From the NCBI GenBank assembly GCA_021740845.1, contig JAIOYZ010000008.1, positions 1 through 64,000 of the forward strand: a DNA stretch of 64,000 nucleotides, read 5' to 3'. Each line of letters opens with the position of its first letter. Position 1 is the first letter of the stretch. Of the stretch, positions 1-64,000 are shown piece after piece. A program made the translations under genes and the position numbers. Source of the DNA: Bacteroidia bacterium. GTDB lineage: Bacteria; Bacteroidota; Bacteroidia; UKL13-3. The notes under the pieces were generated by a model. That model made no database searches. It was not told the DNA's origin and saw nothing but the letters and a program-made list of their open reading frames with translations.

Positions 1-83
1 AAGGTAATCCACCAGATATTACAATTGAAATTGAAAAGGATGGTGAAACAATTTCAACAGAAGATGGGACTCTAATTAATTAG
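1..83 (+). CDS. C-terminal end of a truncated gene (cut by window edge)
   Basis: An open frame runs in from the left edge and ends at a TAG at 81-83. The visible 26 residues are hydrophilic and acidic (ITIEIEKDGETIS is part of it), with no recognisable motif. The start lies outside the window. A strong hairpin terminator follows about 100 bases later, which fits the end of a real transcription unit. Function unknown. Confidence 0.5.
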   Translation, partial: GNPPDITIEIEKDGETISTEDGTLIN

Positions 84-185
84 AATACAACGAAGCGCTA
101 ACAGCTTCTAAAAGTATTGTCGATTGAATGGTTTAATGAATCTGATAAAATCGGAATTGCTTACTAAACCTGCGGAATTCAGAAC

Positions 186-218
186 AAGCATTGCACATTA
201 ACATTAGGCAATGCTTTT
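186..218 (+). terminator. Rho-independent terminator
   Basis: A perfect 9 bp stem (AAGCATTGC at 186-194 pairing with GCAATGCTT at 208-216) is followed by a short T run. It lies about 100 bases after the partial gene that ends at 83 and is suitably placed to end its transcript. Confidence 0.65.
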
Positions 219-342
219 AATAAAAGCCATATACTAAAAAGCCATCTCAATTGTTCTATATTTTTTTTGCGCTTTTGGTTCTTAAAGCACTTCGAACCCC
301 ATTGTAAGCCAAAAGAATAATACTACTCAATACTTTCCTATA

Positions 343-450
343 AAACCAAACCTCTCCTGCATCTTTATTTGGTTCGAACCAAACTTTTTTTTTAAAGAAA
401 ATGATTGCAGGAATATGCCCGAAAATCTGTTAGCAAAATTAAAATGATTG
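343..450. repeat. Left copy of ~108 bp imperfect direct repeat
   Basis: Starts with AAACCAAA, contains the 16-base palindrome TTTGGTTCGAACCAAA, and ends with GCCCGAAAATCTGTTAGCAAAAT. A second copy, roughly three quarters identical by eye, lies at 1173-1280 in the same orientation. Each copy can fold: CCTGCA/TGCAGG and TCTTTA/TAAAGA arms here, CTTTATTTG/CAAATAAAG in the other. The two copies bracket the 513-1115 gene. Confidence 0.7.
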
Positions 451-512
451 GCTAGCTTGCGGTGAGGTTCTGAGGGATGTACATAAGTTAGCAAAAAATT
501 TAGACAGTAATC

Positions 513-1115
513 ATGGGAGCAGAGATACATATTAGACTTACAAGTGACAGGTATAACGATAAGGCATTAGCCCCATACTTAGGGAGAGATTTTCATTCGG
601 AAATTACACGCGGAGCAATTTGGCATGATAGACAATTTTTAAGTGATTTTGAGACAGAATTACTTGAAGCTCCTTATGATGAATTATTTGAAAATAAAGA
701 TGAAATACTTCCTATAGAACCTAGGAATTTGGAAAAGATAATGATTAAGGTTAGGGATTTCTTATATGAAAATCAAGATACATTACCGTTTGAAATAGAG
801 ATTGACTATGAAAAGATGGAAAACGAAAAACTATCTTACAACCTAACAATTAACAATTGTCGTTGTTGGATTCAAGGTGATTCACGTTATTATCAAGTCA
901 CCGACAAGGTAAAAATTGTAAACTATCCATTTGAGCCAAGCGACGTTGACCTGTGGATTGGTATAAGTGATAGGGTTGAACTTGAAGGAAAAGTTTACTA
1001 TTTAAAAATGGTGACAAGGTTTGAGAGGTATAAAGAACTAATTGATAAAGTAATTGACTTTTGTAGATATGCAAACAAAATCGGAGATAGGATTTATTGG
1101 ACTTATTCTCATTAA
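513..1115 (+). CDS. Orphan cytosolic protein, 200 aa
   Basis: I do not recognise this family. The protein is 200 residues, hydrophilic, without signal peptide or membrane segment, and begins MGAEIHI. It is rich in charged and aromatic residues and has a WxxG-like segment (VDLWIGISDRVELEG, about residues 145-160). The first ATG is used; there is no Shine-Dalgarno, as is normal in this phylum. It stands alone between two direct repeat copies and next to a dead integrase, so it looks like acquired DNA. Its opening and its aromatic C-terminus (IYWTYSH) faintly resemble the orphan at 62131-62706 (MGLDINI start, IWFIYG end), but that similarity is too weak to claim homology. Confidence 0.75.
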   Translation: MGAEIHIRLTSDRYNDKALAPYLGRDFHSEITRGAIWHDRQFLSDFETELLEAPYDELFENKDEILPIEPRNLEKIMIKVRDFLYENQDTLPFEIEIDYEKMENEKLSYNLTINNCRCWIQGDSRYYQVTDKVKIVNYPFEPSDVDLWIGISDRVELEGKVYYLKMVTRFERYKELIDKVIDFCRYANKIGDRIYWTYSH

Positions 1116-1172
1116 GAAAACGTTTAATAACACTAACCTGCCCGAAAAGCCCGAAACCGTTCACCCCACAAT

Positions 1173-1280
1173 AAACCAAAACATCAACTGCATCTTTATT
1201 TGGTTCAAACCAAACGTTTTTTACAAATAAAGGAATGTGGTGAAAGGCCCGAAATTATGCTAACAAAATTGAATGGTTTA
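1173..1280. repeat. Right copy of ~108 bp imperfect direct repeat
   Basis: Same order of landmarks as 343-450: AAACCAAA, CTGCATCTTTATTTGGTTC, an A/T run, GCCCGAAA, and a GCTAACAAAAT end. It begins 58 bases after the stop of the 513-1115 gene. The pair could be a duplication made when that gene was inserted, or cassette-type junctions; nothing in the sequence decides between these. Confidence 0.7.
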
Positions 1281-1294
1281 GTTATTCGATTAAC

Positions 1295-1996
1295 TTACCT
1301 TCTATTCATTATTTTCCTATCATTCATTGTGGTAGAAAAGTCATGTCTATTTTTATCCTTCAAAATAAATTGAATTCTCTCTAAGTCAATTAAAGTAAAG
1401 TAATCTGTTTTTTTATTCTTGTAGGTTAAATCTAATTGAGTAATATTTACTTTATCGTATTCTTGACTATCAATAAATACTATCAAAATAAACAAGGCAG
1501 TGTTACTATTTACTAATGAAATTTTTTGCTTCTTTTTAGCAGTAATATCAAAAAACTGAAATTTACTAGAGTCAAGTCCGATAACATCCAACCTATTGGA
1601 AACAGGGAAGCTATCTAAAAAAGTAATCCCAATTTTCATGGGCCTGATTTTATCAAATTCCAAAAACAACTCCAATTCAGATGCGGGTAAAATAGCATGG
1701 TTTATACATCCTAACATTGCATTTTTATATTGGTCTGAAAAATTAGGAAAGGGTTGGTAGCTTTGAACCAATTTGGCACTTTTCAACCCTTGAGGACTAG
1801 AGAGAGTACCAATACAATACCAGGCCTTAAAACAACATGGCGAATTGAATTCTAAACAAATATTTGGCTCTGAAAATGTTGGATTAAGAAGAAGTCCTTG
1901 ACTAAATAAATCTTTAGTGATAAAAGAAAGCAACAGAACCACAAACGCTTTTAAAAAAGTTATGTTGAAACTAAAAAATTTTGAAGATTTAAACAT
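1295..1996 (-). CDS. Secreted hypothetical protein, 233 aa
   Basis: An N-terminal signal peptide is visible: basic start MFKSSK, a hydrophobic stretch around residues 12-27, and a cleavage-like SQG near 33. The mature N-terminus reads LLLNPTFSEPNICLEFNSP, which resembles the NPSFE-type opening of many secreted Bacteroidota proteins, and has a cluster of cysteines (NICLEF, PCCF, YCIG). After about residue 80 the sequence is beta-rich with no motif I know. Total length of 233 residues is short for NPSFE proteins, which often carry an OmpA or gliding-type domain afterwards, so this may be a shortened relative. Exported; role unknown. Confidence 0.6.
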   Translation of the reverse strand: MFKSSKFFSFNITFLKAFVVLLLSFITKDLFSQGLLLNPTFSEPNICLEFNSPCCFKAWYCIGTLSSPQGLKSAKLVQSYQPFPNFSDQYKNAMLGCINHAILPASELELFLEFDKIRPMKIGITFLDSFPVSNRLDVIGLDSSKFQFFDITAKKKQKISLVNSNTALFILIVFIDSQEYDKVNITQLDLTYKNKKTDYFTLIDLERIQFILKDKNRHDFSTTMNDRKIMNRR

Positions 1997-2084
1997 GGGT
2001 ATGTAGGCATTAATATAAACGAATATACTATTCTAAAATCTAACTTTAATTAGAAGTTTTATTGAATTATTGCTATCCACCTAT

Positions 2085-2273
2085 TTAACCCACATGACTT
2101 TGCATAGCTAGAGACAATGATAATCTTGCCCCAATTTTACTTACCAATTCGTTCATATCATTTCCAATTTTGGCATTCACAATTCTTGGAAAAGGCTATG
2201 TGGTTTTAATGTTCTTGTGCCCCAACATTCTTGCAACAGATTCAATAGGTAGTCCGTTCATAAATGTTAACTA
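2085..2273 (-). pseudogene. Remnant of a tyrosine recombinase (integrase C-terminus)
   Basis: Read on the minus strand, this stretch encodes NGLPIESVARMLGHKNIKTT, then a stop codon, then PFPRIVNAKIGNDMNEL. That is the C-terminal catalytic segment of a Bacteroidota phage-type integrase, in which the LGH..I.TT motif is normally followed directly by Q-x-Y-A-x-I-V. Here an in-frame stop replaces the residue after TT, and the nucleophile position reads PFP rather than HYA. Everything upstream (core-binding domain, first catalytic Arg) is missing. This is a clear inactive relic of a mobile element, about 60 codons long, beside other truncated accessory genes. Confidence 0.75.
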
Positions 2274-2292
2274 TTCAAAATAAATGAAATTA

Positions 2293-2514
2293 CTATTCCA
2301 AATTTTTAATCAACGCAAACAACATTTTAGAAAGTTGTTCTGCCAGAAAATAAAATTCTTGGTAGGATTGATGGTCTATACTATTTTGCTCAAGTAGTAA
2401 TTCTAAAATAGCCACACACTCAAAAACAGATCCTCGAGAAATAATATAAAAATTGCGCTTATCGGGCTTTGTAAACCTACCTGAGCCTTCTGCAATATTC
2501 AATACAATACTCAT
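2293..2514 (-). CDS. Four-helix bundle protein, N-terminally truncated
   Basis: The sequence NIAEGSGR at residues 6-13 followed by two more amphipathic helices matches the four-helix bundle (23S rRNA intervening-sequence-type) family, which is usually about 115-125 residues with this motif near residue 40-50. Only 73 residues are present, so roughly the first helix and a half is missing. Its ATG overlaps the stop of the upstream GIY-YIG gene (ATGA), so it could be translated by coupling, but a stable bundle is doubtful. The family has no settled function. It could equally be a decaying gene whose 5' part was replaced by the GIY-YIG gene. Confidence 0.6.
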   Translation of the reverse strand: MSIVLNIAEGSGRFTKPDKRNFYIISRGSVFECVAILELLLEQNSIDHQSYQEFYFLAEQLSKMLFALIKNLE

Positions 2515-2783
2515 AGATGCCCGTTTGAGTTGTTTGGCAAATGGGAAATAAATCGCTTAAACATAAAGGCCCTTCTAGATCCTGATTTTAGGTATTTTTC
2601 AAATTTGAAAGCTAAATATTTATCGTTAAAAACTATGTAAGTAATCAGTTCTAACGGAATTCTGCTTTTGGTATAATTGCAATTCCCCCTATTATGTCTC
2701 TTTAAACGTTCATTCAAATTAACGGTACATCCAACATAATGTTTGCCATCTCGACAATGCAGAATATAAACTGTATAATTCAT
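2511..2783 (-). CDS. GIY-YIG nuclease-fold protein
   Basis: A 90-residue protein of the short GIY-YIG family common in Bacteroidota. The start MNYTVYILHCRDGKHYVGCT carries the YIL...YVG signature, LNERLKRHNRG holds the conserved Arg and His-like positions, and KFEKYLKSGSRRAFMFKRF matches the conserved C-terminal helix. Such proteins are usually 80-100 residues and are of unknown target. The last 13 residues (ISHLPNNSNGHL and neighbours) run past the usual family end and overlap the four-helix gene by 4 bases. Expressed from an ATG with no visible ribosome site. Confidence 0.85.
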   Translation of the reverse strand: MNYTVYILHCRDGKHYVGCTVNLNERLKRHNRGNCNYTKSRIPLELITYIVFNDKYLAFKFEKYLKSGSRRAFMFKRFISHLPNNSNGHL

Positions 2784-3052
2784 GCTTCTAAAATATTTAC
2801 CTTTATTGCTCTTTCAAAAAAAAATGAAATGTAATTCCGGTAAATAGGATATGGGAGTGGATATTAATTGATAGTTCTTGGTACAAGGAATTGTTATTAG
2901 AAAATACTTTAACAATCCCAAGTCCAACAAAATATTGTTAGAAATTACACACCGAGGCTTGCTTCCAAATATCAAAACCAGAAATTTAGTTTCTTAGAAT
3001 TTGGAACTGCCCACCTAATGCTATGGTGCAGAAACAACCTAGAATAAACTTT
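2784..3052. other. Non-coding stretch before the hairpin array
   Basis: I see no coding frame with family features here. The last part (2995-3052) already contains bases similar to the array that follows, such as GGTGCAGAAACAACC and GTTGGGTG. Otherwise nothing recognisable. Confidence 0.4.
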
Positions 3053-3778
3053 GTTGGGTGCAGAATTCACCTACGCTAAAGCTTCGGTGAATGAATCTCA
3101 CCTACGCTAAAGCTTCGGTGAATGAATCTCACCTACGCTAAAGCTTTGGTGAATGAATCTCACTTACGCCAAGGCTTCGGTGAGTGAATTTCATCTACAA
3201 TAAAGCTTAGGGGAGTGAAACTCACCTAAGCCAAGGCTTCGGTGAGTAAAAATGGTGGAGTGTCTCCACCGTAGCTCACCGAAGCTTGGAAAACAAAAAC
3301 ACCCAACTAGGATAATCTTAGTTGGGTGCAAAATTCACCTACGCCAAAGCTTCGGTGAATGAATTTCATCTACAATAAAGCTTAGGGGATTGAAACTCAC
3401 CTACGTCAAGGCTTCGGTGAGTAAAAAAGGTGGAGTGTCTCCACCGTAGCTCACCGAAGCTTGGAAAACAAAAACACCCAACTATGAATAAACACAGTTG
3501 GGTGCAGAATTCACCTACGCCAAGGCTTCGGTGAATGAATTTCATCTACAATAAAGCTTAGGGGATTGAAACTCACCTACGCCAAGGCTTCGGTGAATGA
3601 AACTCTCTACGCTAAAGCTCAGGGGAGTGAAACTCTCCTACGCTAAAGCTTCGGTGAGTAAAAAAGGTGGAGTGTCTCCACCGTAGCTCACCGAAGCTTG
3701 GAAAACAAAAACACCAAACTAGGATATTCTTAGTTGGGTGCAGAATGGCTCACCTACGCCAAGGCTTCGGTGAGCGAA
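3053..3778. repeat. Array of nested hairpin repeats beside ssrA
   Basis: About 725 bases are built from a few short hairpin words. The commonest is CTCACCTACGCCAAGGCTTC followed by GGTGAG, with ends that pair (CTCACC/GGTGAG); variants read TTCACC...GGTGAA and CATCTACAATAAAGCTTAGG. Three higher-order units each end with a larger hairpin: CCAAGGCTTCGGTGAG, an inner hairpin GGTGGAGTGTCTCCACC, then CTCACCGAAGCTTGG, followed by AAAACAAAAACACC and a CACCCAACT...AGTTGGGTG hairpin (3298-3328, 3475-3504 and about 3710-3741). The array abuts the 3' end of ssrA, and the GGTGGAG word is shared with the ssrA 3' end. No ORF is present. It is not a CRISPR array: there are no unique spacers of constant length. 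Confidence 0.85.
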
Positions 3779-3780
3779 GG

Positions 3781-4146
3781 TGGAGCTGCAGGGATTCGAA
3801 CCCTGGTCCGGAAGTGCAATGGTCACGCTTTCTACATGTGTAGCGCAACATTATTTTCAGCTTAGGCGGGTTGTTTCGCTTACCAACCTAAACTATATTT
3901 ACTAAATACTCTTTACAGCCAGTAACCACACTGCAAACAGTCCCTGTCAAATGACGGTTCTAGTGAATACGCGACAAGACAAGCGCATCCGAACCGAAGG
4001 CATATGCGTAATCGTCCTGATTAGGCAGCCATTGCGAATTGAGTTTCGCCAACTATAGTTGTGGAAATTGATATTATAGTGCCAACTGTCCAATGCACTA
4101 CATGCTTACATGCCAATCAATCACCCCGTCAATACCGGTCAGCCCC
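3781..4146 (-). ncRNA. ssrA: Transfer-messenger RNA (tmRNA)
   Basis: On the minus strand the 5' end GGGGCTGACCGGTATTGACG is the typical tmRNA start, and the 3' end has a T-arm (GGTTCGAATCCC) and acceptor strand CAGCTCC that pairs with GGGGCTG with one G-U wobble. The discriminator A is at 3781; the next encoded bases are CCT, so the final A of CCA is not encoded. The tag frame (4050 to 4021) follows UAGUU with resume codon GGC and reads GETQFAMAA then UAA, giving AGETQFAMAA on rescued proteins. With SmpB it rescues stalled ribosomes and marks products for degradation. Length is about 366 nt, a usual one-piece tmRNA. Confidence 0.95.
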
Positions 4147-4165
4147 AGAATTAAAGAACGAGCCA

Positions 4166-4173
4166 CAAAGGTA
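4166..4173 (-). promoter_or_regulatory. -7 box of the ssrA promoter (TACCTTTG)
   Basis: On the minus strand TACCTTTG fits the Bacteroidota -7 consensus TAnnTTTG and lies 19 bases before the mature 5' end of tmRNA. No clear -33 TTG is seen at the usual distance. Confidence 0.55.
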
Positions 4174-4435
4174 ATACTAAATTCCCCTTTCTCCATTCCT
4201 TCCTATACTAATTTTTTCTTAATGCATTTTCCTTTGGTTCAAACCGAACCCAATTGAAAATACAAGCCAAACCCAAATTTTGATTGAACCTTTTAGCATT
4301 GTAATTCTATGCTTTCTGCAAATGCCTTGGTATTATTTGAACATAATCCTAAATTTACTTTTAAATGCCTATTGAATTACAATAAGAATTAAACTATTTC
4401 AAACGGCACTTTTGACCCAACAAAAATAAACTCAT

Positions 4436-5209
4436 ATGAAAACACTAAACCTAAACAAAAACCTCCTAGCCATTTTAGCTGTAATTTTAATGGTTGCTAC
4501 CTCATGTAAAAAAGAAAGCTCAACTGGCGGCACTTATGTGCAAGCAGCTGGTAATGCCAACCTCATATCCTACAATTCTTCTCCCATTAGGTATAACCTA
4601 GATGGCTCCATTAACACTTTAGATGATTTAAAATACATTTACTCTCAAAATGAGGTATTGGTAAAAATGGGGGAATATGATTGGCAACATGCTTACTTAA
4701 ACGCTGCTGGATACCCAACAAAAATGTGGGTTTTAGAAAATTTGAGGGACACCATTTTAATTGAAAACACCTACAATTCATCAAACCAAATCCAAACTTC
4801 TATTATCCAGTTTGTAAGCGATTTGGGTTTGGAATTTGAAATTGACCTCACCTATACTTGGCTTAACAACAATATTAGCAAAATTAATGCGGTAGATCCA
4901 AGTGAATCGGATTCTCCAATAGAATTTTCGTTTAACTACGATGCCTCCCAATTAGACATGAGACAAAATGCTTACAAAAAATTAATTTTCACTTCCTATC
5001 CCTTAACATCCGATTACTGGGGTTTATTAAATTATGGTGGTGTATTATCAAAAAACTTAATAAAAAGCTTTACCATATCTTCGGATGGCGTAACGGATAC
5101 ATATAATTTATTTTATTCTAGAGATGCCTCACAAAATATTACCGAAGTAATTATGAAAAACAATTTGGGAGAAATAGAAGATACAGATACCTATGTTTGG
5201 GCTAACTAA
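4436..5209 (+). CDS. Lipoprotein, paralog of the next gene
   Basis: A 257-residue lipoprotein: hydrophobic segment LLAILAVILMVATSC with lipobox Cys at residue 24 followed by KKESS. The mature part has repeated Y/N/D-rich beta segments and a YxxDGSINTLDDLKYIY motif. The downstream gene at 5351 has the same plan (YYSDGKPKSFSEFNYTY, then GNEV, then a LNAxGxP segment), so these are tandem duplicates. Such proteins resemble the DUF4595/RHS-like beta proteins that are frequent as surface lipoproteins in Bacteroidota, but I cannot assign a function. It ends in a clear hairpin terminator. Confidence 0.8.
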   Translation: MKTLNLNKNLLAILAVILMVATSCKKESSTGGTYVQAAGNANLISYNSSPIRYNLDGSINTLDDLKYIYSQNEVLVKMGEYDWQHAYLNAAGYPTKMWVLENLRDTILIENTYNSSNQIQTSIIQFVSDLGLEFEIDLTYTWLNNNISKINAVDPSESDSPIEFSFNYDASQLDMRQNAYKKLIFTSYPLTSDYWGLLNYGGVLSKNLIKSFTISSDGVTDTYNLFYSRDASQNITEVIMKNNLGEIEDTDTYVWAN

Positions 5210-5227
5210 TTTTATTTAACATTACTA

Positions 5228-5267
5228 AAAGCGCCCTTTTCTAAATTTTAGAAAAGGGCGTTTTTAT
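5228..5267 (+). terminator. Rho-independent terminator
   Basis: GCGCCCTTTTCTAAA pairs with TTTAGAAAAGGGCG, followed by TTTTTATTTT. It closes the lipoprotein gene ending at 5209. One GGTTTGAACC word lies directly after it (5272-5281). Confidence 0.9.
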
Positions 5268-5350
5268 TTTCGGTTTGAACCAAAAAAAAATTGAAAGCAA
5301 AAAATAATGAAAGAAATAAATTACCTTTATTTTAACTTAAACACCTAATT

Positions 5351-6190
5351 ATGAAAACAATTCCTACACAAAAACTCGGATTTCGCTCTTCATTCTCTTT
5401 AAACTCTAAACCTTTTTCTGCTTATTTCTTGCCTGTCTTATTAATCGCCTTGCTTAGCATTTCTGCCTGCAAAAAAGAAAGTACCACCACCACTCCTGAT
5501 GAAACTGGCAATGGCTTACCTGCTGGCGTTTGTAGAATTACTTCTATTGATAGCACTTTCATCACTTACTATAGCGATGGAAAGCCAAAATCATTTAGTG
5601 AATTTAATTATACCTATACCGGAAATGAAGTGAAAATTTCGGGCAGTAAATCATCTACAGCAGTTTATGTTTTAACACTTAACGCTACTGGTTTCCCAGA
5701 GGTAATGAGTTACTTTTTAAAACCTACCGACACAGCAGCATATCAAAAAATGTACTTTACCTACAATGCAGACACCACGCTAAACAGCACCAGAACTTAT
5801 ATTCATGATGTAGACAAATACTATTTCTTTTCCAAAGATGCCTATACCTGGACCAACAGAAACTTAACACGTATTATCAATTACGGCACAGACACAACCA
5901 CGGGTAAATTTGTATATAATATGTCGTACGATCTTACAAAAAAAGATACCAGAAAATACACCTTGGAGAAATTATTTTTGGTTAGTTCACTTTACTATGG
6001 TCGTTTTATGCCAGGGGTAACAAGTATAAATTTAATAGACGGCGTACAGGAAATTCCAACGGGTGGTCTTACAACATACAATACCATGCTCTACGAATTT
6101 GATAGCAAAAATAATGTTACCAAAGAAACATATAAAGACAATACTGGTCCTATAAATTATTCGGCCAAATATAAATACGAATGCAACTAA
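5351..6190 (+). CDS. Lipoprotein, paralog of the previous gene
   Basis: A 279-residue lipoprotein with a long basic N-region, a hydrophobic segment (YFLPVLLIALLSIS) and lipobox Cys at residue 40 followed by KKES. The mature protein shares the order of motifs with the 4436 lipoprotein: YYSDGKPKSFSEFNY, TGNEVKI, LNATGFPEV, then threonine- and tyrosine-rich beta strands. TACCTTTA at about 5327 is one base from the TAnnTTTG promoter consensus. The gene ends one base before the convergent exosortase gene, so both transcripts must overlap at their 3' ends. Probably surface-exposed or periplasmic; function unknown. Confidence 0.8.
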   Translation: MKTIPTQKLGFRSSFSLNSKPFSAYFLPVLLIALLSISACKKESTTTTPDETGNGLPAGVCRITSIDSTFITYYSDGKPKSFSEFNYTYTGNEVKISGSKSSTAVYVLTLNATGFPEVMSYFLKPTDTAAYQKMYFTYNADTTLNSTRTYIHDVDKYYFFSKDAYTWTNRNLTRIINYGTDTTTGKFVYNMSYDLTKKDTRKYTLEKLFLVSSLYYGRFMPGVTSINLIDGVQEIPTGGLTTYNTMLYEFDSKNNVTKETYKDNTGPINYSAKYKYECN

Positions 6191-6191
6191 T

Positions 6192-7508
6192 TTAGGGAAA
6201 CAACGAATTCCTTAAATAATAATCTACTTGGCTTTGCAAGTGAAGCGAATCCAAGGTAATAATATTTATAACTCGGAATGGCGCGGCATTACGTCTGCGC
6301 CATTCCCATTCATGAATGGTTTTTATCTCCCCATTATCGTACCACCAAGCCGTATATTGAACATTTTCACCCTTCTTTAAACTACCCAACATAAAGCTAA
6401 AATCCCCTAGCTTCTGCTCCTTAAAATTACACAATTCAAATCCACTTGCCTGCCAACAAATTTGTGGTGGATGTCCGCCCTCAAATGCTTTTATAGCTGG
6501 TTTTATATACATCAAAACACTATCGTTTTTAAATTCCATTACTCCATCTTCTCTCGGAGTTTTTTGCATTCCATTTAATTCTAATTTTTCTAGTGGCAAA
6601 TCTCTTTTAGTTTCGGTTCGAACCAAAAGAAAAAAATAGCTAAAAACACTTAGCGCTAGCAAACCAATGGTGGGCACTAATTTTATAAACTTGTTTGGTT
6701 CAGCCCAAAATGCATTTATTAAATTTCTTTTCGGTTTGAACCAAAAATGCGTTAGTAAATAAAAAGGCAGTACTGCATAAATGAAAAGAGATGCCAAGCC
6801 AATAAGCTCATGACTTAAACTGCCAGGTAAGGATTGAACCAATACCAAGGCAAGGATGCGCAAAAGGTTACTGATAACAAGCAAAACCGATAACAAAAGC
6901 ATTAAACTTCCAATGGCAAAAAAGGAATACTGCTTCTGATTTTTCCTCTCTTGAAAAGCCAAAATTAGAATGCCAGAAATCAATCCGGTGCCTATCATTT
7001 TTAAACCTATGCAGGCTTGGTCTACTTGAAAATTTGCGCCATTGGGCAAAACAAAATAGCTGCCCTTGTTTTCTATGGCATACCCAATTTTCTGAAAAAG
7101 ATAACAACTGATTTCGCTTAACTCTAAACGAAGTGGAAAGGAAAAAATAGCCACCACATAATACAAGGCTGGACTAATTGCTCCAACAAAAAACAAAGGC
7201 AAATAACCAACATTGCCATAATAGAACTCCAATAAATAAATTATGAAACAAGCCCAAGCAGCAAACAAGAAAACTTGCAATTGAAATACAGACGCCAAAA
7301 TTAAAAAGGCTAAGGCAAAAAACGCAAACTTATAATTGCCTGTTTGCTGTGCATTTTTAATTAAAAATAGCGGGAAAAGTACAAGTCCAATTACAATTTG
7401 AAAGCTGAATAAAAAATAATGAGAATTGAAATACACAAAGCATCCCATTCCCAATACCATTAAAATATCTTTGATTCCAAATTGATATTTCAAGCCTATA
7501 TTCTCCAT
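6192..7508 (-). CDS. xrtN: Exosortase N (XrtN) membrane transpeptidase
   Basis: A 438-residue polytopic membrane protein with about eight hydrophobic segments before residue 300. The exosortase catalytic triad is visible: Cys166 in DQACIGLKM, Arg217 in SNLLRILAL and His233 in LSHELIGL, in the usual order at the ends of membrane helices. A soluble C-terminal domain (about 300-438) with GGHPPQICW resembles the EpsI-like domain fused to many exosortases. Exosortases cut and transfer proteins with PEP-CTERM-type tails after Sec export. It lies 4 bases after the VIT-domain gene, which carries such a tail. That pairing is the hallmark of the Bacteroidota XrtN type, hence the name. Two GGTTYRAACC words lie inside the gene. 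Confidence 0.85.
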   Translation of the reverse strand: MENIGLKYQFGIKDILMVLGMGCFVYFNSHYFLFSFQIVIGLVLFPLFLIKNAQQTGNYKFAFFALAFLILASVFQLQVFLFAAWACFIIYLLEFYYGNVGYLPLFFVGAISPALYYVVAIFSFPLRLELSEISCYLFQKIGYAIENKGSYFVLPNGANFQVDQACIGLKMIGTGLISGILILAFQERKNQKQYSFFAIGSLMLLLSVLLVISNLLRILALVLVQSLPGSLSHELIGLASLFIYAVLPFYLLTHFWFKPKRNLINAFWAEPNKFIKLVPTIGLLALSVFSYFFLLVRTETKRDLPLEKLELNGMQKTPREDGVMEFKNDSVLMYIKPAIKAFEGGHPPQICWQASGFELCNFKEQKLGDFSFMLGSLKKGENVQYTAWWYDNGEIKTIHEWEWRRRNAAPFRVINIITLDSLHLQSQVDYYLRNSLFP

Positions 7509-7512
7509 TTAA

Positions 7513-10029
7513 TTAGGCTCTAGCCTTGAGTTTTTCTTTAGCAAATAATCCCGTTAACAATAATGCTACAAATACTATCAAAGCCCATTCCTGTGGCTCG
7601 GGAACAGCTCCTCCTTCTAATATTTCTGCATTGCCTAAAGTGTTTTTATTTTTGTCAATTCCCATGCGATTATAGTCTTCTTCACTTTCTAAAACTATCA
7701 TGCTCGTTACCGGACTTAATACATAAGCTTCCTCAGCTTCTAAAAACAATTCGTCTTCGTATTGTTCGCTATCAAAGAAATTTTTGCCAATCTTTCTCAC
7801 GATATTATTGTAAGCAAATAAGCGCATAAGGTGATCAGGTGCACCATCAGCTTGGAGAATATCGCTGGTATCTTTTCTGTTCAATACCAAATTAGATTCG
7901 CTTAAAAACACTTTATCATCTGCTTCTTCCACAAATGAAAAGCGCTGCTGTAGAACAGAATTTTTCAATGCTCCCAAATCCATGGGTAGGTATTTTATTA
8001 AGCGTAATTCGGCTAAGGTTTTGTAGAGCGGACTTAAATCATCACCAATATTTACAAATAAAATAGGTGCATTTTGTTTTTGAAAAAAATGGGTTAAACT
8101 CTTAGCATATTCAGATTCTTTCATTTCCTTTAACAAAGGCGAACGCGGCGTTCCTTTGCAAATAACCATGCTGCTTTCGGGCGAAGTAAACAATTGAAAA
8201 TAGGGCAAAGAAAATTGGCACTGACTGTATTTATCCCAAATTGCATCGGCATTCTTTGGTGTAATTTTAGCACAAGGCGATGCCATAACAAAAACCTCTT
8301 TTTCGTGCAAGGTTTGGAGCAAATCTGTATACTCTTCTTTGGTCCAATTTTGGTTCAAATCTAAATAATATTTAGTAAGCCTAACCGAATGTGCTTCTGG
8401 TTTTGCTTCTGAAATTGAATAGGCTTTTTTGTGAAAAATAAATTCTCCCTGCGAGAGGGGAACACTTGGAATAGAAAATTTCCAATATGGCAAATAATCG
8501 CCTTTGCGGTAAAACTTCCCTGTTTCGTCTTCCTCAAAATCTTTAGAAAGTTCAATCGTACCTTTCTCTCCTGCAAATCTAATTTCGGTAAGCTCGCGTG
8601 CATGTTTGGCATCAGGACCTTCAAACCAGATATTCTCAAGCCATAATTTTCCATCGGAATATTTTAGTGGAGTTGTGAACCCAATTTTAAAAACACGGTC
8701 TTCTGCTGCTGTGCAAGGAAACACAGAAACTACTACTTGATTTCCTTCTTTCCAATGAACCAATGCAGGGTCTCTTCTTTCTACTCCTACAATTTGTTTA
8801 AATGCCTTATCTGCCTTCTTGCGCGTAGTTAACCTCGATAATTCTTCTTTGCCATCTATGGTTAAAGAAAGGGATGTTACAATGCTTCCTTCTGGCAAAT
8901 GAAAGGTATACAAAGCTTGTTGCGTTTGCGATACAAACCAAAAATCTTTATTGCGTTTTTCTGGTGAATTATGAATGGTTAAGATTTTTTGGTGATACGC
9001 AATTCTGTATTCTGGAAAAACCTGAATTTGAGAGGTAACAGAATTGGTAGTTAAACTCACGCCTGTCCATAACCTGCCCTCTGTTTTATGCCTTTGGTTG
9101 CGCCTAATATTTAACAAGGAAGTAGTAGATTCAAAATCTAAATTTACTGCTCCAAAAAACATCTCACCCAAAATTGCCAAAGGATTGTGGTATTTGGTTT
9201 CATTATCAAATCCCAAGCCCCAAGCATCGCTCCAAAAGCGTTGAGAATAAAAGGGAGAAATAAGAATTTCATCGCTCAATTTATCTGCGGGCAGCCATTG
9301 TGCCAAAGCAATGGGAGCGGGCAAAGCCAACTTAGAATTTAAATTATTCTCGGCTTGTATATCGCTAACTTTGTCTTTTAAAACACGCCAATTATTAAGG
9401 TAAACACCCATAACCAACAATGGAATAATGGCTCCTAAAACAATGGCTAATTTGTTTACCTTCTCTTGTTTTTGGATCAACAATACAATTAATACCACCC
9501 AAAATACGGGCACAAATGTGTGAACTGTTAAGCCAAAAAACCAAAAGCCTAAAATAGAAATTGGCATTAATGGCAAAAGGTATAAAGTAAAATAAATGCT
9601 CAGAATTAACTCTGCTCCAGTTAATACCCAAACTGCATTTTTTAGGCCTTTAGGCAAAAACTCAAAGTAAGGAAAAATCAAAAACAAGCTGGCACCAAGC
9701 AGGGTGTAAACGCTCAGCCATGTTGGAAATTCGGCAAAAACAGGGATATTTTGGTTCAAACCGAAAGCACTTATGGTATACAATAAAATGAAATGTACCC
9801 AACAAGCGTAAGGAATATTTGGCCTTGGCCTTTCTTGCCTAAATTTGGTTATTATTAATAAAACATAATACCCAATAGTGATAAAAAAGTTAATCCCGAA
9901 AAGTAAGAATAGAGAATCTAATTTGATATTTATGGTATTGCCAACAATAAATACTGCAAAAGAAATAAAAAGTAAAATCCAACCCAATTGGTAGGCTAGT
10001 TTAAAAGATCCAAGGTTTAGTTTAGGCAT
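7513..10029 (-). CDS. XrtN-system VIT-domain protein with PEP-CTERM-like tail
   Basis: An 838-residue membrane protein. The first ~230 residues hold about six transmembrane helices, followed by a large outside domain with a VIT-like stretch (SLTIDGKEELSRLTTRKKAD, then FKQIVGVERRDPALVHW). The C-terminus has PEPQEW, a hydrophobic helix (ALIVFVALLLTGLFA) and a basic end KEKLKARA, which is the PEP-CTERM sorting layout. It is the only visible substrate for the adjacent exosortase, only 4 bases downstream and surely cotranscribed. I start at the ATG at 10029; a TTG 39 bases upstream (10068) would add 13 residues and cannot be excluded. The role of the pair is unknown. Confidence 0.85.
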   Translation of the reverse strand: MPKLNLGSFKLAYQLGWILLFISFAVFIVGNTINIKLDSLFLLFGINFFITIGYYVLLIITKFRQERPRPNIPYACWVHFILLYTISAFGLNQNIPVFAEFPTWLSVYTLLGASLFLIFPYFEFLPKGLKNAVWVLTGAELILSIYFTLYLLPLMPISILGFWFFGLTVHTFVPVFWVVLIVLLIQKQEKVNKLAIVLGAIIPLLVMGVYLNNWRVLKDKVSDIQAENNLNSKLALPAPIALAQWLPADKLSDEILISPFYSQRFWSDAWGLGFDNETKYHNPLAILGEMFFGAVNLDFESTTSLLNIRRNQRHKTEGRLWTGVSLTTNSVTSQIQVFPEYRIAYHQKILTIHNSPEKRNKDFWFVSQTQQALYTFHLPEGSIVTSLSLTIDGKEELSRLTTRKKADKAFKQIVGVERRDPALVHWKEGNQVVVSVFPCTAAEDRVFKIGFTTPLKYSDGKLWLENIWFEGPDAKHARELTEIRFAGEKGTIELSKDFEEDETGKFYRKGDYLPYWKFSIPSVPLSQGEFIFHKKAYSISEAKPEAHSVRLTKYYLDLNQNWTKEEYTDLLQTLHEKEVFVMASPCAKITPKNADAIWDKYSQCQFSLPYFQLFTSPESSMVICKGTPRSPLLKEMKESEYAKSLTHFFQKQNAPILFVNIGDDLSPLYKTLAELRLIKYLPMDLGALKNSVLQQRFSFVEEADDKVFLSESNLVLNRKDTSDILQADGAPDHLMRLFAYNNIVRKIGKNFFDSEQYEDELFLEAEEAYVLSPVTSMIVLESEEDYNRMGIDKNKNTLGNAEILEGGAVPEPQEWALIVFVALLLTGLFAKEKLKARA

Positions 10030-10058
10030 AAATATTTTTTTGTATGAACCTAAACGAA

Positions 10059-10092
10059 GATAGGGCAAAAGAAATTATATCTCCTGCCCTAT
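10059..10092 (-). terminator. Possible terminator after dabB
   Basis: GATAGGGCA and TGCCCTATC form a perfect 9 bp stem between dabB and the VIT gene, both on the minus strand. The T tract after it is short, so termination is probably partial. Confidence 0.45.
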
Positions 10093-10118
10093 CCTTTGCA
10101 AAACCCTATTTCTAAAGA

Positions 10119-11987
10119 CTAAGAAGAACGGTAACCCATTTCGTAAACCGAATGTACATGCGGACCTAAAAACACCCTGGCGTAAATTCTGATAATTGAC
10201 AAACCATCCATAATAAAACTAGCAGAGACAAAAATGGCCAAGGCAATTTGATTGGGATGAATATGGCTAAACACCAAATCTTCCCCAATAAAGGTTGGAC
10301 TAATTGGAAAACCTGTCAAGCCTAAACAGGTAAGTAAAAACAATAAACCTTGTTTTGGATGTTTGTAAATATGTCCGTTAAAACGCGCCAAATCAATATT
10401 GCTTTCTATGTTATACATTCTATTTAGCGAATAATAACCAATAGAACCTGCCACAATAATTCCACTTAAATACAAAGCCGTTTCGGTAAACATAAACTTC
10501 TCGTTGAAGGAAATGGCCAAGGCAACCCAAAAGTGATTTAATATAATTAAGACCCAACTCATGCGCGCTTTGTGTCGTTCTGTAAAGGATTTCAACACCA
10601 TAATTAATCCAATTAAAGAAAACAAAATTGGCAAATAATGCGTAAAGGAATCTGGCAGCATATTGATATTGTACCGCATTCCTACCCCAATAAAAAATGC
10701 AGGAATAAAGAAATAAATAACATGCTTCAAAGTAATAAATGAAAAGCGATTTCCCAACCACTTTACTGGATTCCAATAAAGCGTATACATCATGTTATTT
10801 AAGTTCCATTCTTTCACACTCATAATATAAAACGTATACAATAATTTCTTAGCAAACACTTTTTTCAAAGGCTTTCTATTGGGAACAAAAGTATAAAACT
10901 GCTCTTTGATTAAATACGTTACCACAGATGGAGATACCAATAACTGGTAGGTTCTTAAGAAAGCATTACCTGCAAAATGCACCAAGGCCAAAATACCCCA
11001 TCCTAATGAAAGTTCTATAAAAATTAATCCAATTTGTGCAATGGATGCATAAGCAATCTGGCTCTTAATATTGGATTGCACATTGGCAGTTAGCGTTGCA
11101 ATAATTGCCGTGCTTAATCCCATAAAGCCAATTAAATAACGCACCGACAATTGATGTTCCCAAAACGGATAGGTACGCATCATTAAGAACACTCCCAAAT
11201 GAACGGCCAACGAACCATAGAAAATCGCACTCGATGGTGTTGGTCCTTCCATTGCTCTAGGCAACCAAGCAGAAAATGGAAGTTGTGCAGATTTAGCCAA
11301 AGCCGTTAAGAGAATCATAAGTGAAATAAAAATACCAATAAGCGAATGCGATTGTAAATGCTCGTTTACCATTTCATAATTGCTCAATTTTAAAAAGGTA
11401 ATATTCTCATGAAACAAGTGGTGACTCATCCACATAGCTAGGATCAAACCGATATCTCCTATGCGGTAAATGGAATAAACTTTTACTGCATTTTTTACAG
11501 GCAAGAAACGCTCGCGGTAAAAGGCAATCAGTAGAAATGAAGATATTCCTAAGATTTCCCAACCGATAAATAAGGTTTCCATATTGCCCGCAAAAATGGT
11601 GAAGTTATACCCCATAAAGAAAAACAAAATGGTATTGAAAAACCTTTTGTAACCTTCTTCTCTGTGTAGGTAATACCGACTATAAATGGTAACCAAAAAA
11701 GTTAGGAATGAACCCACAAAAGCATAAACTGCTGTAATTTTATCGAAGCAAAAATCAACAAAGAATTCGTATCCATTGGAAGAGAACAAAACAAAATCCT
11801 TGTGATCGAGTTTTTGAAAACCTTGATAGGCCCATACTACTAAAAAGATTTGAAGCGAAATTAAATGTGCACCTACACTTAAGAATGAAAATTGAGAAAG
11901 TAATTTCTCGTTGTTTTTGGGTAATACCGTGCTTATCAAAAATCCAATTATTGGAAGCACTACCCATATATTTATTAAGTTTTCCAT
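10119..11987 (-). CDS. dabB: DabB-type inorganic-carbon transporter subunit (NuoL-like)
   Basis: A 622-residue polytopic protein of the proton-conducting NuoL/MrpA family: ETLFIGWEILGISSFLLIAFY, then KSAQLPFSAWLPRAMEGPTPSSAIFYGSLAVHLG, the classic quinone-oxidoreductase helix motif with its conserved Lys. No other complex I genes are nearby. Instead it sits 8 bases after a DUF2309 gene, and that pair is the DabAB complex, which uses an ion gradient to drive one-way conversion and capture of CO2 as bicarbonate. DabB is the membrane, ion-translocating half. The C-terminal ~150 residues carry extra hydrophobic helices. A stand-alone NuoL copy is the alternative, made unlikely by the partner gene. 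Confidence 0.85.
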   Translation of the reverse strand: MENLINIWVVLPIIGFLISTVLPKNNEKLLSQFSFLSVGAHLISLQIFLVVWAYQGFQKLDHKDFVLFSSNGYEFFVDFCFDKITAVYAFVGSFLTFLVTIYSRYYLHREEGYKRFFNTILFFFMGYNFTIFAGNMETLFIGWEILGISSFLLIAFYRERFLPVKNAVKVYSIYRIGDIGLILAMWMSHHLFHENITFLKLSNYEMVNEHLQSHSLIGIFISLMILLTALAKSAQLPFSAWLPRAMEGPTPSSAIFYGSLAVHLGVFLMMRTYPFWEHQLSVRYLIGFMGLSTAIIATLTANVQSNIKSQIAYASIAQIGLIFIELSLGWGILALVHFAGNAFLRTYQLLVSPSVVTYLIKEQFYTFVPNRKPLKKVFAKKLLYTFYIMSVKEWNLNNMMYTLYWNPVKWLGNRFSFITLKHVIYFFIPAFFIGVGMRYNINMLPDSFTHYLPILFSLIGLIMVLKSFTERHKARMSWVLIILNHFWVALAISFNEKFMFTETALYLSGIIVAGSIGYYSLNRMYNIESNIDLARFNGHIYKHPKQGLLFLLTCLGLTGFPISPTFIGEDLVFSHIHPNQIALAIFVSASFIMDGLSIIRIYARVFLGPHVHSVYEMGYRSS

Positions 11988-11995
11988 GACTACTA

Positions 11996-14491
11996 TTAAT
12001 TGAGAATGTATACAGGTAAATTATCTTCTTCCTTAACAAAAATTGGCAACAGTTCTTTTGGATGTTGGAGCTCTTTGGTTATAGGATAATAGGGCTCAAA
12101 CTTCTCGTTATTGAACAAATACAAATCGTGTGTTTGGGGATGCACAACTGCTAAATAAATCCATTTATTTTTGAACCATTCATAGGTTTCTGGAGAACCT
12201 TGAAGGGTATTTAAAACAACCTCAGGATAATGTTCTACAATTGTTAATAGGCGCAATGGATCGTGCACTTCAATCATTTGACTAGGCAATCCTGGTCTTA
12301 AATCGCCATCAATTCCGTTGGCTACACCAAATAATCCCATTACATTATGCGGCAATTTTGTACCTGCACCCAACTTTTGATTATCAACTCTTGAGAAATA
12401 ATATTCTAAATTAATTCCACCACAAACTGGGGCAACAGCCTTTAATATTCCCAACAAATATTTCCCATCTGGATCAATGGCATAATCATAAGAATTCAGG
12501 AAAGAGCGGCGGTCTAAAAACAACTTATCAGATAATCGTCTTGAACCAACAATACATAAAGAATTAGTTGCGTGATTTAATTCTGGTCTTGGTTCAAACA
12601 GAGAAACAGAACGCAAACGAATTTGCTCGTGAATTTTCTCATGAGAAGCTGAAGTGTCAATGGACTCGAACCTTCTAGAACGCTCAACAGCATTATTCTC
12701 TAAAGCATTTAAAAAGGATTGCACATTTTTCTCGTGCATTTCTCTTACCATTGGGTTCACCAAATCTTCATCGTAAAACATCACTTCATCGCGTGTTGTA
12801 TCTCTAATTCCACCAATAAAAAAAGTAGAATTGGGAAGATCGATTCCTCGTTCACGCAAACGCTTTCTTACTTCTGGATGATTGCCCATATAAGAAATAA
12901 CACGTGCATTTACAGAACCTGGTCTACCAGAACAGGCACCACAATCATAAGCGGCATAATGCGGGTTATTGGTAGAACTAGAACCATGTCCTACCGCATA
13001 AATCAAAGGTGCAAAATCTTTAACCAAACCAATGCTTTTCAACAAACCTTCTACCCTATCAGTCATTTCATCTAAGGTAAAACCAACTTGCAAACCTCTC
13101 TCGTGATGGTCGGGATGACGATTTTCAATAGTTAAATTTGCAAGCTTATCCATATGCGTAAATGAGGATGCACTTGCTGGCGTGGCCTGTGGTCTAAAAA
13201 TATTTAGAAACAACTTCAATGCCGACCAAAATCCCAAGGTTTGTGTAATAACCCAGCCACTGTGCAAGGAATGTGAATGCTTAGAAAAGTTGGGGTCTAT
13301 TTCTCTTTTACTGTTTGAACCAACCTCTTTTATTAAATAAGGTGGATCAATAGGAGCCGGACAAACTTTGCTTAAGAATTTTCCATTTTGAGGCTGATAA
13401 TAGAAAGCAACATTGAAAAACCCGGGTGTACCAAAAGTTGTGCAATTGGGATCTTCTTTTTCTAAATGTCTTCTAAAAGAACATTCTCTATCATCGATGC
13501 AAAACATGGCTTGAAAGCTAGCCTTCATATTTATTTCTGGCATTGCAGCCGATTCTCTAACACCTTCTAAAACCTGATCAAAATAAGAAAACTCCAAGGC
13601 CTCTTGCCAAATGGCTTGTGCTTCCGACATTTCTGTATCCTTAATTGGATCAAACAGCTCTTTTGGCCTTACCTTAATTATCTTAGACAAAGGCAACCAA
13701 TTTAAACCCAACTTATCATCTAAGGCATCCATTTCTAGAAGCAATTCAAAGGCAATTATATCTTCTAAGGTAATACGCTTTTTATCTAATAAAGTATGCG
13801 GATTGGCTTCAATTGCAGCCACCATACCCGACCAACCCTGATGAGAAAACTGTTGGTCGAATAAATACTGGCGGTACATGGTTTCATCGCCAACAATTCT
13901 ATCGAGCAAGAAATGTAAATCGCAATTTCCGTTCACCAATAAATTTCTAACACGCTTAGATTTAAAAAAACTCACATAGGCGTTTTTCTCTAATTCTCGG
14001 ATTGAACCAATGAATCCTTTTCTATCTGCAGGGAATTTCCAAATAGATATGCCTTGATCCAAATAATTGCTAAGCAAACGAAATAAACGCGGCTGGATAT
14101 ATGAATCTAAATCAACTCTGCCCACTTCTTTCCACTGGTAGCGAAGGTTTCCAATCCTAGGATTTTCGGGTTTATCCATATCGCCATATAGCAAATGGTT
14201 TAAATAAGTATTTGGATTTGTTTCTGGTTTTCTTTGTTGAATAACGCGCAATAAAACCTCGTGGTTTATCTTTTTATTTTGGTAAAAATCTCTAAATTCT
14301 TCTAGAGAAAGACTTACCTGATAGCCAAAAATCTTGGATGCTTTTCTAATTCCCTTCTCAAAAGGCAAATCCTGAAAAGCATGCAAAGTGTTATGATGAA
14401 TAAAATCTTTGAGTGGTGCTTGCGCCGGCAGGTAATGGGCTATTTCATGTACCACCGCATGCAAATCTATTGAATGCTTATTTCTATGCAT
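11996..14491 (-). CDS. dabA: DabA-type inorganic-carbon subunit (DUF2309, zinc protein)
   Basis: An 831-residue soluble or peripheral protein of the UPF0753/DUF2309 family. The beta-carbonic-anhydrase-like zinc site is intact: Cys331 and Asp333 in FCIDDRECS, His502 in AVGHGSSS and Cys517 in YDCGACSGRPG. The His-Cys distance of 15 and the Cys-x-Asp spacing match the published DabA site. The N-terminus has DFIHHNTLHAFQ, another family hallmark. I chose the ATG at 14491; a TTG at 14542 would add 17 hydrophobic residues. It is followed after 8 bases by dabB and preceded by a small membrane protein gene, probably one operon. Likely function is energy-coupled bicarbonate accumulation. Confidence 0.9.
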   Translation of the reverse strand: MHRNKHSIDLHAVVHEIAHYLPAQAPLKDFIHHNTLHAFQDLPFEKGIRKASKIFGYQVSLSLEEFRDFYQNKKINHEVLLRVIQQRKPETNPNTYLNHLLYGDMDKPENPRIGNLRYQWKEVGRVDLDSYIQPRLFRLLSNYLDQGISIWKFPADRKGFIGSIRELEKNAYVSFFKSKRVRNLLVNGNCDLHFLLDRIVGDETMYRQYLFDQQFSHQGWSGMVAAIEANPHTLLDKKRITLEDIIAFELLLEMDALDDKLGLNWLPLSKIIKVRPKELFDPIKDTEMSEAQAIWQEALEFSYFDQVLEGVRESAAMPEINMKASFQAMFCIDDRECSFRRHLEKEDPNCTTFGTPGFFNVAFYYQPQNGKFLSKVCPAPIDPPYLIKEVGSNSKREIDPNFSKHSHSLHSGWVITQTLGFWSALKLFLNIFRPQATPASASSFTHMDKLANLTIENRHPDHHERGLQVGFTLDEMTDRVEGLLKSIGLVKDFAPLIYAVGHGSSSTNNPHYAAYDCGACSGRPGSVNARVISYMGNHPEVRKRLRERGIDLPNSTFFIGGIRDTTRDEVMFYDEDLVNPMVREMHEKNVQSFLNALENNAVERSRRFESIDTSASHEKIHEQIRLRSVSLFEPRPELNHATNSLCIVGSRRLSDKLFLDRRSFLNSYDYAIDPDGKYLLGILKAVAPVCGGINLEYYFSRVDNQKLGAGTKLPHNVMGLFGVANGIDGDLRPGLPSQMIEVHDPLRLLTIVEHYPEVVLNTLQGSPETYEWFKNKWIYLAVVHPQTHDLYLFNNEKFEPYYPITKELQHPKELLPIFVKEEDNLPVYILN

Positions 14492-14568
14492 TATTAAAAA
14501 TATAAGTTTGAGTAATTTAAAAAAATGCTTGGCCGAACCCAAGCTAAAAAGCAGGAAAGAATGAAATT

Positions 14569-14928
14569 CTAATTCCTAAGAACCTGAATAAACAGAAAAA
14601 TTGGAAGGCTAATTAAGCTAAGCCAACTACTATCTATAAAATGAAAAGGTATTCTGCTGGAAATATTTTGATGAAGAATTGAAGAATCAAGAAAAGGGAA
14701 AATAGAACAAAATGCTTCTGTTCTTATTTCTTCTGATTCTCCCTCGGCCTCTACTTCTTCCATTAAGTAAACCTGCGAAAGAATATCGGCAGTAGCTTTA
14801 CTTTTTAAGATTAGCGCTTTGGTTGTGCTATTTTGGGCCGACCCAAATGAGGCAAACAACAAACTAGCCAATAAGCCCAAAAGTGTAAGGCTTAAAAAGG
14901 TGGTTTGTATTTTCCTATTCTTGGTCAT
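14569..14928 (-). CDS. Small acidic membrane protein upstream of dabA
   Basis: A 119-residue protein: a hydrophobic N-terminal segment (FLSLTLLGLLASLLFASFGSA, about residues 10-30) that may be a signal peptide ending at SAQ, a K/A/T-rich linker, an acidic patch MEEVEAEGESEEI, then an F/I/L-rich C-terminal half ending in a second hydrophobic segment (LISLPIFLFIQVL). No family recognised. It precedes dabA by 77 bases in the same direction, with its own TAnnTTTG box. A protein of the same plan (signal-like segment, EELEEVETEEEE-type patch, PFLSFSFASF) lies upstream of the SulP gene at 16636. This parallel suggests a shared accessory role with the two carbon transporters, which is inference. Start is the ATG at 14928. 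Confidence 0.65.
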   Translation of the reverse strand: MTKNRKIQTTFLSLTLLGLLASLLFASFGSAQNSTTKALILKSKATADILSQVYLMEEVEAEGESEEIRTEAFCSIFPFLDSSILHQNISSRIPFHFIDSSWLSLISLPIFLFIQVLRN

Positions 14929-14934
14929 CGAAGG

Positions 14935-14942
14935 CAAATGTA
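14935..14942 (-). promoter_or_regulatory. -7 box (TACATTTG) of the dab operon
   Basis: Exact TAnnTTTG on the minus strand, only 6 bases before the ATG at 14928. With a start point about 6-7 bases after the box, the mRNA would begin at or next to the start codon. Confidence 0.5.
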
Positions 14943-15121
14943 ACGAAATGCCATCCCAAAATCTTATCAAGTTAAGGCAAGGTCAAAATCAGATTCAAAT
15001 GTGACAATCCATTTTTTTGAGAATCAAGAGGTTTTGGTTTGAACCAAGGCCACAGAAAAAAAATTGCGAAGGCTCCAAAAATTAAACTTATTTTGCAGCC
15101 TTAACATTAAACAATCTACGC

Positions 15122-16510
15122 ATGCAATACGATGTAATAGTAATAGGTAGTGGACCCGGCGGCTATGTAGCTGCTATTCGCGCTAGTCAATTAGGTTTAA
15201 AAACAGCTGTTGTTGAAAAAGCTGAATTAGGAGGCGTTTGCCTTAACTGGGGTTGTATCCCAACCAAAGCCTTATTAAAATCTGCACAGGTTTTTGAATA
15301 CATCAAACATGCAAAGGATTACGGAATTGAAGTTGGTTCGGCCACTCATGATTTTGGTGCCGTTGTAAAAAGAAGCAGGGATGTTGCTAACGGAATGAGC
15401 AAAGGAATTGCCTTCTTAATGAAGAAAAACAAAATTGATGTAATTGCTGGATATGGTAAATTAGCAAGTGTTGGAAAAGTAGAAGTAACTGATGCCACTG
15501 GCGCAAAAGCTATCCACGATGCCAAGCATATTATTTTAGCTACAGGTGCCCGCAGCAGAGAATTGCCAAATATTAAAATTGATGGCAAAAAAGTAATTGG
15601 TTACCGCGAAGCAATGGTTTTACCTCAACAACCAAAAAGCATGGTAGTTATGGGTTCTGGAGCCATTGGCTGTGAGTTTGCTTATTTCTACAACTCCATG
15701 GGAACCAAGGTTACAATTGTAGAATTTTTGCCTACCATCCTTCCAATTGAAGACGAAGAAGTTAGCAAAGAAGTTGCTAAATCATTCAAGAAATCTGGCA
15801 TTGAAATGATGACCAATGCTTCTGTAGAAAGCGTAGATACAGCTGGAACAGGTTGCAAAGTGAAAGTAAAAACTGCAGATGGAATTAAAGAAATTGAAGC
15901 AGATATCGTTTTAAGTGCAGTAGGAATTCAAACCAATTTAGAAAACTTAGGTTTAGAAACTTTAGGTGTAAAAACAGATAAAGGCAAAGTATTGGTAGAC
16001 GATTATTATGCTACCAATATCAAGGGTGTTTATGCTATTGGAGATATTGTGAAAGGTCCAGCTTTGGCACACGTTTCAAGTGCAGAAGGAATTATTTGTG
16101 TAGAACAAATTGCAGGACATCATCCAGAGCCTTTAAACTATAATAATATTCCAGGTTGTACTTATTGCTCTCCAGAAGTTGCCTCTGTAGGTTATACTGA
16201 AAAAGCGGCAAAAGAAGCTGGTTACGAAATTAAAGTTGGTAAATTCCCATTCTCTGCAAGCGGCAAAGCAAGCGCTGGTGGCGTTAAAGAAGGATTTGTT
16301 AAATTAATTTTTGATGCTAAATATGGTGAATTCTTAGGAGCACACATGGTTGGCGCAAACGTAACCGAGATGATTGCCGAAGTAGTTGTGGCAAGAAAAT
16401 TAGAAACAACAGGAATGGAAATCATCAAATCTGTTCACCCTCATCCAACCATGAGCGAAGCCATTATGGAAGCCGCAGCACAAGCTTATGGAGAGTGCAT
16501 TCACTTGTAG
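15122..16510 (+). CDS. lpdA: Dihydrolipoyl dehydrogenase (E3)
   Basis: A 462-residue flavoprotein disulfide reductase that reoxidises dihydrolipoamide in 2-oxoacid dehydrogenase or glycine-cleavage complexes. Visible are the FAD-binding GSGPGG (9-14), the redox disulfide Cys40/Cys45 in GGVCLNWGCIPTKAL, the NAD-binding VMGSGAIGCEFA, the second FAD motif TNIKGVYAIGDI, and the C-terminal HPHPTMSEAI with the catalytic His. A second E3 (42362-43756) differs in the disulfide context (CLNVGC). No E1 or E2 gene adjoins this copy, so its complex cannot be told. It is divergent from the dab operon and closed by a strong terminator. Confidence 0.93.
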   Translation: MQYDVIVIGSGPGGYVAAIRASQLGLKTAVVEKAELGGVCLNWGCIPTKALLKSAQVFEYIKHAKDYGIEVGSATHDFGAVVKRSRDVANGMSKGIAFLMKKNKIDVIAGYGKLASVGKVEVTDATGAKAIHDAKHIILATGARSRELPNIKIDGKKVIGYREAMVLPQQPKSMVVMGSGAIGCEFAYFYNSMGTKVTIVEFLPTILPIEDEEVSKEVAKSFKKSGIEMMTNASVESVDTAGTGCKVKVKTADGIKEIEADIVLSAVGIQTNLENLGLETLGVKTDKGKVLVDDYYATNIKGVYAIGDIVKGPALAHVSSAEGIICVEQIAGHHPEPLNYNNIPGCTYCSPEVASVGYTEKAAKEAGYEIKVGKFPFSASGKASAGGVKEGFVKLIFDAKYGEFLGAHMVGANVTEMIAEVVVARKLETTGMEIIKSVHPHPTMSEAIMEAAAQAYGECIHL

Positions 16511-16530
16511 TTGATACCGAAATCTTATAT

Positions 16531-16563
16531 AAAAAACACCCAATAAAATGGGTGTTTTTTTTT
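16531..16563 (+). terminator. Rho-independent terminator after lpdA
   Basis: AAAAAACACCCA pairs with TGGGTGTTTTTT around a short ATAAAA loop, followed by more T. It lies about 20 bases after the lpdA stop. Confidence 0.9.
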
Positions 16564-16635
16564 GCAGTTTATAGAACAGACTGAAATCTTACATGCAATA
16601 TTGATTTTTTATACTTTCTTTTGTGAACGTCAAAA

Positions 16636-16971
16636 ATGTTTAAGAGAATAAGGAAAATATCATATCTATTAATAATTCAAGCCATCTGCATGGTTATTGG
16701 ATTAGGATATTTGCCGCAGACCAATTCCAAGGCAACCAAACAATCTCATCTTAAAGCTGAAACCAGTGTTCACTTTGAATACGTGGCAGAATTGGAGGAA
16801 GTTGAAACCGAAGAAGAGGAGGTGTATTTTACATACCAACCTTTCTTAAGTTTCTCTTTTGCGAGTTTTAAAGAAGTGACTACCCCACAATTATCGCAAA
16901 TCGTCTCAGGCCTAAAGCCAAAAATTAATAAAGAAACCATTCAGTTAATCAATTGTGTTTTTCGAATTTGA
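16636..16971 (+). CDS. Small acidic membrane protein upstream of the SulP gene
   Basis: A 111-residue protein with one N-terminal hydrophobic segment (YLLIIQAICMVIGLGYL, residues 10-26), then TNSKATKQ, an acidic patch (AELEEVETEEEEV, about 51-63), and an F/S-rich stretch PFLSFSFASF. No family recognised. It precedes the SulP gene by 72 bases. Its layout parallels the small protein before dabA, which shares SKAT in the linker, an EEVExE acidic patch and an F-rich stretch just after. I infer that the two are distant paralogs tied to carbon transport, but by eye the similarity is confined to these short segments. Confidence 0.6.
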   Translation: MFKRIRKISYLLIIQAICMVIGLGYLPQTNSKATKQSHLKAETSVHFEYVAELEEVETEEEEVYFTYQPFLSFSFASFKEVTTPQLSQIVSGLKPKINKETIQLINCVFRI

Positions 16972-17043
16972 TAGGAATTAAATGCCTTATGCATTACCCC
17001 TGTGCATTTTTTTCTTAATCAAATCTAAAACTTAATTACTAAT

Positions 17044-18687
17044 ATGGATATTAATCTAATACCCGCTGATGGACTTGCGGGATTAAAAAAACACTGGAAA
17101 GACGATTTACTTTCTGGTTTTGTCATTTCTCTTATTGCTTTGCCTTTATGCCTTGGAATTGCCATGGCCTCTGGAGTTCCACCTATGGCCGGTATTATTG
17201 CTGGTATAATTGGTGGTCTATTAGTTTCTTTAACTAGTGGTTCTTATTTAACTATTAATGGTCCTGCAGCAGGCTTGGCTGTTATTGTTTTAATGAGCAT
17301 GGAAGGATTTAAGAAAATGGCACCAGCCGGCTTAACTCCAGAACAAATTGAAATATTTGCCTACCAATGTACACTTGCTGTTGGTATTGGCTGCGGTGTT
17401 TTGCAATTACTTTTTGGATTTATTAAAGCAGGTGTTTTAAGTAATTTCTTTCCGTCTTCAGTAGTTCACGGAATGCTTGCTGCTATTGGAATTATGATTT
17501 TTGCCAAGCAATTTCATACAGCTGTTGGCGTAAAACCAGACGCAAAAAGCATGTTAGGAATTATTGGAGCCATCCCCAATAGTTTATTGCATATGAATCC
17601 AGAAATTGCTATTATTTCTGTGGTGAGCTTACTTATTCTAATTGGCCTTCCCATGATAAAACATCCTTTTGCTAAGAAAATACCAGCACCACTTTTAGTT
17701 ATTTTAGTAACTATTCCATTAGGTCATTATTTCAATTTAGAATCAGAACACAAATACCTTTTCTTAGACGGACATGAATATAACTTAGGTCCAAAGTTCT
17801 TGGTGAGCTTACCAGAAAATTTCCTAGACGGAATTGTACTCCCACGCTTTGATTATTTATTAACTGGCTTTGGAATTCAAATGATGATTACCTACTCTTT
17901 GGTTTCAAGCTTAGAATCTTTATTAACAGCAGCTGCCGTAGATAAATTAGACCCATACAAAAGAACTTCTAATTTCAATAGGGAATTATTTGCAAAAGGA
18001 AGTGGCAATATGGCTTCAAGCTTTTTAGGTGGATTGCCAATTATTGCTGAGGTAGTAAGAAGTTCTGCCAATGTAAGCAACGGTGCTAAAACCCGTTGGG
18101 CAAATTTTTTCCATGGAGCATTCTTATTAATTTTTGTTGTGTTTTTGAGCAGTTTGATCCATCAAATACCTCTAGCCGCTTTGGCATCTATGCTTATGGT
18201 AACAGGTTATAGATTGGCTTCTCCTCATGAGTTTAGCAAAACCTTACATTTGGGTAAAGAACAATTATTAATTTTTGTTACCACCATTGTTGTAACCATT
18301 GCCGATGATTTATTAGTGGGTATTGCGGCAGGTATTGTAATGAAAATTGTGATTCATATGGCTAACGGAGTTCCATTCAAAAGTTTATTCAAACCATTCT
18401 TAACAGTAAATGAAGATGAATCTGGAAATTATGTGGTGGATGTGGAACACTCTGCTGTTTTTAGTAATTTTATTGGAATGAAAAAGCAATTGGAAAAACT
18501 GGAAGATGGTAGAACACTAATTTTAGATTTTTCTGGAACCAATTTAGTCGATAGCTCTTCAAGAGAAAATTTTGAGCAAATGAAAAAAGATTATGAGAAA
18601 AAAGGTGGCAATTTTATCCTTAGAGGATTAGACGATCATACTCCATTATCCAGTCATCCAAAAGCATCCTTAAAAAAGAAAAACTAA
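17044..18687 (+). CDS. SulP-family anion (probably bicarbonate) transporter
   Basis: A 547-residue SLC26/SulP transporter. The N-terminus has the family segment LPLCLGIAMASGVPPMAGIIAGIIGG and LTSGSYLTINGPAAGLAVIV; about ten to twelve membrane helices follow to residue ~440. The C-terminus (about 455-547) is a STAS domain with LILDFSGTNLVDSSSRENF. SulP members carry sulfate, bicarbonate or other anions; the sequence alone does not fix the substrate. The setting beside dabAB and the shared small acidic upstream gene favour bicarbonate, as in BicA. It overlaps the porin gene by one base (TAATG), so inner- and outer-membrane steps are probably coexpressed. Confidence 0.85.
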   Translation: MDINLIPADGLAGLKKHWKDDLLSGFVISLIALPLCLGIAMASGVPPMAGIIAGIIGGLLVSLTSGSYLTINGPAAGLAVIVLMSMEGFKKMAPAGLTPEQIEIFAYQCTLAVGIGCGVLQLLFGFIKAGVLSNFFPSSVVHGMLAAIGIMIFAKQFHTAVGVKPDAKSMLGIIGAIPNSLLHMNPEIAIISVVSLLILIGLPMIKHPFAKKIPAPLLVILVTIPLGHYFNLESEHKYLFLDGHEYNLGPKFLVSLPENFLDGIVLPRFDYLLTGFGIQMMITYSLVSSLESLLTAAAVDKLDPYKRTSNFNRELFAKGSGNMASSFLGGLPIIAEVVRSSANVSNGAKTRWANFFHGAFLLIFVVFLSSLIHQIPLAALASMLMVTGYRLASPHEFSKTLHLGKEQLLIFVTTIVVTIADDLLVGIAAGIVMKIVIHMANGVPFKSLFKPFLTVNEDESGNYVVDVEHSAVFSNFIGMKKQLEKLEDGRTLILDFSGTNLVDSSSRENFEQMKKDYEKKGGNFILRGLDDHTPLSSHPKASLKKKN

Positions 18688-20015
18688 TGCAAAGAATTAT
18701 TTATTGGGTTCAAACCTTACTTATTGTTTGCGCCTTTTCTGTTACTCCAACCTATGCCCAAACAAAGGGTGGAAACAAAGAACTAAAAATGAATTTAAAT
18801 GAGGATGGCTCTCATTATTTAAAAGCCACAGTTACCGCTCAAATATGGGCTAGATACAACCAAAGCAATACCGGCACCACCGTTTTTGGTTATAATAAAC
18901 CAGAAACCTTTGATATTGGTTTAAGACGTGTGAGAACTCAATTGTATGGAAAAATTACCGACAAAGTGTTTTTCTATAGCCAATTTGGAATCAACAATTT
19001 TACCTATAACAGTGCCAGAAAACCATCTCTATTTTTTCATGATGTGATGTTGGAATACCAATTTACTCCAAGGGCTTTTCAAGCAGGTATGGGCTTAACG
19101 GCATGGACAGGTTTTAGTAGGTTCAGCTCCCCAGCTATTGCCTCCATTCTAGGTTACGATGCTCCTTTGTACCAACAAACAACAAATGATGTAAACGACC
19201 AGTTTCTAAGAAAATTGAGCATTTATGCAAAGGGTAAGATTTCTAAATTGGATTACCGTGTGGTATTAACAACGCCTATGGCAGTTCAAAATACAGGTTC
19301 AGTAAAACCATTAAATGCCAATTCCGACTTTTCTTACAGGCCTGCTAAATTGCAAAGCAGTGCTTATTTTATGTGGCAGTTTTTGGATGAAGAAAGTAAT
19401 ATGATGCCTTATATGACCGCAAATTATTTGGGCAAAAAACGAGTATTTAATATTGGCGCTGGTTACCAAATTCAACCAAAAGCAATGTGGCACTTGGCAG
19501 ATTCAACAAACGGAACCGCAACCATTGTTGAAGAGGACATGCTCAATTACAATGTGGATGTATATTACGATGCTCCAGTTGGTTCAAAAGGAAGTGCTAT
19601 TTCTGCTTATGCAGCTTATACTCATTTGGGTTTTGGATCAAACTATTTAAGAAACTTAGGTCCTATGAACCCAGCGGATGCTGCCAGTAAAACTAGCTTA
19701 GGTGGCGGCGGAAATTCTGTTCCACTTTACGGAACTGGAAATGTAATGTTTGCACAATTTGGCTACCTTTTGCCAAAGGAATTATTAGGTAAAGACAATG
19801 GCCAATTGCAAGCATACCTTATGTTTATGCATGGCAGTTACGAAAGACTTAATTCCCCAATGCAAGTTGTGGATGCAGGCTTTAATTATTTCTTAGATGG
19901 CCATAGAGCCAAACTAACTTTAGACTTTCAAAACCGTCCTGTTTTTGGAGTGAGTGATGCTAAAGTTAGTAGTAGAAAAAATGCTGTGATATTGCAATTC
20001 CAAATTGCAATTTAA
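18687..20015 (+). CDS. Outer-membrane porin, coupled to SulP
   Basis: A 442-residue beta-barrel protein with signal peptide (IIYWVQTLLIVCAFSVTPTYAQ, cleavage near residue 25). The mature sequence has alternating aromatic/hydrophobic strands, an RxRxxLYGKI segment (GLRRVRTQLYGKITDKVFFYSQFG) typical of Bacteroidota O/P-type porins, and a terminal strand ending in NAVILQFQIAI. It starts at the stop of the SulP gene (one-base overlap), so it probably provides the outer-membrane route for that transporter's anion. Its stop codon touches the stop of the convergent TolC gene with no base between. Substrate not shown by sequence. Confidence 0.8.
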   Translation: MQRIIYWVQTLLIVCAFSVTPTYAQTKGGNKELKMNLNEDGSHYLKATVTAQIWARYNQSNTGTTVFGYNKPETFDIGLRRVRTQLYGKITDKVFFYSQFGINNFTYNSARKPSLFFHDVMLEYQFTPRAFQAGMGLTAWTGFSRFSSPAIASILGYDAPLYQQTTNDVNDQFLRKLSIYAKGKISKLDYRVVLTTPMAVQNTGSVKPLNANSDFSYRPAKLQSSAYFMWQFLDEESNMMPYMTANYLGKKRVFNIGAGYQIQPKAMWHLADSTNGTATIVEEDMLNYNVDVYYDAPVGSKGSAISAYAAYTHLGFGSNYLRNLGPMNPADAASKTSLGGGGNSVPLYGTGNVMFAQFGYLLPKELLGKDNGQLQAYLMFMHGSYERLNSPMQVVDAGFNYFLDGHRAKLTLDFQNRPVFGVSDAKVSSRKNAVILQFQIAI

Positions 20016-21482
20016 CTAAAAGCATTTTTGACCACTAGCCCATTGCAATTGAAATTTGGCTTTGGCATATTTTGCTTCTAATTCTGCTAATTTAATTTGA
20101 GCATCCATCAAGCTGCGTTCTCTTTGGTTGATTAAAAATAGAGAGCTTTCACCATTTTCAAACCTATACTCTTCTGCATTGCGGAGGAGTATAGCGTTTT
20201 GAACCAACTCATTTTGAATAGACAATAACTTTTCATTTGTCCTTAGCTCATTATAAGTGGCTAGAAGGGTATTATTTACTACTCGTTTGCCTTGTTGAAG
20301 TTGCAATTCGTTTTGTTGAATTTTATAATTTGTCAACTCTAATTTTCCTCTTTCCTTTCTTAACAAAACACTGCTATAAAAACTCACGCCTAACTTATAA
20401 TTTTTCATAAACAAACCATTTACCTCATCTCTACTTCCAGAAGTATAGGTTTGAAATGGAATATAATCTACATTCAGTTGGGGCTTTAAATTCTCCAAAG
20501 CCAATCTCCTATCCAACTGCGATTGGTTCAGCTTATAGGTTAATTTTTGTACATCTGGATGAAACTCTTGGGCCAGTGAGCTTAAGATTTGAATACTATC
20601 TAAAGAAATAAATTGAATTTGCGAACCTTTATCAGATGGAATAACTTGAGGCAATAATTGCAAGGCAGTATTGTTTTCATCCCACAAGAAATTAGATAAC
20701 TCTAAGCTGCTATTTAAAAAGGCCAATTCCATTTCGTTTAATAAGGCTTCTCGTCTTTTATATTCTACCCAAGCCTCCACGCTATCTATAGCTTTAGCTT
20801 CACCTGCCTTGATCCTACTAATGATAAAAAACTTCCTCTTTTGTGCCAGTTCCAATCCATTTTGCAAGTATGCCAAGCGCTGGTAATTTTGATGCCAATC
20901 CCAATATGCTTTGGCAGCTTCTAACAACAATTTATTGATACTACTTATTTGCTCGGCTTGGTTCAAACCGCTTAATAATTGTGCCTGCCGTAATTGATTG
21001 CGCCTAGCATCTGTGAGCAAACCTCTTAAAACAGGAACCGAAACGCCTGCATAAAACAATTGGTATTCTACATTTTTAGTATTGCCAGAAACTGGGTCGT
21101 ACTTACCTCTTTCTGGGTTAATGGTAAGTCCGCTACTTTGGTCCAAACCAGCTTTAATATCAATACCAATAAGGGTTGGAATTTTTACTTGAGGCTCTAC
21201 ATATTGATAAGAATTCTGACCATTGGTTTGTTTAGAACTTAAGTTAAATTGAACCGTTGGATCAAAAGCACCTCTTGCACTTCTAAGTTCTGCTTGTGCC
21301 ATTTTAGGCAATAGCATAGCCTGTTTAGAAAGAGGATGGTAACGTAAAACTTGTTCGTAAAAGGCATCAAAATAAAGCACGGTTGTATCTTGCGAAAAGG
21401 ATAAAATTGCCTTGAAAGCAAAAACCAATACCAGCAAAATTTCTTTACTTTTATACCTAAAAAAACCCATAATATAACTCAT
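20016..21482 (-). CDS. TolC-family outer-membrane efflux channel
   Basis: A 488-residue protein with a signal peptide (EILLVLVFAFKAILSFSQ) and long amphipathic helices in two related halves, as in TolC (YHPLSKQA near the start, LAELEAKYAKAKFQLQWASG at the end). It is the last gene of an ABC-HlyD-TolC operon on the minus strand; its ATG lies 2 bases from the HlyD stop. Together they form a type I secretion or efflux system across both membranes. The end of the gene abuts the convergent porin. The substrate is not encoded next to it as far as I can see. Confidence 0.87.
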   Translation of the reverse strand: MSYIMGFFRYKSKEILLVLVFAFKAILSFSQDTTVLYFDAFYEQVLRYHPLSKQAMLLPKMAQAELRSARGAFDPTVQFNLSSKQTNGQNSYQYVEPQVKIPTLIGIDIKAGLDQSSGLTINPERGKYDPVSGNTKNVEYQLFYAGVSVPVLRGLLTDARRNQLRQAQLLSGLNQAEQISSINKLLLEAAKAYWDWHQNYQRLAYLQNGLELAQKRKFFIISRIKAGEAKAIDSVEAWVEYKRREALLNEMELAFLNSSLELSNFLWDENNTALQLLPQVIPSDKGSQIQFISLDSIQILSSLAQEFHPDVQKLTYKLNQSQLDRRLALENLKPQLNVDYIPFQTYTSGSRDEVNGLFMKNYKLGVSFYSSVLLRKERGKLELTNYKIQQNELQLQQGKRVVNNTLLATYNELRTNEKLLSIQNELVQNAILLRNAEEYRFENGESSLFLINQRERSLMDAQIKLAELEAKYAKAKFQLQWASGQKCF

Positions 21483-21484
21483 CC

Positions 21485-22816
21485 TTATTTCTTTTTGCTG
21501 CTAGAATTATCTTCAAATTCACCAATAAAATCGGGAGGAAAACCATTGAATTGTCGCCACAACTCATACCATACGCTAACATTTTTTAACATGGCCCAAC
21601 CATAAACTCCACCACCTGCTCTTACCAATTCTGGCCAAGGCTCTTCATTTGGATCAGGCATAACCAAAACTCTAAACTGCCCGTTGGTACTGTTTACACG
21701 GTCTACTGCTTGCACAATACCGCCAAAAGTTCCAACGCCTACATTTGGCCAACCAGAAAATACCAAAGCTGGCCAACCATCAAACTGAACTCTAACTGGA
21801 ACACCTGTTTGAAGTAAAGGTAAATCCATAGCTCTTACATATAACTCTACCGCCATTTTAGGATTGGAAGGAACAATGGTTATTAGGTCTTCACCTTCTT
21901 TTATTAGTTCACCCAAACCAGACTTCATAGCCTTAACAATATATCCATCTTGAGGAGCGCGAATAACATAAAATCCAGAACGCAATTCTAAATTCGACAA
22001 CTCAATTTGCATTTTAGAAATCTCTGCACGGCTTTCAAAAAGTTCTCCAGTGGTTTCATTAATTATGGATTCTGCCTTAGATATTTTATCAATATAATCG
22101 GCTTCAACAGAGTTCAATTCTATTTCGGCATTTATTAATTCATTTTGAACCGAATTGTATTTATTTTCTGCCTCCACCATTTTGGCATTTGCTTCTTGGG
22201 TTTTGTTATTTCTATTTTGCAATTCGGTGAGTGAGGCAAGTCCTTTTTTGTACAAATCATCCAATCGTGTGTATTGGTCTTGCGCCAATTGGTAGGCAAC
22301 TTTAGACGACTCATAAGCAGCCAATTCACCAGCAATTTTAAAGCGAGTTTGCTTTACCTTATTTCTAGCTTGTTCCAGTTTAAATTTCAATCCATCACGC
22401 AAGGCATCAATTTGCTTTTCAGTAGATTGAATTTTATCAAATTTTGCCTTTACAGCATCTTGTTTATTGGCAATTTGTTCGGTACTTCTAGTAATTAATT
22501 TAGGATCAAAAAATTTATCTTTTACCTCGGTAATTACGCAAATGGTATCCCCGCGTTTAACAAATTGTCCTTCTTGAACCAACCACCTATCAATTCTTCC
22601 AGCAATTACAGAAGGAATAACCTGAGGTCTATCTTCTGGGCGCAATGGAGTAACCTTTCCTTTACCTTGCACATTTTGTTGCCAAGGCAAAAAGAGGATT
22701 AAAATAAAGGCAAGCAAAAAACCTAGCAACCAATTACGGATAGTCTTAAATTTCTTAGGTGTATTCACCAATCCAATAGAATGCAATTGGTATTTTTGTA
22801 AATCTAGTTCTTTCAT
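21485..22816 (-). CDS. HlyD-type membrane fusion protein
   Basis: A 443-residue periplasmic adaptor: a single membrane helix (WLLGFLLAFILILFLPW, about 29-45), then a lipoyl-like half (GKVTPLRPEDRPQVIPSVIAGRID, VQEGQFVKRGDTIC), a long coiled-coil hairpin with a YDDLYKKGLASLTELQ-like turn, and the second lipoyl half (RAPQDGYIVKAMKSGLGELIKEGEDL). It links the ABC transporter to TolC. Gene order ABC, HlyD, TolC with gaps of 24 and 2 bases argues for one operon. The tail SSSKKK is short and basic. Confidence 0.88.
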   Translation of the reverse strand: MKELDLQKYQLHSIGLVNTPKKFKTIRNWLLGFLLAFILILFLPWQQNVQGKGKVTPLRPEDRPQVIPSVIAGRIDRWLVQEGQFVKRGDTICVITEVKDKFFDPKLITRSTEQIANKQDAVKAKFDKIQSTEKQIDALRDGLKFKLEQARNKVKQTRFKIAGELAAYESSKVAYQLAQDQYTRLDDLYKKGLASLTELQNRNNKTQEANAKMVEAENKYNSVQNELINAEIELNSVEADYIDKISKAESIINETTGELFESRAEISKMQIELSNLELRSGFYVIRAPQDGYIVKAMKSGLGELIKEGEDLITIVPSNPKMAVELYVRAMDLPLLQTGVPVRVQFDGWPALVFSGWPNVGVGTFGGIVQAVDRVNSTNGQFRVLVMPDPNEEPWPELVRAGGGVYGWAMLKNVSVWYELWRQFNGFPPDFIGEFEDNSSSKKK

Positions 22817-22840
22817 TTTTTTGTCTCTACTTAGTTCAAT

Positions 22841-25066
22841 TTATTTAATTGGGAGTAGGCCCAAATTTGATAGTTCTTGGTAGGTTCCTTCTGCAATTAA
22901 TTTCCCGTCTTGCATAAACAAAACCCTATCACATTTTTCCATTATTTTAGGAACGGTAGTAACAATAATCAAAGCAAAATCCTCATTCATTATGGTATCA
23001 ATTAACTTACTTTTTTCCGCACTTTGAACATTGTGAAAAAACTCATCTATGATTACTAAATTTGGCTTTTGAACAAAGCTTCTTGCCAACAAAATTCGCT
23101 TCACTACATTGCTCGGTAAATTTTCACCTGCAGGTAATAATGCTGTTTGCAAACCGTCCTTTAGCTTGGTAATAAAGGGATCTAATCCAGCTTTATTGCA
23201 AGCCATAACAATATCTTTTAGTAAAATACCTGGCCTTGCCAAAGTAATATTTTCTTCAATTGTTCCTTCAAATACATCTTGTAAATTGAGGTTATCTCCT
23301 ATTGCACTTCTATAAGAATTAATATTCAACTCCCGCAAGGATACGCCATTTAAAGAGATAAGTCCTTCGTAATTTTGATACAAACCAGCAATAGTTTTTA
23401 CCAAGGATGTTTTACCAGAATCATTGTATCCTGTGATACAAATCTTTTCACCTTTATTGATTGAAAAGCTTATTCCAGAATAACAATTAGAGAGGGAATC
23501 GTTGTATTTGTAAGCTAGATTGTTTACTCTTAATTCAAACTTTTCTTCTACATTCAAATCCTTAACATAACGCCCTGCATTGGTTTCCATTTCTAAATCT
23601 GTAACCTGCCCAATTTTGTCTAAAGCAGTAAGCATATCATAAACCACAGATAAACTACCAATCAACTTTTCAACCGAATTAATCACCAAAACAATAATAA
23701 TTTCTGATGCAACAAATTGCCCCAAATTAATTTGTTCATTGAACACCAAGGTTCCACCTAAAATTAATAAACCAGCCGTGATAATAGTTTTAAAGGCAAT
23801 AATGGCTGAGAACTGCCTAACCAAAATTTTGAAATGTTTTTTGCGGTAACTCAGGTATTTTTCTAATAATCTATCTACCTTATTAAGCGGCAAACGAGCA
23901 TCTCCAGCCAACTTAAAGGATTGTAAAGATCTACCCAATTCTTCTAACCAATAAACAACTTTGTATTTGTATTTCGACTCGTAAATACTTGTTTCTAAAC
24001 CTTTGGAACTAGTAGCATAAAACACAAGCAAAATCACGATAGCTACTAAAAGGCCAAACAAAATAAAATAAGGATGATAAAAAGAAAGCAACAACAAACC
24101 AAAAATGATTTGAATAATTCCGGAAGTGAAATCAATTAATAATTTTGGAAGTGATTTTTGAACCGTTAACACATCAAAAAAACGATTGACCAATTCTGGG
24201 GTAAATTGACCCTTTATTTTTTCAACTTTCAAGCGTGGAATTCTATAGGCAAAATCAAAAGCTGTTTTTGCAAACAAACGTTGTTGCAGCACCTCTACCA
24301 TACCCAATTGTTGCACCTGCAACCAACCAGCAACCATGGTGGCAACAATTACTAGGACCATCAAAACAAAAACACTTTCTAATAACAAGCCTCCACTCAT
24401 CAATCCAACAATAGCCTGAATTCCCAAAGGCAGTGTTAAATTAACCAAAGCAATCATAATGGCAAAAAAGTAAAGAATATAAATATCCTTTTTCTCTTCT
24501 TTTAACAGGTTCAATAATCTTCTAAAAGGAGTAATTTTCTCTCCCTCCAAAACCGCTATTGGGTCTGAAATAGCATTAAAACCTGCTAGGTAAATTATTC
24601 CGTTTTCTTCCAAATTTTCTAAACCTAATGGATACATTTCTAAATTAAATCCATTTTGGATTTTCAATTCCTCAATGGTTTTTAAATCCAAAAGGAGTTT
24701 AGATTCATCTAAATAAATTAATTCTTTACTTCCGCCTTCCTCAAAAACTACTACCTCAATTTCTTTGCAGGAACGGTGCTTTATTACTATTGGGATCAAA
24801 CCAGAATTGCTCTTTTTAAATGCAATAATTGGAAAAGGAAGGCTTTTTAGAATTAGATTAAAATCAGAAACACTACTGTATTTGGCCTCAAAATGAAAAT
24901 GGCCAAACTCTGCCACATCAATTAATTGGGTATAAAAAGAATGAAATGAATCCTCGTAACGGTCGTTAAACCTGAATTTCTGGTCGTGCAATTCAAAGTG
25001 ATTGATGGGGCTCTCTGAAAGAGAAGCAAATTTTTCAACCAATTCTATAATTTGTTTTTGAAGCAT
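22841..25066 (-). CDS. Type I secretion ABC transporter with degenerate ATPase
   Basis: A 741-residue protein: an N-terminal ~190-residue soluble domain without a C39 peptidase Cys/His pair that I can see, a six-helix exporter domain (about 200-490) and an ATPase domain. Walker A is present (GYNDSGKT, 546-553) and Walker B too (LVIIDE, 670-675). The signature LSGGQ is replaced by LPSNV (650-654, after GEN), and the switch histidine position reads VTTVPK rather than VTH. If it works as a homodimer, both ATP sites would be unusual. First gene of the operon with HlyD and TolC; secreted substrate unknown. TTCCTTTG upstream is one base off a promoter box. Confidence 0.85.
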   Translation of the reverse strand: MLQKQIIELVEKFASLSESPINHFELHDQKFRFNDRYEDSFHSFYTQLIDVAEFGHFHFEAKYSSVSDFNLILKSLPFPIIAFKKSNSGLIPIVIKHRSCKEIEVVVFEEGGSKELIYLDESKLLLDLKTIEELKIQNGFNLEMYPLGLENLEENGIIYLAGFNAISDPIAVLEGEKITPFRRLLNLLKEEKKDIYILYFFAIMIALVNLTLPLGIQAIVGLMSGGLLLESVFVLMVLVIVATMVAGWLQVQQLGMVEVLQQRLFAKTAFDFAYRIPRLKVEKIKGQFTPELVNRFFDVLTVQKSLPKLLIDFTSGIIQIIFGLLLLSFYHPYFILFGLLVAIVILLVFYATSSKGLETSIYESKYKYKVVYWLEELGRSLQSFKLAGDARLPLNKVDRLLEKYLSYRKKHFKILVRQFSAIIAFKTIITAGLLILGGTLVFNEQINLGQFVASEIIIVLVINSVEKLIGSLSVVYDMLTALDKIGQVTDLEMETNAGRYVKDLNVEEKFELRVNNLAYKYNDSLSNCYSGISFSINKGEKICITGYNDSGKTSLVKTIAGLYQNYEGLISLNGVSLRELNINSYRSAIGDNLNLQDVFEGTIEENITLARPGILLKDIVMACNKAGLDPFITKLKDGLQTALLPAGENLPSNVVKRILLARSFVQKPNLVIIDEFFHNVQSAEKSKLIDTIMNEDFALIIVTTVPKIMEKCDRVLFMQDGKLIAEGTYQELSNLGLLPIK

Positions 25067-25216
25067 ACGGGCATATTAACAAAGGAAATTTACAATAGTT
25101 TTATTTTCCAAAAAAATCTTTTATAGAAGTCGATGATTTTCATCATTTTTTAGCTTAAATTTACCTTACAATTTCGCCACATAAAAAATTGGGTTTTGTG
25201 AACCCAAAGTAAAGAT

Positions 25217-25224
25217 TATTTTTG
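25217..25224 (+). promoter_or_regulatory. pckA promoter, -7 box TATTTTTG
   Basis: Exact TAnnTTTG at 25217-25224 with TTTTG at 25194-25198, an 18-base spacer that fits the Bacteroidota -33/-7 pattern. The pckA ATG lies 29 bases after the box. Confidence 0.65.
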
Positions 25225-25253
25225 CCCGACCAAAAACAGACAATTGCCTGATT

Positions 25254-26849
25254 ATGAAAAACAAAGACATCTCAGAAAAAGTAATGAAAGAAGCCTCTAT
25301 GGCGTTCTTAAATCTTACTCCAGCAGAATTGGTTCGCCACGCCATTTTAAATGGTGAAGGAACCTTGAACGACACCGGCGCCTTAATGGCTGATACTGGT
25401 GAGTTTACCGGCAGGTCGCCTAAAGACAAATTCACTGTTTGCGATGCCAAAACAGAAAACACTGTTTGGTGGGGAGATGTGAATTTTAAATTCGACGAAA
25501 ACAAATTTGAAGCCTTATTAAACAAAGTAATTAACCATTACGCTGGAAAGCAAGTTTATGTACGCGATGCTTATGCATGTGCTGATGAACGCTACAAATT
25601 AAAACTTCGAGTTGTAAATGAAACGGCCTATCACAACCTTTTCTGCAACAATTTATTTCTTCGTCCAGAAGCAAGTGAATTAACAAACTACGAACCAGAA
25701 TGGTTGATCCTAAATGCACCAAGCTTTAAAGCTGTAGCTGCAGAAGATGGAACTCGCCAACACAATTTCTCTATCATCGATTTCAGCCGCAAAATTATTC
25801 TTGTTGGCGGTAGCGGTTATACCGGAGAAATGAAAAAAGGTATCTTCACTGTATTAAACTACATTTTACCAGAAGAAAGAAATACTCTTTCAATGCATTG
25901 CTCTGCAAACATTGGTAAAAAAGGTGATACCGCTATTTTCTTTGGTTTATCTGGTACTGGTAAAACTACCTTAAGTGCTGATCCAGAGCGTAAACTTATT
26001 GGCGACGATGAGCACGGTTGGGCTGAAGACAGTGTGTTTAACTTTGAAGGTGGATGCTATGCAAAATGTGTGGATTTAACCCAAGAAAAAGAACCTCAAA
26101 TTTTCAATGCCATTAAATTTGGTTCATTACTAGAAAACACTCGCTTTATTGAGGGAACTTCTACTGTTGATTATTCAAATATCTCTGTTACAGAAAACAC
26201 TCGTGCTGCTTATACTATCGATGCTATTGATAATATCGCTGTTCCTTCAGTAGGTAAAGCTCCAGAAAATATTTTCTTCTTAACTGCTGATGCTTTTGGT
26301 GTTTTGCCTCCAATTTCTAAATTAAGTGTTGGACAAGCCATGTACAGTTTTATTAGCGGTTATACTGCTAAAGTTGCTGGTACAGAAGCTGGCGTTACAG
26401 AGCCTCAAGCTACTTTCTCTGCTTGTTTTGGAAAAGCATTTCTTCCATTGCACCCAGGTAAATACGCTAAAATGTTAGGAGATAAATTAAGAGCTAATCC
26501 AAATATTAATGTTTGGTTAATTAATACCGGTTGGACTGGTGGTGCTTATGGTGTTGGTTCAAGAATGAAACTTTCTTATACCCGCGCTATGATTACTGCT
26601 GCTTTAAATGGCGAATTAAACAACGTAGAATTTGAAGCTCATCCTGTATTTGGTTACATGATGCCTAAGGCTTGTCCTAATGCTCCAGTAGAATTATTAA
26701 ACCCTCGTAATACTTGGGAAGATAAAGCTGCTTACGATGCTCAAGCAAATAAATTGGCAAACATGTTTGTTAAAAACTTTGAACAATATGCTAGCGGTGT
26801 TGATGCTGAAATTTTAGCTGCTGCACCAAAAGCTACACAACAAGCATAA
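25254..26849 (+). CDS. pckA: Phosphoenolpyruvate carboxykinase (ATP)
   Basis: A 531-residue ATP-type PEPCK, which interconverts oxaloacetate + ATP with PEP + CO2 + ADP in gluconeogenesis or, reversed, CO2 fixation. The family markers are present: DTGEFTGRSPKDKF (47-60), HCSANIGKKGD (214-224), the kinase loop GLSGTGKT (231-238) followed by LSADPERKLIGDDEHGW with the metal-binding Asp pair, and the ENTRAAY segment. Full length. Codon use and conservation look like a highly expressed gene. It has a good promoter and a strong terminator and so is monocistronic. Confidence 0.97.
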   Translation: MKNKDISEKVMKEASMAFLNLTPAELVRHAILNGEGTLNDTGALMADTGEFTGRSPKDKFTVCDAKTENTVWWGDVNFKFDENKFEALLNKVINHYAGKQVYVRDAYACADERYKLKLRVVNETAYHNLFCNNLFLRPEASELTNYEPEWLILNAPSFKAVAAEDGTRQHNFSIIDFSRKIILVGGSGYTGEMKKGIFTVLNYILPEERNTLSMHCSANIGKKGDTAIFFGLSGTGKTTLSADPERKLIGDDEHGWAEDSVFNFEGGCYAKCVDLTQEKEPQIFNAIKFGSLLENTRFIEGTSTVDYSNISVTENTRAAYTIDAIDNIAVPSVGKAPENIFFLTADAFGVLPPISKLSVGQAMYSFISGYTAKVAGTEAGVTEPQATFSACFGKAFLPLHPGKYAKMLGDKLRANPNINVWLINTGWTGGAYGVGSRMKLSYTRAMITAALNGELNNVEFEAHPVFGYMMPKACPNAPVELLNPRNTWEDKAAYDAQANKLANMFVKNFEQYASGVDAEILAAAPKATQQA

Positions 26850-26870
26850 GACTTGTGAACTACTTTTTAG

Positions 26871-26903
26871 AAAAGAGACATCCATTTGGGTGTCTCTTTT
26901 TTA
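26871..26903 (+). terminator. Rho-independent terminator after pckA
   Basis: AAAAGAGACA pairs with TGTCTCTTTT around TCCATTTGGG, then a T run. It lies just after pckA. Confidence 0.9.
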
Positions 26904-26909
26904 TTTTTG
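26902..26909 (+). promoter_or_regulatory. -7 box TATTTTTG inside the terminator tail
   Basis: Exact TAnnTTTG built into the T tract of the pckA terminator, 7 bases before the ATG at 26917. If used, the rsmE transcript would be leaderless or nearly so. Confidence 0.4.
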
Positions 26910-26916
26910 ACTGAGT

Positions 26917-27216
26917 ATGGAAAATCAACCTTCGGAGAATAGAGACCCTGGCTTTTTATTTTCACTGAACCTAATGGTTTTGGGAGGTGGCTTATTATTG
27001 TTTGTAATCATAACACTAAATAAACTTGTTATCCATTATGCAAGCTCGTTTTTCGATCATAACAGAGGTATCCTTTATTCCATTAATGTTATGGAAGGAG
27101 ATTCGTTTTCTATCAACAACGAGAGTGAATTAATATTGATTTGGTTTGCCTTTATTCTTTCATTAATTGGATTAATTATTACCATTACCAAGCTGGTTAA
27201 AACCTGGAAAATCTAA
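26917..27216 (+). CDS. Small two-helix membrane protein before rsmE
   Basis: A 99-residue protein with two hydrophobic segments: LMVLGGGLLLFVIITLNKLVI (about 19-39) and LILIWFAFILSLIGLIITI (about 73-91), joined by a polar stretch with HYASSFFDHNRGILYS. No family recognised by eye; small proteins of this plan are common in Bacteroidota. It ends 2 bases before the rsmE start and is surely cotranscribed with it. Role unknown. Confidence 0.7.
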   Translation: MENQPSENRDPGFLFSLNLMVLGGGLLLFVIITLNKLVIHYASSFFDHNRGILYSINVMEGDSFSINNESELILIWFAFILSLIGLIITITKLVKTWKI

Positions 27217-27218
27217 AC

Positions 27219-27953
27219 ATGCAATTATTCTTCCTCAACAATCTTTACCTAGATAATTTTGAATTTTCGGAAGAGGAATCAAAACATTGCATTCGTGTTT
27301 TAAGAAAGAAAGCAGGCGATATCATCACCTTAATAGATGGCGCTGGCACAGAGGCTACAGCCGTTTTAGAAATAGACAATCCTAAAAAATGTAGCGGCAG
27401 AATTATAGAACGCACACATCACCACCCCAACAGAAACTACTACCTCCATATAGCAATTGCCCCCACTAAAAACTTTGATAGAATGGAGTGGTTTATTGAA
27501 AAGGCCACCGAAATAGGTATAGATGAAATTACTTTCATTGAAACAGAAAATAGCGAACGCGCAAAAGTGAATTTAGAGCGTTGCCAAAAAATTCTGGTTT
27601 CTGCCATCAAGCAAAGCAAACAATTTTACTTACCCAAACTAAATCCCTTAGTTTCTTTTAAAGACTGTTTGAACCAAAATACCTCCGTAAAAAACAAATG
27701 GATTGCTTGGTGCCCCACACCTCAAACTAAAAATCTAGGAGTAGAATTAACTCAACTCAAACAATTAGATAGCCTAGTTTTAATTGGTCCAGAAGGCGAC
27801 TTTAGCTCAAAAGAAATAGCCTTGGCAGAACAATATTCATTCAAGGCCATTTCATTAGGTTCAAACATACTAAGAACAGAAACTGCGGCATTGTACGCCG
27901 TTAACAGCTTTTCTATAGTTTCTCAAATAATTAAGGCAAAATCATCACATTAG
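27219..27953 (+). CDS. rsmE: 16S rRNA m3U1498 methyltransferase RsmE
   Basis: A 244-residue SPOUT-class enzyme that methylates N3 of U1498 in 16S rRNA using S-adenosylmethionine. The N-terminal PUA-like part has HCIRVLRKKAGDIITLIDGAG; the knot domain has AIAPTKNFDRMEWFIEKATEIGIDEI, LIGPEGDFSSKEI and LGSNILRTETAALYA, which bind the cofactor. Length is normal for the family. Its 3' end overlaps the 3' end of the convergent beta-helix gene by 23 bases. Confidence 0.95.
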   Translation: MQLFFLNNLYLDNFEFSEEESKHCIRVLRKKAGDIITLIDGAGTEATAVLEIDNPKKCSGRIIERTHHHPNRNYYLHIAIAPTKNFDRMEWFIEKATEIGIDEITFIETENSERAKVNLERCQKILVSAIKQSKQFYLPKLNPLVSFKDCLNQNTSVKNKWIAWCPTPQTKNLGVELTQLKQLDSLVLIGPEGDFSSKEIALAEQYSFKAISLGSNILRTETAALYAVNSFSIVSQIIKAKSSH

Positions 27954-29799
27954 CAAAAGCCTTCAAAGCTCCATTACTCTTAACTTGCACAGAGAACAAT
28001 CCTGTTTGGGTTGGCAATTGAGAACATGCAATTACAAGCTCTCTTTTCCCATTTACTATTTGGTTGGTTTGAACCGAAAGGACTTGTGTATAATTGGATA
28101 AAGTACTTCCCACCATTTCCACTTGTAAACCGCTAATCGCATTGGTATCGTTAAGTATAATAGTAAAGCTATTACCACTACTCTGACTCAAAAATATAGG
28201 ATTTGGTGCCACAACCATTCCGTTATTATTAAAACCTGTTACAACTGGTACATATTCCATTGCTCCAAAATCTGGACTAGAACCTGATGGTCTTGTTATC
28301 ATCCATAAATCTTTATTAAGAATTGTATTGCTAGAAACTGTGCTTGAAACGGCAGCGTCAACTGCTGGCGAATTGGATTGCAATGCAAAATTTCCATTAG
28401 CCCAATTTCCAAAATTAAGTGTGTTTATTTCATTGCTAAAATAATTAGCAGAAATAGTACTTCTACTATTAATAGAAACAAATGCAGGCGCGTTGGCAAT
28501 AGAATAACCAGAAACAGAATTGCTAGAATATATTCCGCTAATTGCATTGTTCTGTGCCATGTTGGTATTGGTATCAATAATAATTAAATTATTACCAAAG
28601 AAACTTCCGTTGATATAGTTTAAAGAATTGGCATTAATTCCTTGTGGACCCCAAGTATTATAGGGCGCACCAACTCTGTATATTTTATCAATTACAATGG
28701 TATTGTGTGCTACCAAATAAGGCAATTTAGAGATAGTTGCGTCCTTACAAACCTTATCGTTGATATAAATACCGAAAGTAAAGGTTGAGTTAATTAATTG
28801 TCCAGAACTATTGTAGGTACCTCTTACCTTGCTTGAATTTCCTGGGTGAATAATAAGGTTATTATAAATTTTCGCTCCCACACCAAAACATTGTATTCCA
28901 ACTCCCTTTCCATCCACAATGGTATTAGCATAAACTTCTGCAATAGAAGGTTCGCCAATCATAATTCCAGATTGTTGGTTGGTAACATCAGCATAACTAT
29001 CGTGAATAATATAATTATCATGAACACTTGCTGCTTCTGAAGCAGAAACTTGTATGGCATCCCATCCATTGCTATCACACATGTTTTCATAAACCTTTAC
29101 ACCAATAATTTTATGTGGCAAAACCTTACCAGAAAAAACAGGATTAGTACAATTATAGGTATATCCAGAGCCTTCATTATAGCTGGTATTACCAATATAA
29201 AAACCTTCGTTACCAGTATGGTGAATATAATTATGATGCAAAGAAATATCGTACATCACAAAATTGACATAGGATAAAACATTGGCACAATTGGGATCTG
29301 TTTTAGCAACAATGCCTGAAGAATAAACATTGCCAACTTCAACACGCTCTACTTCAAAATTGCTACTAAAATTATTAATGCTCAATCCAGAACCACCTGG
29401 GATTTGAGTAATTTTAATTCCGTAAACCACATTTGGGTTATTGTTACCACTAAGTTTAATATAACGACAGGCATTGAATGCCATTCCAAAATAACCACCA
29501 ACAGGTTTTGTAATTATTACTTGAGCATCTTTATTACAAATCACAAGTGGGTTCAAAGAATCTCCCAACAAATTATCAAAGCGCATGGGAGTTCTTGTTC
29601 CACCTGCAATTAATAAAGTATCGCCACCGCTTGCGTTTACTTTTAATAGGTTATAAACTCTACTGCTTGTACCCTGACTTAAAGTATTAATTTGCTGTAT
29701 CCATTCCACACCAAGAGGAACATCAAAAACTGTAGCAAAGGCATTTTGGTTCAAACCGAACCCAAAGAAAAAGGCAATAAGAAGTAATTTTGTTTTCAT
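27931..29799 (-). CDS. Secreted right-handed beta-helix protein with type IX-like tail
   Basis: A 622-residue exported protein: signal peptide (LLLIAFFFGFGLNQNAFA) and a long series of N-rich turns of a parallel beta-helix (HHNYIHHTGNEGFYIGN, SVHDNYIIHD, EVYANTIVDGKG, KIYNNLIIH, VAHNTIVID, FFGNNLIIID) as in pectate-lyase-like and chondroitinase B-like folds. The C-terminal ~90 residues start with GMVVAPNPIF and end with FSVQVKSNGALKAFANVMILP, which is the layout of a Por/type IX sorting domain. Likely a cell-surface or secreted polysaccharide-active or adhesive protein. I see no secure catalytic motif. Many spurious reverse-strand frames arise from its Asn/Ile-rich coding. Confidence 0.82.
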   Translation of the reverse strand: MKTKLLLIAFFFGFGLNQNAFATVFDVPLGVEWIQQINTLSQGTSSRVYNLLKVNASGGDTLLIAGGTRTPMRFDNLLGDSLNPLVICNKDAQVIITKPVGGYFGMAFNACRYIKLSGNNNPNVVYGIKITQIPGGSGLSINNFSSNFEVERVEVGNVYSSGIVAKTDPNCANVLSYVNFVMYDISLHHNYIHHTGNEGFYIGNTSYNEGSGYTYNCTNPVFSGKVLPHKIIGVKVYENMCDSNGWDAIQVSASEAASVHDNYIIHDSYADVTNQQSGIMIGEPSIAEVYANTIVDGKGVGIQCFGVGAKIYNNLIIHPGNSSKVRGTYNSSGQLINSTFTFGIYINDKVCKDATISKLPYLVAHNTIVIDKIYRVGAPYNTWGPQGINANSLNYINGSFFGNNLIIIDTNTNMAQNNAISGIYSSNSVSGYSIANAPAFVSINSRSTISANYFSNEINTLNFGNWANGNFALQSNSPAVDAAVSSTVSSNTILNKDLWMITRPSGSSPDFGAMEYVPVVTGFNNNGMVVAPNPIFLSQSSGNSFTIILNDTNAISGLQVEMVGSTLSNYTQVLSVQTNQIVNGKRELVIACSQLPTQTGLFSVQVKSNGALKAFANVMILP

Positions 29800-29944
29800 G
29801 GCTAATTAAATTTGAATCTGGAAAATAAAGAAATTGCGACATCCATCCAAATTAAATTTTAATGAAAAAATCATTATTTATGCCCACTTAAAATCTAAAT
29901 TAAATAATTCCATTTTTTCGGTTTGAACCTATCATATTTGTAAG

Positions 29945-30601
29945 ATGAAATTAGTTCGATACATAGTTCTGGGATTTTTTCTATTTAGCAGTTTTTCATT
30001 TGCACCTCCAAGCTTAAAAATAGCAAGGTTAAAATATAATGGTGGCGGAGATTGGTATGCCAATAAAACCTCCTTGCCCAATTTGATTTCATTTTGCAAC
30101 AAACAGCTAGATGTAAATTTAGCGAATGAGGAAGACATAGTTGATGTGGGGAGCTCAGATATTTTCTCCTATCCATTTATTCATTTAACAGGACATGGAA
30201 ATATTGTTTTTAGTGAACAAGAGGCAAAGAACCTGAGAAGTTACCTTATAGCGGGAGGCTTTCTGCATGCAGATGATAACTATGGTTTAGATAAATTCTT
30301 TAGAAGAGAAATGAAGAAAGTTTTTCCTGAGTTAAATTTTGTGGAGATTCCATTTTCTCATCCCATTTACCATCAAAAATTCAATTTCTCCTCTGGCCTA
30401 CCAAAAGTGCACGAACACGATAATAAACCACCACAAGGATTTGGATTAATCTACGAAGGCAAACTTGTTTGCTTTTATACGTATGAATGCGATTTAGGAA
30501 ATGGATGGGAAGACGCCGAGATATACAACGACCCAGAAGCCACCCGCCAAAAAGCCCTTCAAATGGGCGCCAATATCCTCCAATACGCCTTCACCCGCTA
30601 G
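29945..30601 (+). CDS. DUF4159-domain exported protein
   Basis: A 218-residue protein with signal peptide (IVLGFFLFSSFSFA). It matches the DUF4159 family: LKIARLKYNGGGDWYANKTSLPNL at the start, YPFIHLTGHGNIVFSEQEAKNLRSYLIAGGFLHADDNYGLDKFFRREMKKVFPE in the middle, and HPIY.....LPKVHEHDN, then GLIYEGKLVCFYTYECDLGNGWED. The family has a glutamine-amidotransferase-like fold and is of unknown function, often encoded near MoxR and DUF58 genes; none is present here. CATATTTG, one base off the promoter consensus, lies just before the ATG. A hairpin repeat array follows the stop directly. Confidence 0.85.
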   Translation: MKLVRYIVLGFFLFSSFSFAPPSLKIARLKYNGGGDWYANKTSLPNLISFCNKQLDVNLANEEDIVDVGSSDIFSYPFIHLTGHGNIVFSEQEAKNLRSYLIAGGFLHADDNYGLDKFFRREMKKVFPELNFVEIPFSHPIYHQKFNFSSGLPKVHEHDNKPPQGFGLIYEGKLVCFYTYECDLGNGWEDAEIYNDPEATRQKALQMGANILQYAFTR

Positions 30602-30613
30602 CAAAAATTGCCC

Positions 30614-30830
30614 TCTAGCCAAAGGCTAGCATAATTTATCTCTAGCCAAAGGCAAGCATAATCTGTCCTCCAGCCGAAGGCTAAGATAATTTCTCTCTAT
30701 CCAAAGGCTAGCATAATCTGTCCTCCAGCCGAAGGCTAGCATAATCTATCTATAGCCGAAGGCTAAGATAATTTCCCTCTAGCCGAAGGCTAGCATAATC
30801 TGTCCTCCAGCCGAAGGCTAGCATAATCCC
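30614..30830. repeat. Eight tandem 27-28 bp hairpin repeats
   Basis: Eight imperfect units of the form TCTAGCCGAAGGCTAGCATA plus an ATCTGTCC-like end follow each other without spacers. Each contains a small stem TAGCC-GAA-GGCTA, with variants CCAGCC, CAAAGG and GGCTAAG. They start 13 bases after the DUF4159 stop. No coding frame. They are not CRISPR repeats because there are no unique spacers. Confidence 0.85.
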
Positions 30831-30848
30831 CACTCGCCGCACCCGTAC

Positions 30849-30868
30849 GGGAGGGTCTCGACCCTCCC
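30849..30868. repeat. GC-rich hairpin GGGAGGGTC/GACCCTCCC
   Basis: A perfect 9 bp stem with a 2-base loop in an otherwise GC-poor area, directly after the eight-unit array. It has no T run, so it is not a standard terminator. The remainder of the 30602-30963 gap holds nothing else but the terminator at its right end. Confidence 0.55.
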
Positions 30869-30930
30869 CTGCCAGCCAGAAAGGGGAATGCTGATTTTAT
30901 AATTGCGAAATTGCCTGGATAGGATATATC

Positions 30931-30966
30931 CAAAAAAAAAGAGGAGCAAGCTCCTCTTTTTTTTTA
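30931..30966. terminator. Bidirectional terminator
   Basis: AAAAAAAAAGAGGAGC pairs with GCTCCTCTTTTTTTTT. It serves the transhydrogenase operon on the minus strand, overlapping the pntB stop, and can also end plus-strand transcripts of the DUF4159 gene. Confidence 0.88.
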
Positions 30967-32376
30967 TCCCAATGCTTTAATTTCATTCACGAGCTCGGTG
31001 AGTGCTTTTTTGGCATCACCAAACAACATGCTTGTTTTGGGTTTATAGAATAATTCATTTTCAATTCCGGCATATCCTGCTTTCATCGAACGTTTGTTTA
31101 CAATAACGTTGGCTGCATTTTCAACATCCAAAATAGGCATTCCATAAATTGGAGAATTAGGATCTGTTTTCGCTGCTGGGTTAACAACATCGTTTGCACC
31201 AACAACTAAAACCACATCTGTTGAATTAAATTCAGGATTGATTTCTTCCATCTCCACCAATTTATCGTAGCTAACATTACTTTCAGCTAACAATACATTC
31301 ATATGACCAGGCATCCTACCAGCAACAGGGTGGATTGCATATTTAACTTCCACACCTTCCGATTCCAATAACAATTCTAAATCGTGAACCACGTGCTGCG
31401 CTTGAGCAACAGCCAAACCATAACCAGGAACTATGATTACCTTTTTGGCATAACGCATTAAGATAGCAGCATCACTTGCATTAACTTCTTTGATACTTCC
31501 TTCAAAAGTTGAACTACCAGCTGCTTCCCCTTTTGCTCCACCGCCAAAGTTTCCAATCAATACATTTAGTAAAGAACGATTCATTGCCTTACACATAACA
31601 ATAGTTAATAAGGTACCGGCTGAACCAACCAAAATACCACCAACCAACATTACTTTATTATCGTAAATGAAACCACCGCAAGCAGCGGCAACACCCGTAA
31701 AGGAGTTAAGCAAAGAAATTACAACAGGCATATCTGCACCACCAATTGGCAATACAAATAAGATTCCGTAAAGAAGAGATAAAGTTAAAACAGCATAGAA
31801 CAACATGCTAGGATCTGCATTGGTTCCCATGATGGTGAAATAGGCTAAAGCTAAAATCACAACCAATAAACCAATATTTATAAATTGTTGTTTGCCAAAA
31901 GATTTGTCTTTTACGTTTCCACTTAATTTTCCCCAAGCAACCATACTACCAGAGAAAGAAACAGAACCAATAATCATTCCTACTAGAATAATTAAAACGG
32001 TTGCCTCCTGCCCTACCAAACTTCCGCTTGATAAATGTTGAAACTCAATAATGGAAATAAGCATGGCACACGCACCACCCATACCATTGAAAAGACTCAC
32101 CATTTCTGGCATGGCGGTCATTTGAACTTTTTTGGCAGCAAAGAAACCTAAAATGGTTCCAACAGCTAAACCCGCAAAAATCCAAGGTAAGTTATGTAAG
32201 TTTTCACCATCTTTTTGGTAAAGAAAAATGGTTCCAAAAATGGCTAGGGTCATACCAAAAGCCGCTATTAAATTTCCTTTGCGCGCGGTAGCCGGATTCC
32301 CTAAAAACTTTAATCCCACTATAAAAGTAACCGAGGCTATTAAATATATTATTTGCAATAAACTTGTTGCTATCAT
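30964..32376 (-). CDS. pntB: NAD(P) transhydrogenase subunit beta
   Basis: A 470-residue protein: eight or nine membrane helices in the first ~260 residues, then a Rossmann NADP-binding domain with KVIIVPGYGLAVAQAQHVVHDL (the GxGxxV motif), IHPVAGRMPGHMNVLLAE, and DVVLVVGANDVVNPAAKTDPNSPIYGMPIL. This is the proton-pumping transhydrogenase that makes NADPH from NADH using the proton gradient. It is the last gene of a three-gene operon with the alpha subunit split in two. Confidence 0.96.
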   Translation of the reverse strand: MIATSLLQIIYLIASVTFIVGLKFLGNPATARKGNLIAAFGMTLAIFGTIFLYQKDGENLHNLPWIFAGLAVGTILGFFAAKKVQMTAMPEMVSLFNGMGGACAMLISIIEFQHLSSGSLVGQEATVLIILVGMIIGSVSFSGSMVAWGKLSGNVKDKSFGKQQFINIGLLVVILALAYFTIMGTNADPSMLFYAVLTLSLLYGILFVLPIGGADMPVVISLLNSFTGVAAACGGFIYDNKVMLVGGILVGSAGTLLTIVMCKAMNRSLLNVLIGNFGGGAKGEAAGSSTFEGSIKEVNASDAAILMRYAKKVIIVPGYGLAVAQAQHVVHDLELLLESEGVEVKYAIHPVAGRMPGHMNVLLAESNVSYDKLVEMEEINPEFNSTDVVLVVGANDVVNPAAKTDPNSPIYGMPILDVENAANVIVNKRSMKAGYAGIENELFYKPKTSMLFGDAKKALTELVNEIKALG

Positions 32377-32431
32377 GATGTTAATTTTTTATTCCTTTCT
32401 GTAAACTTTAGAGCTTACCAAAAGGCATTGA

Positions 32432-32725
32432 CTACTTTTTCTTTTTAAACATTTCCAACATACGGTCGGTAACTACAAAACCACCCACTACATTTAGGGT
32501 ACCAAGCACAACTGCAAAGAATCCTAAAATTAAAGAAAGTGTATGTTCTGCCTGCCCCATTACGATAATTGAACCAATAATAACAACTCCATGAATGGCA
32601 TTTGCACCACTCATCAAAGGAGTGTGAAGCACACTTGGCACATGGCCAATTAACTCAATCCCTACAAAAATCATAAGAATGATTAAGTAGAGTAATTCCA
32701 TATTTTCTGTGATTAATTCAAGCAT
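32432..32725 (-). CDS. pntAB: NAD(P) transhydrogenase subunit alpha, membrane part
   Basis: A 97-residue protein with about three membrane helices, including the family segment HTPLMSGANAIHGVVIIGSI and LGFFAVVLGTLNVVGGFVVTDRMLEMFKKKK. It corresponds to the C-terminal transmembrane part of the long E. coli PntA; here it is a separate gene between the soluble alpha gene and pntB, with gaps of 64 and 56 bases. Confidence 0.95.
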   Translation of the reverse strand: MLELITENMELLYLIILMIFVGIELIGHVPSVLHTPLMSGANAIHGVVIIGSIIVMGQAEHTLSLILGFFAVVLGTLNVVGGFVVTDRMLEMFKKKK

Positions 32726-32788
32726 TTTTAGGTGTATTAATTCTTATTGAATGTATTTTTAATATTAAATTAGAGAAAAGGTTTTGAC

Positions 32789-33892
32789 TTATTTTTTCAA
32801 GATATTACCTGCATGGCAAACCAAGGTTCCTTTGGTAATTTCCTCTTCCATTTCCCATTTAAAAGCATCTTTGGTAGCCAAATGATTCAATAAATTCTGA
32901 ATATTTTTAGCATACAATTCGCTGGCATTTTGTGGCAAGGTAGAAGGCAAATTGCTTTGACCCATAATGTGCACGCCATGTTTTATTACGGTTTGATCCA
33001 ACTCACTTAACTCGCAATTACCACCCTGCTCAACCGCCATATCAACGATAACAGAACCTAGTTTCATTTGCTTTACCTGGTCTTCAGTAATTAATACAGG
33101 AGCTTTTCTGCCCATCACCAAAGCGGTGGTAATAACTAAATCTGCTTGAAACAAACTCTTATTAACAGCTTCTTTTTGTTTGGCTAAATAATCTGCAGAA
33201 ACTTCTTTGGCGTATCCACCTTCTACTTTGGCAGTTTCTTCCGATTTAACTTCAATAAATTTACCCCCCAAACTTTCAACCTGCTCTTTAGTTTCTGGTC
33301 TTACATCGCTCACTTCAACCACAGCGCCTAAGCGTTTGGCAGTTGCAATGGCTTGCAATCCAGCAACACCAGCACCATAAATTAAAACTCTGGCGGGAGT
33401 AACTGTTCCAGCGGCTGTCATTAATAGTGGGAATATTTTACCCATATGTGCAGCCCCCATAATAACGGCCTTATAACCAGCTAAATTAGCTTGAGAACTC
33501 AAGGCATCCATATTTTGAGCACGAGAAATTCTAGGAATTGCATCCATTGAAAATGCACTGATATTCTTTTGGTTCAACTCGGCCACCAAGGCTTCATTAA
33601 AACTGGCATACATATAAGAAATAAGTGCAGCTCCAGATTTCAATCCGTTTATTTCATCGGAGGTGGGAGCATTTACTTTTGCCAATATATCGCATTGACC
33701 TAAGGCTGTTTCTTTTGAAACAAGGGTACATCCAGCTTTTTCATAAGCTTCGTCGCTAAAATTTGAGGCATAACCAGATTTTGGTTCAACCATAACTTCA
33801 TGACCTACTTTAATAAGTTGCATAGCCACTTGCGGCGTGAGCGCAACACGGTTTTCGGCGTTTCGTGTTTCTTTAATAACTGCTATCTTCAT
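32789..33892 (-). CDS. pntAA: NAD(P) transhydrogenase subunit alpha, NAD-binding part
   Basis: A 367-residue soluble subunit. It opens with MKIAVIKETRNAENRVALTP as in the alanine dehydrogenase/PntA family, has SAQANLAGYKAVI-type and ARVLIYGAGVAGLQAIATAKRLGAVVEVSDVRP for NAD binding, and the QSNLPSTLPQNASELYAKN segment. It is the first gene of the pnt operon and is divergent from the deacetylase-family gene at 33983, with a 90-base shared upstream region. Confidence 0.95.
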   Translation of the reverse strand: MKIAVIKETRNAENRVALTPQVAMQLIKVGHEVMVEPKSGYASNFSDEAYEKAGCTLVSKETALGQCDILAKVNAPTSDEINGLKSGAALISYMYASFNEALVAELNQKNISAFSMDAIPRISRAQNMDALSSQANLAGYKAVIMGAAHMGKIFPLLMTAAGTVTPARVLIYGAGVAGLQAIATAKRLGAVVEVSDVRPETKEQVESLGGKFIEVKSEETAKVEGGYAKEVSADYLAKQKEAVNKSLFQADLVITTALVMGRKAPVLITEDQVKQMKLGSVIVDMAVEQGGNCELSELDQTVIKHGVHIMGQSNLPSTLPQNASELYAKNIQNLLNHLATKDAFKWEMEEEITKGTLVCHAGNILKK

Positions 33893-33982
33893 TTGTTTTA
33901 ATCTGCTTCTTTAGTTTGATTTGAATCAGAAAATCGACTTCAATTATACATTTTTCTGTAGACTATCAAACTAATTAAAATC

Positions 33983-34885
33983 ATGTTCAAAATTGCTTAC
34001 TCCCCCATCTACCAACACCCATTGCCGGGGGGTCATCGTTTTCCAATGGAGAAATACGAGCTAATACCAAGGCAATTAATGCATGAGGGACTTTTTGAAG
34101 AGGCAGATTTTTTTGAACCAAACCCCGCAAAAACAGAGGAAATTTTACTTACTCACGATGCCAATTACCTGCACGATTTAGAAAATCTAAAAATAGATGC
34201 TTCACACATGCGCAGAATCGGATTTCCGCAAAGCCTTGAATTGGTTCAGCGCGAAAAAATTTTACTTGAGGGAACCTTGCAATGCGCCCTATTTGCTTTG
34301 AAAAACCAAGTTTCAATGAATATTGCAGGCGGAACTCACCATGCCTTTTCAAATAAAGGAGAAGGATTTTGTCTATTAAACGATATGGCATTTGCAGCTA
34401 ATGTATTGTTGAACCGAAATTTGGTTCAGCAAATACTAATAATAGATTTAGATGTACACCAAGGAAATGGGACAGCAAGTATTTTCAAAAATCAAAAATC
34501 TGTTTTCACTTTTAGCATGCATGGAAAAGATAATTATCCTTTTCACAAAGAAATATCCGATTTAGACATACCTCTAGAAAATGCGTGTTCGGATCAAACC
34601 TACCTTTTACTTTTAGAAAAAAACTTAGATATTATTTTTGAAAAAGTGAACCCAGATTTTGTTTTTTACCTCTGCGGAGTTGATATTTTAGCAACAGATA
34701 AGCTTGGAAAATTAAATATTAGTGAGCTTGGCTGCAAAAAAAGAGACGAAATGGTTTTTAATTTTTGCAAAAAAGCTAAAACTCCCGTGGTTTGTGCCAT
34801 GGGTGGAGGTTACTCTCCAAAAATTTCTGATATTGTGAATGCACATTGCCAAACATTTAAGTCGGCACTCTCAATTTTTTTCTAA
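33983..34885 (+). CDS. Histone deacetylase/AcuC-family hydrolase
   Basis: A 300-residue arginase-fold zinc enzyme. The active-site motifs are intact: GGTHHAFSNKGEGFCLLND with the His-His charge relay, LIIDLDVHQGNGTASIF with zinc-binding Asp and His, and FYLCGVDILATDKLGKLNIS with the last zinc Asp. This is the short class IV-like bacterial type, which removes acyl groups from lysines or polyamine-like substrates; the true substrate is not shown. It stands alone between the pnt operon and a terminator-bounded small gene. Confidence 0.9.
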   Translation: MFKIAYSPIYQHPLPGGHRFPMEKYELIPRQLMHEGLFEEADFFEPNPAKTEEILLTHDANYLHDLENLKIDASHMRRIGFPQSLELVQREKILLEGTLQCALFALKNQVSMNIAGGTHHAFSNKGEGFCLLNDMAFAANVLLNRNLVQQILIIDLDVHQGNGTASIFKNQKSVFTFSMHGKDNYPFHKEISDLDIPLENACSDQTYLLLLEKNLDIIFEKVNPDFVFYLCGVDILATDKLGKLNISELGCKKRDEMVFNFCKKAKTPVVCAMGGGYSPKISDIVNAHCQTFKSALSIFF

Positions 34886-34988
34886 TATTTTTTTTTACCT
34901 ATTGATTTTTTAACAACTGGAGTTTTATTTCACGACCTGAAATTGAAAAGGAAAAAAAAATCCTTGACAAAATGATTTTTTTAACGCA

Positions 34989-34996
34989 TAAATTTG
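34989..34996 (+). promoter_or_regulatory. Promoter of the acidic-protein gene (TAAATTTG)
   Basis: Exact TAnnTTTG at 34989-34996 with TTGACA at 34964-34969 upstream, a well-formed Bacteroidota promoter. The ATG at 35018 follows 21 bases after the box. Confidence 0.65.
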
Positions 34997-35017
34997 TAAA
35001 GAGAAAACAACAGCACA

Positions 35018-35275
35018 ATGACTAAGCCCAAAATTAATGCTGGCAAAATTGCCGCATCAGGAAAAGGTGCAAAACCGGAACCTAAAAAGACTCAAAAAAA
35101 GAGTTATCAGGAAGATGAAGACGAGGATGATGATGATGACATGGATCTGGATTTAGATTTAGATGAGGACGATGATGAGGATTTAGATGCTGAGCCAGGC
35201 AAAGACGATTTGGTTATTCCAAAAACGTTTGATCCTTTTGATGACGACGATGATGACGACGACGATGATTTTTAA
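35018..35275 (+). CDS. Charge-segregated acidic low-complexity protein, 85 aa
   Basis: The first 30 residues are basic (KPKINAGKIAASGKGAKPEP, then KKTQKK), and the rest is almost all Asp, Glu and Leu: a D/E run, a DLDLDLDEDDDED repeat, a short hydrophobic island DDLVIPKTFDPF, then eleven consecutive Asp before the final Phe. It is certainly disordered. Bacteroidota often carry such a gene; it may bind basic proteins, cations or RNA, but no function is established that I know. It has its own promoter and a strong terminator, which support it being real rather than chance. Confidence 0.75.
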   Translation: MTKPKINAGKIAASGKGAKPEPKKTQKKSYQEDEDEDDDDDMDLDLDLDEDDDEDLDAEPGKDDLVIPKTFDPFDDDDDDDDDDF

Positions 35276-35296
35276 TTGTTAAGAACCATATATAGC

Positions 35297-35319
35297 TGAA
35301 CCAAGTCTAATTTGGTTCA
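35297..35319. repeat. Hairpin TGAACCAA/TTGGTTCA
   Basis: A perfect 8 bp inverted repeat with a 7-base loop, directly before the terminator. Its arms are the half-sites of the GGTTYRAACC word that recurs through the window. Confidence 0.5.
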
Positions 35320-35321
35320 AA

Positions 35322-35360
35322 AAAAAATGCTGAATTCTAAATTGAATTCAGCATTTTTTT
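35322..35360. terminator. Bidirectional terminator
   Basis: AAAAAATGCTGAATTC pairs with GAATTCAGCATTTTTT. It ends the acidic-protein gene on the plus strand and the lipoprotein gene on the minus strand. Confidence 0.9.
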
Positions 35361-35931
35361 ATTCTCTTTTCCAAATGATATTGGGAGTTTCTACCTCGTT
35401 GCTTTTGTTTAAAGCACGGTCGTATAGAAAGAATTTATACCTCACCGTATCTTTTGCATCTGGGTAAGGCGATGGAAAAATACTTACTTCAATATCTCCT
35501 CTAATGGCTTTGTGCCTGCCATCTGGAGTAATATTTTCTATTCGGTATAAATTGCGTAAAGTATCATAAACAGGCGGCGTGGCATCTGGGTCTAATATTT
35601 TTACCACATGCTGAAATTGATTATCTACCAACTCAAAATAGTTGACATGTAAATTATAATAAAAGGGATTTGTTGCTTTTTTATATTTGTTCCAATCTGC
35701 TTGGAAAGGTGGAAAGGTATCGGTTTGATCCAAGCCAATATCCCCATCTCCATCTTTAAAAGTAAACACCAATTTCATAATAGAATCTGTTCCATCATTG
35801 GCAGGAAAAAACAAGGCTTCCTTAAATTCTAAATAGGGAATACTTGGGTAAATCTCCTTTTTTTTGCAGGTGCTTAAAAACAAAACAAAGAGTAAAAATA
35901 ATAATCCTTTATATTTGGTCGGATGAATCAT
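35359..35931 (-). CDS. Lipoprotein with calcium-type DGDGDIG motif
   Basis: A 190-residue lipoprotein with hydrophobic segment GLLFLLFVLFLSTC and KKKE after the lipobox Cys. The mature part has VFTFKDGDGDIGLDQTDTFPPF, a Bacteroidota lipoprotein motif, and later DPDATPPVYDTLRN and RYKFFLYDRALNKSNEVETPNI. Function unknown. I choose the ATG at 35931 over a TTG at 35940. This ATG overlaps the ATG region of the divergent LuxE-like gene (35923) by 9 bases, with promoter boxes lying inside or beside the opposing coding sequences. Confidence 0.8.
   Translation of the reverse strand: MIHPTKYKGLLFLLFVLFLSTCKKKEIYPSIPYLEFKEALFFPANDGTDSIMKLVFTFKDGDGDIGLDQTDTFPPFQADWNKYKKATNPFYYNLHVNYFELVDNQFQHVVKILDPDATPPVYDTLRNLYRIENITPDGRHKAIRGDIEVSIFPSPYPDAKDTVRYKFFLYDRALNKSNEVETPNIIWKRE
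35910..35917 (+). promoter_or_regulatory. -7 box TATATTTG before the LuxE-like gene
   Basis: Exact TAnnTTTG, 5 bases before the ATG at 35923 and inside the start of the divergent lipoprotein gene. It predicts a leaderless transcript. Confidence 0.5.
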
Positions 35932-36906
35932 TTGGTGCAACGTATATTTCAGTCAAATGTAACAAATTTCGAAGATTTGTGCTTGGAAGTATTCCATTTT
36001 CAATATGCAAACAATGAAGTTTACAAAAAATACTGCCAGCTTGTAGGAATAAACGAAAACAAGTTCCCTATCAGTATTTCGCAAATACCTTTTCTTCCCA
36101 TCGATTTATTTAAGACGCATGCGGTAAAAAGTTTTAATCAAAAACCCGAGAAAATATTTTTTAGTTCTGCAACGGGAGGCAAGGGTCAGAGCCAACATTT
36201 GGTTCAAACACTATCTATTTACGAAACCAGTTTTATAAGCGCATTTGAAAATTATTTTGGGCCTATAAAACAAAGCTGCTTTTTAGGATTGCTTCCTTCT
36301 TATTTAGAAAGAGAAGGTTCTTCCTTAATTTATATGGTTCAAAAATTAATGAAAATTTCTGGCCACCCACTCAACGGTTTTTTCTTATACGAGCACGAGG
36401 CATTGAAAGAACGCATACTGCAACTCGAGAAAAAAGGACAACCCTATTATTTATTTGGAGTAAGCTTTGCCATTTTAGATTTTGCCAATAAGTATTCGCT
36501 GCCCATGAGGCATGGAAAAATAATTGAAACAGGCGGAATGAAAGGCAGAAAAAAAGAAATTACTCGCCAGCAACTCAACCAAGAATTAAACCAAGCCTTT
36601 AATGAAAATGCCATTTATAGCGAATACGGCATGACCGAATTAATGAGTCAGGCATATGCAAAAGGAGAAGGTTTTTATGAATCACCGCCTTGGTTAAAAA
36701 TTCAAATTGTTGACCCCAATGATCCCTTTACAGAAAAACCAATTGGCCAATCTGGTTTGATCCGAGTAATAGATTTAGCAAATTTATATAGCTGCTCATT
36801 TATACAATCCTCCGATTTAGGAAGAGCAAAAGTAGATGGAACTTTTGAAGTTCTTGGTAGAATAGATTATAGTGATTTGAGGGGTTGTAGTTTAATGGTG
36901 GGGTGA
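35923..36906 (+). CDS. LuxE-like acyl-protein synthetase/acyltransferase
   Basis: A 327-residue protein of the LuxE/adenylate-forming superfamily. FPISISQIPFLPIDLFKTHAV and FFSSATGGKGQSQHLV (the S/T-G-rich adenylate loop) are present, then ETGGMKGR and NAIYSEYGMTELMSQAYA, which match conserved motifs, and a C-terminal segment ending in DLGRAKVDGTFEVLGRID. LuxE activates fatty acids for the bioluminescence reductase; Bacteroidota homologs are usually near lipid or polysaccharide genes and their role is not settled. No lux genes are present here. It is followed by a repeat-built intergenic region. Confidence 0.8.
   Translation: MNHLVQRIFQSNVTNFEDLCLEVFHFQYANNEVYKKYCQLVGINENKFPISISQIPFLPIDLFKTHAVKSFNQKPEKIFFSSATGGKGQSQHLVQTLSIYETSFISAFENYFGPIKQSCFLGLLPSYLEREGSSLIYMVQKLMKISGHPLNGFFLYEHEALKERILQLEKKGQPYYLFGVSFAILDFANKYSLPMRHGKIIETGGMKGRKKEITRQQLNQELNQAFNENAIYSEYGMTELMSQAYAKGEGFYESPPWLKIQIVDPNDPFTEKPIGQSGLIRVIDLANLYSCSFIQSSDLGRAKVDGTFEVLGRIDYSDLRGCSLMVG
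35954..35961 (-). promoter_or_regulatory. -7 box TACATTTG before the lipoprotein gene
   Basis: Exact TAnnTTTG on the minus strand, 22 bases before the ATG at 35931 and inside the first codons of the divergent LuxE-like gene. Confidence 0.5.
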
Positions 36907-37684
36907 GTGTTTTAGTTTTAAGTGTTAAGTTTTAAGAGGGTCTTTGGGGGTTGGTCTTTTGTCTTTGGTGGGGGGAGGAAGTCCATGGTCCAAGGACCAT
37001 AGTCGATAGTTTTTTGTTTCGCTTTAGCTGAATTTTCTTGCTTCAAATTCGAATATTTTTTTAACACTAAGACCACAAAGAAAACACAAAGACCACAAAA
37101 TAAAAATTAAGCAAATTAATCTTCGTGTTCCTTTTGTGAAAACCTTCGTGGTCTTTGTGGTTAATAACAATCTTCCCTTAAAATATTCCGCAACAAATTC
37201 GAGTAGAATTTTCCACTCATAGGAAGTTATTTCTATAGTTGTTTCTTTACTCTACGAGTGAATGAAGTCCATGGTCCATAGTCGATAGTTTTTTGTTTCG
37301 CTTTAGCTGAATTTTCTTGCTTCAAATTCGAATATTTTTTTAACACTAAGACCACAAAGAAAACACAAAGACCACAAAATAAAAATTAAGCAAATTAATC
37401 TTCGTGTTCTTTGTGAAAACCTTCGTGGTCTTTGTGGTTAATAACAATCTTCCCTTAAAATATTCAGCAACAAATTCGAGCAGAATTTATTCACTAATAG
37501 CAAAATCTGGCTAACGGCCAACAGCTAATGGCTAACAGCCTTTCCCAAAGACCAACCCCCAAAGACAAAACTGCCAATGGCCAACTGCCAAAAGCTAACC
37601 GCTAATAGCTAACGGCCAACTGCCTATTGTTAAAAAAAAAGTATCCAATGCAAAAATTTGTTATCATTGACAAAATTTAATCCA
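36907..37684. repeat. Composite repeat element between LuxE-like gene and aspA
   Basis: A long gap built of repeats. A 20-base inverted repeat (GTCTTTGGGGGTTGGTCTTT at 36940-36959, its complement at 37547-37566) encloses it. Inside are two direct copies of a ~225-233 bp unit (36979-37211 and 37265-37489), each with AGTCCATGGTCC, ATAGTCGATAGTTTTTTG and a self-complementary pair around CACTAAGACCACAAAG and CTTTGTGGTTAATAAC. After them come degenerate repeats of the word GCTAACGGC/GCTAATGGC (37505-37625). No coding frame seen. It resembles a non-autonomous element or a stack of hairpin repeats. Confidence 0.75.
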
Positions 37685-39094
37685 ATGACAACAACCAGAA
37701 AAGAACATGATTTCCTTGGAGAATTAGATATTCCAGATCATTTGTATTATGGAATTCAAACCTACAGAGCCAAAGAAAATTTTAATATAACAGGCATTCC
37801 TATTTCTAGAGAAAGAAGATTTATTAAAGCCTTGGCTTATGTAAAAAAAGCAGCGGCTTTGGCAAATAGAGATTGCGGTGTTTTAGATGCTAAAATTACA
37901 GAAGCCATCTGTTTTGGTTGTGATGAATTAATTGCGGGAAAATACGAAGATCAGTTTGTAAGTGATTTAATTCAAGGTGGTGCAGGTACTTCGTGCAACA
38001 TGAACGCCAATGAAGTTATTGCCAATATTGGTTTAGAATACCTTGGAAGAAAAAAAGGTGATTACGATTTTCTTCACCCCAACAACCATGTAAATTGCTC
38101 GCAATCTACCAACGATGCCTACCCTACTGCTTTTAGAATTGCACTCTACCTTAAGATGGTGGATTATATCAAAATCTTAGAGGACCTTGAAAAAGCATTT
38201 CGTGCAAAAGGAAAAGAATTCGACCGTGTTTTAAAAATGGGAAGAACGCAATTGCAAGATGCCGTTCCTATGACCTTGGGTCAAGAATTTAATGCCTTTG
38301 CCACTACCATGGGTGAAGATATTTTACGTTTGCGTGAAGCACAAAAATTAATACTTGAAGTAAATATGGGAGCCACCGCAATTGGCACCAGAGTAAATGC
38401 TCCAGACAATTACCCAGATTTATGCATTGCCTATTTGGCCAAAGAAAGTGGCATACCTGTAACCTTAGCGCCAGATTTAATTGAAGCAACAGGCGACACG
38501 GGTGCATATGTTCTTATTATGGGAACTCTTAAACGCAATGCCGTAAAAATCTCCAAAATTTGCAACGATTTACGCTTGTTAAGTTCTGGTCCGCGCACAG
38601 GTTTTAACGAAATAAATTTGCCAGCAAGACAACCAGGAAGTTCCATTATGCCGGGTAAAGTTAACCCTGTAATACCAGAAGTAGTTAACCAAAGTTGTTA
38701 TTATGTAATTGGCCAAGACCTTACTGTAACAATGGCTGCGGAGGCAGGACAACTACAGTTAAATGTTATGGAACCCATTATTGCATTTGCTATGTTTACC
38801 TCTTTTGAGTACTTAGGAAATGCTATTTTATCCTTAATAGATAAGTGTATTTTAGGCATTACAGCTAACGAAACACATTGTGCTAATATGGTAATGAACA
38901 GTATTGGAATTGTTACCCAATTAAATCCAATTTTAGGTTACGAAGAAAGTGCAAGCATTGCAGGTGAAGCATTAAAGACTGGCAAAAGTGTGCATCAGAT
39001 TGTAGTGGTTGAAAGAAAATTAATAGATCAAACCAAATGGGATGAAATCTATTCTGTTGAGAATTTAATCCATCCAAAGTTTATTAATAAATAG
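37685..39094 (+). CDS. aspA: Aspartate ammonia-lyase (aspartase)
   Basis: A 469-residue member of the fumarase II/aspartase superfamily: GIQTYRAKENFNITG near the start, SCNMNANEVIANIG, HVNCSQSTNDAYPTAFRIAL, RTQLQDAVPMTLGQEF and the signature loop GSSIMPGKVNPVIPE with the catalytic Ser. The NITG segment and VNQSCYYVIGQDLTVTMAAEAGQLQLNVMEP favour aspartase over fumarase. It releases ammonia from aspartate to give fumarate. I start at the ATG at 37685; a TTG at 37658 would add nine residues. Terminated by the hairpin at 39116. Confidence 0.93.
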   Translation: MTTTRKEHDFLGELDIPDHLYYGIQTYRAKENFNITGIPISRERRFIKALAYVKKAAALANRDCGVLDAKITEAICFGCDELIAGKYEDQFVSDLIQGGAGTSCNMNANEVIANIGLEYLGRKKGDYDFLHPNNHVNCSQSTNDAYPTAFRIALYLKMVDYIKILEDLEKAFRAKGKEFDRVLKMGRTQLQDAVPMTLGQEFNAFATTMGEDILRLREAQKLILEVNMGATAIGTRVNAPDNYPDLCIAYLAKESGIPVTLAPDLIEATGDTGAYVLIMGTLKRNAVKISKICNDLRLLSSGPRTGFNEINLPARQPGSSIMPGKVNPVIPEVVNQSCYYVIGQDLTVTMAAEAGQLQLNVMEPIIAFAMFTSFEYLGNAILSLIDKCILGITANETHCANMVMNSIGIVTQLNPILGYEESASIAGEALKTGKSVHQIVVVERKLIDQTKWDEIYSVENLIHPKFINK

Positions 39095-39115
39095 GTTTGG
39101 TTCGAACCAAAATAT

Positions 39116-39150
39116 AAAAACACGCATACCTAAAAAGCATGCGTGTTTTT
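39116..39150. terminator. Bidirectional terminator
   Basis: AAAAACACGCAT pairs with ATGCGTGTTTTT; it lies between aspA and the convergent TonB-plug gene. A GGTTCGAACC palindrome lies directly before it (39099-39108). Confidence 0.88.
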
Positions 39151-39163
39151 ATTGTTAATATTT

Positions 39164-39538
39164 TTAAAACGAAAAGCCAGCGAGAGCTAGTGAACCGCTT
39201 CTCACTCGAATGCCATCAACAAAATAGGCTGTTCCACCAACGGCACCTTTAATAATAGGTTCTCCTCCCCCATTTTCTTGCACACCAAGAGTTAAGGATG
39301 AAATTTTATTAATGCTGCGTGCCGGCATTTGCATTATTTGCTTTGAAGTATAATTGCTACCTACAGTACCAATAACTCTTCCCGTAACTTGAGGTGCTTG
39401 TTTAAATTCTGTAACCATTCCATCTTGGTCAATAGCTTCTGCAGTGGGGAAAGTTATATCATGGTCGCCTCTGTTTTGGGCTAGGTTTGAACCAATAGTA
39501 AGCATAAAAAACAAAGAAAATAAAAGTAGTGCTTTCAT
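39164..39538 (-). CDS. Orphan TonB-receptor plug-like secreted protein, 124 aa
   Basis: A 124-residue exported protein (signal peptide LLLFSLFFMLTIGSNLAQ). The mature part resembles the plug of TonB-dependent receptors: NYTSKQIMQMPARSINKISSLTLGVQENGGGEPIIKGAVGGTAYFVDGIRVRSGS, which corresponds to the usual LPTRDI..IA.TT.GV....G....RG.R.....YFVDGVRV. No barrel follows. Either it is a truncated receptor gene or a stand-alone plug; the clean signal peptide, promoter-less start and bounded terminator give no sign of recent decay. The family Arg in the RG motif reads IKGAVG. Confidence 0.75.
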   Translation of the reverse strand: MKALLLFSLFFMLTIGSNLAQNRGDHDITFPTAEAIDQDGMVTEFKQAPQVTGRVIGTVGSNYTSKQIMQMPARSINKISSLTLGVQENGGGEPIIKGAVGGTAYFVDGIRVRSGSLALAGFSF

Positions 39539-39707
39539 GTGAATTTAATTTAGGTATACCAAAGCTATGACTATCAATGCATTCGAGCGATACCGCTTAT
39601 CAAAAAACGACATAAAAAAATATACGATTGCATTTGTATTTCTCCTTTTTTTTTAGACCTTGCAGTTCTGTTTTATAAAAAAAAATTCTCACACTAAAAT
39701 AAATACA

Positions 39708-41747
39708 ATGAAAAAACAATTACTAACTCTTATTGCTGCACTAGCAATGTGCGGCAGTTCATTTGCACAAGGGTATTATTCATTTACTAAAACTGGAACT
39801 ACTGCTCCCTACTCTAGCTTAACAACTGGCACTGTAGTGGTTTCACAAGGATCAGACAATGTCCTATCATCTGCTCAGACAATTCCATTTACTTGGAATT
39901 TTTATGGCAAATCTGTTACATCCTATAAGGTAAGTGATAACGGATACATAACTTTTGATCAAACCTCAAGTACTAGTGAGCCAAATAATGTGAGCTTACC
40001 AAGTGCATCGGCACCTTTAAATTCAATTTTTGCTTTTTGGGATGAAATAGAATTAAAAGCTATTCCTAATAGTAGTGTAAAAACAGAAGCAAGGACGTTT
40101 ACTTATGGTTCATCACCAAATAGAGTCCATGTAATTCAATGGTTTACTGCTAGTAAAAAAGGAACTGCAGCTGGTTCATCAAATTACCTTTATTTCGCTA
40201 TTCGACTTTATGAAGGAGGAAATTTTGATATAATTTATAATGATGCATCACCCAATGTGACTGGCTTAACAGGTACAATTGGATGTCAAAATGAAGATGG
40301 AACAGTTGGCACTAATCTAGCAGGTCCAAATGTTGATTTTCCTAACAAACTTGGAGCACAAGGTAATCCAACAGATTTAGTTTATCAATTCATTTATGGT
40401 GTTCAACCTGCCAATGATGCTGAAGCAACTAGCTTAACCTTACCTAAGTTTGCCCAAAAGAATTCTGATGTTTTCATCAAAGGTAAAGTTACCAACTATG
40501 GCTCACAAAGCTTAAGCTCATTCAGAGTTAATTACACGGTTGGTGCAGATGCTCCAAAATCTATGTTAATTTCTGGTTTAAACATTGCTCCTAGTGGAGG
40601 ATCTTATGATTTCCAACACAATATTCCTTACAACACTTCAACTCCTGGAGATTATGCGGTGAAAGTATGGATTAGCTTACCTAATAATAGCATGGATGAA
40701 GATTCATCGAATAACAATGCTTCTGGTAATTTAACTATTGTTAATTCTACAGTACCTCGTAAAGTTTTACTTGAAGGATTTACATCTTCAACTTGCGGAC
40801 CTTGTACTCCAGGTAATGCAAAGGTAAAAGGTATTTTAGATCAAAGAGTTGGAAAATGGAATGTAGTTAAATATCAAGTTAATTTCCCTGGCACTGGAGA
40901 CCCTTATTATACTTCAGAAGTTGGAACTCGTTTCAGTTATTATGGTGCTACTTTTGCGCCGTGGTTAACAGTTGATGGTAGCAATAATTGGGGTGCAACT
41001 TCTGCTAATTCTAATTCTTATACAACTGAATTTTTTGATGCAATGGCTGCCGTTCCATCTTTAGTAGATATTTCTGCTAATTTAGTAAGAAACGGAAATT
41101 CTGTAACTGTTTCTGGTAATGTTACACCAGTGCAATCATTCACAAATAGCAATTTAAAATTACGTATTGCAGTTGTTGAAACAAGAACTGTTAAAAATGT
41201 TAAATCAAATGGCGAAACTGAATTCTTTAATGTAATGAAGAAAATGTTACCAACTGCTGCTGGATCAGCTATGAGTTTAACATCAGGTTCTGCAATGCCT
41301 TACACCCAATCGTTTACATTCCCTGGTTCTTATCGTTTGCCATTTGATGGTCAAGCAGCAAATATTATCAATTTGTCTACTGAAAATTCAGTTGAAGAAT
41401 TTGGTAACTTATTCGCTATTGTTTTCCTACAAGATGATAATGATAAAACAGTTTGGCAATCAGCTTCAACTGCTCCTGATGGTGCATTGGCTGTTACTGA
41501 GGTTTCAGAATTAGGATTAAACATTTATCCAAACCCTGCTTCTAGCAGTTTCAATGTTACCTTCTCAGGTAGAAGCAGCAATGGAAGTGTTCGTATCTTG
41601 GATATCAACGGTAAAGAAGTTATGTCACAAAACATCAATAGCATGAACGGTGCTATCAACTGTGATAACTTAATCAACGGATTATACTTTGTTGAATTAA
41701 CTGTAGATGGCAAAACTGCTATCAAGAAATTAAACATCATTCGTTAA
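39708..41747 (+). CDS. Omp28-like secreted protein with type IX sorting tail
   Basis: A 679-residue exported protein: signal peptide MKKQLLTLIAALAMCGSSFAQ, a beta-sandwich N-terminal half (SDNGYITFD, FAFWDEIEL), a CARDB-like segment (DVFIKGKVTNYGSQSLSSF), then an Omp28-related domain with KVLLEGFTSSTCGPCTPGN holding a CxxC at residues 363 and 366, and a C-terminal type IX sorting domain (LGLNIYPNPASSSF ... GLYFVELTVDGKTAIKKLNI). It is secreted through the type IX system and probably anchored at the cell surface. The CxxC suggests a thioredoxin-like redox or disulfide role. I use the ATG at 39708; an upstream TTG at 39660 is unlikely. Confidence 0.9.
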   Translation: MKKQLLTLIAALAMCGSSFAQGYYSFTKTGTTAPYSSLTTGTVVVSQGSDNVLSSAQTIPFTWNFYGKSVTSYKVSDNGYITFDQTSSTSEPNNVSLPSASAPLNSIFAFWDEIELKAIPNSSVKTEARTFTYGSSPNRVHVIQWFTASKKGTAAGSSNYLYFAIRLYEGGNFDIIYNDASPNVTGLTGTIGCQNEDGTVGTNLAGPNVDFPNKLGAQGNPTDLVYQFIYGVQPANDAEATSLTLPKFAQKNSDVFIKGKVTNYGSQSLSSFRVNYTVGADAPKSMLISGLNIAPSGGSYDFQHNIPYNTSTPGDYAVKVWISLPNNSMDEDSSNNNASGNLTIVNSTVPRKVLLEGFTSSTCGPCTPGNAKVKGILDQRVGKWNVVKYQVNFPGTGDPYYTSEVGTRFSYYGATFAPWLTVDGSNNWGATSANSNSYTTEFFDAMAAVPSLVDISANLVRNGNSVTVSGNVTPVQSFTNSNLKLRIAVVETRTVKNVKSNGETEFFNVMKKMLPTAAGSAMSLTSGSAMPYTQSFTFPGSYRLPFDGQAANIINLSTENSVEEFGNLFAIVFLQDDNDKTVWQSASTAPDGALAVTEVSELGLNIYPNPASSSFNVTFSGRSSNGSVRILDINGKEVMSQNINSMNGAINCDNLINGLYFVELTVDGKTAIKKLNIIR

Positions 41748-41763
41748 TTTCGAATTTCATAAT

Positions 41764-41799
41764 AAAAAAAAGGGGCACCAACCGGTGCCCCTTTTTTTT
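41764..41799 (+). terminator. Rho-independent terminator
   Basis: AAAAAAAGGGGCACC pairs with GGTGCCCCTTTTTTT, directly after the Omp28-like gene. Confidence 0.92.
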
Positions 41800-41857
41800 A
41801 TGCTTAAAAACTCCAATTTTGAATAGTATAAGTTTTCACCAATTTGCTTTCTTTTGG

Positions 41858-41865
41858 TATATTTG
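41858..41865 (+). promoter_or_regulatory. -7 box TATATTTG before the 41876 gene
   Basis: Exact TAnnTTTG. Two ATG codons follow at 41870 and 41876. The expected start point falls at about 41872, so the second ATG is the more likely start and the message would be nearly leaderless. Confidence 0.5.
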
Positions 41866-41875
41866 CTAAATGCGT

Positions 41876-42067
41876 ATGGATAAAAGTGTATTTAGCAAAC
41901 AAAGTTTTGAGGAGGCTGCAAATCATAAAAAAATTTATGATGTGATGAATGACTCAGAAAAATCCTCTGTTTTCTATGTATTGATGTCGGCAGCTTATGG
42001 CTTTGTTGGGAAGCCTTGGCCTAAAATGGACAAAACCTATTTTGCAATAAGAAAGCACAAAGATTGA
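41876..42067 (+). CDS. Small hypothetical protein, 63 aa
   Basis: A short soluble protein starting MDKSVFSKQSFEEAANHKK with a helical N-terminal half and an aromatic C-terminal half (FYVLMSAAYGFVGKPWPKMD). I recognise it only as a type of small conserved Bacteroidota protein; no function. The first ATG (41870) would add MR. It follows an exact promoter box and lies alone before a repeat region, so it is monocistronic. Confidence 0.65.
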   Translation: MDKSVFSKQSFEEAANHKKIYDVMNDSEKSSVFYVLMSAAYGFVGKPWPKMDKTYFAIRKHKD

Positions 42068-42361
42068 AAAGTCGTCAAGAAGCTTAAACTCCAAATCAGA
42101 CAGAAATTAAACAAAAGAAAACTTAGTGGCAGTAGTTCGACCATCTCACCAACCGCGGCGAAAAAACAAAACACCAATCTTAACCAATGCTCATTCGCGG
42201 TCGAAGCTTGGTAGCTGTGGTTCGACTAAGCTCACCAACCGCAGCGACTTGCTGAAACATCTATTTAAAACAATACTCGCGTCGCGGTCGAAGCTTGGTA
42301 GCTGAGCGGCGAAAAAACAAAATACCAATCTTAACCAATGGTCATTCGCAGTCGAAGCTAG
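42068..42361. repeat. Intergenic hairpin repeats abutting the lpd stop
   Basis: Two ~61 bp direct copies (42155-42217 and 42306-42365) share GCGGCGAAAAAACAAA, ACCAATCTTAACCAATG and TCATTCGCGGTCGAAGC. The second copy runs into the stop codon of the lpd gene. Between them is a larger inverted structure with GCGGTCGAAGCTTGGTAGCT and ACTAAGCTCACCAACCGC. The words GAAGCTTGG and CTCACC recall the array beside ssrA. No gene seen. Confidence 0.7.
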
Positions 42362-43756
42362 CTACATGTGTATAGCGCGATTACCCGTTGCAGCCAAGGC
42401 TGCTTCTTTCACCGCTTCTGCATAAGTTGGATGTGCATGACTCATTCTTGCAATGTCTTCTGCACTGGCTCTAAATTCCATTGCCACCACAGCTTCTGCA
42501 ATTAAATCTGCTACACGCGGACCAATCATATGAACGCCCAAAACCTCATCCGTTTCTTCGTCGGCAAGAATTTTAACCAAACCATCAATATCCATACTTG
42601 CTCTGGCTCTGCCTAAAGCACGCATTGGGAAGGAACCCATTTTATATTTCTTACCAGACTTCTTCAATTCTTCTTCTGTTGCACCTACACCCGCCACTTC
42701 TGGCCAAGTATAAACCACACCCGGAATTAAATTGTAGTTGATATGTGGTTTTTGTCCAGCCATTGTTTCTGCTACAAAAACACCTTCTTCTTCTGCTTTA
42801 TGAGCCAACATTGCTCCTTTTACTACATCCCCAATAGCATAAATTCCAGGGATATTGGTTTCCAAATGTGCATTGGTTTCAATGCGTCCACGCTCATCCA
42901 ATTTCACACCTGCTGCCTCTAGGTTCAAACCGCTTGTAAATGGTTTTCTGCCTACACTTACTAAACAATAATCGCCAGAGAAACTTACCTCTTCACCTTT
43001 TTCATTATCTGCAATTACCGTTACATCGCCACCATTATTGGTAGCAGTTTTTACTTTGTGGTTAAAGAAAAACTCAAAGCCCAATTTGCGAAGGCTTCTT
43101 TGCAATTCCTTGCTAAGCGTGCCATCCATGGTTGGTATAATGGTATTGGTATATTCTATAACAGATATTTTTGAACCTAACCTTGCATATACTGAACCTA
43201 ACTCCAAACCAATTACACCACCACCAATAATGATGAGGTGTTTAGGAATTTCAGTCATTTTTAATGCTTCGGTGGAGGTGATAATTCTAGTTTTATCAAT
43301 TGCCAAACCAGGCAAAGTTGAAGGCTTTGAACCTGTAGCAATAATTACCTTATCGGTTTCAATTTGTTGCTCGGTTTCTCCAGAAACAAGAATGGTATTC
43401 TTATTTACAAATGAACCCAAACCTTTATAAACATCAATCTTATTTTTCTTCATTAGAAAATCGATGCCATCGCAGGTAATTTTTACAACACCATTTTTGC
43501 GTTCAATCATTTGTTGCAAATTCACTTGCACACCTTCTATATCTATACCGTGTGTTTTAAAGGTATGTGTGGCATTGTGGTAATGCTCAGAACTATCTAA
43601 TAAAGCTTTGGATGGAATACAACCTACATTTAAGCAAGTACCTCCTAAAGTGGAATATTTTTCAATAAGGGCTGTTTTAAAACCCAATTGGGCACAACGG
43701 ATAGCGGCTACATATCCTCCAGGTCCTGAACCAATAACAGTTACATCGTATTTCAT
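42362..43756 (-). CDS. lpd: Dihydrolipoyl dehydrogenase (E3), second copy
   Basis: A 464-residue E3 flavoprotein: FAD motif GSGPGG (9-14), redox disulfide Cys41/Cys46 in GGTCLNVGCIPSKALLDSSE (the mitochondrial-like form), NAD motif IIGGGVIGLELG, NIPGIYAIGDVVKGAMLAHKAEEEG, and C-terminal SHAHPTYAEAV with the catalytic His. This form usually serves 2-oxoglutarate and pyruvate dehydrogenase complexes. The E2 gene odhB lies 0.9 kb away on the same strand, separated by a glycosyltransferase gene on the other strand, so they may serve one complex without being one operon. The promoter box is at 43776. Confidence 0.94.
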   Translation of the reverse strand: MKYDVTVIGSGPGGYVAAIRCAQLGFKTALIEKYSTLGGTCLNVGCIPSKALLDSSEHYHNATHTFKTHGIDIEGVQVNLQQMIERKNGVVKITCDGIDFLMKKNKIDVYKGLGSFVNKNTILVSGETEQQIETDKVIIATGSKPSTLPGLAIDKTRIITSTEALKMTEIPKHLIIIGGGVIGLELGSVYARLGSKISVIEYTNTIIPTMDGTLSKELQRSLRKLGFEFFFNHKVKTATNNGGDVTVIADNEKGEEVSFSGDYCLVSVGRKPFTSGLNLEAAGVKLDERGRIETNAHLETNIPGIYAIGDVVKGAMLAHKAEEEGVFVAETMAGQKPHINYNLIPGVVYTWPEVAGVGATEEELKKSGKKYKMGSFPMRALGRARASMDIDGLVKILADEETDEVLGVHMIGPRVADLIAEAVVAMEFRASAEDIARMSHAHPTYAEAVKEAALAATGNRAIHM

Positions 43757-43775
43757 CTAGTTTTCTATTGAGGCG

Positions 43776-43783
43776 CAAATGTA
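43776..43783 (-). promoter_or_regulatory. -7 box TACATTTG of lpd
   Basis: Exact TAnnTTTG on the minus strand, 19 bases before the lpd ATG at 43756. No clear -33 element. Confidence 0.55.
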
Positions 43784-43866
43784 AGTTGATTCTTAAGAAA
43801 TGAAAAAGTTTGACTGTAAATAATCAAGCGTTTTATTAATAGTTACATTTCTCGTAAACTTGCTGC

Positions 43867-44625
43867 ATGGGAATTTTACCGCTGTCGGTTGTTATTATTA
43901 CTAGAAACGAAGAAGCAAATATAGAACGCTCTATCCGTTCTGTAATGCCCGTTTGCTCTGATATTGTGGTAGTAGACAGCGGAAGTATAGATAGAACCAA
44001 AGAAATTGCTTTGAGTCTTGGCGCAAGCGTTATCGAAAATCCTTGGCCCGGTTATTCCAAACAAAAGAACCTTGGAAATGCTCAAACCAAACACAATTAT
44101 ATCTTTAGCATTGATGCCGACGAATCCTTTTCACCTGAATTGTGTGAGGAACTAATAGCTTTATTTGGTTCAAACCGAATGAAACCACTATACCGCGTTA
44201 ACCTAATAAACCACTATTGTGGCAAACCTATAAAACATGGCGCCTGGTACCCTGATTGGCATTACCGCTTATTTGATAAACGCGTTTTGCACTGGACAGA
44301 AACCGACGATGTACACGAAGGATTGAATTGGAATGAACAAACTCCTAAAGAAAATTTAAAGGAACATTTGTTTCACCATACCACCAAAACAGATGCTTAT
44401 TACTTGCAAAAAATGGAGCAATATGCACTGTTATTTGCTACCAAAATGAAGGCAAAAGGAAAATCAAGTTCTATTGCGAAAGCCTACTCTAGCGCTGTTT
44501 TCAGGTTCTTTAAAGAATATTTTTTACAGTTGGGTTTCTTAGATGGAAGTGCAGGAATAAAAATTGCCAAAGCGCATTATATCTATACCCGCAACAAATA
44601 CCTTTATCTAAAAAAACTCAACTAA
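43867..44625 (+). CDS. Family 2 glycosyltransferase (WaaE/KdtX-like)
   Basis: A 252-residue GT-A enzyme: PLSVVIITRNEEANIERSIRSV at the start, VVVDSGSIDRTKEIA, and FSIDADESFSPEL, which is the metal-binding DxD, then HGAWYPDWHYRLFDKRVLHW typical of the lipopolysaccharide-core glucosyltransferase WaaE group. No membrane helix. It probably adds a sugar to lipopolysaccharide core or another glycolipid from a nucleotide sugar. Stands alone between two convergent or divergent metabolic genes. TAAACTTG just before the ATG is one base off the promoter consensus. Confidence 0.88.
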   Translation: MGILPLSVVIITRNEEANIERSIRSVMPVCSDIVVVDSGSIDRTKEIALSLGASVIENPWPGYSKQKNLGNAQTKHNYIFSIDADESFSPELCEELIALFGSNRMKPLYRVNLINHYCGKPIKHGAWYPDWHYRLFDKRVLHWTETDDVHEGLNWNEQTPKENLKEHLFHHTTKTDAYYLQKMEQYALLFATKMKAKGKSSSIAKAYSSAVFRFFKEYFLQLGFLDGSAGIKIAKAHYIYTRNKYLYLKKLN

Positions 44626-44639
44626 AAATAGAATTGCTC

Positions 44640-45857
44640 TTACAATCCCAATAACAATTTATTAGGATCAGTTCCTTGAGTTAATAACAAAGTTGGGTTC
44701 TCCAAACATTGTTTAACCTTTACCAAGAACCCTACAGATTCGCGACCATCAATAATTCTATGATCGTAACTTAGGGCAACGTACATAATTGGGCGAACCA
44801 CAATTTGCCCGTTTTGCACCACGGCACGTTCTACAATATTGTGCATTCCTAAAATTGCAGATTGTGGCGGATTAATAATTGGGGTACTTAACATAGAACC
44901 AAAAACACCACCATTTGTGATGGTGAAAGTTCCGCCAGTCATTTCTTCTAAACTCAATTTATTATCACGAGCTTTTCCAGCCAAACGCATTACTTCCGAT
45001 TCAATTTCGGCCAAAGAAAGACTCTCGGCATTTCTAATAACTGGAACTACCAAACCTTTGGGAGCACTAACTGCAATAGATACATCGCAATAATCGTGGT
45101 AGATAATTTCTTCTCCATTAAGGTAAGCATTTACGGCAGGGAATTGCTGTAAGGCCACGCAAACAGCTTTGGTAAAGAAGCTCATAAAACCTAGGTTCAC
45201 ACCATGAGTTTCTTTAAATTGAGCTTTGTATTGATTGCGCAAATCCATGATGGGTTTCATGTCTACTTCGTTAAAAGTAGTTAACATGGCCGTTTCATTT
45301 TTAGCTGCTACCAATCTTCTTGAAACCGTTTTGCGCAAGGAAGTCATTTTTTCAGTACGGTCGTTTCTGCCTTTGGTTTCATTGCTAGTTACTTTAAGTT
45401 CTGCTTTTAGGGCATCTATTTTTGTAATGCGGCCATCTTTGCCTGAACCAACTATTTGCTTGGCATCAATTCCTTTTTCTGCCAATATTTTTTGTGCGGC
45501 CGGACCAGCACTTCCACTAGCATAAGTAGTTTTTGTATCTTCTTTTTCGGCTTTTGTTTCTGCTTTTGGAGATTCTTTGGCAGCGGCTTTAGGTTCAGGA
45601 ACGGTAGCGCCTTCAGGGCGTTTGGCATCCGTATCTATTTCGGCAATTAACTCGCCAATGGCAATGGTATCGCCTTCATTTCCCTTGGTAGTAAGCACAC
45701 CAGCGGCTTCGGCATTTAGCTCAAAGGTGGCCTTATCGCTTTCTAATTCGCAAAGCAATTCATCCATTTCAACATAATCGCCTGATTTTTTATTCCATCT
45801 TGAAATTACTACTTCACTAATGGATTCGCCAACTGTAGGTACTTTTATTTGCAACAT
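44640..45857 (-). CDS. odhB: 2-oxoglutarate dehydrogenase E2 (dihydrolipoyl succinyltransferase)
   Basis: A 405-residue E2 with one lipoyl domain (lipoyl Lys42 in ELESDKATF), an Ala/Pro/Glu/Lys-rich linker, a peripheral subunit-binding domain (about residues 112-150, [25 protein letters not shown]) and the catalytic core with [11 protein letters not shown] (His366, Asp370). The core segment [30 protein letters not shown] is characteristic of succinyl- rather than acetyltransferase. It transfers succinyl to CoA in the TCA cycle. The E1 gene is not adjacent in the window. Confidence 0.94.
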
Positions 45858-45998
45858 AATTTTTTATAAAATCAGGTGCAAATAAAGCTAAACAAGCCTG
45901 ATAATTCAAATGAATGGAAGAAATGACCATAAATTAATATGTTATGAATTTGATTTAGACTTTATTTGCCTTTCAAATCTATCCTTAACTTCTCTATT

Positions 45999-46682
45999 AT
46001 GAAAAAAACGCTTTTACTGATTTTATTTTTCAATTACCTTAACCACAGCTTACTAAGTGCGCAGAATTCGGCGGACAGCATTCCAAAAAGGCATTTAGGG
46101 ATATCTGCCAATGCAGGTACCACCGGTTTTGGAGGAAGCCTAAACATTAAACTTGCCAAGAAAATTGAATTTAATATTGGCTATTCAATGATTAACTTAT
46201 CTACCAAACTAGAAACCACTTTTGATGGACAGACCGTTGATTTAACTGTAATTAATAAAAACAATTATACTTCATTTATTTTCAACCTCTATCCATCGGT
46301 AAATTCATCTTTTCATTTTCTCCTAGGAACGCTTTATTCTGGAAACCAATTTACTATTAGGGCAATTTCAAAAGATAGTCAAGATTACGGGCAAATAGTT
46401 TTTGCACCTGATCAATTGGGTGTTCTTATTTTTGACCTAAATGGTAATAAGTGGCAACCAATTGCTGGAATTGGATTTGGAAGATCTATACCAAACAAGA
46501 GATTGGGTTTTGGATTTGATTTGGGTGCAGCTTATATGGGCAAATTAAAATCAACCATCATTGCCGACAAAGCATTTGAACCAACTGCCAATGAAAGTAA
46601 TGAAGCTGTTTTAAACAATGCATTTTCAAGTATCAATTGGCTACCATTTATAAACTTTAGATTAAACATTAAATTATTTTAA
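45999..46682 (+). CDS. Exported outer-membrane beta-barrel-like protein
   Basis: A 227-residue protein with signal peptide MKKTLLLILFFNYLNHSLLSAQ. The mature sequence has alternating strands with glycine (ISANAGTTGFGGSLNIKLAKKIEFNIGYSMI, AGIGFGRSIPNKRLGFGFDLGAAYMG) and a last strand ending INFRLNIKLF, as in small eight-strand barrels. Function unknown. The start is the ATG at 45999 (a TTG 33 bases upstream is ignored). It ends 3 bases before the lipoprotein gene, so the two form an operon and may act together in the outer membrane. Confidence 0.78.
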   Translation: MKKTLLLILFFNYLNHSLLSAQNSADSIPKRHLGISANAGTTGFGGSLNIKLAKKIEFNIGYSMINLSTKLETTFDGQTVDLTVINKNNYTSFIFNLYPSVNSSFHFLLGTLYSGNQFTIRAISKDSQDYGQIVFAPDQLGVLIFDLNGNKWQPIAGIGFGRSIPNKRLGFGFDLGAAYMGKLKSTIIADKAFEPTANESNEAVLNNAFSSINWLPFINFRLNIKLF

Positions 46683-46685
46683 GTA

Positions 46686-48629
46686 ATGAAAAAAATATTT
46701 ATACCCTTAACAATACTTGTTAGTATTTTTTTATTTCAATGGTCGTGCAAAAATCCACTGAATGAGCTAAGTGATTTTAAGCTAAACATTAATGGTGGTG
46801 CATTAATAAATCCAATTGCCAATATTAATTTTGCCTACGACGATAGTTCTACCGTTAAGCCAAACAATATTAGAGTTTCCTTTACCGGAAATGGCGCCAA
46901 GTATATTTACGACGAATTTGGTCAGCACCTTTTCAAAGTTGCACCAGATGGCAGTTTAAAAATAATTTTAGGTCCTAACGCCAACCCAACAAAAGACAAT
47001 CCAATAATGGTTAGAATTTCTGTAACCGCCGACGATTGTTTACCATTTGAAGATTATATTTACATATTTGATAGAAATGAAATGCGAATTACGTTTCTAC
47101 TTACCAAAGAAATTAATGCACCAGCCAATATAAAGGTTCAAAATTACAGTGCTAATTTCTTAGGCAAAAAAGCCAGTGATTCATTGGTTCTTGAGCATAC
47201 AAATAAAGAAGGAATTACCTTTAAATTTACTTATCCTAAACAGGGTGTTATTTTTGTAAATCGTGAGGATATTTATTTCTATGAGGATGAAATTAAAACA
47301 GTGAAGGTTCCTATTAAAAGAGATACTACCGTTTTGGATACCGTTACCATTGTTAAAAACGCAACTAGATTCCACAACAACCAACCCATTGATGGAACTG
47401 CAGAACGCATTTTAGCTCCAGTAAAGAAAACTCTAACCATAGGATATTGGGATTCTAGCTATGCAGTGCCTGTATTAAGAAGGCAAACCATCTGTGATAC
47501 TATTCCTGTTCAAAATGTAAACGCAACTGTTTATTCAAATGCAAGTGATATAGTTTTTGCAAGTGGATTTTACGACGAAAATGGCCTATATGTAGATAAG
47601 CCTAGAAAATTTGTTGGCGCTATTCAAGTTCCTAGTGTATATTTTTATACCAATGATAAAAAAGGCCATGTTTACCCAATTTATTCAGGTGCACAAAAAG
47701 GTCCAACCATTGAGGTTAGCTTTAATGAAGCTGCCAATTATAATTTATTTATGAGTGGTACTGGTTACAATAAAGAAACCAATAGGTATTTTGCAGTTGA
47801 ATCTGTGGTGCCTGCCACCGATATTAAATTGGATGCCAACAGACAATTTAAATTTGAGAACGATCTTTTTTACACCAATTATTTCTTTTTCTTTAAAACC
47901 ATTGAGGCTGGTTGCGGCTTTGGTTTAATTAATTGGAATACAAAAGATATTGATTTACTAAACTTTGATATTGAATATTCTGTTCAAACCAAACACCAAT
48001 ATCTTTGGGGTAGATTCTCTCCTTACCATCCAGAAGATGGAATTAGAATAGCCTCTTTTAATGGTGAAGACGAGGCAACCATAAGAGTAACTTTAGACCA
48101 TTCGCTAAATAAATGCGAAGGCAAACCTTTGCTTTACCAAAAAACAGAAAAAATAAACACCTGTAGTTATATAAATACTCCTTATATATTTAATGTAGAT
48201 TATAATACAGATGACTTTATGAGTAAATACACTTTCGCTCCATTGGAAGTTACAACAGATTTAATTTGTAAAACCGGAAGTAAGGTTACTTTACCAGATC
48301 AAACCATAAACTTTAGAAGAGAAGGCTGCCCAGAAATTACTGGTAAACTATACCTAAACGGTGGTAAAGGGAAATATTCTTTATTACCAGATATTGAATA
48401 TACCATGTTTGTTTATAGTCCAGAAAACCAGCAAGAGCTTTCTAATACTTTTAAACTTACAGGCAAAGCATCAGAAACCATTTTAGGTTTAATTAAAAAC
48501 TCAAGCGGTACCGTTACAGATACTGCCTATATTGGTAAAATACAGTATGATGCCGGAACTAGAAAATACAACTTACATGTAGATTTATTTAACAAGGTAT
48601 TTAAATATAAAATACCTGGTTGCAATTAA
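46686..48629 (+). CDS. Large hypothetical lipoprotein, 647 aa
   Basis: A lipoprotein with signal ITILVSIFLFQWSC-like segment (lipobox Cys at residue 21) followed by KNPLNELSDF. The mature protein is beta-rich; early parts (NINFAYDDSSTVKPNNIRVSFTGNGAKYIYDEFGQ) look like a carbohydrate- or protein-binding sandwich, and a region with RRQTICDTIPVQNVNATVYSNASD and several DxD pairs follows. No family recognised. It is the second gene of an operon with the barrel protein at 45999 and ends at a terminator. Likely surface or periplasmic. Confidence 0.78.
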   Translation: MKKIFIPLTILVSIFLFQWSCKNPLNELSDFKLNINGGALINPIANINFAYDDSSTVKPNNIRVSFTGNGAKYIYDEFGQHLFKVAPDGSLKIILGPNANPTKDNPIMVRISVTADDCLPFEDYIYIFDRNEMRITFLLTKEINAPANIKVQNYSANFLGKKASDSLVLEHTNKEGITFKFTYPKQGVIFVNREDIYFYEDEIKTVKVPIKRDTTVLDTVTIVKNATRFHNNQPIDGTAERILAPVKKTLTIGYWDSSYAVPVLRRQTICDTIPVQNVNATVYSNASDIVFASGFYDENGLYVDKPRKFVGAIQVPSVYFYTNDKKGHVYPIYSGAQKGPTIEVSFNEAANYNLFMSGTGYNKETNRYFAVESVVPATDIKLDANRQFKFENDLFYTNYFFFFKTIEAGCGFGLINWNTKDIDLLNFDIEYSVQTKHQYLWGRFSPYHPEDGIRIASFNGEDEATIRVTLDHSLNKCEGKPLLYQKTEKINTCSYINTPYIFNVDYNTDDFMSKYTFAPLEVTTDLICKTGSKVTLPDQTINFRREGCPEITGKLYLNGGKGKYSLLPDIEYTMFVYSPENQQELSNTFKLTGKASETILGLIKNSSGTVTDTAYIGKIQYDAGTRKYNLHVDLFNKVFKYKIPGCN

Positions 48630-48945
48630 AATTTTCATCTAAAATAGAAAACAAAAAAGCGGTTAAAGAATCATCTTAACCGCTTTTTTTATACCATTAA
48701 ATTGAACTACATCAATACTAGTTTCAATAATTTATTTCTTACTGTATTCAAATATCCAATTCTAAAAACCAAAGGATTAGGGTAAACAATATTACTTTTA
48801 AAAATGGCAATTCTTGGTTCAAACCGTAACATTTTTATTATTTCTGTTTGAACCAACCCAAACTAAACCAAGGGATTCTACAAACCGAATAGTCTCAAAA
48901 TTCGTTGAAACAAATTTAATGAGGCATGGCTTTTAGAATCTACCT
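48630..48945. other. Gap with terminator and palindrome words
   Basis: A 316-base gap between convergent genes. It holds the terminator at 48653-48690, the word GGTTCAAACC at 48816-48825 and a near copy (TGTTTGAACC) about 30 bases later. No coding sequence seen. Confidence 0.6.
48653..48690 (+). terminator. Rho-independent terminator
   Basis: AAAAAAGCGGTTAAGA-like arm pairs with TCTTAACCGCTTTTTTT (stem AAGCGGTTAA/TTAACCGCTT). It ends the 45999-48629 operon. Confidence 0.88.
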
Positions 48946-50157
48946 CTATGCCTTCTTCTTTAGTTTGGGATGGTGCTTTTTTCTGAGACGATTGCCTAAA
49001 TCACTCATGGCGTTCATAAAATAAATATAGGCATCATAAGGAGAATCGTAAGGACTAAAATACTTGTGTACATCTCCATCTGCCCAATACTTGGTGCACA
49101 TATAATAGAAATGATCGCTGGTAAGCATTTTCTTCCAAGTATCTAAAAGCTCTTTGTCGTTGCTATCGTAAATTTCTTGCTCTAATTCATATATTTTAGC
49201 AATGGCTTCATCTTGCATTGGGTTACCCAACCAAGCAGATAAATCGCGCTCGGTATCTGCCCAAGATATCAAATGATGTGCATCGTAAACATCTCTTACA
49301 GGGTAGGCCGCTGCTGTTTCTGAAACGGTTTTAAAATCAAAATCAGGATGCTTTAAAACATAACCTGGCATATAACGCATAAACTCAAAAATACCCGATT
49401 GCGCCCATTGGTGTTCGCCAAATGTTTCGTAATCCATAAACAAGTTAATGGTTTCGCCATGACCAGCAACTGAGTGCACCCACTCGGCATAGCGTTCTGC
49501 GGTTAGCGGCCATTCGCTCCAATTTCTATCGCTAAACCTAAAGGCAATATCATCGCTCAAACGGTAGTTTTTCAATAAAGATTTTATCTTAGTTACATTA
49601 GGAGCTTTGTATAAATGATTGGGTGATCTATCGCCCAATAAGCGATCTACACCTTCACAAATAATGGCATCGTAACCCATGTCTTCTATTACTTTGGCCA
49701 ATTCATTATTGTATTGCAACTCTGTATTTCTAAACACTTTTGGCTCTTGTTTAAAATACTTTTTAATCAATTGCCTGTGCTGTTCTATCTGCCTTTTAAA
49801 CTCTTCTCTCGAAAAAATAAAAGCCAAAGAATGGTAATAGGTTTCAGAAATAAATTCAACACAACCTGTATTTGCCAACTCAATAAACGATTGCAAAACA
49901 TCTGGGCGCCATTCGGCAAATTGTTCTAAAGCAACTCCACTAATAGAATAGCTTATCTTAAATTTACCTTGGTGTTTTTCAATAAGCTCTAACATTAACT
50001 TATTGGTAGGTATATAGCATTTGTCTGAAACCTTGTTCAATACTTCGCGGTTCTTCTCATCATCTAAGTAAGAATGGTTTGAACCAATATCAAAAAAAGT
50101 ATATTCTTTTAAGCGATATGGTTGGTGTACCTGAAAATAAAAGCAAATAGATGGCAT
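48946..50157 (-). CDS. GH57-family alpha-amylase/glucan enzyme
   Basis: A 403-residue glycoside hydrolase family 57 protein. The conserved regions are seen in order: FQVHQPYRL (11-16), GCVEFISETYYHSL, VFRNTELQYNN with the presumed nucleophile Glu146, and NLFMDYETFGEHQ with the presumed acid Asp242. Length is that of the short alpha-amylase type. It cleaves or transfers alpha-1,4-glucan. It follows the GT4 gene on the same strand after 62 bases, with the GH31 gene divergent, making an intracellular glycogen or maltodextrin set. No signal peptide. Confidence 0.9.
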   Translation of the reverse strand: MPSICFYFQVHQPYRLKEYTFFDIGSNHSYLDDEKNREVLNKVSDKCYIPTNKLMLELIEKHQGKFKISYSISGVALEQFAEWRPDVLQSFIELANTGCVEFISETYYHSLAFIFSREEFKRQIEQHRQLIKKYFKQEPKVFRNTELQYNNELAKVIEDMGYDAIICEGVDRLLGDRSPNHLYKAPNVTKIKSLLKNYRLSDDIAFRFSDRNWSEWPLTAERYAEWVHSVAGHGETINLFMDYETFGEHQWAQSGIFEFMRYMPGYVLKHPDFDFKTVSETAAAYPVRDVYDAHHLISWADTERDLSAWLGNPMQDEAIAKIYELEQEIYDSNDKELLDTWKKMLTSDHFYYMCTKYWADGDVHKYFSPYDSPYDAYIYFMNAMSDLGNRLRKKHHPKLKKKA

Positions 50158-50219
50158 ATAATTAATTTTTTATTTTTTACTAGTTATGGTTTGTTTTTAG
50201 GTTCAAACCGAAACCTTTT

Positions 50220-51506
50220 TTACTCTTGTTCATCAAATATGGATTGGTAAACATGCATTACTTTTTGCGCACAATTTTCCCAAGTAATACTTTCTAAACT
50301 ATGTGCATTGGCATCCACCACACTTTTCTTTAATCCTTTGTAATCAAGTGCAGCCATAATGTATTCTGCAAATTTATCTACATCCCAAACATCAATTTTT
50401 AAGCTTCCATTTAACACTTCTGCCACTCCTGATGTTTTAGAAATAATAGTAGGAATGCCATATTGAACCGCCTCAACAGCACTTAAACCAAATGGCTCGC
50501 TCACACTTGGCATGCAATACACATCTGCAATGGCCAAAAGCTCATTGAGCATTTTCTTATTTAGAAAACCTGTAAAGAAAAACTTATCGCCAATACCATA
50601 AGAAGCGGTGCGTTCTATCATGGGTCGTAACAAATCTCCACTACCGGCTAAAACAAACTTGGTATTGGGATGTATGCTCAAAACTTTTCTTGCTGCCTCT
50701 ACAAAATACTCAGGACCTTTTTGCATAGTAACTCTACCAAAGAATATAACTAAGTTTCCTTCGAATGGTTTATTCTTAACCGTATGTTTCACTGCTTCAA
50801 TTCCGTTGTGCACAGGCATAATTTTACTTGGGTCAACCCCATAATGCTTGGCACAAATTTCACCAGTATAATGACTTACCGGAATAATTCTATCTGCCAA
50901 TTCCATGGCACGTTTTTCCAAATCCCAAACCCAATTTTTGCTATGCTCTCCTGCCCTATCGTATTCTGTACTATGAACATGAAGCACCAAAGGTTTGCCT
51001 GTTCTAATTTTCAATTCCATGGCTGGCAAAAACGTCATCCAATCATGTGCATGTATTACATCAAACTTGGTACGCAAGCAATATTGAACCGAAATTCTGG
51101 CAAACTCAATTACCTTTTTAATTACATCGCCGCCATATAAATCATCAATTTCAAATGGAGTTACCTCGCCATGAAAAACATCGTAGAACTTTTTGTCGAT
51201 AAACTCATTTTCTGCGATGCGTGTATAAGGCCCAAATCCGGCACCCTTGTGCATGCGCATTTCAGGGAAACTGTAATGAATCTCTTTTTTAAACAATTCC
51301 TCCAATTCATTTTTCCCAATGCTGTTCAAACCCACCAATTCAATATTGGGGATATTAAAATCGGGAACATTTTTGGGAATTATCATTTTTACATCTGCCA
51401 AAGGAGCCATGGCTTTGCATAAACCAAGAGTGGCAACTCCTAGTCCGCCAGAAATTACGGGTGGAAACTCCCAACCGAACATCAATACTTTGATGCGCTT
51501 TTTCAT
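50220..51506 (-). CDS. Family 4 glycosyltransferase, glycogen synthase-like
   Basis: A 428-residue GT-B enzyme. The start KVLMFGWEFPPVISGGLGVATLGLCKAM has the KxGG-like glycine loop, HAHDWMTFLPA follows, then LVIFFGRVTMQKGPEYFVEAA and the EPFGLSAVE motif (Glu337 and Glu345) that binds the sugar nucleotide. It is of the bacterial glycogen synthase-related group that uses UDP- or ADP-glucose. Paired with the GH57 gene downstream, which supports a role in storage glucan. The alternative is a cell-wall or trehalose-type transferase; neighbours make glucan more likely. Confidence 0.85.
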   Translation of the reverse strand: MKKRIKVLMFGWEFPPVISGGLGVATLGLCKAMAPLADVKMIIPKNVPDFNIPNIELVGLNSIGKNELEELFKKEIHYSFPEMRMHKGAGFGPYTRIAENEFIDKKFYDVFHGEVTPFEIDDLYGGDVIKKVIEFARISVQYCLRTKFDVIHAHDWMTFLPAMELKIRTGKPLVLHVHSTEYDRAGEHSKNWVWDLEKRAMELADRIIPVSHYTGEICAKHYGVDPSKIMPVHNGIEAVKHTVKNKPFEGNLVIFFGRVTMQKGPEYFVEAARKVLSIHPNTKFVLAGSGDLLRPMIERTASYGIGDKFFFTGFLNKKMLNELLAIADVYCMPSVSEPFGLSAVEAVQYGIPTIISKTSGVAEVLNGSLKIDVWDVDKFAEYIMAALDYKGLKKSVVDANAHSLESITWENCAQKVMHVYQSIFDEQE

Positions 51507-51673
51507 TTCAAAAACATTATTTTTCTGTTATTTTTTGCAAGAGTAGTCAGCTAACTAAAACTTGACGATAACTTACAAATAAATTTTTATTAATTTGAAT
51601 ACACAATCCTTAGATTGCGTAACAAGAAAACGAAAATTTAGTTAAAATAAAAGTATTTTTATTCAAATCATAC

Positions 51674-54070
51674 ATGCAAGCTCAGTCGAAATACTCTATA
51701 AAATATTTCCCAGGTAAAGTTGAATCTTACAAAAAAGAAGGGAACTTTTTCTATTTTTTCTCCCAAGAAACCCATCTAGAGATTAAACTCAACACCGACT
51801 CAATTTTCCGGTTTAGATATGCTCCCGAAGGATTCTTTCAAAAGGATTTTTCTTATGGCATCAATCCTGAATTTAAGATAAAGCTAATATCAGTTGACTT
51901 TAGAGACCTTCCAGAATTTTATGAAATAGAAACCACCATGGTTATTTGTCAAATTAGAAAAGACAATATGGCCATTAAATTAATGGATAAAAACCATGAA
52001 ATAATTCTGGAAGACGAATTGGGTTTTCATTGGCAACATTACTTGGTTAAAGGTGGTAAAATAAACTACTGCAGCAAGAAAATTCAATCCGATGAATCCT
52101 ACTACGGAATGGGCGATAAGCCTACAGAACTCAACCTTCGTGGCAAGTATTTAGAGAATTATGGTCAGGATGTATATGGTTTCCAAAAAGACCAAGATCC
52201 TTTGTATAAAAACATTCCTTTTTACATGGGTTTGCATAGCAATGGAAAACATGGCTATGGTATTTTCTTTGATAATTCTTTCCGCACTATTTTCGATTTT
52301 GGCAAAGAGCAAAACGATGTTTGCAGCTATTGGTCGCGCGGGGGTGAAATGAATTATTATTTTATCTACGGACCAAAATTAATTAACGTAGTTGAGCAAT
52401 ACGGCATGCTCACTGGAACCCACGAACTACCGCCACTTTGGGCTTTAGGTTACCACCAATGTAAATGGAGTTATTACCCAGAAAGCAAGGTTAGAGAAAT
52501 TACAGATGAATTTAGAAAACGTAAAATTCCTTGCGATGTAATTTACCTCGACATTGATTATATGGAAGGCTTTAGGTGTTTTACTTGGAGCAAAGAGTAC
52601 TTTCCTGAACCTAAAAAACTACTCAGCGATTTAAGCGAAAAAGGATTTAAAACCGTAGTTATTATTGACCCAGGTATTAAAATCGATAAAGACTACGATA
52701 TCTGGAAACAAGGAATTGCCAAAGATTATTTCTGTAAGCGTGCCGATGGAACTTTAATGGAAGGCGATGTTTGGCCTGGCAAATGCCATTTCCCAGATTT
52801 TACCAATCCAGAAGTTAGAGAATGGTGGAGCAATTTATTTGAAGGCTTAATAGACAATGGCGTAAAAGGGGTTTGGAACGATATGAACGAACCTGCCGTT
52901 TTTGAAATTGGCACTTTCCCAGAAGATGTTCGCCATGATTATGATGGAAACCCTTGCAGTCACAGAAAAGCACATAATGTTTATGGAATGCAAATGGCAC
53001 GTGCCACCTACGAAGGCTTAAAGAAATTCTTAATGCCAAGTAGGCCTTTTGTTATAACTCGTTCTGGCTATAGCGGCTTGCAACGTTTCTCTAGCGTTTG
53101 GACGGGTGATAATACCGCAACGTGGGAACAATTGTGGATTGCCAATGTGCAATGCCAACGACTTGCAGTTTCGGGCGTTTCCTTTGCCGGTAGCGATGTG
53201 GGCGGATTTATTGGCGAACCAGATGGTGAATTATATACCCGCTGGATGCAATTGGCAACTTTCCATACTTTCTTTAGAACACACAGTGCTGGCAACGAAA
53301 CTCAGTTTAACCAAGAGCCTTGGAGCTTTGGTAGTAAATACGAATTCATCGTTAAAAAATTCTTGCATTTGCGCTATCAATTATTGCCATATATGTATAC
53401 TGCTTTTTGGCAACATACCACTTATGGCACTCCCGTAATTCGTCCTATTGCTTATTTGGATCAAACCGACCCTGATACCAGAAACCGCATTGACGAATTT
53501 GGTTTTGGAGACCATATGCTGATTTGCCCTGTTTTAAAACCAGGTGCCAACGAACGCACTGTTTATCTACCAAAAGGTGTTTGGTACCATTTGTGGAACG
53601 ACCACGAATACAAAGGTGGCAAAGAATACAAAGTAACTTGCCCTATTGATAGAATTCCAGTATTTGTTAAAGCTGGTTCTGTTATTCCTTATTATCCTAA
53701 AATGCAATATGTAGGCGAGTTAGAAATTACCGAGCTGACCCTAAATATTTATTATACCAAGGAAAACAATGTGCTTAGCGTTATGTACGAAGATGCTGGA
53801 GATAACTACGGTTATAGAGCTGGCTTGTTTAATCACCATCGTTTTTATGTAAGTGGAAATGCCAAGAATTTAATATTTAGTCAGATTTTAGAAGAAGGAA
53901 ATTACCAGACAACTTACAAGAATTACAAATTGGTTTTCCATGGCATCCCATTCGATTGCCAAGAGGTGGTAATTGATGGAAAAATCACCAAGTTAACAGA
54001 ACGTAATTTTGCGGTTGGTACCATAAAAATCAAGGCAGATAAAACCTTCCAAAGGGTTATACTTCGTTAG
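51674..54070 (+). CDS. GH31-family alpha-glucosidase
   Basis: A 798-residue glycoside hydrolase family 31 enzyme. The catalytic nucleophile is Asp403 in VWNDMNEP and the acid/base Asp508 in FAGSDVGGF; PLWALGYHQCKWSYYPE and IDYMEGFRCFTW are the usual substrate-site segments. It removes alpha-linked glucose from the non-reducing ends of oligosaccharides. No signal peptide, so intracellular, in step with the GH57 and GT4 genes that are divergently encoded with a 167-base shared region. Single-gene unit. Confidence 0.95.
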   Translation: MQAQSKYSIKYFPGKVESYKKEGNFFYFFSQETHLEIKLNTDSIFRFRYAPEGFFQKDFSYGINPEFKIKLISVDFRDLPEFYEIETTMVICQIRKDNMAIKLMDKNHEIILEDELGFHWQHYLVKGGKINYCSKKIQSDESYYGMGDKPTELNLRGKYLENYGQDVYGFQKDQDPLYKNIPFYMGLHSNGKHGYGIFFDNSFRTIFDFGKEQNDVCSYWSRGGEMNYYFIYGPKLINVVEQYGMLTGTHELPPLWALGYHQCKWSYYPESKVREITDEFRKRKIPCDVIYLDIDYMEGFRCFTWSKEYFPEPKKLLSDLSEKGFKTVVIIDPGIKIDKDYDIWKQGIAKDYFCKRADGTLMEGDVWPGKCHFPDFTNPEVREWWSNLFEGLIDNGVKGVWNDMNEPAVFEIGTFPEDVRHDYDGNPCSHRKAHNVYGMQMARATYEGLKKFLMPSRPFVITRSGYSGLQRFSSVWTGDNTATWEQLWIANVQCQRLAVSGVSFAGSDVGGFIGEPDGELYTRWMQLATFHTFFRTHSAGNETQFNQEPWSFGSKYEFIVKKFLHLRYQLLPYMYTAFWQHTTYGTPVIRPIAYLDQTDPDTRNRIDEFGFGDHMLICPVLKPGANERTVYLPKGVWYHLWNDHEYKGGKEYKVTCPIDRIPVFVKAGSVIPYYPKMQYVGELEITELTLNIYYTKENNVLSVMYEDAGDNYGYRAGLFNHHRFYVSGNAKNLIFSQILEEGNYQTTYKNYKLVFHGIPFDCQEVVIDGKITKLTERNFAVGTIKIKADKTFQRVILR

Positions 54071-54187
54071 TTTTTTCGGTTTGAACCAAGCGCATTTTTG
54101 AACTAAAAAGGACCTCTATCTAGTTTAAGAAATTATTACTTTTTCATTAACCTTTTCCTTTAAATAATTAACGCAACATGAGAAATC

Positions 54188-54195
54188 TACTTTTG
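54188..54195 (+). promoter_or_regulatory. -7 box TACTTTTG of the epimerase gene
   Basis: Exact TAnnTTTG, 13 bases before the ATG at 54209. A palindrome GGGATATCCC lies between the box and the start codon. Confidence 0.5.
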
Positions 54196-54208
54196 TGGGA
54201 TATCCCAT

Positions 54209-55204
54209 ATGAAAAGTTTTCTCATCACAGGTGTTGCAGGATTTATAGGTAGTAATTTAACTGAGGTTTTATTGCAATCCAACCAATACAAAATTGTTGG
54301 AATCGACAATTTTGATCTTTTCTATCCAAAGAAAACTAAGGAAAACAACTTGTTGTGGTGCTTGGCTCATCCTAATTTTGAGTTTTTAAATTTATCAATT
54401 GAAGACCAAGAATTAGAAAAAAAACTATCCTCTTATAATTTTGATGCCATCATTCATTTAGCGGCTAAGGCAGGTGTTCGACCTAGCATTGATTCTGTTG
54501 AATCATATTATCAAACCAATATTATTGGAACACTAAACATATATGAGTTTGCAAGAAAGCAGGGAATTAAAAAAGTTATTTTTGGTTCATCAAGTAGTGT
54601 TTATGGGCAAAATGCAAATACACCTTGGGAAGAAAAAGATACCGACTTACAACCTATAAGTCCGTATGCTGTTTCTAAATTATCAGGCGAATCTACCGCC
54701 AAAATTTATGCTCATTTACATCAAATATCAACTGTAAGCTTGCGGTTCTTTACCGTTTATGGGCCTAGGCAAAGGCCCGATTTGGCCATTCATAAATTTG
54801 CAAATAAAATAGAACGTGGTGAGCCAATACCTTTGTTTGGTGATGGCAAAACCTTACGAGATTATACTTTTGTAGGCGATATAGTTCAAGGCATTATTCA
54901 AAGTTTAGATTTCAAAGGTTCCAATTTTGAGTTGTTTAATTTGGCATCCGGCAGAAAAATTCAATTAATAGAAGTAGTGAGATTGCTGGAAGAAGCCTTG
55001 GGCAAAAAAGCAATAATCGAACATTTGCCACCTCAACCTGGCGATGTTTCAGAAACCTTTGCCAATATTAATAAGGCAAAATTAGCTCTAAACTATAACC
55101 CCAGTTTTTCCTTTGAAAATGGCATCCAAGAATTTGTCAATTGGAAACGAATCTTATACCTTCAGGAACCCTTTATTTCACATAAACCAATTCTTCAAAA
55201 TTAA
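54209..55204 (+). CDS. NAD-dependent sugar-nucleotide epimerase (UDP-glucuronate 4-epimerase-like)
   Basis: A 331-residue short-chain dehydrogenase of the extended type: GVAGFIGSNL for NAD, HLAAKAGVRPSIDS, SSSSVYGQN with the catalytic Ser, and YAVSKLSGE with the catalytic Tyr-Lys. TVYGPRQRPDLAIHKFA and FGDGKTLRDYTFVGDIVQGI are characteristic of UDP-glucuronate 4-epimerases (GalE/WbgU/CapI group). It changes a hydroxyl configuration on a nucleotide sugar for envelope polysaccharide. Exact substrate uncertain. Stands alone with its own promoter box. Confidence 0.88.
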   Translation: MKSFLITGVAGFIGSNLTEVLLQSNQYKIVGIDNFDLFYPKKTKENNLLWCLAHPNFEFLNLSIEDQELEKKLSSYNFDAIIHLAAKAGVRPSIDSVESYYQTNIIGTLNIYEFARKQGIKKVIFGSSSSVYGQNANTPWEEKDTDLQPISPYAVSKLSGESTAKIYAHLHQISTVSLRFFTVYGPRQRPDLAIHKFANKIERGEPIPLFGDGKTLRDYTFVGDIVQGIIQSLDFKGSNFELFNLASGRKIQLIEVVRLLEEALGKKAIIEHLPPQPGDVSETFANINKAKLALNYNPSFSFENGIQEFVNWKRILYLQEPFISHKPILQN

Positions 55205-55357
55205 TTTTGGTTCAAACCGAACTACTTACTTGCTAAAGCCCAAAATTACCTGAAAAATTGCAGGGCAAAAAATTAGAAAAGAACTAGGCCAAAATATTTA
55301 TTTCCCCTGAGCTATTGGGTTTTCACTAAAATTAGTTTAGGGCGGTTTGAACCAAAA

Positions 55358-55654
55358 TTAAGACCGATACTGAATGCGGCTTATCGCTTTTTGTTCCATG
55401 CGCTCGTAAATGAGTTTGGCCATTTCTGGAGCAATTTCTTGTGGGTTACTTTTATCAAAAAGAGCCTTCACTTTTCTTTCGTTTACATCGATGCGGTAAA
55501 GAATATTCCAAAGCTTTTCCAAATCGCGCAGGAGCAAAACAATAATCGCTTGAGTTAAGGCCTGAAGGATTGCCTCTTTATTGGCTCCTTTTTCCATTTG
55601 AAATTCTCGAAGGATTAATTCTTCTGTAATTTTTTCTACCTCATTCAAAATCAA
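55358..55654 (-). CDS. Small helical hypothetical protein, 98 aa
   Basis: A soluble, all-helical protein starting (with a TTG) MILNEVEKITEELILREF; middle LTQAIIVLLLRDLEKLWNILYRIDVNERKVKALF. It looks like a known small Bacteroidota family of unknown function, in which VLLLRDLEKLWNILYRIDVNE is the conserved part. The start is uncertain: TTG at 55654 follows a promoter box by 14 bases; the next ATG is at residue 20. It is divergent from aconitase with the two promoter boxes 35 bases apart. Confidence 0.7.
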   Translation of the reverse strand: MILNEVEKITEELILREFQMEKGANKEAILQALTQAIIVLLLRDLEKLWNILYRIDVNERKVKALFDKSNPQEIAPEMAKLIYERMEQKAISRIQYRS

Positions 55655-55668
55655 TGAAATTAATTTAA

Positions 55669-55676
55669 CAAATATA
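55669..55676 (-). promoter_or_regulatory. -7 box TATATTTG for the 55358 gene
   Basis: Exact TAnnTTTG on the minus strand, 14 bases before the proposed TTG start at 55654. Confidence 0.45.
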
Positions 55677-55710
55677 TACCAAAAAACCCTTCAAATACCG
55701 AAACAAAAAC

Positions 55711-55718
55711 TAAATTTG
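55711..55718 (+). promoter_or_regulatory. -7 box TAAATTTG for aconitase
   Basis: Exact TAnnTTTG. The expected start point is at about 55725, giving a 75-base leader before the ATG at 55801. Confidence 0.5.
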
Positions 55719-55800
55719 CGGCAGTTTTTTAGGCATGGTCAAGGGCTTTCTTAATCTTTTTGGCCACAACATTGTTAATTTATTAAACAACCAAATTCAT

Positions 55801-58065
55801 ATGTTCGATTTAGAAATGATTAAAGGGGTATACGCACAAATGGGCGAGCGTATAGAAGCTGCACGTAAAGTGGTAAACAAACCCTTAACCTTAGCCGAAA
55901 AGATTTTATACAGTCACTTAACCGAAGGAAATGCAAGCCAGGCCTACGAAAGAGGCAAAAGCTATGTAGACTTTGGTCCTGATAGAGTTGCCATGCAAGA
56001 CGCAACCGCGCAAATGGCTTTATTACAATTTATGCAAGCGGGTCGCCCAAAAGTAGCAGTTCCTTCTACTGTTCATTGCGATCATCTTATTACTGCTAAA
56101 GTTGGTGCAGAAACCGATTTAGCTTATGCCAATAAAGAAAGCAAAGAAGTTTATGATTTCTTGGCTTCGGTTTCAAACAAATACGGAATTGGATTTTGGA
56201 AACCGGGTGCAGGTATTATTCACCAAGTGGTTTTAGAAAATTACGCTTTCCCAGGTGGAATGATGATTGGTACCGATTCTCATACCGTTAACGCTGGTGG
56301 TTTAGGTATGTTGGCAATTGGTGTTGGTGGTGCCGATGCTTGCGATGTGATGGCTGGTTTACCTTGGGAACTTAAATTCCCTAAATTAATTGGTATTAAA
56401 TTAACTGGTAAATTAAACGGTTGGACTGCACCTAAAGATGTAATTTTAAAAGTAGCTGGAATCTTAACCGTTAAAGGTGGAACTGGCGCTATTGTTGAAT
56501 ATTTTGGAGAGGGTGCTACTAGCATGAGCTGTACTGGTAAAGGAACCATTTGTAATATGGGTGCCGAAATTGGTGCAACTACTTCAACTTTTGGTTACGA
56601 CGATAGCATGGAGCGCTACTTACGCGCAACCGGAAGAGCTGATGTTGCTGAATTAGCAAATGGTATCAAAGCTCATTTAACAGGCGATGCAGAGGTTTAC
56701 CAAAACCCAGAATTGTATTTCGACCAAGTTATTGAAATCAATTTAGATACTTTAACTCCACATTTAAACGGTCCGTTTACTCCAGATTTGGCAACGCCTG
56801 TTTCTGAAATGAAAGAAGCTGCTGCTAAAAACAACTGGCCTTTAAAAGTAGAATGGGGATTAATTGGTTCTTGTACCAACTCGTCTTACGAAGATTTATC
56901 TAGAGCGGCTTCTATCGCTCGTCAGGCTGTAGAAAAAGGTTTGGTTACCAAAGCAGAATTTGGGATCAACCCAGGCTCTGAACAAGTACGCTTTACAGCA
57001 GATAGAGATGGTTTGTTAAAAACCTTCACCGATTTAAATGCTAGTATTTTCACTAACGCTTGCGGACCATGTATTGGAATGTGGGATCGTGTAGGTGCTG
57101 AAAAGGCTGAGAAAAACACCATTGTACATTCTTTCAATAGAAACTTTGCAAAACGTGCAGATGGAAATCCAAACACCTTTGCATTTGTAGCTTCACCAGA
57201 AATGGTTGCTGCCATTGCAATTGCCGGTGATTTATCTTTCAACCCAATTACAGATACCTTAATCAATAATAAAGGCGAGGCTGTTAAATTAGATCCACCA
57301 GTTGGAGATGAATTGCCAGTAAATGGATACGCCGTTGAAGATGCTGGTTACCTTGCTCCTGCTGCCGATGGTAGCGGTGTTCAAATTGCTGTTTCTCCAA
57401 CTTCAGACCGTTTGCAATTATTAGATCCTTTTGCAGCTTGGGAAGGCAATGACCTTAGCGGTTTGAACCTATTAATTAAAGCTAAAGGAAAATGTACAAC
57501 CGACCATATCTCAATGGCTGGACCATGGTTGAAATACCGTGGACATTTGGATAATATTTCAAACAATATGTTAATTGGAGCGGTTAACTTCTTTAATGAA
57601 AAAACCGATAGCGTTAAGAACCAATTAACAGGCGAATACCAATCAGTGCCAAAAGTACAACGTGCATATAAAGCTCAAGGTATTGGTTCTATTGTGGTAG
57701 GCGACGAAAATTATGGTGAAGGTTCTTCTCGCGAGCATGCGGCTATGGAGCCTCGTCATTTGGGAGTTAGAGCGGTTTTGGTAAAATCATTCGCTCGTAT
57801 CCACGAAACCAATTTGAAAAAGCAAGGTATGTTAGCTTTAACCTTTGCCGACAAAAACGATTACGAGAAATTCCAAGAAAACGATAAAATAGACATTATC
57901 GGCTTGACCCAATTTAGCGCTGGAAATCCATTAACAATGGTGCTTCACCATGCTGATGGTTCTCAAGATAGCATAACAGTTAACCACACCTATAACGACC
58001 AACAAATTGAGTGGTTTAAAGCAGGTGGCGCTTTAAATATTATCCGCAAGCAAGTTGTAGGATAA
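55801..58065 (+). CDS. acn: Aconitate hydratase
   Basis: A 754-residue aconitase of the mitochondrial-like type. The 4Fe-4S ligands are Cys358 ([11 protein letters not shown]) and Cys421/Cys424 ([11 protein letters not shown]). [18 protein letters not shown], the [20 protein letters not shown] segment and the swivel-domain [18 protein letters not shown] complete the active site. It isomerises citrate and isocitrate in the TCA cycle. The open frame extends to an ATG at 55735, but the family begins with [11 protein letters not shown], so I take 55801. High conservation and own terminator; monocistronic. Confidence 0.96.
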
Positions 58066-58082
58066 TCTTTAGGTTCAAACAT

Positions 58083-58125
58083 AAAAAAGGTCGGAAGCGG
58101 TTAACCCACTTCCGACCTTTTTTTT
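58083..58125. terminator. Bidirectional terminator
   Basis: AAAAAAGGTCGGAAG pairs with CTTCCGACCTTTTTTT around CGGTTAACCCA. It separates aconitase from the convergent subtilase gene. Confidence 0.9.
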
Positions 58126-58143
58126 ATAGCTCTTTTTAAAGAT

Positions 58144-59736
58144 CTATGGTAATACTACTTCGCCTTTGCTCACTTTCTCGGCTAATACCAAAGCATCGTA
58201 AACATTTACAATACCACCAGTAACACTAATTTTACTTAGCTTAGTTTTCTTTTTAGTACCCGGTAGAGTTACCTTGTCTTTACAAATAACCGCACTCTTC
58301 AAAATAATTTGTTTGGTTTGAACCGCTGTTAACGAAGGATAATTCTGACGAATCAATGCAGCTAATCCTGCAACCATTGGTGCTGCCATACTGGTTCCAT
58401 TAAAGCTCTTGTATTCGCTTCCCGGGAAACATGAAGTAATATCTACACCTGGTGCAAATACTTCAACTTTACCTGCACCATAATTGCTAAAAGAAGCCAA
58501 ATGCTCTTTTCCTTTTTTCCAACTTACCGCACCAATCTCCATCCAATTAGGTGCTTTCTCTTCCGAATTGGCATAGGTAGCGCAAGGATAAAATTTAGTA
58601 TAATTAATATCAGAACCGTCGTTACCAGCAGCATGAATTAACAAAACATCTTTACTCAAAGCATATTTTACCGCTTCATCAATTAATTCTTTGTTTGGCG
58701 ACAATAATTTACCAAAGCTCATATTAATAACCTTAGCTCCATTATCGGCAGCATAACGAATGGCATTGGCAATATCCTTATCGCGCTCATCGCCATTTGG
58801 CACCACACGCAATGTCATAATTAAGGCCTTATTACAAACACCTTTTATTCCTAAATCGTTGCTTCTTTCTGCTGCAATAATACCAGCCACATGCGTTCCA
58901 TGATCTGTTGTTGGCGCATAAATATGGTTATTGCCATAAAAGCGCTCACTTAAATCTTCATAGTTATCTCCCACCAAATTTCTTGGGTCAAAATTCTTGT
59001 TTAAATTAAACTCAACCATGGTGCCCAATTGCTCTTTGGCTTCATTTAAACTTGCCATAATTGGAGAGCTAATCATTCCACCCGTCATAACAATGTATTT
59101 CAAAATCTTCTTCGAACTTTTTTCTGCATCAGTGGTAACTACCAAAGCTTCCACTTGTTCTGCACTTGGACTTTTAGAACCCGTTTTTTCAACTAAGTCT
59201 TCAATACCTTTCATAAACTTCAAGAAGTTTTGGTATTGTTCATTGTTTTCCTCGAAATTCTTTTTGTATAACTCTAAAGCTTGCTCATACATCTCCCTTT
59301 CTTTGTCGTTGGCAAATTTGGGAGTTTCGTTTTCTGCATATCCCTTTTTTACATAAGAAGCCAAAATACGAGTGTATTCATAGGTATCTTCTTTTACATC
59401 GCCAGCTGCACCGCCAATAAAACTCCAACCATTAATATCATCAATATAACCGTTATTGTCATCATCAATTCCATTCTCGGGAATTTCTTTGGTGTTCACC
59501 CAAAGATTCATTTTCAAATCTTCGTGTTTTACATCTGTACCCGCATCAATTACAGCTACAATTACTTTTTTGTCGTTTTTCCCTAAAGGCAATTCTTTAT
59601 ATGCCTTTTCGGTGCTCATGCCCCAAACTTTGTCATTTTTTAAATCTAGGTTGAACCAATTTGCAGGCGCTTTATCTTGAGCGTAAGCTTGAAAAGATAA
59701 TAAGGTAGCGAATGCAAGACTCTTAATTATTCTCAT
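58144..59736 (-). CDS. S8 subtilisin-like serine peptidase
   Basis: A 530-residue exported protease (signal peptide IIKSLAFATLLSFQAYAQ). The catalytic triad is Asp64 (VIDAGTDVKHEDL), His279 (DHGTHVAGI) and Ser449 (FNGTSMAAPMVAG). Between Asp and His lies an unusually long stretch of about 215 residues with DDDNNGYIDDINGWSF, a calcium-loop-like motif common in Bacteroidota subtilases, and a helical insert. No type IX tail or anchor is visible, so it is probably periplasmic or secreted by another route. Single gene between aconitase and the symporter unit. Confidence 0.92.
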   Translation of the reverse strand: MRIIKSLAFATLLSFQAYAQDKAPANWFNLDLKNDKVWGMSTEKAYKELPLGKNDKKVIVAVIDAGTDVKHEDLKMNLWVNTKEIPENGIDDDNNGYIDDINGWSFIGGAAGDVKEDTYEYTRILASYVKKGYAENETPKFANDKEREMYEQALELYKKNFEENNEQYQNFLKFMKGIEDLVEKTGSKSPSAEQVEALVVTTDAEKSSKKILKYIVMTGGMISSPIMASLNEAKEQLGTMVEFNLNKNFDPRNLVGDNYEDLSERFYGNNHIYAPTTDHGTHVAGIIAAERSNDLGIKGVCNKALIMTLRVVPNGDERDKDIANAIRYAADNGAKVINMSFGKLLSPNKELIDEAVKYALSKDVLLIHAAGNDGSDINYTKFYPCATYANSEEKAPNWMEIGAVSWKKGKEHLASFSNYGAGKVEVFAPGVDITSCFPGSEYKSFNGTSMAAPMVAGLAALIRQNYPSLTAVQTKQIILKSAVICKDKVTLPGTKKKTKLSKISVTGGIVNVYDALVLAEKVSKGEVVLP

Positions 59737-59763
59737 TTGTTAGGATTGTTTTTATTAGGCAAT

Positions 59764-59771
59764 TATATTTG
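59764..59771 (+). promoter_or_regulatory. -7 box TATATTTG of the symporter unit
   Basis: Exact TAnnTTTG, 32 bases before the ATG of the 43-residue gene at 59804. Confidence 0.5.
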
Positions 59772-59803
59772 ATGTTATCGGATTTTATAAATTTATTTTT
59801 CAA

Positions 59804-59935
59804 ATGGTTCAAAACAACAATTACGAGGCAAATAAAAAGGATGCGGATGGGTTCAAAAATCTCTATTATTTGGTTCTTGCCTTTTTGCTACTTCAAATTA
59901 TTATGTATTACGTTTTGACCCAATCCCTTAAATGA
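59804..59935 (+). CDS. 43-residue membrane protein coupled to the symporter
   Basis: A short frame beginning MVQNNNYEANKKDADGFKN with one hydrophobic segment (LYYLVLAFLLLQIIMYYVL, about residues 20-38) and ending TQSLK. Its stop overlaps the symporter start by 4 bases (ATGA), and a TAnnTTTG box stands upstream. Small single-helix partners are known for some sodium/solute symporters, so a subunit role is plausible but unproven. The codons read cleanly with no rare patches, and coupling plus promoter argue that it is a gene rather than chance. Confidence 0.6.
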   Translation: MVQNNNYEANKKDADGFKNLYYLVLAFLLLQIIMYYVLTQSLK

Positions 59936-61629
59936 GTCAATTAGATTGGATAGTACTCCTGCTTTCTCTTGTAAGCATTGCAGGATACGGCATTTATAAA
60001 AGTCGTGGACAAAAAAACATGGAAACCTACCTAAAAGGCGACCATAGTATTCCTTGGTTTATGGTGGGTTTATCCATTATGGCAACCCAAGCCAGCGCAA
60101 TAACTTTTTTATCAGCACCCGGACAAGCCTATACAGATGGAATGCGCTTTGTGCAGTATTATTTTGGATTGCCAATTGCCATGGTGGTTCTTTCTATTTT
60201 CTTTTTACCCATTTACCATAAGCTAAATGTTTATACAGCATACGAGTTTTTAGAAAGTAGGTTCGACCAAAAAACAAGGGTATTTACGTCTTTGTTATTT
60301 TTGACCCAAAGAGGCTTGGCTTCTGGATTAACACTCTACGCTCCTAGTTTAATTCTGTCGGCCTTACTGGGATGGAATATTTATTATACCAACTTATTTA
60401 TTGGCGGAATTGTAATTATATACACCGTGGTGGGAGGCTCAAAGGCTGTGAGCTATACACATCTGCAACAAATGACCATCATTTTTATTGGGATGTTTCT
60501 TGCTGGATTTATGATTGTAAAGCTCTTGCCCGATAATATGGGATTTACAGATGCCATCAAAATGGGAGGCAAATTGGGCAAAATGAATGTGATAGATTTA
60601 ACCTTTGATTGGAACAATAAATACAATTTGTGGAGTGGAATAATTGGAGGTTTCTTTCTTGCACTCTCCTACTTTGGCACCGATCAATCTCAAGTATCTA
60701 GATATATCTCTGCAAAAGATTTAAGACAAAGCAGATTGGGCTTAATCATGAATGGATTTGTAAAAGTGCCCATGCAGTTTTTGATTTTACTAATCGGAGT
60801 TTTACTTTTTGTTTTTTATCAATTTAAACAAGCCCCTGTTTTCTTTAACAACAACGAAACTACCAAACTCGAAAACAGCATTTACAAAGAAGAATGGAAA
60901 CAAATTCAAGAGAAAAACAATACTCTATTTGAACAGAAAAAACAGGATGCCACTCTCTTACAAACAAGTCTAAAACAAGGCAATGAAGATGCCGCCAATC
61001 AAGCAACAGCAGCTATTAATAGTTTAGAAAAAGAGCAACAAGCATTAAGAAAAGCGGCTACAGATTTAATGAAGAAAAACGATCCAAAAGCAGAAATAAA
61101 TGATACCAATTATATATTCCTTCGCTTTGTAATCGACTATCTTCCACATGGCTTAATTGGTTTATTGATAGCCGTAATTTTTGCGGCATCTATGCAAAGT
61201 AAATCGGCAGAGTTAAATGCCTTGGCCTCTTGTTCTATTGTAGATATTTACAAACGTAGTTTTAAGAAAGATGGCAGCGAAGCACATTATTTATTAGCCT
61301 CAAAAATTAGTACTGCCTTATGGGGTTGTTATGCCATTTTTGTGGCTATGTTTGCCAATAAATTAGGAAGTTTAATTGAGGCAGTAAATGTTTTGGGCTC
61401 CTTATTTTACGGCACCATTTTAGGAATATTCCTAGTGGCTTTTTTCTTTAAAAAATTAGTTGGAAGCTCCACCTTTTACGCAGCCGTTATTGCAGAAATA
61501 ATAGTACTCCTACTCTATTTCTATTCCGATATTAGCTTCCTATGGTTCAATTTGGTAGGCAGTGTTTTAGTAATAGGATTTAGCTTTTTGATCCAACTAG
61601 TTTTACCAAAAAACAACCATGCTAATTAA
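59932..61629 (+). CDS. Sodium/solute symporter (SSS family)
   Basis: A 565-residue polytopic transporter of the SSS family: DWIVLLLSLVSIAGYGIYKSRG, then the characteristic IPWFMVGLSIMATQASAITFLSAPGQAY, TVVGGSKAVSYTHLQQ and ALSYFGTDQSQVSRYISAKDLRQSRLGL. Typically 13 or more helices. A polar insertion of about 100 residues (290-390, coiled-coil-like, KEEWKQIQEKNNTLFEQKKQD) interrupts the membrane core and is not usual. Substrate unknown (sugar, amino acid or sialate-like). Coupled to the 43-residue gene upstream. Confidence 0.88.
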   Translation: MSQLDWIVLLLSLVSIAGYGIYKSRGQKNMETYLKGDHSIPWFMVGLSIMATQASAITFLSAPGQAYTDGMRFVQYYFGLPIAMVVLSIFFLPIYHKLNVYTAYEFLESRFDQKTRVFTSLLFLTQRGLASGLTLYAPSLILSALLGWNIYYTNLFIGGIVIIYTVVGGSKAVSYTHLQQMTIIFIGMFLAGFMIVKLLPDNMGFTDAIKMGGKLGKMNVIDLTFDWNNKYNLWSGIIGGFFLALSYFGTDQSQVSRYISAKDLRQSRLGLIMNGFVKVPMQFLILLIGVLLFVFYQFKQAPVFFNNNETTKLENSIYKEEWKQIQEKNNTLFEQKKQDATLLQTSLKQGNEDAANQATAAINSLEKEQQALRKAATDLMKKNDPKAEINDTNYIFLRFVIDYLPHGLIGLLIAVIFAASMQSKSAELNALASCSIVDIYKRSFKKDGSEAHYLLASKISTALWGCYAIFVAMFANKLGSLIEAVNVLGSLFYGTILGIFLVAFFFKKLVGSSTFYAAVIAEIIVLLLYFYSDISFLWFNLVGSVLVIGFSFLIQLVLPKNNHAN

Positions 61630-62130
61630 TAGATATAACCAAATATTTATGGCAGGCATTCAAGGTAAGTTTTGGCCTAATTACAAACCAAAGCTATAAA
61701 ATCAGCAAATAAAAATTCGGTTTGAACCAAGAGTTTGCGAGAGAGAAATGAATGGGGAAAAGCACGTTAATTCTGCAACCTAATTTGGGCAATAATTTAA
61801 GGCTGAAAGAAAAGGCTAAGTATTAAAAAAGACAGCAAATAAAACACTACTTATTAGTATTGTACTTACCAATTTATAAAAGAAGTTTAACCCAAAAAGA
61901 AAGTAAGAAAAGCAAGTACACTATTCTTAAACAAATGGCATCTTAGTACAAAAACAAAAAGGCAGGAATATTAAAAAAAGTGGCAAGAGGAAGACTTGCA
62001 AATAAAGCCAAAAAGGATATATTTGATTACCTCAATTTTAATGGATAAGCCACCCACTTTCTTTGGCTTGTACTGATAGATGTTGGGGTATAAACTAGTT
62101 ATGTGTAACTTTTAAAAACCGACAATTAAT
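61630..62130. other. 501-base gap without a recognised gene
   Basis: AT-rich DNA with one GGTTTGAACC word (61719-61728). A short frame with no ATG just after a TAG (about 61943-62046, basic, ending DYLNFNG) is the only coding-like stretch and I do not accept it. The word GTTATGTGTAAC (62099) stands 20 bases before the start of the 62131 gene and recurs upstream of other genes at this end. Confidence 0.5.
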
Positions 62131-62706
62131 ATGGGACTTGACATAAATATAGGAGCAGACAACTTTGAGGAACTTCACGCAGCTGACTATAATGACGAGA
62201 AAAATGACTATTTCAACAGGCATGGTTTGAGTCGAACATTTTGCAATTTTATGTTTCGCCAACATGTTGCAAGGAATGAACCCGAGTTAGACCAAATAGG
62301 TAGAATGACAGGAGTTGATATTACCCCATTATATGACATGGAGAAGTATTTGGATGAGGATAGTGCCGAACACCAATTATCATTCGCAACAAATGAAAAA
62401 GAGAGGGAGGAAGTGTTAAATCGAATTCAAGCAGACAAGGACAATTTAAAAGGCAATATCGATATTGTGTTGAAAACAATAAACGCACTAATTCAAAGTC
62501 TATCTAAAATTGACAATCTCGACCAGAAACTTGATGATGGAGGAGAGGATACATTGGGTTATGACTTTTATTTTACCGACTTCAACAATGACAAGGAAGA
62601 AGGATACAGTGGTAATAATTTCGGACAGGACTTAGGTAACTTTAAACATTTTTTAGAATTTGCAAAGGAACGGGGTACGACAACGATATGGTTTATCTAT
62701 GGCTGA
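62131..62706 (+). CDS. Orphan cytosolic protein, 191 aa
   Basis: No family recognised. It begins MGLDINIGADNFEEL, is strongly acidic with a helical middle (NIDIVLKTINALIQSLSKID), and ends with aromatic residues (TTIWFIYG). It lies between a GTTATGTG word upstream and an inverted-repeat junction downstream, so it looks like an acquired, cassette-type gene. The short similarity in start and end with the 200-residue protein at 513 (MGAEIHI; IYWTYSH) is suggestive only. No signal or membrane segment. Confidence 0.7.
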   Translation: MGLDINIGADNFEELHAADYNDEKNDYFNRHGLSRTFCNFMFRQHVARNEPELDQIGRMTGVDITPLYDMEKYLDEDSAEHQLSFATNEKEREEVLNRIQADKDNLKGNIDIVLKTINALIQSLSKIDNLDQKLDDGGEDTLGYDFYFTDFNNDKEEGYSGNNFGQDLGNFKHFLEFAKERGTTTIWFIYG

Positions 62707-62713
62707 CAAAAAA

Positions 62714-62838
62714 GCTACACATAACAGCACCTAACCTCAAATGGCCCGACTTTGTTCGCTATCAAGATTTTTCTATATTTGATATTCAGTTCTCACGAAG
62801 ATTGCTCGCAGGGGCCATCTGCGGTTAGCTGCAAAACG
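62714..62838. repeat. Inverted-repeat junction, attC-like
   Basis: ACATAACAGCACCTAACCTC at the left is matched on the right by GGGCCATCTGCGGTTAGCTG: AGCACCTAACC...CAAATGGCCC pairs with GGGCCATCTGCGGTTAGCTGC with few mismatches. ACCTAAC fits the RYYYAAC core of attC sites, while GTTAGCT deviates by one base from GTTRRRY. The loop of about 70 bases contains no gene. The site separates two orphan genes. Confidence 0.5.
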
Positions 62839-62855
62839 TAATAGGCAACCTTAAT

Positions 62856-63356
62856 ATGAAAGTTAAATACCATAAACTTTATATTATAATTTTACTAATT
62901 TTCAGTACAACTTATATATTTGGACAGAAACGTGTGCCCTACTCTGTTAAAATTTCTATAGACACTTTAGTAGAAAAAAACATAACAGTTTGTGACTCCA
63001 ATAAAACAATTTCTTTAAAAGTAGAAATTAAGAATACGACCAGAAAAACCAGATTTTTATGGCTATGGAATTGTAGCATTTCAAATTCATTTCTATCAAA
63101 CAATAAAGGAATATTAATTTGTGAAGAAATTTGTTTTAGAAATTTTCCTGAAATTATAAGTCTATTACCAAACCAAGTATTTACAATAAATATAGAGCTA
63201 TACAAAACAGAACAAAGTATGAATAATAATTTAATGATAGGCTTTATTAATGTTGACACAAGTGAAGCATTATCATTTAATGATTTTTTTAAGGCATTAG
63301 AGGAAAAGAAAATTAGCAATCAAGTTATTTGGAGCAACGACCTGTTAATCAAATAA
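62856..63356 (+). CDS. Secreted orphan protein, 166 aa
   Basis: A signal peptide is visible (LYIIILLIFSTTYIFGQ, cleavage near residue 23). The mature part is beta-rich and has a cysteine-containing core (TVCDSNK, LWNCSIS, ILICEEICFR) and a late NVDTSEALSFNDFFKA helix. No family recognised. The gene lies between the attC-like junction at 62714 and a second repeat-rich junction after 63357, in the accessory right end. Confidence 0.65.
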   Translation: MKVKYHKLYIIILLIFSTTYIFGQKRVPYSVKISIDTLVEKNITVCDSNKTISLKVEIKNTTRKTRFLWLWNCSISNSFLSNNKGILICEEICFRNFPEIISLLPNQVFTINIELYKTEQSMNNNLMIGFINVDTSEALSFNDFFKALEEKKISNQVIWSNDLLIK

Positions 63357-63829
63357 GGCTGCCTATAACAACACCTACAATAAATTGGCGGTTATGTGTT
63401 ACGCAGAAACATTTGTGGTTCATTGAAATTTGGTTCTCCGCAACTATATTCGTGCTGACAGCCGCCAACGGTTTGACTCAGGGACCGCCTTTCGATTCAA
63501 CTAATGGACTTCAATCGGCTTTTTTTTCTACTCTGTATCCTGTATCGGTTCAAAACGAGATTGACTGAAAGCGAGTTTTGACAAGGTCCATTGTTTTGGG
63601 TGTAATGTATGCTGCTTTTATAGAGATGCTTTGTTTTTTACGTTTGCTTTTTTTAAGGCTTGTATAGTATTGTCAATGATTACCTAAATCTATTCTCGCA
63701 TTACTTCATCTAGAGTTTGGTTCAAACCGATTTTAACTAAACGACTTGCAGTATATCGCATAAAAATCCCTATTTTCGAGCGGCAAAACGTAGTTTTTAG
63801 ACAGACTGCAGTTATGTGCAATTTATAAG
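63357..63829. other. Junction region with GTTATGTG words, no gene
   Basis: The left part has CCTATAACAACACCTACA and ATTGGCGGTTATGTGTTACGC, with TTGGCGG matched by CCGCCAA 75 bases later. A GTTATGTGCAA word (63811) precedes the next start codon. The word GGTTCAAACC lies at 63719-63728. Frames in the region lack start codons, signals or family motifs. Possibly an empty or decayed cassette. Confidence 0.45.
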
Positions 63830-64000
63830 ATGAAATTTCAGCACATACTTTTATTAATCATATCTTCTTGTACGAATCAAGGAAATGAAACTAGCAAACC
63901 AAATATCCAAGTTGCTGGTTCAATAAAAATTGATAATATAAGGTGTGATACTAACTATATAGATGAAAAGGGACTAAAACAAGGTTTTTGGATAATAAAT
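63830..64000 (+). CDS. Lipoprotein, partial (cut by window edge)
   Basis: Begins MKFQHILLLIISSCTNQGNETS: a short hydrophobic segment with a lipobox Cys at residue 14. The visible 57 residues end DEKGLKQGFWIIN, which resembles one repeat of the MORN/YwqK-type family (NGLKQGFWxxY). The rest lies beyond the window. Its upstream GTTATGTGCAA word matches that of the 62131 gene. Confidence 0.6.
   Translation, partial: MKFQHILLLIISSCTNQGNETSKPNIQVAGSIKIDNIRCDTNYIDEKGLKQGFWIIN

What the first reader, a model, noticed from the sequence alone, without database searches (positions are those of the whole stretch)
14569..18687. Two small acidic membrane proteins, one upstream of each carbon transporter
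The genes at 14569-14928 and 16636-16971 each precede an inorganic-carbon transporter gene (dabA, SulP) in the same direction by 77 and 72 bases. Both have an N-terminal hydrophobic segment, a K/T-rich linker with SKAT, an EEVExE-type acidic patch and then an F-rich stretch. Their placement suggests a common accessory or regulatory role for DabAB and SulP that is not described to my knowledge.
Basis: partly seen in the sequence, partly recalled or inferred. Interest (0 to 1): 0.65.

Follow-up and report, generated by a model that had tools for sequence, protein, structure and literature searches.

The report
Sensor leader peptides before carbon transporters
Many bacteria of this group encode a small exported protein just before their CO2/bicarbonate transporter genes; its conserved tail, an acidic patch at a fixed distance from that tail and an unusually folded messenger RNA suggest that it works while still on the ribosome, as a sensor that controls the transporter gene, rather than as a part of the transporter.

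Summary
Both genes are real and the pairing is no accident. In a survey drawn from 395 genomes of the window's class, 69 of 85 dabA/SulP genes with upstream room have such an ORF (2.3 in shuffles; 5 of 46 other genes). The shared feature is not SKAT or the F-rich stretch but a C-terminal motif, P-[LI]-[YF]-[LI]-x-x-[RCHQ]-x-[FLIW]-[RK]-[IL], mostly ending at the stop, plus an acidic patch 58 residues (SD 4) before the stop. The last 11 codons are the most constrained (pN/pS 0.17), the spacer before them nearly free (0.66). The ORF-transporter mRNA junction is abnormally structured; in 22 of 72 loci, the window's SulP leader among them, the ORF's end pairs with the transporter's start region. 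-7 promoter elements lie before the ORF, almost never after it. The tail also ends HYC_CC_PP proteins and ORFs before RND-type adaptor genes. Best reading: cis-acting regulatory nascent chains, working like CutF or SecM, the acidic patch lying at the translocon when the ribosome reaches the stop. Against: arrest is untested, the window's dabA leader lacks the stem, and start regions are not more paired overall than in shuffles. What is sensed (membrane potential is the favourite) is inference. New variant of a known kind.

The parts
14569..14928 (-). leader ORF of dabA (P0001, 119 aa plus stop)
   Evidence: homologues; selection on relatives
14728..14769 (-). codons of the acidic patch of P0001 (residues 54-67), centre 59 residues before the stop
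14572..14604 (-). codons of the C-terminal motif PIFLFIQVLRN, next to the stop
14527..14544 (-). terminator-like hairpin with T run between the leader stop and the dabA ATG
   Evidence: the region-wide scan finds no excess (3 found, 2.4 expected)
11996..14491 (-). dabA counted from its ATG (mechanical ORF starts at TTG 14542)
   Evidence: PF10070
10119..11987 (-). dabB-type gene
   Evidence: PF00361, PF00662
16636..16971 (+). leader ORF of SulP (P0002, 111 aa plus stop)
   Evidence: homologues; selection on relatives
16777..16818 (+). codons of the acidic patch of P0002 (residues 48-61), centre 57 residues before the stop
16936..16968 (+). codons of the C-terminal motif TIQLINCVFRI, next to the stop
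16951..16986 (+). 5' arm of predicted mRNA stem: last six sense codons and stop of the leader, and 15 nt more
   Evidence: MFE; 20.3 against 2.5 paired bases in spacer shuffles, 0 of 60
17002..17037 (+). 3' arm of the stem, just before the SulP ATG at 17044
17044..18687 (+). SulP-family transporter gene
   Evidence: PF00916, PF01740
18687..20015 (+). porin gene after SulP
   Evidence: PF07396 just over cut-off

Best explanation
The two ORFs encode regulatory nascent chains (upstream-ORF sensors), one per operon, not transporter subunits. Proposed working: the N-terminal helix brings the translating ribosome to SecYEG; at the conserved C-terminal motif and stop codon the motif lies in the exit tunnel and slows the last steps of translation; the acidic patch, 58 residues back, then lies at or just through the translocon. 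How easily that segment is drawn outward decides how long the ribosome stays. While it stays it breaks the mRNA structure between the leader and the transporter gene, so the transporter is made; when the chain is drawn away quickly, the structure re-forms and the transporter is off. Shown here: recurrence, motif, selection pattern, constant acid-to-stop distance, structured junction, promoter placement. Inferred: that ribosomes pause, the sign of the response, and what is sensed (membrane potential or pH at the membrane is thought most likely).
For: 69 of 85 dabA/SulP genes with room have the ORF, 2.25 in shuffles, 5 of 46 other genes. C-terminal motif log-likelihood 566 against 220-234 (shuffled tails) and 284-316 (internal segments); best window ends at the stop in 47 of 74. 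Last 11 codons pN/pS 0.17, residues 12-45 from the end 0.66, others 0.37 and 0.41; pS in the motif is ordinary (0.41), so it is the peptide that is kept. Acid-to-stop distance SD 4.3 in 52 of 62 with a patch, against 24.7 in shuffles and 9.1 for helix-to-acid. Junction folding median z -2.34 (n 74) against -0.28 (n 80); pairing of the leader's end with the start region at p<=0.05 in 22 of 72 loci and 13 of 20 further loci of one genus; own duplexes -10.97 against -8.36 (sd 0.30) permuted, 0 of 2000. -7 elements before 51 of 99 leaders (15.7 expected), in 1 of 99 spacers (7.9 expected). AF2: only the N-terminal helix confident. Same tail on HYC_CC_PP-type proteins: 32 of 44 above every one of 501 gene C-termini, 39 of 44 above their 99th percentile (shuffled tails 10.5%). 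Precedents: CutF, arrest peptides, chains reach the translocon about 45 residues from the PTC, membrane potential moves acidic residues and frees SecM arrest.
Against: No arrest was shown and the motif resembles no proven arrest motif I know of. Start regions are not more paired overall than with shuffled spacers (19.3 against 19.5 bases; 10 of 72 at p<=0.05), so the junction structure need not hide the start. 50 of 72 loci do not pass the leader-end stem test; with the last six codons alone 17 of 72 and 4 of 20 pass. The window's dabA leader has no such stem (0.25 against 4.07 in shuffles) and its start region is less paired than in shuffles; the SulP leaders of the three same-genus relatives do not pass either (p 0.12, 0.32, 0.13). 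No covariation could be shown. The motif is not always at the stop: WK forms end 2-3 residues earlier, three cases 5-9. 16 of 85 genes with room have no ORF by our criteria, though 3 of these do carry one (L134, L191; G188/L133). CutF's C-terminal 10 or 28 residues did not stall ribosomes in a LepB reporter. Genomes are related and no count was corrected for that.
Confidence: 0.57

Rival explanations
1. The small proteins are accessory subunits or assembly factors of DabAB and SulP: the helix sits in the membrane, the acidic patch outside, and the C-terminal motif binds the transporter.
For: Strict neighbourhood with dabA/SulP among the strong profile hits (29 of 29 at E<=1.5e-5, 23 of them in the profile); purifying selection on the peptide; a conserved tail could be a binding peptide.
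Against: Same tail before RND-type adaptor genes and on HYC_CC_PP proteins; spacer nearly unconstrained but of constant length; no fold predicted (shallow alignments); structured RNA junction; separate copies for dabA and SulP in one locus.
Confidence: 0.17
2. A leader ORF without arrest: its translation merely unfolds the junction or feeds re-initiating ribosomes to the transporter gene, and the C-terminal motif serves something else (for example quick removal of the peptide).
For: Structured junctions with pairing between leader end and start region; probable co-transcription.
Against: Does not explain amino-acid-level selection on the last 11 residues or the constant distance of the acidic patch from the stop.
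Confidence: 0.14
3. An exported small protein that acts in trans: the C-terminal tail is a ligand for a periplasmic PDZ protease or partner, the acidic patch binds a cation or sets stability.
For: Tail ends in a hydrophobic residue at the stop in most members, as PDZ ligands do (recalled).
Against: WK forms do not end at the motif; no partner known; RNA features unexplained.
Confidence: 0.07
4. Transcription attenuation: the leader controls a terminator in the spacer instead of the start region, as a special form of the best explanation.
For: Terminator-like hairpins at or below -7 kcal/mol in 27 of 73 spacers against 9.25 in shuffles; one in the window's dabA leader.
Against: 46 of 73 spacers have none at that threshold; the window scan as a whole shows no excess.
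Confidence: 0.05

Closest known systems
CutF of Rhodobacter capsulatus and CutF-like proteins (PMC9973294; abstract, sections 8, 10, 11 and passages read)
   Same: Under 150 aa, N-terminal export signal, conserved C-terminus, just upstream of the regulated gene on the same strand, mRNA stem-loop in between; 40% of CutF-like proteins (normalised) are from Bacteroidota.
   Different: CutF-like proteins were defined by a PP motif in the last 15 residues and have Cys/His metal motifs; the window proteins have neither but an acidic patch, and precede carbon transporters; SulP, bicarbonate and carbonic anhydrase do not occur in that paper's main text.
HYC_CC_PP family (NCBIfam NF047658)
   Same: Small proteins with N-terminal helix; 39 of 44 HYC_CC_PP-type ORFs end in a tail that scores with our motif; L295 is a clear member (6.8e-15) ending HPLYIRQCVFRI.
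   Different: The window proteins lack HYC, CC and PP and do not hit the model. The best-scoring family members (L299, L300, L301) do not have the tail.
[quoted passage not shown] sections 6 and 8 and passages read)
   Same: Small uORF, targeting helix, conserved C-terminus, spacer over 30 aa; C-terminal motif at the stop; the NSP/NAP-stop groups are reported only from Bacteroidota.
   Different: Downstream genes are transporters, not sec/yidC; the motif is aromatic/basic/Ile instead of proline-ended; arrest untested.
CruR of Bordetella pertussis (PMC9426467; search listings and mentions in the two papers above only)
   Same: uORF that controls a downstream transporter gene post-transcriptionally.
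   Different: DUF2946 type, copper, RAPP-type end; not read in detail.

Membership tests
Translation arrest peptides (criteria i-iv of PMC10987492) | small uORF of unknown function, same strand, before a sec or yidC gene | tested here: not met
   small uORF of unknown function: yes; downstream gene is dabA or SulP, not sec/yidC
Translation arrest peptides (criteria i-iv of PMC10987492) | N-terminal secretion signal or TM segment | tested here: met
   hydropathy selection, AF2 helices 5-30 and 2-24; no signal-peptide predictor at hand
Translation arrest peptides (criteria i-iv of PMC10987492) | C-terminal sequence conserved among homologues | tested here: met
Translation arrest peptides (criteria i-iv of PMC10987492) | spacer of more than 30 residues between signal and end of the C-terminal motif | tested here: met
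   helix within about the first 30 of 111 and 119 residues; helix end to patch median 38 and patch to stop median 58 residues in the set
Translation arrest peptides (criteria i-iv of PMC10987492) | ribosome stalling in vitro or in vivo | not testable with these tools
   needs translation assays
CutF-like proteins (filters of PMC9973294) | PP motif within the last 15 residues | tested here: not met
   P0001 and P0002 have no PP there
CutF-like proteins (filters of PMC9973294) | Cys/His metal-binding motif | tested here: not met
   acidic patch instead
CutF-like proteins (filters of PMC9973294) | under 150 aa, same-strand gene less than 1000 nt downstream | tested here: met
   119 and 111 aa, gaps 77 and 72 nt
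CutF-like proteins (filters of PMC9973294) | mRNA stem shielding the downstream start | tested here: inconclusive
   SulP leader yes, dabA leader no; start regions not more paired overall than in shuffles
HYC_CC_PP (NF047658) | model score above 28 bits | tested here: not met
   no hit for either window protein
DUF4330 (PF14221) | score above the gathering cut-off of 27.6 bits | tested here: not met
   13.3 bits for P0002

The most novel reading that the evidence does not exclude
A membrane-voltage (proton-motive-force) sensor made of a nascent chain: the acidic patch, kept 58 residues from the stop, lies in SecYEG at the last codon, so that the membrane potential draws it outward and frees the ribosome; when the potential falls the ribosome lingers at FRI-stop and opens the mRNA of potential-driven transporters (DabAB, SulP, RND-type pumps). 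HYC_CC_PP metal-sensor-like proteins would be the same tail with another sensor part: a modular class of sensors in this phylum.
Probability: 0.2. Interest if true: 0.92.

Novelty: new variant of a known kind. Interest (0 to 1): 0.72.

Why it matters
It would give these bacteria a post-transcriptional control of inorganic-carbon uptake, extend regulatory nascent chains from metal and Sec monitoring to transporters and perhaps to the energy state of the membrane, and give the unexplained HYC_CC_PP family a testable role, since its last residues may be what matters. The constant acid-to-stop distance makes a direct bench test possible: one reporter, a few substitutions, one ionophore.

Tried and rejected
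Direct homology searches with the two proteins gave clear hits only in three same-genus relatives of 60, G003, G011, G013; the survey went by neighbourhood instead. Pfam and NCBIfam gave nothing above cut-off for the window proteins or for ten relatives; a profile search of PDB sequences gave nothing (A2 only); Rfam gave one sub-threshold snoRNA match at 15029-15146. MAFFT plus RNAalifold in one genus gave a weak consensus stem for 8 sequences and none for 12 or for all 23, so no covariation is claimed. PP-type leaders before the SulP2 clade were tried as relatives: no useful profile match and no stem signal (1 of 12, L127 counted among them), so they are kept apart. Promoter in the window: the only TAnnTTTG before dabA's leader lies 6 nt before its ATG, and there is none in the 180 nt before the SulP leader; not used. 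SKAT and the F-rich stretch as signature: rejected.

Rows dropped: of 76 selected ORFs, 11 PP-type were set apart and L194-SulP, L215+SulP (other exported proteins) and L181-DabA (odd 87-aa reading, though it ends HNLRI) left out, which leaves 62. L183 (near copy of L182) was left out of alignment A1, L127+SulP of A2. A4 was built from 29 of the 62. The 50 HYC_CC_PP loci are the 30 returned and 20 chosen because the model match stopped early; in 5 no ORF was found by my pattern and 1 had unread bases, leaving 44; these were picked by pattern (HxC, CC), not each re-scanned with the model. Of the 22 weaker hits only 7 were looked at.
Full report
THE OBSERVATION. Both small genes are present at the stated places: P0001, 119 aa, minus strand, 77 nt before the dabA ATG at 14491; P0002, 111 aa, plus strand, 72 nt before the SulP ATG at 17044. 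A pyridine-nucleotide-disulphide oxidoreductase gene (15122-16510) lies between the two operons. Downstream are DabA (PF10070), a DabB-type protein, SulP (PF00916, STAS) and a porin (PF07396). Neither small protein reaches a Pfam or NCBIfam cut-off. That this SulP carries bicarbonate is assumed from its neighbours, not tested.

SURVEY. By similarity the two are clearly found in only 3 of 60 relatives, G003, G011 and G013, in the same layout. I therefore looked upstream of DabA and SulP. DabA occurs in 78 of 395 class genomes (E<=1e-40), a SulP at E<=1e-80 in 103 of 395. 100 regions were fetched, not every hit, plus three from the genus. ORFs were selected without regard to their C-terminus (85-170 aa, hydrophobic N-terminal part, ending 10-520 nt upstream). 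Of 85 DabA/SulP genes with at least 250 nt of upstream room 69 have one, against 2.25 (sd 1.2) after dinucleotide shuffling; of 46 other genes in the same regions 5 do. By kind: DabA 39 of 44; SulP of >=40% identity, not fused, 18 of 22; other SulP 9 of 11; SulP fused to a long C-terminal part 3 of 8, two of which (L194, L215) are other exported proteins. Of the 16 without, L134 (dabA), L133 and L191 do have such an ORF that my limits missed. One of the 5 controls is informative: in L130 the ORF, ending FRKLKLYC, precedes a DUF2490 gene that heads a SulP-DabA-DabB run. In four loci SulP follows dabB at 431-537 nt and has its own ORF. The 36 DabA/SulP genes less than 200 nt behind another gene of the run have none, but there is no room there, so this is no test.

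THE COMMON FEATURES. A motif search (EM) on the last 26 residues of 74 non-identical ORFs finds P-[LI]-[YF]-[LI]-x-x-[RCHQ]-[VNS]-[FLIW]-[RK]-[ILV]; log-likelihood 566 against 220-234 for shuffled tails and 284-316 for internal segments; the best window ends exactly at the stop in 47 of 74 (three of these are PP-type with poor scores), WK forms end 2-3 residues earlier. Profiles of 41 dabA-side and 19 SulP-side proteins match at 96.9% probability over the last 18 columns only. An acidic patch (net -4 or more in 14 residues) is present in 52 of 62; its centre lies 58 residues before the stop with SD 4.3 (MAD 2), against SD 24.7 when the residues after the helix are shuffled and SD 9.1 for the helix-to-patch distance. 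The window proteins have 59 (P0001) and 57 (P0002). Mean net charge is -6.4 at 46-75 residues before the stop and +1.3 in the last 11. The sequences are homologous, so part of the constancy may be descent; but the stretch between patch and motif is the least constrained part.

SELECTION. In 13 of 14 pairs of relatives dN/dS could be computed and is 0.14-0.47 (some dS are saturated and some pairs share a member); pooled pN/pS is 0.17 for the last 11 codons, 0.66 for residues 12-45 from the end, 0.37 for 46-75 and 0.41 for the rest; pS in the motif codons is ordinary (0.41), so the peptide is what is kept. AlphaFold2 gives mean pLDDT 64 and 62, confident only in the N-terminal helix; with alignments of 41 and 19 sequences this is weak evidence against a fold.

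RNA. Around the junction (60 nt of ORF, spacer, 30 nt of gene) the folding z-score has median -2.34 (n 74; 42 below -2) against -0.28 for 80 other gene starts of fixed length (14 below -2). Duplex energy between the leader's end and the start region is -10.97 on average against -8.36 (sd 0.30) with partners permuted, 0 of 2000 as low; 20 of 73 rank in the top three of 73. With only the spacer shuffled, pairing of the last six codons plus 12 nt with the start region reaches p<=0.05 in 22 of 72 loci (7.3 against 3.1 bases); with the six codons alone in 17 of 72; total folding energy in 45 of 72. In one genus (29 dabA loci in 86 genomes; leaders with the motif pattern in 23 of them; 20 not already counted) 13 of 20 pass, 4 of 20 with the six codons alone. 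Against the simple picture: the start region as a whole is not more paired than in shuffles (19.3 against 19.5 bases, 10 of 72 at p<=0.05; in the genus 23.9 against 20.1, 7 of 20). The window's SulP leader is among the clearest: 20.3 against 2.5 bases, 0 of 60 shuffles, arms 16951-16986 and 17002-17037; its three same-genus counterparts do not pass (p 0.12, 0.32, 0.13). The window's dabA leader has no such stem (0.25 against 4.07); it has a terminator-like hairpin with a T run at 14544-14527. Terminator-like hairpins at or below -7 kcal/mol occur in 27 of 73 spacers against 9.25 in shuffles. The Bacteroidota -7 element TAnnTTTG (consensus recalled) occurs within 180 nt upstream of 51 of 99 leaders (15.7 expected), in 33 of 99 leader bodies (22.1 expected) and in 1 of 99 spacers (7.9 expected); with a -33 element the numbers are small, 8 of 99 upstream (3.1 expected) and 0 of 99 spacers (1.5 expected) (three genomes count twice). 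Leader and transporter are thus probably one transcript.

BEYOND CARBON. A profile of 29 of the proteins (A4) finds in the own genome only the two window copies at E<0.1. Over 395 class genomes all 29 hits at E<=1.5e-5 lie directly before a DabA or SulP gene; 23 of these were in the profile, 6 were not. Of the 22 weaker hits I looked at 7: four lie before genes of one look, of which two were scanned and are HlyD/RND-type adaptors (PF16576, PF13437; L292, L296), the ORFs ending NPIYITQRVLRI (L291, L293), WYLLYDVFLL (L292) and LPLFVLHKSFKHFLS (L296, the window's own genus), acidic patch 56-71 residues before the end; L295 is a HYC_CC_PP protein (6.8e-15) ending HPLYIRQCVFRI; L294 ends with its contig; L297 is PP-type before a SulP. 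HYC_CC_PP is found in 124 of 198 class genomes. With a position matrix trained on 45 stop-anchored dabA/SulP tails, 39 of 44 HYC_CC_PP-type proteins score above the 99th percentile of 501 ordinary gene C-termini and 32 of 44 above all 501; shuffled tails pass the percentile in 10.5%; leave-one-out of the training set 44 of 45; the exceptions include three of the best family members, L299-L301. 8 of 28 junctions of HYC and RND-type loci pass the stem test at p<=0.05 and 15 of 28 the folding-energy test. In five named genomes fetched later 4 have the ORF before dabA, three of them near copies; L254 has none. So the tail looks like a module shared by proteins with different middle parts: metal ligands in one group, an acidic patch in the other.

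MECHANISM. CutF (PMC9973294: abstract, sections 8, 10, 11, passages) is an exported uORF product whose copper-dependent export controls an mRNA stem before cutO; its C-terminal residues did not stall in a LepB reporter. The arrest-peptide survey (PMC10987492: sections 6 and 8, passages) gives four search criteria that our ORFs meet apart from the downstream gene, and reports proline-ended, stop-anchored arrest peptides found only in Bacteroidota. Chains reach the translocon about 45 residues from the peptidyl-transferase centre (passages of PMC7886326). Membrane potential drives acidic residues through SecYEG and releases SecM arrest (section 10 of PMC6028853, which adds that basic and neutral segments were also freed, so potential is not the sole force; the original study is not held). 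At the last codon a patch centred 58 residues back would lie at or just beyond the pore entrance. DAB2 is described as a PMF-driven carbonic anhydrase (abstract of PMC13144422); BicA of the SulP family relies on membrane potential (passage of PMC10880623); RND pumps are proton-driven (recalled). Hence the favourite, unproven, input: membrane potential or pH. The sign of the output is inferred from the geometry.

NOVELTY. Regulatory nascent chains are known; these are a new variant by sensor segment, tail and regulon. The literature searches (open-licence PMC) listed no paper whose title or abstract start describes small ORFs before dabA or SulP or a FRI/FLI-stop tail; HYC_CC_PP has no hit. Most subscription papers are outside that library.

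LIMITS. One class of genomes; counts not corrected for relatedness; gene starts taken by rule; signal peptides judged by hydropathy. Pausing, sensing and regulation are untested.

Noticed in passing
L129, L150, L157, L159, L164, L165, L168, L172, L179, L223, L224, L297 (before SulP genes of another clade): A second leader type: helix, acidic middle and a C-terminal PPE/PPD/PPP-type motif 2-5 residues from the stop. No useful profile match to the FRI type and no start-region stem signal.
   Followed up: partly
L299-L348 (HYC_CC_PP loci) and L295: The HYC_CC_PP family also ends, in most members looked at, in a stop-anchored FQxF[LR]I-like tail; L295 carries the PLYIxxxVFRI tail of the dabA/SulP leaders.
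   Followed up: partly
L291, L292, L293, L296: Acidic leader ORFs of the same plan before HlyD/RND-type adaptor genes (two scanned, two by look), one in the window's own genus.
   Followed up: partly
window 7513-10068, minus strand: The gene after dabB ends in a PEP-CTERM-like tail (VPEPQEW, hydrophobic stretch, basic end), so an exosortase-type system may be close by; label recalled, not tested (sequence).
   Followed up: no
L130 1759-2637: A DUF2490 gene heads a SulP-DabA-DabB run and has the leader ORF in front of it instead of SulP.
   Followed up: partly
L299, L300, L301, L319: HYC_CC_PP-type proteins with other, mutually similar aromatic tails (for example YHQYIFYS), perhaps a third tail type.
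   Followed up: no
window 3779-4146, minus strand: tmRNA gene with tag GETQFAMAA.
   Followed up: no
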